Shown piece by piece: positions 1-32,580 of a stretch of DNA of 32,580 nt. Positions within the stretch are counted from its first letter, which is position 1. The number at the start of each line of letters is the position of its first letter. The position numbers were made by a program, and so were the translations under genes. The DNA comes from an uncultured Mycoplasmatota bacterium (GTDB taxonomy: Bacteria; Bacillota_I; Bacilli_A; RF39; UBA660): the NCBI GenBank assembly GCA_945948625.1, contig CAMFBT010000005.1, positions 1 to 32,580 on the forward strand. Reading direction: 5' to 3'. The notes under the pieces are model-generated. The model did not search any database and was not told the DNA's origin. It worked only from the letters and a program-made list of their open reading frames with translations.

Positions 1-25
1 AAGATTTGAATGTTTTGATGTAATA

Positions 26-358
26 TTGTTTTATTTTGGTATTGTTTTTCATGTAATATTTACTATATTTTCTTTAATATTAATTATTTATAATATTATT
101 TATTCTGAACATTTTAATAGTTTTGATATTGCTATTTCTTTGGGAATGTTTATATTGAATTTTTTAATTGGTGTTATTTTTAGAATGTTTGTTATTAAGA
201 AATGTAATAAGGGTATTAAGGATAATTTGAACGGAATATTATTATTTGATTTTTTTATATTCAGTTGGGTTCCAATTAATTTTATTTGTTTATTTATTAA
301 AAATTGTAATTGGGATCATATTAAGCATGATAGAAATGTTGATACTTTAAATATTTAG
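26..358 (+). CDS. small hypothetical membrane protein
   Basis: 110-aa ORF, strongly hydrophobic with about three TM segments; followed directly by a terminator-like hairpin. Confidence 0.55.
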   Translation: MFYFGIVFHVIFTIFSLILIIYNIIYSEHFNSFDIAISLGMFILNFLIGVIFRMFVIKKCNKGIKDNLNGILLFDFFIFSWVPINFICLFIKNCNWDHIKHDRNVDTLNI

Positions 359-387
359 AGATAATAATTAATTTTATTATCTCTTTT
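357..387 (+). terminator. Rho-independent terminator
   Basis: Perfect inverted repeat AGAGATAATAA-TTAATT-TTATTATCTCT followed by T run. Confidence 0.75.
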
Positions 388-432
388 ATATGAAAGTGTG
401 TTATAATTTAGATAAATAGGAGAGTGATTAAT

Positions 433-1158
433 ATGAAATTTGTTAAAAAAATTATGCTTTTTGTTTTTGTTTTGCTTATTTTAACTGGGTGTGGTAGAGA
501 TGATGATAAAATTATTATGGTAACTGAGGCTGGCTTTGCTCCGTATGAATATTATGATAATGGGGAGATTGTTGGTGTTGATGTTGATATAGCAAAAGAG
601 ATTGCTAAAGAATTGGGAAAAGAACTTGTTATTAAGGATATTGCTTTTGATTCTATTATAAATGAAGTTAGAACTGGTAAAGCTGATTTTGGAGCTGCTG
701 GTATTAGTTATAGTGATGAGAGGGCAAAGAAAGTTGATTTTTCAATTAACTATTCTGTTAGTAAGCAAGTTGTTATTGTAAATGAGAATAGTAATCTTAC
801 TATTAATGATATTGCTAATAAGAAAATAGCTGTACAACTAGGTAGCATTGCCGATACTTTTGTTACAGAAAATTATAAAGCTGCTATTATTGTTAGACAA
901 AAGAAATATTTGGCCGCTATAGAAGATTTAAAAGCAGGTAAAGTAGATTGTGTTGTTATGGATGAACTTCCTGCTAGGGAGATTATTAATAGTAATGTTG
1001 GTCTTAAAATTTTAGATGGTTCTCTTACTAATGATAGTTATGGTATGATAGTTAAAAAAGGTAATACTGAGTTATTGGAAACTATTAATAAAGTTCTTAA
1101 TAGGCTTTCTAGTGATGGTTCTATTGATAGATTTATTATTAATCATACTGAGAAATAG
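433..1158 (+). CDS. amino-acid ABC transporter substrate-binding lipoprotein
   Basis: Lipobox LTGCG, family 3 solute-binding pattern (EAGFAPYEYYDNGEIVGVDVDIAKEIAKEL); SD AGGAGAG upstream of ATG at 433; followed by permease and ATPase. Confidence 0.9.
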   Translation: MKFVKKIMLFVFVLLILTGCGRDDDKIIMVTEAGFAPYEYYDNGEIVGVDVDIAKEIAKELGKELVIKDIAFDSIINEVRTGKADFGAAGISYSDERAKKVDFSINYSVSKQVVIVNENSNLTINDIANKKIAVQLGSIADTFVTENYKAAIIVRQKKYLAAIEDLKAGKVDCVVMDELPAREIINSNVGLKILDGSLTNDSYGMIVKKGNTELLETINKVLNRLSSDGSIDRFIINHTEK

Positions 1159-1167
1159 GTGGTATAG

Positions 1168-1899
1168 ATGAATACTTATATGAGATTCTTTGATAAAATA
1201 TTTACTTTTTTTAAAAGTATTGGGGAAAGTTTTTATGATAGTGTTATTTATGATAATAGATATGAATTTATATTAAAGGGATTATTTCATACTATAATTA
1301 TTGCTTTTTTTGCTGTTATTATTGGCATTATTATTGGTATTATTATTGCTCTTATTAGACATAATTATGATACTAATGGTAAAATGAGGATTGGTAATAA
1401 AGTTTCTACTATATATGTTAATATTATTAGAGGAACTCCTGTTCTTTTACAACTTATGATTATATATTATGTTATTTTTAAGTCTGTAAATGTTAATATT
1501 GTTATTGTAGGTATTTTGGCATTTGGTCTCAATTCTGCTGCTTATGTATCTGAGATTATTAGGTCAGGACTTATATCTGTTGATAAGGGACAAATGGAAG
1601 CTGGACTTGCTTTAGGACTTAGCTATGGTAAGGTTATGAGATATATTATATTGCCTCAGGCTATTAGAAATATTCTTCCAGCTTTAGGTAATGAGTTTAT
1701 TACTTTACTAAAAGAAACTTCTGCTGGAGCATATATTGGAATATTAGAACTTACTAAAGCTTCGGATATTATTGCTTCAAGAACTTATGATTATTTTTTC
1801 CCTCTTATTATAACTGCTTTTATATATTTGATTATGACTTTAGGTTTATCTAAATTAGTTAATGTTATGGAAAGGAGATTATCTAATGCTAGAAGTTAA
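1168..1899 (+). CDS. amino-acid ABC transporter permease (HisM/GlnP type)
   Basis: Membrane protein with EAA-type motif (QMEAGLALGLSYGKVMRYIILPQAIRNILPALGNEFI) and RGTPVLLQL motif. Confidence 0.92.
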   Translation: MNTYMRFFDKIFTFFKSIGESFYDSVIYDNRYEFILKGLFHTIIIAFFAVIIGIIIGIIIALIRHNYDTNGKMRIGNKVSTIYVNIIRGTPVLLQLMIIYYVIFKSVNVNIVIVGILAFGLNSAAYVSEIIRSGLISVDKGQMEAGLALGLSYGKVMRYIILPQAIRNILPALGNEFITLLKETSAGAYIGILELTKASDIIASRTYDYFFPLIITAFIYLIMTLGLSKLVNVMERRLSNARS

Positions 1900-2608
1900 A
1901 AATTTGAAGAAGTGTTTTGGCAATAATGTTGTACTTAAAGATATTAATTTTAAAGTTAATAAGGGAGATATTATTTCTATTGTTGGTCCTTCTGGTAGTG
2001 GTAAATCTACTTTACTTAGATGTATTAACATGATAGAAAAACCTAGTGGTGGTAATATTATTTTTGAAGAAAAATCTCTTATGGATAAAAATACTAATTT
2101 ATCTTTAATTAGGGAAAAAATTGGTATGGTTTTTCAGCAATTTAATTTATTTCCACATCTTACTGTTCTTGATAATATTACTTTGGCTCCTATTAAGTTA
2201 AAGTTAATGAGTGAGGATATAGCTAAAAAGAAAGCTATAGAATTACTTAAAACTATTGATTTAAAAGATAAAGCTGACGAATATCCTAATTCTTTATCTG
2301 GGGGACAAAAACAGAGAGTTGCTATTATTAGAACTTTGATAATGGAACCTGATATTATTTTATTTGATGAACCTACTAGTGCTTTGGATCCTGAAATGGT
2401 AGGAGAAGTATTGGAACTTATTAAAAAAGTTGCTGATACTGGTAAAACAATGATTATTGTATCTCATGAAATGAATTTTGTTAAAAAGATTGCTAATAGA
2501 ATATTATTTCTTGATGAAGGTAAGATTATGTTTGATGGTAAGACTAAAGATTTTTTTAATAGTGATAATGAAAGAATTAAGGAATTTTTATCAAAAATTA
2601 ACAAATAA
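1886..2608 (+). CDS. amino-acid ABC transporter ATP-binding protein (GlnQ type)
   Basis: Walker A GPSGSGKST, signature LSGGQKQR, Walker B IILFDEPTSALDPE. ATG at 1886 preceded by AAGGAGA; short overlap with permease. Confidence 0.93.
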   Translation: MLEVKNLKKCFGNNVVLKDINFKVNKGDIISIVGPSGSGKSTLLRCINMIEKPSGGNIIFEEKSLMDKNTNLSLIREKIGMVFQQFNLFPHLTVLDNITLAPIKLKLMSEDIAKKKAIELLKTIDLKDKADEYPNSLSGGQKQRVAIIRTLIMEPDIILFDEPTSALDPEMVGEVLELIKKVADTGKTMIIVSHEMNFVKKIANRILFLDEGKIMFDGKTKDFFNSDNERIKEFLSKINK

Positions 2609-2609
2609 A

Positions 2610-2638
2610 TTGTAAAAGAAAAAAAAATCTGTTATAAT
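2610..2638 (+). promoter_or_regulatory. predicted SigA promoter of arc operon
   Basis: TTGTAA (2610-2615), 17-bp spacer, TATAAT (2633-2638). Confidence 0.7.
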
Positions 2639-2639
2639 G

Positions 2640-2658
2640 TTATAGTAGGGTACTATAA
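2640..2658. promoter_or_regulatory. candidate operator palindrome at arc promoter
   Basis: Perfect inverted repeat TTATAGTA-GGG-TACTATAA immediately downstream of the -10 box. Confidence 0.55.
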
Positions 2659-2705
2659 TATGGTATTACTTAAAAATAGATGAAAATAGAAAGGGGAGAT
2701 AATTT

Positions 2706-5021
2706 ATGAATCCAATTAATGTAAAAAGTGAGATTGCTCCTTTGAAAAAGGTATTATTACATAGACCTGGTAGTGAATTACTTAATTTAACACCAAATTC
2801 TTTATCTAGATTATTATTTGATGATATTCCTTTTTTACCGGAAGCACAAAAAGAACATGATGAATTTGCTCGTATATTGAAAGAAAATAATATTGAGGTT
2901 GTTTATCTTGAAGATTTAATGGCTGAAGTACTTGAACTTAGTGATGAAATTGAAAATAAATTTATTAGACAATTTATTTTTGAAGCTGGTATTAAAACTC
3001 CAAAATATAAAAATTTGGTTTTTGATTATTTGAAAAGCTTTATTAATAAAAAAGAACTTGTATTAAAAACAATGCAAGGTATTAAATTAGAGGAAATTAA
3101 TAGAGCAAAGAGAGAAGTAGAGAAATCTCTTGTTGATCTTGTTAGTGAAGAATCTGATTTTTTAGCAGATCCTATGCCTAATTTATATTTTACTAGGGAT
3201 CCTTTTGCTAGTGCTGGTAATGGTATTATTTTAAATAGAATGTATTCTGTTACTAGAAATAGAGAAACTATTTATGCTGAATATATATTTAACTATCATC
3301 CTGAATATAAGGGACAAGTTAATAAATATTATGATAGATATTTACCTTATCATATTGAGGGTGGAGATGTTCTTAACTTAAATAATCATATTTTAGCAGT
3401 AGGTATTTCACAAAGAACAGAGGCTGGTGCTATTGATGAACTTGCTAAGAACTTATTTAGAAATCCTGATTGTGAGATTGATACTATTTTAGCATTTAAT
3501 ATTCCAGTTTCAAGGGCATTTATGCATTTGGATACTGTATTTACTCAAATTGATTTTGATAAGTTTACTTATCATCCTGGTATTATGGATACTTTACAAG
3601 TATTTGAAATTACCGAAGGAGATATTCCGGATAGTGATGAGGATTTAAATGTTAAAGAAGTTAATGGCTCTCTTGAAGAAATACTTGAAAAATATTTGGG
3701 TAGAAAAATTACTTTAATTCCTTGTGCTGGTGGGGATAAAATTTCTTCTGAAAGAGAACAATGGAATGATGGTACTAATACTTTATGTATTGCTCCTGGT
3801 GTTGTAGTTGTATATGATAGAAATAATATTACTAATAATATTTTAAGAGAACATGGTATTAAGGTATTTGAAATGCCTAGTGCAGAATTATCTAGAGGTC
3901 GTGGTGGTCCTAGATGTATGAGTATGCCTCTTATTAGAGAGGATTTAGATATGTCTAAGGTTAATATAGATAAGTGTGAAAATGTATCTTCAGTTAAAAA
4001 AGAAAATATTAAAAAAGTAGATAATAAGTTTAATTTTAAAGGTAGAAACTTTTTAACTTTACTTGATTATACTCCTGAAGAAATTAGATATCTTTTGGAT
4101 TTATCTAAAGATTTAAAAGATAAAAAACATAGGGGTATAGAGCATAGATATTTAGATGGTAAAAATATTGTTCTTTTATTTGAAAAAACTTCTACTAGAA
4201 CTAGATGTGCTTTTGAGGTTGCTGGTCTTGATTTAGGTATGGGAGTAACTTACTTAGATCCTGGTAGTTCACAAATGGGAAAGAAAGAAAGTATTGCTGA
4301 TACTGCTAAAGTACTTGGTAGAATGTATGATGGTATTGAATATAGAGGATATGATCAAAAGATAATAGAAGAACTTGCAGAAAATGCAGGGGTTCCGGTA
4401 TGGAATGGTCTTACTAATCAGTTTCATCCTACACAAATGCTTGCAGATGTTATGACTATTGAAGAGAACTTTGGCCATTTAGATGGTATTAAACTAGTTT
4501 TTATGGGAGATGCTAGAAACAATGTTGCTAATTCGTTAATGGTTGTTTGTGCTAAGATGGGTATGAATTTTGTATCTTGTGGGCCTAAAGATTTATGGCC
4601 TGATAATGAACTTGTTAATAAATGTAGAAAAATTGCTGAAGAAACTGGCGGTACAATAGAAATGACTGAAGATGTTATGGAAGCTTCAAAGAATGCAGAT
4701 GTTATTTATACTGATGTTTGGGTTTCAATGGGTGAACCTGATGATGTTTGGGGTGAAAGAATTAAACTTCTTAGTCCATATCAAGTTAATATGAATGTTA
4801 TGAATAATGCTAATTCTAATGCTATATTCTTACATTGTCTTCCATCGTTTCATGATTTAAATACTTCTATTGGTAAAGATATTTATGAAAAGTTTGGTCT
4901 TAAAGAAATGGAAGTTACTGATGAAGTGTTTAATAGTTCTAAATCTAAAGTTTTTGATGAAGCAGAAAATAGATTACATACTATTAAAGCTGTGGTATAT
5001 GCTACGATGAGGGATGAATAA
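2706..5021 (+). CDS. fused arginine deiminase-ornithine carbamoyltransferase (ArcA-ArcB fusion)
   Basis: Continuous 771-aa ORF. N-terminal ADI motifs ([35 protein letters not shown]); C-terminal OTC motifs ([47 protein letters not shown]). arcC and arcD follow. Confidence 0.95.
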
Positions 5022-5956
5022 TGAGTAAAATTGTTATTGCTTTAGGTGGTAATGCTTTAGGTAAAAATCCAAGTGAACAGTTATTATTACTTAAAAATGT
5101 TGCTAAAATAATTGTTAATTTGGTTAAGGATGGAAATAAGATTGTTCTTACACATGGAAATGGACCACAGGTAGGACAGATTGCTCTGGCTATGGAGTAT
5201 TCTTCAAATGGAGAAGCTGGTACTCCAATGATGCCTTTTCCTGAATGTGGAAGTATGAGTCAAGGTTATATAGGTTACCAATTACAACAATGTATTCAAA
5301 ATGAGCTTAAAATGCAAGGCATTGTTAAAAATTGTGCAACCTTGATAACACAAGTCTTAGTAGATTCTAAGGATAGTGCTTTTCAGAATCCAAGTAAGCC
5401 TATTGGAATGTTCTATAGTAAAGATGAGGCTATGGAAATTGAAAAAGAAAAGGGCTATACATTTATGGAAGATGCTGGACGTGGTTATAGGAGAGTTGTA
5501 CCATCTCCTGTACCTATAGATATTATTGAGAAGAATGTTATTAAACTTCTTGTTGATAATAATAATATTGTAATTGCTTCTGGTGGTGGAGGAATTCCTG
5601 TAGTACTAGATAAGTCATCAATTAAGGGTGTTGAAGCTGTTATTGATAAAGATAGAACTGCTTCTTTACTTGCTAAATTAATTGGAGCAGATACTTTAAT
5701 GATACTTACTGCGGTTGATAAGGTTTCACTAAATTATAATACTGATAATCAAATTGATTTAGATGTTATTACTGTTAATGATGCAGAAAGATATATTAGT
5801 GAAAATCAATTTGCTAAAGGAAGTATGCTTCCTAAGGTTGAAGCTTGTATTGATTTTGTAAATGAATCTGATGACAGAAAAGCAATTATTAGTTCACTAG
5901 AAAAAGCTAGTGCTGCTATTAAAGGAAAAACTGGTACAATTATTAAGAGGAGGTAG
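5021..5956 (+). CDS. arcC: carbamate kinase
   Basis: [15 protein letters not shown]-terminus, LTHGNGPQVG, VIASGGGGIPVV; start overlaps the stop of the fusion gene (TAATG). Confidence 0.95.
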   Translation: MSKIVIALGGNALGKNPSEQLLLLKNVAKIIVNLVKDGNKIVLTHGNGPQVGQIALAMEYSSNGEAGTPMMPFPECGSMSQGYIGYQLQQCIQNELKMQGIVKNCATLITQVLVDSKDSAFQNPSKPIGMFYSKDEAMEIEKEKGYTFMEDAGRGYRRVVPSPVPIDIIEKNVIKLLVDNNNIVIASGGGGIPVVLDKSSIKGVEAVIDKDRTASLLAKLIGADTLMILTAVDKVSLNYNTDNQIDLDVITVNDAERYISENQFAKGSMLPKVEACIDFVNESDDRKAIISSLEKASAAIKGKTGTIIKRR

Positions 5957-5962
5957 AAAGAA

Positions 5963-7405
5963 ATGGCTAAGAAAAAGGCTAAGGTAATGTTATCGTCTTT
6001 TTCAATTATTCTAATTCTAATTTTTGGTCTTGGAATATTATCACATGTGCTTCCTAATGCACAATTTGTCGGTGAAGATATTGTTAATGGAAGCGGAACT
6101 GTTGGTGCTACTTTATCACAAGTACTAATGGCACCAATATTAGGTTTTGAAGATGCTATTGATGTTGGTATTTTCATTATGATGCTTGGTGGATTACTTG
6201 CTATAATCAACAAAACTGGAGCATTAGAGACTGGTATTAAGGTTTTAGTTCATAAACTAAAAGGAAGAGAAGTTTTATTGATACCTATTTTGATGCTTAT
6301 ATTCTCTATATGTGGTACTACTTATGGTATGCTTGAGGAGACTGTTGGATTCTATGTATTACTTGCTGCTACTATGATGGCTGCTGGTATGGATCCACTT
6401 GTTGGTTCGGCTGTAGTTTTACTTGGTGCTGGTAGTGGATGTTTAGGTTCTACTATTAATCCATTTGCTACTGGAGTTGCTCTTAGTGCTCTTCCTGATG
6501 GTGTAACTGCTAATCAAGGACTTGTACTATTAATTGCAGTATTTTTATGGCTTACAACATTAATTATTTCTATATTATTTGTTATGAGTTATGCTAAAAA
6601 GGTTCAAAGGGATAAGGGTTCTACTTTCTTATCACTTAGAGAACAGAAAGCTGCTGAAAAGAAGTTTGGTCAATTTGAAGATAAGGATAAGAAAGAAGTT
6701 AAATTAACTACTAAACAAAAAGTAACTCTTATCTTATTTGGTCTTACATTCTTAGTAATGATTATTGGATTTGTTCCTTGGGGTGAATTTGGTATTACAT
6801 TCTTTGATAGTTTCACTGGATGGCTTACTGGTTCATCACTTGGTAATTGGTGGTTCTATGAAGCTGCTTTATGGTTTTTAATTATGTCAATTATCATTGC
6901 TATTATTAACAGATTTGGTGAGAAAGGATTTGTTGATACATTTGTAGATGGTGCTGATGATATGATCGGTGTTATTCTAATAATAGCTATAGCTAGAGGT
7001 GCTAGCGTTCTTATGAGACAAACATATTTAGATAATTATATTATTTATAATGCTGCTAATATGCTTGCTAAATTACCTGAACTTGCTTTTGTACCACTAA
7101 ACTATATATTACATGTTATATTATCTGTTTTAGTTCCATCTTCATCTGGACTTGCAACTTTATCTACTCCAATTATTGCTCCACTTGCTTCACAACTTGG
7201 TTATAGTGTAGAAGTTACTATTATGACTTTAGTTGCTGCTAATGGACTTGTTAATTTAATAACTCCTACTTGTGGTGCTATTATGGGTGGACTTGCTCTT
7301 GCTAAAGTTGAGTATTCTACTTGGTTTAGATGGGCATTTAAAATAGTTCTTACTATTATGCTTGTTAATATATTTGTATTATGTTTATTTACTTTATTGG
7401 TATAG
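5963..7405 (+). CDS. arcD: YfcC-family basic amino acid (arginine/ornithine) antiporter
   Basis: 480-aa polytopic protein resembling the YfcC/DcuC-like family; last gene of the arc operon. Confidence 0.85.
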   Translation: MAKKKAKVMLSSFSIILILIFGLGILSHVLPNAQFVGEDIVNGSGTVGATLSQVLMAPILGFEDAIDVGIFIMMLGGLLAIINKTGALETGIKVLVHKLKGREVLLIPILMLIFSICGTTYGMLEETVGFYVLLAATMMAAGMDPLVGSAVVLLGAGSGCLGSTINPFATGVALSALPDGVTANQGLVLLIAVFLWLTTLIISILFVMSYAKKVQRDKGSTFLSLREQKAAEKKFGQFEDKDKKEVKLTTKQKVTLILFGLTFLVMIIGFVPWGEFGITFFDSFTGWLTGSSLGNWWFYEAALWFLIMSIIIAIINRFGEKGFVDTFVDGADDMIGVILIIAIARGASVLMRQTYLDNYIIYNAANMLAKLPELAFVPLNYILHVILSVLVPSSSGLATLSTPIIAPLASQLGYSVEVTIMTLVAANGLVNLITPTCGAIMGGLALAKVEYSTWFRWAFKIVLTIMLVNIFVLCLFTLLV

Positions 7406-7429
7406 TAAAAAGTATATTATATTTTTAAG

Positions 7430-7456
7430 GAACAACTATTTTGGTTGTTCTTTTTA
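7430..7456 (+). terminator. Rho-independent terminator of arc operon
   Basis: GAACAAC-TATTTTG-GTTGTTC followed by TTTTT. Confidence 0.85.
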
Positions 7457-7520
7457 TATGTGTAATTAGATTTTATTTATTTTTTAGATAATATTACATA
7501 TATTTAATTGGGAGGAAATA

Positions 7521-8432
7521 ATGAGTTATAAAGAGTATGTTGGTATGTCCTTGGAATTACATTTGTTTTTTGATCGTATTATGAAAGAACATAGTTTTTT
7601 TATTGAATTGAGTCTTACTGAAAAAAATAAGCAAGAAAAAAATATTGCAAATAATTTTCAAAAATTATTTTCTGATATTTTAGGGAAAATAGTTACTTTA
7701 GCTAATGGAAGAATTAACAATAATTTACTTAATTCTGGAGAAATTGTTACTGATAAAACACTAGAGGCTGAAAGAAAAAGTAGTAATTTAACTCAAATAC
7801 AAATAGATACAAATATTACTTTGATGGAAAGTGAATTAAAAAGTGGCAATCTAATTATAAATGAGGAATTAGTTAATGTTATTAGTAATATTAATAAACA
7901 GACATTACCTATTATTAAAAACTTGATTTATTTTAAGAATGATATTTTAAATAAGGTTTTATCTTGTAATATGTATACTGCTAATTATCCTTTACTTATT
8001 ACTCACATAATTAATGAAGCTAAAATGTATTATAATTTACTTAGTAAGGTTGAAAATAAGGAATCTTTTAGTAATAATTTTATATATGAACAAGAATTGT
8101 TTTGGAATAATATTATGAAAGAACATGCTGAATTTATAAGAGGATTACTAGATCCTAGTGAAAAAGATTTAATTATTACTGCTGGTAAGTATGTTACTGA
8201 ATATGAGATTATTATGCAAAAATATAAAAATAATCCTTCTTATTTGACGGGTATTAGTTTAAATGAAACAATTGATTTTAGAAAATTTAAAATAGCAGGT
8301 GAGGAAGGAATTTTGAATTGTAAAGTTAAGAGTATAATTATTCCTTTACTAGCAGATCATGTTTTAAGAGAGGCAAATCATTTTATTAGAATTTTAAATA
8401 GTGTAAATAGTAATATTATTAAAAGTACTTAA
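7521..8432 (+). CDS. DUF2935-like (hemerythrin-like helical) protein
   Basis: Duplicated pattern (LFFDRIMKEHSFFIELSL and LFWNNIMKEHAEFIRGLLDPSEKDLI) typical of DUF2935 proteins of spore formers; SD GGGAGG. Confidence 0.75.
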   Translation: MSYKEYVGMSLELHLFFDRIMKEHSFFIELSLTEKNKQEKNIANNFQKLFSDILGKIVTLANGRINNNLLNSGEIVTDKTLEAERKSSNLTQIQIDTNITLMESELKSGNLIINEELVNVISNINKQTLPIIKNLIYFKNDILNKVLSCNMYTANYPLLITHIINEAKMYYNLLSKVENKESFSNNFIYEQELFWNNIMKEHAEFIRGLLDPSEKDLIITAGKYVTEYEIIMQKYKNNPSYLTGISLNETIDFRKFKIAGEEGILNCKVKSIIIPLLADHVLREANHFIRILNSVNSNIIKST

Positions 8433-8541
8433 ATTATGATGTGAATACAGATTAGGATATATGAAAGTATTAATAATAGGAGATTAATTATTTGATTAAT
8501 ATAATGATTTATGTTAAGATTATTTTAGAGGTGTCAATTAT

Positions 8542-8970
8542 ATGTTGGTTTATAGAGTTTGTTCTAAAGATGAAATTGATATAATTAATAGAGAAAAAAA
8601 CTTTGATAATGTTGGTAAAAAGTATAAGAGTAATATTTTGTTAAATAATTTTAAATATGATACTAAACTTAGATATTTACATTTTTTTGAAAATTATAGT
8701 GATATATTATATAGTAATACTTTAAAGGGTAAATATATATGTATATATGATATACCTGATGATGTATTATATAATTATAGTGGTATTGGATTTTATCTTG
8801 ATTATATTAATTTTAGAAATATAGTTAAAGTTAATGAATTTGCAATTCCTGTTAAAATATTATTTTATAAATATTTAGTTGATTATTATGAATTAAAAGA
8901 TGATTTGGATTATGAAGATTTTTTAGATTGTAATAAAAAAATAGTTAAGATGAAGAATATAAATGATTAA
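8542..8970 (+). CDS. hypothetical protein (vYRxxSxxEi N-terminus, EFAIPVKI C-terminal motif)
   Basis: 142-aa ORF with SD-like GAGGTG upstream; no confident family. Confidence 0.5.
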   Translation: MLVYRVCSKDEIDIINREKNFDNVGKKYKSNILLNNFKYDTKLRYLHFFENYSDILYSNTLKGKYICIYDIPDDVLYNYSGIGFYLDYINFRNIVKVNEFAIPVKILFYKYLVDYYELKDDLDYEDFLDCNKKIVKMKNIND

Positions 8971-9000
8971 GGTAGTTTTGCTTTATAAGAGAGGAAAATA

Positions 9001-9203
9001 AAAAACGAATATGATTTAGTTTTATCTAAAAGATCTATTAATTTTGGGTTTTAACACATTACAAGTATGATATTGGACCTAATATAAATTGTAAAATAGA
9101 AAGATATATTGTATGTGTTGGATTGAATTTTATTAGAGAAGATATTATTGGTTTTAAGGATAGTCTAGCTGAGCCGGTAGTTTTCTCGAATACTATTTTA
9201 TAA
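9001..9203 (+). pseudogene. decayed CDS remnant
   Basis: Protein-like reading broken across frames: KNEYDLVLSKRSINFGF* then, in another frame (9057-9203), HYKYDIGPNINCKIERYIVCVGLNFIREDIIGFKDSLAEPVVFSNTIL* with no start codon. Confidence 0.35.
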
Positions 9204-9349
9204 AAAAACACCGAATGGTGATGTTAAACCTATTTAGTAGTCATTAATAAAAATTAATGTGAAATCAGTGTGAAGTTGCAATAATTATTAAATTTAATGC
9301 CACAAACATTATTAGACATGTTATAATTAATATGTAGGGAGTGTGCAAA

Positions 9350-9766
9350 ATGGATTATGATAAAATTTTTGAAAAAGATTTAGATAGGAAATTCTTTTAT
9401 ACAGATTATCCTGGTAAAAAAATTGTTGTTGGGAAAATAAGTTTAAATAATGCAATAGCAAGATTAAGTAAAGATGAATATTACACATTAGTAACTTATT
9501 ATAAAGGGGATGTATTACCAGAGCAGTACATACCACTTAATGAATTAACAAGTGATGATGGCACTTTGTTTGCTACATTTAATCCTAATATGCATTTTTT
9601 TGATATATGTATGAATGGGGGTATACAGCGTATTTCTAGATTACCAAATTCTAATTCAGGTAGTCCTAATTACCTTCTTGGACCAGGACCAAATGCGGTA
9701 TCACTAGAAGATTTAATTATGGAACAATATAATGAGTATTTAAAAAACACAGATATCTTCAGTTAA
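9350..9766 (+). CDS. hypothetical protein
   Basis: ATG at 9350 with GGGAG upstream; 138-aa coding-like composition; terminator-like hairpin downstream at 9865-9895. Confidence 0.5.
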   Translation: MDYDKIFEKDLDRKFFYTDYPGKKIVVGKISLNNAIARLSKDEYYTLVTYYKGDVLPEQYIPLNELTSDDGTLFATFNPNMHFFDICMNGGIQRISRLPNSNSGSPNYLLGPGPNAVSLEDLIMEQYNEYLKNTDIFS

Positions 9767-9864
9767 AAGAGGCAGATAGTTTTTTGAATCATTATATCAA
9801 GCAATCTATTTATATGTATTTGTTTAAGGATTAAATATTATTTTTATTGTTTTTCTAAAACATT

Positions 9865-9895
9865 TGGTAACACTAATAATGTTATCATTTTTTTT
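9865..9895 (+). terminator. Rho-independent terminator
   Basis: TGGTAACA-CTAATAA-TGTTATCA (one G-T pair) followed by T run. Confidence 0.6.
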
Positions 9896-9903
9896 GCTGA
9901 ATA

Positions 9904-10169
9904 TTCTTAAAATTATTCGGTATTGTATTAAGTAAGATGGTAAATATAAGAAAAATTAAAATACATGATTTCAGACATAGTCATACAACATTTTTATTAT
10001 CAAATGGTATTCCAATAACTATAATAAGTAAAAGGTTGGGATTGATATATCAATGACATTAAATGTATATTCACATCTAATACCAGAAGATGAAGATAAA
10101 TCTATAATTTTAATTAATAGAATTAATGGAAAAAATATTAAAATAAGAGAATTTAAAGAAAATGGATAA
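9904..10169 (+). pseudogene. tyrosine recombinase/phage integrase C-terminal remnant, frameshifted
   Basis: IRKIKIHDFRHSHTTFLLSNGIPITIISKRLG in one frame, then DISMTLNVYSHLIPEDEDKSIILIN in another; the frame breaks where LGHSDIST-like residues are expected. Adjacent to a tRNA 3' end. Confidence 0.85.
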
Positions 10170-10176
10170 AGTGAAA

Positions 10177-10203
10177 AATAAAAAAATCCTTGAAAAACAA
10201 GGA
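10177..10203 (-). terminator. Rho-independent terminator of tRNA-Gly
   Basis: On the minus strand TCCTTG-TTTTT-CAAGGA followed by TTTTTT. Confidence 0.7.
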
Positions 10204-10216
10204 CTAATCTTAAAAA

Positions 10217-10291
10217 TGGAGCAGATGAGGGGAGTCAAACCCCCGTCTCAGCCTTGGCAAGGCCGAATTCTAATCGTTGAACCACATCTGC
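10217..10291 (-). tRNA. tRNA-Gly (anticodon GCC), CCA encoded
   Basis: Minus strand GCAGATG TG GTTC AACGATTA GAAT T CGGCC TTGCCAA GGCTG AGAC GGGGG TTTGACT CCCCT CATCTGC TCCA folds into a full cloverleaf. Confidence 0.93.
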
Positions 10292-10391
10292 ATCAGATAT
10301 ATACATATTATATTAAAAATTAATAAAAAAATCAACTATTTTTTATGAAAAAATGTAAAAATATTGTATAATAGTTATTAGGTGATAATTT

Positions 10392-11699
10392 ATGTTTGAA
10401 AATTTAAGCGATAGATTGCAGAATGTTGTTCATAAGATTAGAGGATATGGAAAAATAACTGAAGATAATATTAGTGAAATGATGAGGGAGATTAGACTTT
10501 CTCTTTTGGAAGCTGATGTTAATTATAAAGTTGTAAAAGAGTTTACAAATAATGTAAAGGAGAAAGCATTAGGTGAAGATGTTAATAAGAGTTTATCCCC
10601 TGGTGAAGTATTTGTTAAAATTGTTAAGGATGAACTTACTAATTTACTTGGTGGAGAGAATACTCCTTTAAATGTTAATGGGAATCCTGCTACTTTAATG
10701 TTGGTTGGTCTTCAAGGTAGTGGTAAAACTACTACTATTGGTAAACTAGCTAATTATCTTAGAAAGAATAATAGGAAAAAACCTTTACTTGTTGCTTGTG
10801 ATGTATATAGACCTGCCGCTATTGATCAGTTAAAACAGATTGGTAAGGAACTTGGTATTGAAGTTTATTCTGAAGGTAAGGGAAATCCTATAGAAATATC
10901 TAAGAATAGTATTAAATATGCTAAAGATAATGGATATGATTATGTTCTTATTGATACTGCAGGTAGACTTCAAATTGATGATGTATTGATGGAAGAATTA
11001 TTTAATATTCAAAAGGAAATTAATCCTGATGAAACTATATTAGTTATTGATTCTATGATGGGACAGGATGCTATAAATGTTATTAATGGATTTAATGATA
11101 AGATTAATCTTAGTGGTGTTATTTTAACTAAATTAGATGGTGATACGAGGGGTGGTGTTGCTTTATCTGTTAAACATCTTACTAATTTACCAATTAAGTT
11201 TGTGGGTGTTAGTGAAAAGATGGATGGTCTTACTCCTTTTTATCCTGAAAGAATGGCATCTAGAATACTTGGCATGGGAGATATTTTATCTATAGTTGAA
11301 AAAGTTCAAACTGAAATTGATGAAAAAGATGCTGAAAAAACTGCTAGAAAGATGATGAAGGGTAATTTTGATTTAGAAGATTTTTTAGAACAACTTAATC
11401 AGATTAAGAAACTTGGTCCATTAGAAAATATTCTTAAACTTTTACCTGGTGCAAAGAAAATGGGATTAAATAATGTAAATATAGATCCTAAAATTATGAA
11501 AAGGACTGAAGCTATTATTCTTTCTATGACTATGGAGGAGAGAAAAAATCCTAGTATTTTGAAAGCTAGTCGTAAAAAGAGAATAGCAGATGGTTCGGGG
11601 ACTACAGTTAATGATGTTAATAAGCTTCTTAATCAATTTGAAGAAATGAAGAAAATGATGAAAATGATGGGAAATGGTAATTTTAAAATGCCATTTTAG
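10392..11699 (+). CDS. ffh: signal recognition particle protein Ffh
   Basis: MFENLSDRLQNVVHKIRGYGKITEDN, GLQGSGKTTTIGKLA, DTAGRLQIDD, TKLDGDTRGG, and C-terminal M domain. Confidence 0.97.
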   Translation: MFENLSDRLQNVVHKIRGYGKITEDNISEMMREIRLSLLEADVNYKVVKEFTNNVKEKALGEDVNKSLSPGEVFVKIVKDELTNLLGGENTPLNVNGNPATLMLVGLQGSGKTTTIGKLANYLRKNNRKKPLLVACDVYRPAAIDQLKQIGKELGIEVYSEGKGNPIEISKNSIKYAKDNGYDYVLIDTAGRLQIDDVLMEELFNIQKEINPDETILVIDSMMGQDAINVINGFNDKINLSGVILTKLDGDTRGGVALSVKHLTNLPIKFVGVSEKMDGLTPFYPERMASRILGMGDILSIVEKVQTEIDEKDAEKTARKMMKGNFDLEDFLEQLNQIKKLGPLENILKLLPGAKKMGLNNVNIDPKIMKRTEAIILSMTMEERKNPSILKASRKKRIADGSGTTVNDVNKLLNQFEEMKKMMKMMGNGNFKMPF

Positions 11700-11708
11700 G
11701 AGGATATT

Positions 11709-12095
11709 ATGAAAGTTCTTACAATAAGGGAACCATGGGCTAGTTTGATTGTTAATGGTTATAAAGAATATGAATTTAGAAGTTGGAAAACTAATTATAG
11801 AGGTAGAATATTAATACATGCTGGTCTTACTTTAGAAAAAGATAATGAATTAAAATTTAAGGATTATCATCTTGATTATGGTAGTGGTGAAATTATTGGT
11901 GAGGCTATTATTACTGATTGTATTTTTGTTACTGATGATTTTAATGTTGAACTTAATAAAGTTAATCCTCTTGTATATGGTAATGGGAAACATATTGGAA
12001 ATTATGCTTGGAAATTAGAAAATATTGTTATGTATGACAAAAGAATTCCTTGTAAAGGAAAACTTGGATTATGGAACTATGATATTAGTAATTAA
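11709..12095 (+). CDS. ASCH domain-containing protein
   Basis: MKVLTIREPWASLIVNGYKEYEFRSWKTNYRGRILIHAG matches ASCH family pattern; SD AGGAGG. Confidence 0.85.
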   Translation: MKVLTIREPWASLIVNGYKEYEFRSWKTNYRGRILIHAGLTLEKDNELKFKDYHLDYGSGEIIGEAIITDCIFVTDDFNVELNKVNPLVYGNGKHIGNYAWKLENIVMYDKRIPCKGKLGLWNYDISN

Positions 12096-12173
12096 TTTTG
12101 TTTAAAAAATAGACTTCTTTACTATCTACTTATTTAGTGAAAACATATTATAATGTAGATAGGAGGATAAATT

Positions 12174-12530
12174 ATGAATTATACTGATGGTTTTAATCAA
12201 GGTATGTATGATGGTGATATTGATATTAATATAACTAATACTAATACAAATCAAAATGTTAATGACAATACTAATATGAATTACAATACTATTGGTGCTC
12301 CAATGATGGGAGGTCCTATAATGGGAGGAATTGCCTCTCCAGTAGTAGAGACTCCTAGAGAAAGAGTTGTATATAGAAATATTTATCATACTGTGCCTCA
12401 TGTTTGTCCTATAAATACTAAGATTGTTAATAATCATATTTATAGACATACTTATCAACCAAGATATACTTGTTGTGAAGAAAATGTTGTTACTAATGAA
12501 CAATGTGGATCTTGTTGTCAATTTAGATAA
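12174..12530 (+). CDS. CotD-like spore coat protein
   Basis: Low-complexity Asn/Gly N-terminus followed by a VVYRNIYHTVPHVCPINTKIVNNHIYRHTYQP segment resembling the CotD repeat (VPHxHPxHTTxVNHxxYxH), Cys-rich tail; strong SD AGGAGG. Confidence 0.6.
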   Translation: MNYTDGFNQGMYDGDIDINITNTNTNQNVNDNTNMNYNTIGAPMMGGPIMGGIASPVVETPRERVVYRNIYHTVPHVCPINTKIVNNHIYRHTYQPRYTCCEENVVTNEQCGSCCQFR

Positions 12531-12565
12531 AAACTTATTTTATTATTGAATTTTTTATTATGAAT

Positions 12566-12585
12566 AGAGCTTATTGCTCTTTTCT
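12566..12585 (+). terminator. Rho-independent terminator
   Basis: AGAGC-TTATT-GCTCT followed by TTTTC T-rich run. Confidence 0.6.
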
Positions 12586-12611
12586 TTTTTCTTATATATT
12601 AAAAAAGATCA

Positions 12612-13805
12612 TTAATGTGATCTTTTGATATGATTTTCTTGTTCATAGATTTTATCAATATATTGGTAGATGTTATCTATATTGTTTTGTTTTTGTAATA
12701 TATTATTTGTTAAACTTAGTATTCTATCAATATTTGTCATTGTATATATAAATGAATTTATATTACTTTGAATGGTAGTATTATAATTGTTTTTATCTCC
12801 AAATACTCCAATTGGATTTCCCATCATTGGTGATAATTCTATTAGAATATTACCGGGATAGTTTATTCTTAAGTGATCGTTGACACTTACTATTTTTCCA
12901 CTTTTATCTTTAATGATATCATAAGTACCTTTATTTTTTATTGTGTATTCTTGATAATATTTACTTAGTAAATAATTGTATGTTGTAATAAATTCATTAT
13001 TACTTTCTGGTCTTTGATAAATAATTCCTCCAATACTATGATAATTTAATAAACCAAAGATATTTCCTTTTAATTCTTCTAATAATTTTTTTAAGGAAGT
13101 TATTTCTAATTCGTTTTTGAAGTTATTACTTTGATTATTACCAGGATGTCCAATAGGAGATGGTATATCTAATCTGATGTTGTTATATACTAATTGCCAG
13201 TTATATTCATTTGGTTTTACTATTCTTTTTTTTGTATTTGAATTTAAATCAATACCATTTCCATTACTTGCCCAATCTATAATACTTCCTTTTGGATGAT
13301 TTGATAATATTTCTTCAACATTATTTCTTAAAATATTATATTTACTGTTAATTGAAGTATGGTTTATATCTTTAAACATTAGTTGATGTTCTTTGGTTTT
13401 GCTATCTTTATTTTGTGTATCGCTTTTAAATTTTTTATAGAATTCATAACTGAATTTTGTTATTTCGTTTTCAGTAGTATTTCTTCCCAATTTATTTCTT
13501 ATTGCAGAAGTGTTTATTAAATATCCTTCGGGATTTAATATTGGAATAAAATGTATTGTTAGTGATTCAAATGATATGTTATTTTTTATTAGATAGTTCA
13601 TTAAATTAAGAACAAATGTTACTGTTATTATTTCATTAGAATGTTGACCTGCTGTTACTATTATATGCTTTTTTCCATTTCCTAGGGTAAAATGTCTGAT
13701 TGGTAATTTTTCATTATTTGTATATGCTAAAGGTGGTTTTTCTGTTATGATTCTGTTATTAAAACTATCCATTATTTTTTGACATTCATTATAGTCTAAA
13801 ATCAT
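12612..13805 (-). CDS. M14-family zinc carboxypeptidase-like protein
   Basis: VTAGQHSNE (zinc ligand HxxE), IPILNPEGY, LNYHSIGG, ILIELSP; next to murE. Confidence 0.75.
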   Translation of the reverse strand: MILDYNECQKIMDSFNNRIITEKPPLAYTNNEKLPIRHFTLGNGKKHIIVTAGQHSNEIITVTFVLNLMNYLIKNNISFESLTIHFIPILNPEGYLINTSAIRNKLGRNTTENEITKFSYEFYKKFKSDTQNKDSKTKEHQLMFKDINHTSINSKYNILRNNVEEILSNHPKGSIIDWASNGNGIDLNSNTKKRIVKPNEYNWQLVYNNIRLDIPSPIGHPGNNQSNNFKNELEITSLKKLLEELKGNIFGLLNYHSIGGIIYQRPESNNEFITTYNYLLSKYYQEYTIKNKGTYDIIKDKSGKIVSVNDHLRINYPGNILIELSPMMGNPIGVFGDKNNYNTTIQSNINSFIYTMTNIDRILSLTNNILQKQNNIDNIYQYIDKIYEQENHIKRSH

Positions 13806-13841
13806 CTGCTATCTATTCCTTCCTTTTAGTATAATATTGAA

Positions 13842-15206
13842 TTATATGTTTTTTATTATTTCTTGTACTGTTTCTTTATCACTAAAGTGTGTTTTATTGC
13901 TTCCTATTATTTGATAATTTTCATGACCTTTTCCTAATATTAATAATATATCATTATTTGTTAATTCTTCAATTCCTTTTTTAATAGCGGTTTTTCTGTC
14001 TAATTCTATGATATAGTTATCATTTGCTTTTTCTTTTAGTAGATCATTAATTATTTGGTTTGGATCTTCATCTCTAGGATTATCATTTGTAAAAATTGTT
14101 TTGTTTGACATTGTTAATACTAGATTTCCCATTTCACTTCTTTTTTCACGATCGCTACCTGTTCCACCTCCACAACCAATTACAGTAATTATTTTATTTG
14201 GCTTTAATTCGCGAGTTGTTTTTAGTACATTTTCTATTCCATCCGGAGTATGTGCATAGTCTATAATAATATTATTATTTTTGTAGTTAATATTTTCCAT
14301 TCTTCCTATGGGATTTTCTACTGTATTTAATACTTTGTTTATTTCTTCAAAAGTATATCCTATTTTATTTAATATTATTATACTAACTAGACTATTATAT
14401 ATATTATGTTTTCCAAGCATTTTTGTACTAAATGTATAATTTTCATTATTATGTATAACTGAAAAAGTACTATGTGATAATGTTATATTATATTCTTTTA
14501 TATAATAATCTCCTTTTGTAAAACTATATGTAATGTTATTATTTCCTTTAACTATGAAATAGTCTTTGTAGTTGTCGTCGTTATTTATTATTGCATATTT
14601 ATTATTTCTTAACATATTAAATAGTTTTTGCTTTGCTTTTGCATAATTTTCCATAGTTTTGTGATAACCTAGATGTTCATGTGTTAAATTGGTAAATACT
14701 GCAAAGTCAAATTTTAATCCCTTTAATCTATTTTGATCTAATCCATGAGAACTTGCTTCAAGACAGACATATTCACATCCTTCTTTTTTAGCTTCAATTA
14801 ATAATTCATATATGTCTATTATTTCTGGTGTTGTATTAGGGAGTTCTTTTATAAAATTTCCTATATAGAAACCATTAGTACCGATATAAGCGGTTTTTCT
14901 GCCTAATTTATTTAGCATATTATGAATAAGTATACTAGTAGTAGTTTTACCATTTGTTCCTGTTATTCCGATTAGTTTTAAATCTTTTATTTCACTATAA
15001 TAAGTATCATATAGATATTTTACTAGATAATCTTTTGTATTATCTACGATAATTGTTTCTACTGGATAATTTCCATATTCTGCGATTACTTTTGTTGCTC
15101 CATTTTTGATTGCATCTTCAATATACTTATGGCCGTCATTATTTGTTTTTAATGCTATAAAAGTATCTCCTTTTTCTATTTTTTTAGAATTATATTTTAT
15201 ATTCAT
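13842..15206 (-). CDS. murE: UDP-N-acetylmuramyl-tripeptide synthetase MurE
   Basis: GITGTNGKTTT, LEASSHGLDQNR, DYAHTPDGIENVL, DNPRDEDP (meso-DAP type motif). Confidence 0.93.
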   Translation of the reverse strand: MNIKYNSKKIEKGDTFIALKTNNDGHKYIEDAIKNGATKVIAEYGNYPVETIIVDNTKDYLVKYLYDTYYSEIKDLKLIGITGTNGKTTTSILIHNMLNKLGRKTAYIGTNGFYIGNFIKELPNTTPEIIDIYELLIEAKKEGCEYVCLEASSHGLDQNRLKGLKFDFAVFTNLTHEHLGYHKTMENYAKAKQKLFNMLRNNKYAIINNDDNYKDYFIVKGNNNITYSFTKGDYYIKEYNITLSHSTFSVIHNNENYTFSTKMLGKHNIYNSLVSIIILNKIGYTFEEINKVLNTVENPIGRMENINYKNNNIIIDYAHTPDGIENVLKTTRELKPNKIITVIGCGGGTGSDREKRSEMGNLVLTMSNKTIFTNDNPRDEDPNQIINDLLKEKANDNYIIELDRKTAIKKGIEELTNNDILLILGKGHENYQIIGSNKTHFSDKETVQEIIKNI

Positions 15207-15369
15207 AGTACCTCCGTTTGTTTTTTATATTATACAATATTATATGTTAAATGTAAAATATGTTTTTTTAATACTTTTGTTTGTTTATACATTTGTTTCA
15301 AATTTGAATTATAATATCTTATAAAATATATATGTTATTCTTTTGGAATTAAAAAGTTATATTATTATG

Positions 15370-15398
15370 TTGACTTTAAATATTTTATAGTTTATACT
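15370..15398 (+). promoter_or_regulatory. predicted SigA promoter of the adhesin-sortase gene
   Basis: TTGACT (15370-15375), 17 bp, TATACT (15393-15398). Confidence 0.65.
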
Positions 15399-15451
15399 TT
15401 TGTCGCAATTGCAAGAAAAGAAAAAAATTAATTTTTTGAGGGAGGTTTTAT

Positions 15452-18391
15452 TTGAAAAAGGTTTTATTATTCATTGTTTTATTTTTATGTATTATTGGTA
15501 ATGTTAAAGCTGAAAATGTTACTTTGACTAAAGATGTGTATGATAACACTTATGTTTATTATTATGATAGTAATTTAGGTAGAACTAGATATTTAAAAGC
15601 TAGCAAATATTTATTTGGTACTACTGCTGCTTATTGTATTGAACTTGGAAAAGATATTAGTAGTTTTGAATATAATGTTACTAATTCTTTTGATGGTATT
15701 AATATTAATAAAGATGATCTTGATTATATTAAACTTGTTAGTTATTATGGTTATAATTATCCAGGACATGACACAGATAGATTTTATTTGGCTACTCAGG
15801 GTCTTATTTGGAAAAGATTGGTTAGAACTTCTATTAAGTTTACTATAGGATTTGATCCTGATGTTTTTTATAATTTGACTAATGAAGAGACTATTATTAA
15901 TGTACTTGTTAATCGGCATAAAATTAAGCCTTCTTTTGATGGTACTACTATTGATGTTGTTAAAGGTGAAGAGATTATTTTAGAAGATTCTAATAATGTT
16001 CTTTATTTATATTATTCTGATGATGATAATGTTGTTATTGATAATAATAAATTGATTATTAAGAAGGGATTTGATAAAAAATCTATTGTTTTGAAGAGAC
16101 ATAATTATACAAATAAGGATTTTTTCTTATATTCTTCCGGTAATTCTCAAAAGATGATGTCTTCAGGTGGTATTACTAATTCTACTAGTGAACTTAATGT
16201 TAATCTTATTAGTGGTAGTATTGAAATTAAGAAGTATGATAAGGAAACTTTAAGTGTTAGTCCACAAGGTGATGCTACTTTAGATGGGGCTATATATGAG
16301 TTATATGATGGTAATAATAATTTTATTGATAATTTTGTTACTGGTAAAAAGAGTAAGATTGAAAATCTTGGTATTGGGAAATATTATATTAAGGAAAAGA
16401 AAGCTAGTACTGGTTATTTAATTGATAATAATGTATATGAAGTAGAAATTACTAAGGATAATTTTGATAATAGTGTTATTGTATATGAAGATGTTATTAA
16501 AAGAAAGGTTGAATTATTTAAGGTTTATGCTAGTGATGATACTGGTTTTTTGGTAGGAGAATCTGATATTAGATTTGATATTTTTGATAAAAATGGTAAT
16601 TTTGTTAATTATATTGTTACTGATAATGATGGTTATGCTAGTATTTATTTACCATATGGTATATATAATTTTAAACAAATTAATAGTACAAAAGATTATT
16701 ATAAAATAGATGATTTTGAGATTGTTATTGATTCTAATGATGAAAGACCTATTTATAAACTTATTTCTAATAGTGAAATTAAGGCTAAAGTTAGGGTTAT
16801 TAAGAAAGATGTTGATACTTTAGAAAATATTATTAATGGTAAAGCTAGTTTTAAAATATTTGATGTTAAAAATAATAAATATGTTTCGTTTAAAATTAGT
16901 TATCCTGAAGATAAAATTATTGATGTATTTGATATTGATGATAATGGTATTTTTACTACTCCTTTTGAACTTGGATCTGGTGATTATATTTTATATGAAG
17001 TTGATTCTGATATGAATGGATATTTATATAATAAAGAAGGTGTTCCTTTTTCAATAGGTGAATCTTCTAATACAATAATGGAAAATAATGATGTTATATT
17101 AGAAGTACCATTTTATAATAAAATTGTTAAAGGGACTTTAAATATTTTAAAGTATGGTGAATCTATTAAATATAGTGATAATAGTTATTTTTATAGTAAT
17201 ATTCTTCTTGATAATGTTAAATTTAATTTATATGCAGAAGAAGATATATATGAAAATAGTAAACTTATATATAATAAAGATTCTGTAGTAGATAGTTGTA
17301 CTACTATTAATGGGATCTGTAGTATTACTGATTTACCTCTTGGAAATTATTATTTGAAAGAGATTTCTTCTAGTGGTGGTAATGTTATTAATAGTACTGT
17401 ATATAAAATTGAATTTAATTATAAAGATCAATATACTAAAAATATTATTTATGATTTGGAGGCTTATAATTATTTACCTAAAGGGAAACTTGTTATTACT
17501 AAATATGAAACTGGTAGTAGTAAAAGAATTAGTGATACTTTAATTGAAATTAGAAATATAAATAATGAAATTATATATAAGGGTTATACTGATAAGAATG
17601 GGCAAATTGTTTTAGATGATATGTTATATGGTGAATATTATATTTCTGAAGTTGAAGCTAGTACTGGTTATAAACTTACTTATGATAAAATATTTTTTGA
17701 AATAGGAGAAGATGATACTTGTATTGATATTTATAATGAAAGAATTAAAGTACCTAATACGGGAATTGGTTTTGGTCTTGTTGAAATTGTCATAATTATA
17801 TTTAGTTTATTAGATATTTTTATTGGTATTTTGTTTTTTAGAAATAAAAAAATTTTAGTTGTTTGTTTATTTATATTACTTCTTTCTTTTCTTTATTTTG
17901 GTATTAAATTTTATAATTATTATAATGATAAACAATATAATGAAAAAGCAGTAGAGGCAGTTCTTAATAATAGAATAGATAGTATTAGTAGTGATAAATA
18001 TAGATATAAAGCTATTTTGGAAATACCTTCAATTGGATTGAAAAGAGGAATTCTTGATATTAATAATAAATATAATTTTGCTAAATATAATATTGAACTT
18101 GTTAAAGAAGATAATGATATGATAGTACTGGCTTCTCATAACGGGAATAATTATAATTCTTATTTTGGTAAACTTAAAAATATATCTTTAGGTGATGAAA
18201 TTAATTATTATTATAATGGTAAGATATATAAATATATTTATACTGATAGTTATGAAATTAGGAAGGATGGATATGCTGATATATATCGTAAAAAAAGTGA
18301 AAAATCTATAATTTTAGTTACATGTAAAGATAATAGTGATGATGCTCAAATTGTTTTTATTGGTTATTTAAATGATATTTTAGAATACTAA
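15452..18391 (+). CDS. thioester-domain / SpaA-repeat surface protein with internal VPNTG sorting signal fused to C-terminal sortase-like domain
   Basis: TTG start with SD GGGAGG; signal peptide; Cys62 (AAYCIELG) and Gln116 (ATQGLIW) thioester pattern; about five prealbumin/SpaA-like repeats; VPNTG (17750-17764), TM, RNKK, second TM, then sortase-like LASHNG and ILVTC. Confidence 0.9.
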   Translation: MKKVLLFIVLFLCIIGNVKAENVTLTKDVYDNTYVYYYDSNLGRTRYLKASKYLFGTTAAYCIELGKDISSFEYNVTNSFDGININKDDLDYIKLVSYYGYNYPGHDTDRFYLATQGLIWKRLVRTSIKFTIGFDPDVFYNLTNEETIINVLVNRHKIKPSFDGTTIDVVKGEEIILEDSNNVLYLYYSDDDNVVIDNNKLIIKKGFDKKSIVLKRHNYTNKDFFLYSSGNSQKMMSSGGITNSTSELNVNLISGSIEIKKYDKETLSVSPQGDATLDGAIYELYDGNNNFIDNFVTGKKSKIENLGIGKYYIKEKKASTGYLIDNNVYEVEITKDNFDNSVIVYEDVIKRKVELFKVYASDDTGFLVGESDIRFDIFDKNGNFVNYIVTDNDGYASIYLPYGIYNFKQINSTKDYYKIDDFEIVIDSNDERPIYKLISNSEIKAKVRVIKKDVDTLENIINGKASFKIFDVKNNKYVSFKISYPEDKIIDVFDIDDNGIFTTPFELGSGDYILYEVDSDMNGYLYNKEGVPFSIGESSNTIMENNDVILEVPFYNKIVKGTLNILKYGESIKYSDNSYFYSNILLDNVKFNLYAEEDIYENSKLIYNKDSVVDSCTTINGICSITDLPLGNYYLKEISSSGGNVINSTVYKIEFNYKDQYTKNIIYDLEAYNYLPKGKLVITKYETGSSKRISDTLIEIRNINNEIIYKGYTDKNGQIVLDDMLYGEYYISEVEASTGYKLTYDKIFFEIGEDDTCIDIYNERIKVPNTGIGFGLVEIVIIIFSLLDIFIGILFFRNKKILVVCLFILLLSFLYFGIKFYNYYNDKQYNEKAVEAVLNNRIDSISSDKYRYKAILEIPSIGLKRGILDINNKYNFAKYNIELVKEDNDMIVLASHNGNNYNSYFGKLKNISLGDEINYYYNGKIYKYIYTDSYEIRKDGYADIYRKKSEKSIILVTCKDNSDDAQIVFIGYLNDILEY

Positions 18392-18460
18392 AAAGGTGAG
18401 GATTTTCCCTTGCTTTTTTATATGTATCGTGATAGAATTATTATAGGTGAGAGGTAAGAA

Positions 18461-18940
18461 ATGGTTAAGAAAAAGAATATTAAACTTACAGAACACGTGT
18501 CATATTGTATTATAGATAGTACTATTTATTTATTTCAAAATAGTGATAATATATCAAGTGATGAAATGGAAATATTATGTAGAAGATTATCTTTAATTAT
18601 TGAAGATAATGATATTTCTTATATTAATATTTCTGCTAGAAAGATTGAAGATAGGAAAGAGTTTTATCAAAAACTTGGTTTTTCTTTATCATATTATGAT
18701 GTTAATAAACTTAATATTTTATATGAGGGTAAAAAAAATAAAAAAGATTATAAATGTTATGGTATTATGACGAAGAAGGATTTTTTTGATAGATTAAATA
18801 ATAAAAAAGTAGATACAAACTGCAATAAAGAAATTATAAATTATAATTCTGGTTATGTATATAATTTATTTCTTTTATTTGGAGGTATTTTACTTCTTTG
18901 TTATTTTTGTGTTCAAGGGGCTATTTATTTGGTTAAATAG
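18461..18940 (+). CDS. hypothetical protein with C-terminal TM segment (possibly GNAT-like N-terminal part)
   Basis: 159-aa ORF with SD; segment DRKEFYQKLGFSLSYYDVNKLNILYEG resembles the end of a GNAT fold; C-terminal hydrophobic helix. Confidence 0.55.
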   Translation: MVKKKNIKLTEHVSYCIIDSTIYLFQNSDNISSDEMEILCRRLSLIIEDNDISYINISARKIEDRKEFYQKLGFSLSYYDVNKLNILYEGKKNKKDYKCYGIMTKKDFFDRLNNKKVDTNCNKEIINYNSGYVYNLFLLFGGILLLCYFCVQGAIYLVK

Positions 18941-18954
18941 AAAGGAGTTTTTTT

Positions 18955-19782
18955 ATGACATTAGATAGTGTGTTAGCGATACTTAGAGCAATTATTGATA
19001 TTTCGCTTGTTTGGATGGTTATTTATTTTATTCTTAAGAACATTAAAAATAATGTAAAAATGATACTTTTGTTTAAGGGAGTGTTTGTAGTACTTATTGT
19101 TAAAGTACTTAGTGATACTTTAAATCTTACTACTATTGGATTACTTTTAGAGTATATTATTATGTGGGGTCCTCTTGCTCTTATTATTATATTTCAACCG
19201 GAGATTAGAAGTATTTTGGAACATATTGGTAGAAAACAATTGCTTGGTAGACATAAAGTTCTTACTTTAGATGAAAGGGAGAAACTTGTATATGAAGTTA
19301 TGTCTGCGGTAGATTATCTTAGAAAATCTAGAATAGGTGCTCTTATTGTACTTGAAAGAGATATTAGTTTGAATGAATATATTGAGAGAAGTAAACCTAT
19401 ATATGCTGATATTTCATCAGAACTTCTTATTTCTATATTCTTTCCTAGAAATCCACTTCATGATGGTGGGGTAATTATTCAGGGGAATAAAATTACTTCT
19501 GCTGGTGCTGTTTTTCCTATAAGTATTAATAGTAAAATTAGTAAAAAGTTAGGAACTAGACATAGAGCGGCGATTGGTATTAGTGAAGAATCTGATGCGG
19601 TAGCTATTGTTGTTAGTGAGGAGACTGGTAAGATATCTATAGCAGTAGGTGGAAATTTAAATTATAATCTTTCTTTAGATGATGCAAGAATGATTTTAAT
19701 TGAAGAACTTAAACCTAAGAAAGAAGTTCTTTTAGATGATGAGTTTGAAGATGAGGAGGAAGATAATAATGAAAGTGCTTAA
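18955..19782 (+). CDS. cdaA: diadenylate cyclase CdaA
   Basis: Three N-terminal TMs, IIIFQPEIRSILEHIGR, DGGVIIQGNKITSAGAVFP, LGTRHRAAIGISEESDA (DGA-like and RHR catalytic motifs). Confidence 0.96.
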   Translation: MTLDSVLAILRAIIDISLVWMVIYFILKNIKNNVKMILLFKGVFVVLIVKVLSDTLNLTTIGLLLEYIIMWGPLALIIIFQPEIRSILEHIGRKQLLGRHKVLTLDEREKLVYEVMSAVDYLRKSRIGALIVLERDISLNEYIERSKPIYADISSELLISIFFPRNPLHDGGVIIQGNKITSAGAVFPISINSKISKKLGTRHRAAIGISEESDAVAIVVSEETGKISIAVGGNLNYNLSLDDARMILIEELKPKKEVLLDDEFEDEEEDNNESA

Positions 19783-21160
19783 GAAGATTATTAAATCTAT
19801 TAAGAAATTTTTTCAATGTATCTTTAATTTCTTTGATAAGATTATAATTACTCCAGTTACTAAATTTGGTTTATTTCTTGAAGAGAAAATGGATAAAAAT
19901 GCAGGTAAGTTTGAAAAATGGTTAAATAAGAAAAATACTTTGGTTTTTATTTCACTTCTTATGGCATTATTGTTATTCTTTTATGTTGATAATCAAGCAA
20001 GTACTGTTATTGATAGTGCTGCTGAAGTGCTTAGAAATCAAGATGTTGAAGCTACATACAATAAAGAAGCTTATGTTGTTGAAGGAATTCCTGAGACTGC
20101 AGATGTTACTTTAATTGGTAGAACTGTTGATTTATATCTTGCTAAACAGTTATCTACTGGTAAAGTTACTGTTGATTTATCTAATTTAAAAGAAGGTACT
20201 CATAAGGTTGATTTGAATTATGAGAGTTCTATAAATTCGGTTACTTATAAATTGGATCCTTCTTCTATTACTGTTAATATTTATCCTAAAGTATCCGCTA
20301 CTAAGAATATTACTGTAGATGTTATAAATAAAGATAAATTAGATAGTAAACTTTCTATTCAATCTGTTACAGTTGATAAAGAAGAAGTTATTATTAAGGG
20401 TACTGATGATGAGAAATCTATTCATAATATTGATAAAGTTGCCACAGTTAAAGCACTTGTTGATATTGGTAGTATTGTAGATCCTAAAGCTGGTGTTAAT
20501 ACTATTGATAAAGTAAAACTTGTTGCTTATGATAAATATGGTAATGTTGTTGATGTTGAAATTGTTCCTGAAACGGTAGTTGCTACGGTTAATATTGAAT
20601 CTTATAGTGGTACTGCTAAATTAAAGGTAATTCCTAAAAATATAGATAAGATTGATTTTGGTAAGGCTATTAGTTCTATTACTACTTCAGTTAATTCTGT
20701 TAATATTTATGGAGAACAGGAAATTGTTAGTAAATATGAAGAAAGTTATATTCCAGTTGAAGTTGATGTTTCAGGATTGTCTGATAGTAAAAGTTATACT
20801 GTTGTTGTACCTAAGCCTGATGGTATTAGAGAAGTATCTGAAAAAACTATTACAGTTAAAATTAGTTTAGGTAAAGAAGAAAGTATGGAAGTTAATGATA
20901 TTAAAATTGATGCGATTAATCTTGGACCTAATTTAAAAGCTGGTGCTATTGGAGAAAATTCTTCAAAAACTACGGTTATTGTTAAAGGAACTAAAGAGGT
21001 ACTTGATACTATAGATGCTACTACTATTAAAGCAACTGTTGATTTGGCTGGGCTTGGTGAAGGTGAGCATACTGTAGAAGTTAAAGTTACTGGTGAAGAA
21101 GTTAAGGCTAATTACTTTGCTAAGACTACTAAAATCAAGGTAAGAATTAGCAAGAGTTAA
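19769..21160 (+). CDS. cdaR: YbbR-domain protein CdaR
   Basis: N-terminal TM then repeated YbbR-like domains; overlaps the cdaA 3' end, standard cdaA-cdaR order. Confidence 0.88.
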   Translation: MKVLKKIIKSIKKFFQCIFNFFDKIIITPVTKFGLFLEEKMDKNAGKFEKWLNKKNTLVFISLLMALLLFFYVDNQASTVIDSAAEVLRNQDVEATYNKEAYVVEGIPETADVTLIGRTVDLYLAKQLSTGKVTVDLSNLKEGTHKVDLNYESSINSVTYKLDPSSITVNIYPKVSATKNITVDVINKDKLDSKLSIQSVTVDKEEVIIKGTDDEKSIHNIDKVATVKALVDIGSIVDPKAGVNTIDKVKLVAYDKYGNVVDVEIVPETVVATVNIESYSGTAKLKVIPKNIDKIDFGKAISSITTSVNSVNIYGEQEIVSKYEESYIPVEVDVSGLSDSKSYTVVVPKPDGIREVSEKTITVKISLGKEESMEVNDIKIDAINLGPNLKAGAIGENSSKTTVIVKGTKEVLDTIDATTIKATVDLAGLGEGEHTVEVKVTGEEVKANYFAKTTKIKVRISKS

Positions 21161-21213
21161 TATCTAATTTTGACTAGTTTTGTCGAAAGTGATGAAATTG
21201 TTTTGGTAATATG

Positions 21214-21238
21214 TTATCCTTTAATAAAAGGAGGATAA
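21214..21238 (+). promoter_or_regulatory. RNA hairpin overlapping the Shine-Dalgarno of a small ORF
   Basis: TTATCCT-N11-AGGATAA inverted repeat enclosing AAAAGGAGG; alternative nested CCTTT/AAAGG pairing. Confidence 0.5.
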
Positions 21239-21242
21239 ATAG

Positions 21243-21344
21243 ATGCCGGGGTATATATTAGTAGAAGATATTTTTGATGAAATGAGTCAAAATATTAGTT
21301 ATATTAAATTAAATTGTTATTTGAAGGAAAAAAGAAAAGATTAG
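21243..21344 (+). CDS. candidate 33-aa small protein
   Basis: ATG preceded by AAAGGAGG; MPGYILVEDIFDEMSQNISYIKLNCYLKEKRKD; terminator hairpin overlapping the stop. Confidence 0.45.
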   Translation: MPGYILVEDIFDEMSQNISYIKLNCYLKEKRKD

Positions 21345-21360
21345 TTTTCTTTTTTTCTTT
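21328..21360 (+). terminator. Rho-independent terminator (A/T-rich)
   Basis: AAAAAAGAAAA-GATTAG-TTTTCTTTTTT with T-rich tail. Confidence 0.55.
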
Positions 21361-21362
21361 TC

Positions 21363-21391
21363 TTGTAAAATTATTTTATTTAGTGTATAAT
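21363..21391 (+). promoter_or_regulatory. predicted SigA promoter
   Basis: TTGTAA, 17 bp, TATAAT. Confidence 0.6.
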
Positions 21392-21417
21392 TTATTTGTA
21401 TATAGGTAGGTGTTAAA

Positions 21418-21996
21418 ATGGGTAGAAAAAAGAAAACTGAAAGTACTGAAAATAAAACTATTAAATTAGAGAAAATTGATTCAAATAAAAAGTATAATGT
21501 TTCTGATGGATTTTATTATATACTTGGAATTGTACTTTCTCTTGTGCTTATATTTGCTACAGAGGAACTTTTAAGTACTGTTAATTATTTATTTGTTGTT
21601 ATTTTTTCAATAATAGCTGTTATTAAAATTATTAATTTTATTATTAATAAGGAATATGAAAAAAAAGATTATTCTGGAGTTATTTTGGGAATTATGTGTT
21701 TATGGTTAGGGTTATTTACTTTTAAATATGGACAATTTTTATTTTTAGATCTTTTACCTGTATTTGTTTCTTTATTATTGTTTTTAATGGGTGTTAGTAG
21801 TCTTATTAAATTTTTTAATTATAAAATTACTACTAATGTTGTAGTGGCTATTATTTCTATTATTCTTGGTATTGTTCTTATTTTTGTACCAAAAAGTATA
21901 ATGTATATTTTCTTTAAAATTACTGGTATATATATTTTTGTTATGGTAATTTTGGATTTTATAAATTATAAGAAAACTAATGAAATAGATAATTAA
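21418..21996 (+). CDS. DUF308/HdeD-like membrane protein
   Basis: Six hydrophobic segments in pairs, typical of DUF308-like proteins. Confidence 0.6.
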   Translation: MGRKKKTESTENKTIKLEKIDSNKKYNVSDGFYYILGIVLSLVLIFATEELLSTVNYLFVVIFSIIAVIKIINFIINKEYEKKDYSGVILGIMCLWLGLFTFKYGQFLFLDLLPVFVSLLLFLMGVSSLIKFFNYKITTNVVVAIISIILGIVLIFVPKSIMYIFFKITGIYIFVMVILDFINYKKTNEIDN

Positions 21997-22121
21997 AAAA
22001 GTTAATAATTTAGATTTAAACGAATGAAAACTATATGTTTTCTTTTTTTTATAAAAATATATGTTCAAATGTTTGTTTTTGTGATATAATTATAACTTGT
22101 GAGAAAAAGAAGGTGTATTAT

Positions 22122-23930
22122 ATGAAAATTAGAAATATTGCAATTATTGCTCATGTAGATCATGGTAAAACTACTTTAGTTGATCAATTACTTAAAAAAT
22201 CCGGTACTTTTAGAGCAAATGAAGAAGTTGCTACTAGGGCTATGGATTCTAATGATATTGAAAGAGAGAGAGGTATAACTATACTTGCTAAGACTACTTC
22301 TATTCATTATGATGGATATAAAATTAATATTCTTGATACTCCTGGTCATGCTGATTTTGGTGGAGAAGTTGAAAGAATTATGAATATGGTTGATGGTGTT
22401 CTTCTTTTAGTTGATGCTTATGAAGGTACTATGCCTCAAACTAGATTTGTTCTTAAAAAAGCATTAGAGGCTGGAGTAAAACCTATAGTAGTTATTAATA
22501 AAGTTGATAAACCTACTGCTAGAGTTGATAAAGTACTTGATGAGGTTATTGATTTGTTTATTGAACTTGGAGCTACTGAAGAACAACTTGATTTTAAAGT
22601 TGCTTATGTTAGTGCTTTAAATGGTACTGCTAGTTTAGATCCTGATATTAATACTCAGACTGAAAGTTATGATGATATATTTAAATTAATTATTGATGAG
22701 ATACCAGAACCTAATGCTAATCCTGATGGTAATTTGCAATTTCAACCAGCACTTTTGGATTATAATGAATATGTTGGTAGAATTGGTATTGGTAAAGTTC
22801 ATAGTGGTACTATTAAGGTTAATGAAATGGTATCATGTGTTAGACTTGATGGTAGTATTAAACAATTTAGAATTCAAAAATTATTCGGATTTGATGGACT
22901 TAAAAGAATAGAAATTAATGAAGCTAAAGCAGGTGATATTGTTGCAGTAGCGGGTCTTATGGATATTTCTGTTGGGGAAACTGTTTGTAATATAGGTAAA
23001 GAAGAATCTCTTCCTGTTCTTAGAATTGATGAACCTACTTTAAAAATGACTTTTATGGTTAATAATAGTCCTTTTGTTGGTAGAGAGGGTAAAATTGTTA
23101 CTGCTAGAAAAATTAGTGAAAGATTATTTAAGGAAACTCAGAGAGATGTTAGTTTAAGAGTAGAAGAATCTGGTAATGAAAGTTTTATTGTATCTGGTAG
23201 AGGTGAACTTCATTTATCTATTTTGATTGAGAATCTTAGAAGAGAAGGTTTTGAACTTCAAGTATCTAAACCTGAGGTTATTATTAAGGAAATTGATGGA
23301 ATTAAATGTGAACCTTATGAAGATGTTCAAATTGAAGTTAGTGATGATTGTGTAGGTAATGTTATTGAAGCTCTTGGTCTTCGTGGTGGTAAGATGGAAA
23401 ATATGTCTAATGTTAATAATTTAATTAGGCTTAATTATATTATTCCTTCAAGAGGGTTAATTGGTTTTAATACTAATTTTATGACATTAACTAAAGGATA
23501 TGGTATTCTTAATCATAGTTTTAAGGAATATTTACCAATTGAAGATATTAATTCTACTGAAAGGAAAGTTGGAGTATTAGTGGCTACTGAAGCTGGTAAA
23601 GCTACTGCTTATGCTTTAGGACAATTGGAAGATAGAGGTGTAATGTTTATTGAACCTGGTACTGAAGTTTATGAAGGTATGATTGTAGGGGAATGTAATA
23701 GAGAAAATGATTTAGCTGTTAATGTTGTTAAGGGAAAACAACTTACTAATACAAGAGCTGCTGGATCTGATCATACTGTTGTTTTAAAAAGACCTAGACC
23801 TCTTACTTTGGAGTATTGTCTTGATTATATTAATAGTGATGAATTAGTTGAAATTACTCCAGAAAATATTAGACTTAGAAAGTTTATTCTAAATACTGAA
23901 GCAAGAAAGAAGTTTGATGCAAAAAAATAA
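22122..23930 (+). CDS. typA: ribosome-associated GTPase TypA/BipA
   Basis: MKIRNIAIIAHVDHGKTTLVDQLL, RERGITILAK, DTPGHADFGGEVERI, NKVDKP, C-terminal SRGLIGFNTNFMT and NTRAAGSD. ATG at 22122. Confidence 0.97.
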   Translation: MKIRNIAIIAHVDHGKTTLVDQLLKKSGTFRANEEVATRAMDSNDIERERGITILAKTTSIHYDGYKINILDTPGHADFGGEVERIMNMVDGVLLLVDAYEGTMPQTRFVLKKALEAGVKPIVVINKVDKPTARVDKVLDEVIDLFIELGATEEQLDFKVAYVSALNGTASLDPDINTQTESYDDIFKLIIDEIPEPNANPDGNLQFQPALLDYNEYVGRIGIGKVHSGTIKVNEMVSCVRLDGSIKQFRIQKLFGFDGLKRIEINEAKAGDIVAVAGLMDISVGETVCNIGKEESLPVLRIDEPTLKMTFMVNNSPFVGREGKIVTARKISERLFKETQRDVSLRVEESGNESFIVSGRGELHLSILIENLRREGFELQVSKPEVIIKEIDGIKCEPYEDVQIEVSDDCVGNVIEALGLRGGKMENMSNVNNLIRLNYIIPSRGLIGFNTNFMTLTKGYGILNHSFKEYLPIEDINSTERKVGVLVATEAGKATAYALGQLEDRGVMFIEPGTEVYEGMIVGECNRENDLAVNVVKGKQLTNTRAAGSDHTVVLKRPRPLTLEYCLDYINSDELVEITPENIRLRKFILNTEARKKFDAKK

Positions 23931-23942
23931 CTTCTTTTTTTA
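23908..23942 (+). terminator. Rho-independent terminator of typA
   Basis: AGAAGTT-N14-AACTTCT followed by TTTTTT, overlapping the stop codon. Confidence 0.6.
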
Positions 23943-24026
23943 TAAAAAAATAGAGTTAATTCTTTATGAATTAACTCGGGGACCGCAAGGGTCTTTGATC
24001 AACAAACGGGTATAAAACCTTTGTTG
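23942..24026 (-). ncRNA. candidate stand-alone small RNA (~85 nt, three stem-loops)
   Basis: Minus strand: TTGACT-N17-TATATT promoter, then CAACAAAGGTTTTATACCCGTTTGTTG stem-loop, GACC-CTTGC-GGTC stem-loop, and terminator GAGTTAATTC-ATAAA-GAATTAACTC plus T run. Confidence 0.6.
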
Positions 24027-24031
24027 AATAT

Positions 24032-24060
24032 AATATACAATATTTTGAGATAAAAGTCAA
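24032..24060 (-). promoter_or_regulatory. predicted promoter of the small RNA
   Basis: Minus strand TTGACT (24060-24055), 17 bp, TATATT (24037-24032). Confidence 0.55.
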
Positions 24061-24758
24061 ATGTTTTTGGTGAATTTTTCTATTAGTTCTTTATCAATTT
24101 GATTCATAACTTCATTTGAACATCTTTCTTTGCCAATAAAGTCATATTCATTAATTGGTTTAAAGATTCTAGTTTTTGATATAGTAGTGATTAAACTACA
24201 GCAAGCATAAGTATTTTTTTGATTGCTTTTGTAATAAGTTAATAGTGTATATAATTTTCTTATTTTTACTTTTTCTTCAATAGTCAGTTCTTTATTTTCA
24301 AAATCTAATTCTTCTTTAATTCCAATTTTTAATAACTCTTTTTTTATCTTATCAATTAATTTATCAATAACAAGACTATTTAAATTAAGATTAAATTTAC
24401 TTTTTTTTGATGTTAATGGTATAACTGTTAGAATATTATTTTTAGGATTGTCATAATTATTAAGTACGATTGCAAAATGTACTTGAGACATTTCTGAACC
24501 AAGGTTGACACCAAAGTCAACTTTTATAATAGTTCCTCTTTTATATGTTTTATATGTTTTATATGTTTTTGTTTCATATTTGTTAGTTTCTGTTAAGAGT
24601 AGTTTTGAATTTTTCAATAGCCATTCATCTAAATAAGCAAACTTGTAAGGTAATTTTTTATCTATTATATTATGATAATTAACATATGATGTGTCTAATT
24701 TTATCTTTTCTTTTAAATTATTTTTATTTTTTTCTTTATCTTTTGTATTTGTATTCAT
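24057..24758 (-). CDS. PemK/MazF-family toxin-like protein with long N-terminal extension
   Basis: YKRGTIIKVDFGVNLGSEMSQVHFAIVLNNYDNPKNNILTVIPLTSKKSK is a PemK/MazF-fold signature. Confidence 0.8.
   Translation of the reverse strand: MNTNTKDKEKNKNNLKEKIKLDTSYVNYHNIIDKKLPYKFAYLDEWLLKNSKLLLTETNKYETKTYKTYKTYKRGTIIKVDFGVNLGSEMSQVHFAIVLNNYDNPKNNILTVIPLTSKKSKFNLNLNSLVIDKLIDKIKKELLKIGIKEELDFENKELTIEEKVKIRKLYTLLTYYKSNQKNTYACCSLITTISKTRIFKPINEYDFIGKERCSNEVMNQIDKELIEKFTKNI
24539..24565. repeat. three exact 9-bp tandem repeats (TTTTATATG) inside the PemK-like gene
   Basis: Encodes in-frame (KTY)n in the linker KTYKTYKTYKRG. Confidence 0.8.
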
Positions 24759-24836
24759 TTTATTACTTCCTTTCTTTGCCTCGGTAGACTAATCTTTTTT
24801 GTTTTTAATTTCTTATTTTGAATTGTTGTAATGTTT

Positions 24837-24865
24837 ATTATAGTATAATGTAATTGTTAAGTCAA
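24837..24865 (-). promoter_or_regulatory. predicted SigA promoter of PemK-like gene
   Basis: Minus strand TTGACT, 17 bp, TATAAT. Confidence 0.7.
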
Positions 24866-24882
24866 TATCTTAAAAAAGTAAT

Positions 24883-24911
24883 TAAAAAAATACCTAGATA
24901 GGTAGGTATTT
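24883..24911 (-). terminator. Rho-independent terminator of cotJ operon
   Basis: Minus strand AAATACCT-ACCTATCT-AGGTATTT followed by T run. Confidence 0.65.
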
Positions 24912-24915
24912 AGTT

Positions 24916-25476
24916 TTATTTATATCCTTTTTTCTTGTATTCATCATATAATTCTTTAAATCTAGTAAAATGAATTATTTCTCTTTGTCTTAAGAAAAGT
25001 AGAGGCCCTATAACATCAGGATCATCTGTTAGATTGATTAGATTTTCATAAACTGCTCTTGCTTTTTGTTCGGCGGCCATATCTTCAGATAGATCGGCGA
25101 TTGGATCTCCGGTTGTGGCAAAGTATGCTACAGTAAATGGAACACCATTTGCATCGGTTGGGTATAGTCCTTTACCATGCTCTGCATAATGAGAATCTAA
25201 TCCTGCTTCTCTTATTTCTTTTAGTGTTGCATCTTTTAGTAATTGATATATCATTGTTGATATCATTTCTACATGGGCTAATTCTTCTGTCCCTATATCA
25301 GTAAGTAATGCTTTTCCTTTATCATCTGGCATAGTATATCTTTGATTTAGATAGCGGAAAGCTGCTGCTAATTCACCATTGGCTCCACCATATTGTGTTA
25401 CTAAATATTTTGCCATTCTTAGATCTTTTTTCTTTATATTAACGGGGTATTCTAATGATTTTACATATTTCCACAT
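24916..25476 (-). CDS. cotJC: spore coat protein CotJC (manganese catalase-like)
   Basis: MWKYVKSLEYPVNIKKKDLRMAKYLVTQYGGANGELAAAFRYLNQRY, GTEELAHVEMISTMI, AEQKARAVYENL; GGAGG SD before ATG at 25476. Confidence 0.92.
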   Translation of the reverse strand: MWKYVKSLEYPVNIKKKDLRMAKYLVTQYGGANGELAAAFRYLNQRYTMPDDKGKALLTDIGTEELAHVEMISTMIYQLLKDATLKEIREAGLDSHYAEHGKGLYPTDANGVPFTVAYFATTGDPIADLSEDMAAEQKARAVYENLINLTDDPDVIGPLLFLRQREIIHFTRFKELYDEYKKKGYK

Positions 25477-25967
25477 TATTTTTGCACCTCCCATGGCCAA
25501 GGTCCGTCGTTCCATAACCAGTTATTTGTTTGTACTGGACTAGATAGTGTTAATGGACCATATTTACTTTCATATAATGCTTTTAATTCTTTTTCTTTAT
25601 TTAAATATGTGTTAAATAGATTTAGTGCTGCTTGATCATTTGGATATATATCTAAATATAGTCCTAAATCAATAGTGGCAAATCTTTGTTCATCTATTTG
25701 TAATATTAAATCTTCTCTTTCTCCTGTTGCTTTTAATTCTTGTGGTTTAAATCCGTTATATTCGCTATACAGGTTATTAAACATATTTCCTCTTTTAAAA
25801 CCTTTAAATGTATCTGCTACATCTTTTGATGGATTGTTTTGCATAAATGTATTTTGAAATGCTTGTTGGTAATTCATATCAGTTATCATATTATTTGGAT
25901 TTGTCATAAAGTTCATATCATTATAATTATTATTTAAATAATTATAATAATCGTTATAATTATTCAT
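25476..25967 (-). CDS. CotJA-like/CotJB fusion spore coat protein
   Basis: GFKRGNMFNNLYSEYNGFKP (CotJA-like) followed by REDLILQIDEQRFATIDLGLYLDIYPNDQAALNLFNTY...YGPLT...WLWNDGPWPWE (CotJB) in one ORF upstream of cotJC. Confidence 0.8.
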   Translation of the reverse strand: MNNYNDYYNYLNNNYNDMNFMTNPNNMITDMNYQQAFQNTFMQNNPSKDVADTFKGFKRGNMFNNLYSEYNGFKPQELKATGEREDLILQIDEQRFATIDLGLYLDIYPNDQAALNLFNTYLNKEKELKALYESKYGPLTLSSPVQTNNWLWNDGPWPWEVQK

Positions 25968-26031
25968 TTCCTTTTTCCCTCCTAAAATAGGTTATGTTAT
26001 TGGTTATTTTGTGTATAGATAAATACCTATA

Positions 26032-26060
26032 TTGACAAAGTTTTAATTTTTAAATATAAT
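26032..26060 (+). promoter_or_regulatory. consensus SigA promoter (distal)
   Basis: TTGACA, 17 bp, TATAAT. Confidence 0.65.
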
Positions 26061-26114
26061 TTTAATGGTGATATTTGTGTTTAATAAGAAGAGAAAAATA
26101 ATTCTTTTTTTTTC

Positions 26115-26143
26115 TTGACAAAAAATTGATAGTGTAGTATTAT
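26115..26143 (+). promoter_or_regulatory. SigA promoter (proximal) of the Ytr-like operon
   Basis: TTGACA, 17 bp, TATTAT. Confidence 0.7.
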
Positions 26144-26146
26144 TTA

Positions 26147-26171
26147 ATTGTACTAGTGCAAATAGTACAAT
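26147..26171. promoter_or_regulatory. candidate GntR/YtrA-type operator
   Basis: Perfect 9-bp inverted repeat ATTGTACTA-GTGCAAA-TAGTACAAT over the predicted transcription start; a GntR-family gene lies in the operon. Confidence 0.75.
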
Positions 26172-26198
26172 CATATATTGTTATGGAGGTAAAATAAT

Positions 26199-27095
26199 AT
26201 GATAAAAATTGATAAATTATGTAAAAAGTATGATAAAGATTATGTACTTAAGGATTTATCATGTAGTATTAAAGATAATTCTATTTATGGTTTAGTAGGA
26301 GCAAATGGTTCTGGTAAAAGTACTTTACTTAGAATTATTATGGGAATATATGAAGCTGATAGTGGTGTTATTTCTGTTGATGATGAATCTGTTTATGATA
26401 ATGAGATTTTGAAGCAAAGAATGGTTTTTATTCCTGATGATTTATTTTTTTATCCAGGTTATACTTTATTAGATACTGCTAAATACTATCAATCAATGTA
26501 TAAGAACTTTGATATGGAATATTTGAAAGAACTTGCTTCAATGTTTAATCTTAATTTGAATAAGAAGATTAGTACTTTTTCTAAGGGTATGAAAAGACAA
26601 TGTGCTCTTATATGTGCTATTGCTACTAACTGTGATTATATGTTTTTTGATGAAACTTTTGATGGACTTGATCCAGTTATTAGAAATACTATGAAAAAGG
26701 TTCTTATTAGTCAAATGAATAAAAAGAATACTACAATTATAATGACTAGTCATAATCTTAGAGAACTTGAAGATATTTGTGATAATTTAGGTTTGTTATA
26801 TAAGGGTGGTATTTTATTTGAAAGTGAAATTGATACTATTAAAACTAATATGTATAAAGTTCAAATATCTTTTGATAAGAACTTTGATAAAGATGATTTT
26901 AGTGATTTTGATGTTTTGAGTTTTAAAAAGCAAGGTAGTGTAGCTACTATTATTATTAAGGATCCTGATGGTGTATGTAGGAAGAAGTTAGAAAAGATGA
27001 GACCTTTAATTCTTGATTATTTAACTCTTACTTTAGAAGAAGTATTTATTTATGAAATGGAGGCTTTAGGATATGAATTCAACAAGTTTATTTAA
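26199..27095 (+). CDS. ABC transporter ATP-binding protein (YtrB-like)
   Basis: GANGSGKSTLLR Walker A, STFSKGMKRQ signature, CDYMFFDETFDGLDP Walker B. Confidence 0.9.
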   Translation: MIKIDKLCKKYDKDYVLKDLSCSIKDNSIYGLVGANGSGKSTLLRIIMGIYEADSGVISVDDESVYDNEILKQRMVFIPDDLFFYPGYTLLDTAKYYQSMYKNFDMEYLKELASMFNLNLNKKISTFSKGMKRQCALICAIATNCDYMFFDETFDGLDPVIRNTMKKVLISQMNKKNTTIIMTSHNLRELEDICDNLGLLYKGGILFESEIDTIKTNMYKVQISFDKNFDKDDFSDFDVLSFKKQGSVATIIIKDPDGVCRKKLEKMRPLILDYLTLTLEEVFIYEMEALGYEFNKFI

Positions 27096-29034
27096 TTTTA
27101 GTTATTTGAAAGAAAATATTAAGAAATCTAAAGCAATTATTCTTTTATGTATGCTTTTGATTCCTATTGTTAATGGTATTATTTTACTTATGAATTGTAG
27201 TCAAAATGATAATTTCATGCCTAGTATTTATGAATTATCTGGATTAGTTTTGTTTGGTATGTATATTATTCCAATTGTTCTTTCAATTACTTTGTTTAGT
27301 TTTGTTTATAAACGAGGTTCTATTGATTTTTCTTTGTCGATGCCTATTAGTAAGAGACAGATATTTCTTACTAATAGTTTAGGTGGAATTGTTGTTATTT
27401 TACTTATGCAAATTATTAATTTTATTATTACTTTTGTTATTAGCTTGATTTATAATAATCTTATAATTGATAGTAGGATGTTTTTTGATATATTGCTTAT
27501 ATGTTCTATTAGTTATATCTTTGTTTTTGTATCTACTAATATAGCGGTTAGTCTATCTTCTAATAAGATTACGACAGTTATAGTTACTTTACTTATTCTT
27601 TTCTTAATTCCTTTTATTAGTACTTTTATTAGTGAAAATGGTTTTGAGTATAATGGTGATAATAATGCTAGAATTGAATGTATTAGTGATGAATGTATGC
27701 CTAATAATTATCATTGTATTGATATTAATTGTGAAATTGATAAGAAAAATAATATTTACCATAGTAATTTAAATAGAGAAAATAGTATTATTTATACTAT
27801 GCCTTATGAACTTATAAATGAGAATTTCTTTGCTGTTTCTTCTGAAGGTAGTATTAATACTTCTCTTATTAAAATGGGTGTTTTAATTGTTATTTATGCT
27901 TTTGCTGGTCTTATTCTTTTTGAAAGAAAAAAGTTTGAAGTTGTTGATATTTCATTTAAAAGTGAAAAGATGCATATTTTTGTTAGAACTTTAACAACTA
28001 TTCCAATTATTTGTATTTCTTATATTATTCTTAAGGATTTTGGAAGTTCTAGTTATGATTTTTTATCTTTTGTTCTTTTAATTGTTATTATATTTACTTA
28101 TCTTATTGTTTATGATTTAATTACGAGAAAGAAAGTTACTAATTTCTTTAAGATGGCTATTTGTCTAATTATTGTTACTGCATTGGTTGTTATAACTGGA
28201 TGTTTCTTTAATGATGATGAATATGATATTAAAGTTAAAGATATTGAAAAAATTACTTTTTCTGACGAGAATAATTCTAATCTTGGTTATACAAAAAATA
28301 AGAGTGTTATTAATTATGTAATTTCACTTTTACTTGATGATAAGGTAGATGGAGAGGTTTATTATAGTTATCATATTAAGGCTAAAGTTGGAAAAGATAT
28401 TTATAGTTTTAATATTTCCGCTAATAGAGATAATTATGATTATATTAACAATCTTCTTTTAAATGATAAAGATTTTTCTAAATCTTTAAAAAAATATAAA
28501 GATAGTGATATATTTGGTATTGAATTTTATGATGGCTATACAAATGCTAATAGTAATAATAATTTATATGATATGATTATTAATAAATTTAAAAATAATA
28601 AAGGAATCTTTAGTGTTAGAAGTGATAATAATTCTTTATTTAATATTACTTTGTATATTTATGATAATTATAATGTTAAAACAATTAATTTTGATGTTAG
28701 CGATGATAAAGATTTAGTTTTAGCTATTCTTAGATATTATAATTCTAATGCTAAGAAATATCTTGATAATATTAGTAAAAATAATGGCTATATTTATTCT
28801 TATTATATTGATGGTAATTATTATAGTGGGTCTTATTCTGATATAGAGAAGTTTATTGTTGATAATATTGATGATGATATTGATATTAATAAGAGTTATA
28901 GTTATATTACTATGTATGGTAGTATTGGTAAAACTGTATTTTTAACAAATAAAGTTGATGAACTTAATTTAATTAAGGATAAATATAAATCTGATGATTT
29001 AGTTATTGATGGTGAGACTGATGATGACATGTAG
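27073..29034 (+). CDS. ABC-2-like membrane permease with extracytoplasmic domain (YtrC-like)
   Basis: 653-aa polytopic N-terminal half with a C-terminal soluble region; overlaps the ATPase gene. Confidence 0.7.
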   Translation: MNSTSLFNFSYLKENIKKSKAIILLCMLLIPIVNGIILLMNCSQNDNFMPSIYELSGLVLFGMYIIPIVLSITLFSFVYKRGSIDFSLSMPISKRQIFLTNSLGGIVVILLMQIINFIITFVISLIYNNLIIDSRMFFDILLICSISYIFVFVSTNIAVSLSSNKITTVIVTLLILFLIPFISTFISENGFEYNGDNNARIECISDECMPNNYHCIDINCEIDKKNNIYHSNLNRENSIIYTMPYELINENFFAVSSEGSINTSLIKMGVLIVIYAFAGLILFERKKFEVVDISFKSEKMHIFVRTLTTIPIICISYIILKDFGSSSYDFLSFVLLIVIIFTYLIVYDLITRKKVTNFFKMAICLIIVTALVVITGCFFNDDEYDIKVKDIEKITFSDENNSNLGYTKNKSVINYVISLLLDDKVDGEVYYSYHIKAKVGKDIYSFNISANRDNYDYINNLLLNDKDFSKSLKKYKDSDIFGIEFYDGYTNANSNNNLYDMIINKFKNNKGIFSVRSDNNSLFNITLYIYDNYNVKTINFDVSDDKDLVLAILRYYNSNAKKYLDNISKNNGYIYSYYIDGNYYSGSYSDIEKFIVDNIDDDIDINKSYSYITMYGSIGKTVFLTNKVDELNLIKDKYKSDDLVIDGETDDDM

Positions 29035-29046
29035 AGGTGATTTTGT

Positions 29047-29412
29047 ATGAAACAGATTATGATTAATTTGGATTATCAAAGTAGAGTACCTATATATGAA
29101 CAAATTGTTAACAATATTGAAAAATATGTTGCTCTTGGTATATTGGAAGCAAGAACTCAGATTCCTTCTATTAGAGAGATGGCTAGTAATTTGGGTATTA
29201 ATCCTAATACGGTTAAGAAAAGTTATGATATATTAGAAAGCAATGGTGTTATTACCACGATTAGTACTAAAGGTACTTTTATAGCAGATGATACAAAGAA
29301 AGCTACGAATGATAAAATTGAAAAAGAGATTAATATTATTAGAGATAAGATTAATGAACTTACTAAAATGGGAATTGGTTATGATGAAATTATAGAAAGG
29401 ATTAAGAAATGA
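29047..29412 (+). CDS. GntR-family (YtrA subfamily) transcriptional regulator
   Basis: SRVPIYEQIVNNIEKYVALGILEARTQIPSIREMASNLGINPNTVKKSYDILESNGVITT; short C-terminus. Confidence 0.92.
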   Translation: MKQIMINLDYQSRVPIYEQIVNNIEKYVALGILEARTQIPSIREMASNLGINPNTVKKSYDILESNGVITTISTKGTFIADDTKKATNDKIEKEINIIRDKINELTKMGIGYDEIIERIKK

Positions 29413-30089
29413 AAATATTAGAGGTTAATAATTTATGTAAAAATTATGGTAAGGGGACTACTTTGGTTAAAGCACTTGACGATGTATCTTTTTCTGTAGA
29501 AGAGGGTGATTTTGTAGCTATAGTAGGTTCTTCTGGTAGTGGAAAGAGTACTTTACTACATATTCTTGGTGCAGTTGATAAACCTACTAGTGGAAAAGTT
29601 ACTATTGGTGGTGTTGATGTTTTTAAGCAAAAGGATGATGCTTTAGCTGTTTTTAGAAGAAGAAAAGTTGGTCTTATTTATCAATTTTATAATTTAATTC
29701 CTATTCTTGATGTTTATGAAAATATGACTTTACCTATTATGCTTGATGGTAAAAAAGTTGATGAAAAATATTTAAAGGAATTAATTGAAATACTTGGATT
29801 AGAGAGGAGAACTAATCATTTGCCTAATGAACTTTCTGGAGGACAACAACAGAGAGTATCTATTGGAAGAGCACTTATTTGTAAGCCAGATATTATATTA
29901 GCGGATGAACCTACAGGAAATCTTGATTCTAAATCTAGTAAGGATATTATTGATTTACTTAAACTATCTAATGAAAAATATAAACAAACTATTATTATGA
30001 TTACACATGATATGAATCTTGCTAAAGAAGCTAATAGAATTATTACTTTAGATGATGGTAAAATAGTTAAGGATGAGAAGATAAAATGA
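29409..30089 (+). CDS. ABC transporter ATP-binding protein (MacB/BceA/YtrE-like)
   Basis: GSSGSGKSTLLHILGAVDKPTSG, LSGGQQQRVSIGRAL, IILADEPTGNLD. Confidence 0.94.
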   Translation: MKILEVNNLCKNYGKGTTLVKALDDVSFSVEEGDFVAIVGSSGSGKSTLLHILGAVDKPTSGKVTIGGVDVFKQKDDALAVFRRRKVGLIYQFYNLIPILDVYENMTLPIMLDGKKVDEKYLKELIEILGLERRTNHLPNELSGGQQQRVSIGRALICKPDIILADEPTGNLDSKSSKDIIDLLKLSNEKYKQTIIMITHDMNLAKEANRIITLDDGKIVKDEKIK

Positions 30090-32580
30090 GTATTTTGAAT
30101 AAATTAACTATTAAAAATTTAAAACTTAATAAAAAAAGAACTATTGTTACTATTATTGGTATTATTTTATCTACTGCTTTAATGGTAGGTATTGGATTAT
30201 TGTTTTCTTCTTTTCAGGATTATATGATTAGAGAAACTATTGGTTTTAATGGTAGATATGAAGCAATGTATTCTGATGTTGATTTGTCTAAAGTTGTTAG
30301 TTTAAATGAAAAAGATTTTGAGTATTTTTATGAGAAACCAATTGGTTTTAGTAAATTTGCTTCTAATAATGAATATAAACCTTATATTTATATTGCAAGT
30401 GTTAATGAAAAATTTTTTGATGAACTTAAATTAGTTGATGGTAGATTTCCTAAGAGTGATGATGAAATCATTATTTCTCAGCATATTAATACTAATGGTG
30501 GTGCTTCTTATAAAATAGGAGATGTTATTAATCTTTCTTATGGTAATAGAGCTATTGATGATAATGTTATTTTAAATAATAGTGAATATGTTGATGGTGA
30601 AGAACTTATAAATATTAATTCAAAGTCATATAAAATTGTTGGTATAGTTGAGAGAAGTTCTTATGAGGATTTTTCTGCTTGTGGATATTCTTTCTTTACA
30701 CTTGATGTAAAGGCAAATGAAGGTAATGTAAACTTATATGTTGTTTTTAATAATAATAAGAAAATTATTAAGCAATCTGAAAAGTTAGCTAAAGATATTG
30801 ATTATAGTGCTTCAATTGATTATAATTCTACATTACTTGCTTTATATGGTGAAAGTACTTATAGTAATATTATGAATACAATGATGGGTATGATGAGTAT
30901 TATGCTTTCTTTAGTGTCTATTGGATGTATAATTGTTATTTATAATTCTTTTGCTATTTCTGTTATGGAAAGAAAAAAAGAATTTGGTCTACTTTCTAGT
31001 ATTGGGGCTACAAAAAAACAACTATCATACACGGTATTTTTTGAAGCTTTTGTTGTAGGTATTATTGGTATTGTATTTGGAATATTTGGTGCTTATATTG
31101 GTATTGGTATTGTTGTAATGATTATTAATAATTTAATTAGTGGTATTTTAGAATATAAGTTGTATCTTGTTACTAATCCTTTATTTATTATTATCCCTGT
31201 TATATTTATGATTGTTGTTATTGGAATATCTGCGATTATTCCATCTAGAAGAGCTAGTAAGATATCTCCAATTGAGGCTATTAGACAGAATGATGATATT
31301 AAAATTAATAAAAAGAAAATTAGAACAAGTAAAATTATTACTAAATTATTTGGAGTAGAAGGAGAAATTGCTCTTAAGAATATTAAAAGAAATAAGAAGA
31401 AGTATAGGGTTACTATTGTTAGTTTATTTATTAGTATTGTTTTGTTTATTTCTTTTTCATCATATATGAATTATACTATTAATACTGCTTCAGATGTTAT
31501 GGGAGAAATTCCTTATGATTATCAAATAAGTTACTATAGTGATGATAGTACGGAAGATGAAAAGATTATTGATAAAATAAATGAAATTATTTCAAGTGGT
31601 GATGTTAAGGATTATGTTAAATATGGAACTTCTTCAATTTATATCGTTAGTAATTATGAGTATTCTAAAGATTATTTAACATTTTACAAAAATAATTATG
31701 GTAGTGATGGTTTATCTAATCTTGTTGATACTAAATATAAAAATGCTTCAGTTATTGTTTTAGATGATGATTCTTATGAAAAATATAAAAAAATGATTGG
31801 ACTTACTTCAGATAAAGTTATTTTATTTAATAATTTTAAGGGTGTTAGTTATGGTGAAGGTAAGAGAATTAATTATGATATTCCTTTTATTAAAAATATT
31901 GATAATGGATATATTAAATTATGTAATTTTAATGATGTAAGTGAAGAGGAAATGAAAAATAATTATAGTAAATATTGTGATAAAACTATTAATAATATTT
32001 ATATTACTGATAAAGTAAATGATTTATTTAGTGAATTATCTTATATTGATGGATATAAGATAATTGTTAATAAGAAAATGTATGATGTTATATTTGAAGA
32101 AAAAATTGATTATGAACTTATTAATATTAAGTGTGATAATACTAAAAATATTGATAAGATAGCTAAAGATTTGGATGTATATGATAATGTTAATTATTAT
32201 AATTTAAAAGAAGAATTTAAACAGACTAATAATCTTATTTTGGTTGTTAAGATATTAATGTATGGTTTTATTGGATTGGTTACATTGATTGGTGTTACTT
32301 CAGTATTTAATACTATATCTACTAGTATGGCTCTTAGAAAAAGGGAATTTGCAGTACTTAGAAGTATTGGTCTTACTAGAAGTGGATTTAATAAGATATT
32401 ATTTTTTGAGAGTTTATTCTTTGGACTTAAGTCATTAGTTTTTGCTATTCCTGTTAGTTTAATTATTACTGTACTTATACATAATTCTTTATCTGAAATG
32501 ATGAGTATTAGTAATGTTATTATTCCTTGGAAGGCTATTATTATAGCAATTGTTTCGGTATTTATAATTGTACTTTTAAC
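30086..32580 (+). CDS. FtsX-like ABC permease (truncated by window end)
   Basis: ATG at 30086 in ATGA overlap with the ATPase; MSILNKLTIKNLKLNKKRTIVTIIGIILSTALMVGIG; two FtsX-like segments (ERKKEFGLLSSIGATKKQL and LRKREFAVLRSIGLTRSGF). No stop in the window, so absent from the ORF track. Confidence 0.92.
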   Translation, partial: MSILNKLTIKNLKLNKKRTIVTIIGIILSTALMVGIGLLFSSFQDYMIRETIGFNGRYEAMYSDVDLSKVVSLNEKDFEYFYEKPIGFSKFASNNEYKPYIYIASVNEKFFDELKLVDGRFPKSDDEIIISQHINTNGGASYKIGDVINLSYGNRAIDDNVILNNSEYVDGEELININSKSYKIVGIVERSSYEDFSACGYSFFTLDVKANEGNVNLYVVFNNNKKIIKQSEKLAKDIDYSASIDYNSTLLALYGESTYSNIMNTMMGMMSIMLSLVSIGCIIVIYNSFAISVMERKKEFGLLSSIGATKKQLSYTVFFEAFVVGIIGIVFGIFGAYIGIGIVVMIINNLISGILEYKLYLVTNPLFIIIPVIFMIVVIGISAIIPSRRASKISPIEAIRQNDDIKINKKKIRTSKIITKLFGVEGEIALKNIKRNKKKYRVTIVSLFISIVLFISFSSYMNYTINTASDVMGEIPYDYQISYYSDDSTEDEKIIDKINEIISSGDVKDYVKYGTSSIYIVSNYEYSKDYLTFYKNNYGSDGLSNLVDTKYKNASVIVLDDDSYEKYKKMIGLTSDKVILFNNFKGVSYGEGKRINYDIPFIKNIDNGYIKLCNFNDVSEEEMKNNYSKYCDKTINNIYITDKVNDLFSELSYIDGYKIIVNKKMYDVIFEEKIDYELINIKCDNTKNIDKIAKDLDVYDNVNYYNLKEEFKQTNNLILVVKILMYGFIGLVTLIGVTSVFNTISTSMALRKREFAVLRSIGLTRSGFNKILFFESLFFGLKSLVFAIPVSLIITVLIHNSLSEMMSISNVIIPWKAIIIAIVSVFIIVLL

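Follow-up and report, generated by a model that had tools for sequence, protein, structure and literature searches.

Introduction

Catalysis by sortases involves a Cys, a His and an Arg residue. On the substrate side, the closest known counterparts of the protein considered here include the class II TIE adhesins (SaTIE, BaTIE and the pLS20 adhesin), in which an N-terminal thioester domain is followed by CnaB/SpaA-like domains, as it is in the present case; SaTIE-TED is a class II thioester domain, and a class II thioester adhesin aids pLS20 conjugation (PMC8092201). Unlike the present protein, adhesins of the SaTIE/BaTIE type end in a sorting signal served by a separate sortase, while the pLS20 adhesin lacks one; that source describes no sortase domain in any of them (PMC8092201).

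The window analysed here comprises 32,580 nt (positions 1 to 32,580 of the forward strand of contig CAMFBT010000005.1, assembly GCA_945948625.1) from an uncultured Mycoplasmatota gut bacterium of the GTDB family UBA660 within RF39. A preliminary description prepared from the letters of the window had proposed that one of its genes joins an adhesin to its own sortase, with the sorting signal lying between the two.

Results

The 979-aa ORF set out in the preliminary description, located at 15452..18391 on the + strand (as are all features given below), was borne out together with its proposed domain order by the open frame, Pfam, hydrophobicity and AlphaFold2, and its status as one gene by single-frame orthologues in addition. 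It begins with TTG preceded by a strong GGGAGG Shine-Dalgarno (SD) sequence (15437..15454 for the two together), and wherever the start is assembled in other species, eight in all, a GGAGG-type SD plus TTG recurs. The predicted signal peptide (~aa 1-20; 15452..15511) consists of an N-terminal KK and then a hydrophobic segment (1-19, KD 1.98), and is followed by a thioester domain (~aa 23-250; 15518..16201) and five SpaA (CnaB-like) domains recognised by Pfam as five separate stretches (aa 256-762; 16217..17737). Thereafter come a VPNTG motif (aa 767-771; 17750..17764), the hydrophobic segment of the sorting signal, TM1 (aa 776-794; 17777..17833; KD 2.76, modelled as a helix over the same residues), a basic RNKK loop predicted to be cytoplasmic (aa 796-799; 17837..17848), the N-terminal anchor of the sortase, TM2 (aa 801-819; 17852..17908; KD 2.59, with a model helix spanning 799-838 and hence extending to ~838), and finally the sortase domain (aa 851-979; 18002..18388), assigned from Pfam, fold match and residue conservation. 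The Pfam matches, each above its curated cut-off, were TED at 60-123 (1.3e-6), SpaA five times (1.2e-43) and Sortase at 856-962 (7e-12). All parts of an LPXTG-type sorting signal are present as VPNTG, TM1 and RNKK; the signal is, however, internal, with ~180 residues of TM2 and sortase downstream of it, rather than at the C-terminus of the precursor.

An AlphaFold2 model of residues 761-979 (mean pLDDT 88.5) consisted of a hairpin of two TM helices plus a beta-barrel. With two TMs placed around a short basic loop in both sequence and model, the topology proposed earlier, in which adhesin and sortase both face outside, is consistent. The full-length model (pLDDT 76, pTM 0.41) had low inter-domain confidence and did not fix the placement of the sortase relative to VPNTG, and is therefore silent on whether the active site reaches VPxT in cis.

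The closest solved structure to the thioester domain was that of SaTIE-TED (6fx6, E 4e-6) and, judged from sequence, the domain is class II-like. The two residues put forward as forming the thioester, Cys62 and Gln116, show no variation across nine species; the signal peptide and a thioester domain with this Cys and Gln are features of TIE adhesins. Candidate isopeptide residues (Lys/Glu/Asn) were likewise invariant in the last three SpaA domains: K451/E516/N556, K567/E637/N673, and K684 with E733 or E735 and N762.

Relatives of the gene were sought in other genomes, as the preliminary description had advised, and the same architecture was present in nine further genomes of the genus: the fusion is uninterrupted in 10 of the 11 genus genomes, the nine others comprising eight of full length and one assembled only for the C-terminal 306 aa, with identities of 51-61% for the full-length proteins. 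The stretch at 17700-18000, over which the integrity of the frame had been queried, is open in the window and in all nine. The eleventh genome has no such locus, an absence which is uninformative since that genome is 75% complete and lacks the neighbouring cdaA too. Nine of these same fusions were recovered when 85,462 species genomes were scanned by pattern, their records bearing the names Bacilli, Bacillales or Tenericutes bacterium. The fusion of the two reading frames is real, and is not an assembly artefact.

Across the ten species V767, P768 and T770 are invariant within a stretch that is otherwise variable, the only other invariant residue between the motif and the sortase core (positions 771 to 849) being D826; two species have VPNTS in place of VPNTG, and all ten fusions keep 89-93 aa between VPxT and the sortase core. 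The sortase is the most conserved part of the protein (64% mean identity), with a mean pN/pS of 0.35, against 0.66 at the TM junction and 0.44 for the protein as a whole. The invariant motif residues and low sortase pN/pS together argue that motif and enzyme are both under selection. Separate internal translation of the sortase was considered and rejected, since in eight of the ten species no SD-preceded internal start was found for it.

The beta-barrel of the sortase domain matched sortases when compared with the PDB by Foldseek (best E 4.8e-10, TM (target) 0.70), and the profile and fold are those of the sortase superfamily PF04203. The earlier assignment of a sortase-like domain accordingly stands as to its fold and as to His896 and Cys958, which are invariant in the 10 fused sequences and in all 74 rows of an alignment of the L031-L132 sortases with that of the window. 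What it had overlooked was that the canonical catalytic Arg is missing, its position being occupied by Gln966; activity cannot for that reason be assumed from known sortases. Gln was found at this position in 70 of the 74 rows, from fused and split genes alike and including every fused one, the four with Arg being three distant family members and one Enterococcus faecalis plasmid sortase. Lys occupies position 938, at the end of beta6, in each of the 70 Gln-type rows, with Gly two residues beyond it in all but one (a gap); in the four rows of the Arg type, position 938 is I, E or M, and D follows. Lys938 is a concrete candidate for replacing the positive charge of the missing Arg; the association of Gln with Lys938 may nevertheless reflect one event in the tree, and hence not independent covariation. 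Arg865 (beta2, LKRG) was rejected in the same role, since among Gln-type enzymes its column varies between R, K, Q, A and E. A literature search on the missing sortase Arg returned nothing relevant.

Adhesin and sortase genes that are paired and unfused occur elsewhere in the family and, as locus L001, in the same genome as the fusion. In a family sample of 146 genomes, nearly all of different genera, this sortase type lay in a frame longer than 255 aa in no other genus among the matches listed, and in a class sample of 197 genomes the fusion was confined to this genus; both searches followed the sortase type of the fused gene, other types being spot-checked only. One 559-aa ORF from another genus (L164, G131 contig C4) consists of an N-terminal region of ~280 aa, a TM and a class B-like sortase domain; it was rejected as a second adhesin fusion, its sortase being class B-like and of the Arg type.

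The split pairs suggest how the fusion came about. Of 35 pairs, 34 have the sortase displaced into the +1 frame with respect to the adhesin, 33 have the first ATG of the sortase within the final part of the adhesin gene, and 32 have both features. A deletion of 1 nt in the overlap, or an equivalent change, could merge two such genes while retaining both TMs and blending the basic stretches into one loop, and a merged basic loop between two retained TMs is the arrangement present in the window, where RNKK resembles the basic tail of the adhesin and the basic N-terminus of the sortase run together. The fused sortases form one clade (support 100/99), and with that monophyly a single ancient fusion is the simplest account. 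The fusion is likely to have arisen once, in the ancestor of the genus, the arrangement being evident from comparison and the direction taken from parsimony. Of the earlier proposal that an LPXTG adhesin lost its stop codon and was joined to an adjacent sortase gene, the fusion with both TMs kept survives, and the route is revised from simple stop loss to a probable merging of frames in the overlap, where the sortase start falls within the Lys-rich tail of the adhesin.

Sortase genes of the split pairs, among them L100 5638, L048 and L099 4791, start in the +1 frame as much as 50 nt before the adhesin gene ends, close to A-rich Lys codons, and some fused product could arise in these pairs by frameshifting. 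The split TED-SpaA plus sortase pairs of L099, L100 and L048 stand beside ParA/ParB, SSB or HerA/TraG-like genes, and this proximity to partition- and conjugation-type genes suggests an adhesin for conjugation carried on mobile elements. A phage origin was rejected, there being no match in phage records or viral contigs, and Foldseek comparison of the full-length model with viral proteins gave only low-TM matches to beta-repeats. Among plasmids the sole relative found was an Arg-type sortase of 31% identity, encoded next to an LPNTS protein in two Enterococcus faecalis plasmid records, and it was likewise discounted.

The surroundings of the fusion are largely shared within the genus. Here and in most other species, ffh and a CotD-like gene stand no more than a few kb away on one side; in two species, L036 (1338-2906) and L037 (1295-2863), the fusion is instead preceded by genes for a serine recombinase and a zinc-finger protein. 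On the other side the fusion directly precedes a small tail-anchored gene, then cdaA and ybbR. The tail-anchored product (18461..18940), of 159 aa with a C-terminal TM and no Pfam match, was seen only beside the fusion, being present in all 10 fusion genomes, in none of 29 genomes of other genera, and absent from the genus member that has no locus. No adhesin or sortase was found ahead of cdaA in the other genera examined. A MurE with a DNPR motif, which we take to be an m-DAP signature, adjoins the locus.

Discussion

The reading that we favour, with a probability of roughly 0.6, is that the fused gene encodes a self-contained display precursor comprising sortase plus substrate, which arose once by a merging of frames, is processed at VPxT, and has its adhesin transferred to a surface amine. 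The precursor would be exported by way of its signal peptide, TM1 and TM2 forming a hairpin around the short basic cytoplasmic loop so as to leave adhesin and sortase outside. With Cys958 and His896 as catalytic residues, Gln966 standing where Arg is expected and the charge perhaps coming from Lys938, the sortase would then cut the T-G bond of VPxT-G, either in its own chain or in that of a neighbouring copy, and hand over the TED-SpaA adhesin to an amine on the cell surface, most probably that of meso-DAP peptidoglycan. Peptidoglycan is the likely acceptor because a MurE with DNPR lies next door and because m-DAP peptidoglycan has been predicted for RF39-type Bacilli (PMC10868615). The TM1-TM2-sortase remnant would remain in the membrane, and the thioester domain, like others of its family, would bind its target covalently. 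The absence of the canonical catalytic Arg, a VPxT motif that is unusual beside LPXTG, and the VPNTS of two species count against this reading. The stricter proposal that the Gln-type sortase, aided by the Lys of its beta6/beta7 loop, processes its own VPxT in cis and so frees itself from the adhesin just anchored is put forward tentatively, as a doubtful though reasonable prospect.

One alternative has the sortase working chiefly in trans, on other substrates, with the adhesin part a mere passenger, or else has both modes occurring. Membrane-bound sortases normally work on separate molecules, and a remnant could stay active after self-release; yet a survey of the SpaA proteins of this genome revealed none with a sorting signal that was without a sortase of its own, the only other SpaA adhesin with such a signal having one (L001) and the third SpaA match being a lipoprotein-like ORF devoid of a sorting signal. 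We regard this account as rather unlikely.

An adhesin permanently tethered to the membrane, its sortase either not used on its own VPxT or retained as a structural anchor only, would accord with the replacement of the catalytic Arg and with a two-TM anchor that is enough for display. It is hard to reconcile with an enzyme in which His and Cys are invariant and which is more constrained than the adhesin, with retention of VPxT in a variable stretch, and with dozens of split pairs in which the same Gln-type enzyme accompanies an adhesin of the VPxT type, and is in our view quite improbable.

It is also conceivable, if less favoured, that the sortase links adhesin molecules into a pilus-like fibre in place of anchoring them to peptidoglycan. 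The SpaA repeats are pilin-like, and the class C sortase model and a SpaH/EbpB major-pilin model were matched weakly. Against this, an N-terminal thioester domain suits a single tip adhesin, and scores with the NCBIfam class C model fell far short of its cut-off (22-27 bits against 160); polymerisation seems a distant prospect. The class D (18-20 bits against 165) and SrtD (20-26 against 140) models were below cut-off as well, the general sortase model TIGR01076 giving 37.4-40.6 bits (cut-off 39.35). Joining of two genes by assembly or sequencing error, which a fragmented metagenome assembly and the split genes of other genera might have suggested, is refuted by orthologues with the same frame and spacing in ten species-level genomes from several projects.

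If the favoured account of a self-contained display precursor is correct, an enzyme of the sortase pathway and its substrate have been locked into one chain and kept so across a genus. The single chain points to the substrate that the sortase serves, and makes sorting in cis as against trans directly testable, while the clade-wide change from Arg to Gln accompanied by an invariant Lys constitutes a natural test of the purpose of the catalytic Arg in sortases.

Of known arrangements, the split pairs of the same family (L001, L099, L100) are alike in having a SpaA adhesin, often with TED, a VPxT-type signal, a Gln-type sortase with an N-terminal TM, and the same gene order; they differ in consisting of two overlapping genes in different frames, in a longer linker from TM to sortase, and in lying in some cases near plasmid-partition or conjugation-type genes. 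Class A, C and D sortases (5hu4, 7f87, 2kw8, 4d70) share the fold and the catalytic Cys and His, but are at most ~26% identical to the sortase of the window, which has Gln for Arg and is fused C-terminally to its putative substrate. Engineered BISOP (PMC2901362) likewise unites a sortase with the motif it recognises in a single chain, for deliberate self-cleavage; it is a man-made purification tool, whereas the fusion in the window is natural, membrane-bound and built around a two-TM hairpin. A prior description of the same architecture, which the preliminary description had named as counting against its proposal, was not found in the open-access literature searched, where engineered self-cleaving fusions were encountered and no natural sortase-substrate fusion was, earlier mention being possible. 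The parts of the gene belong to known families, and the element that we have not found described, enzyme and substrate joined with an internal sorting signal, is fixed across the genus.
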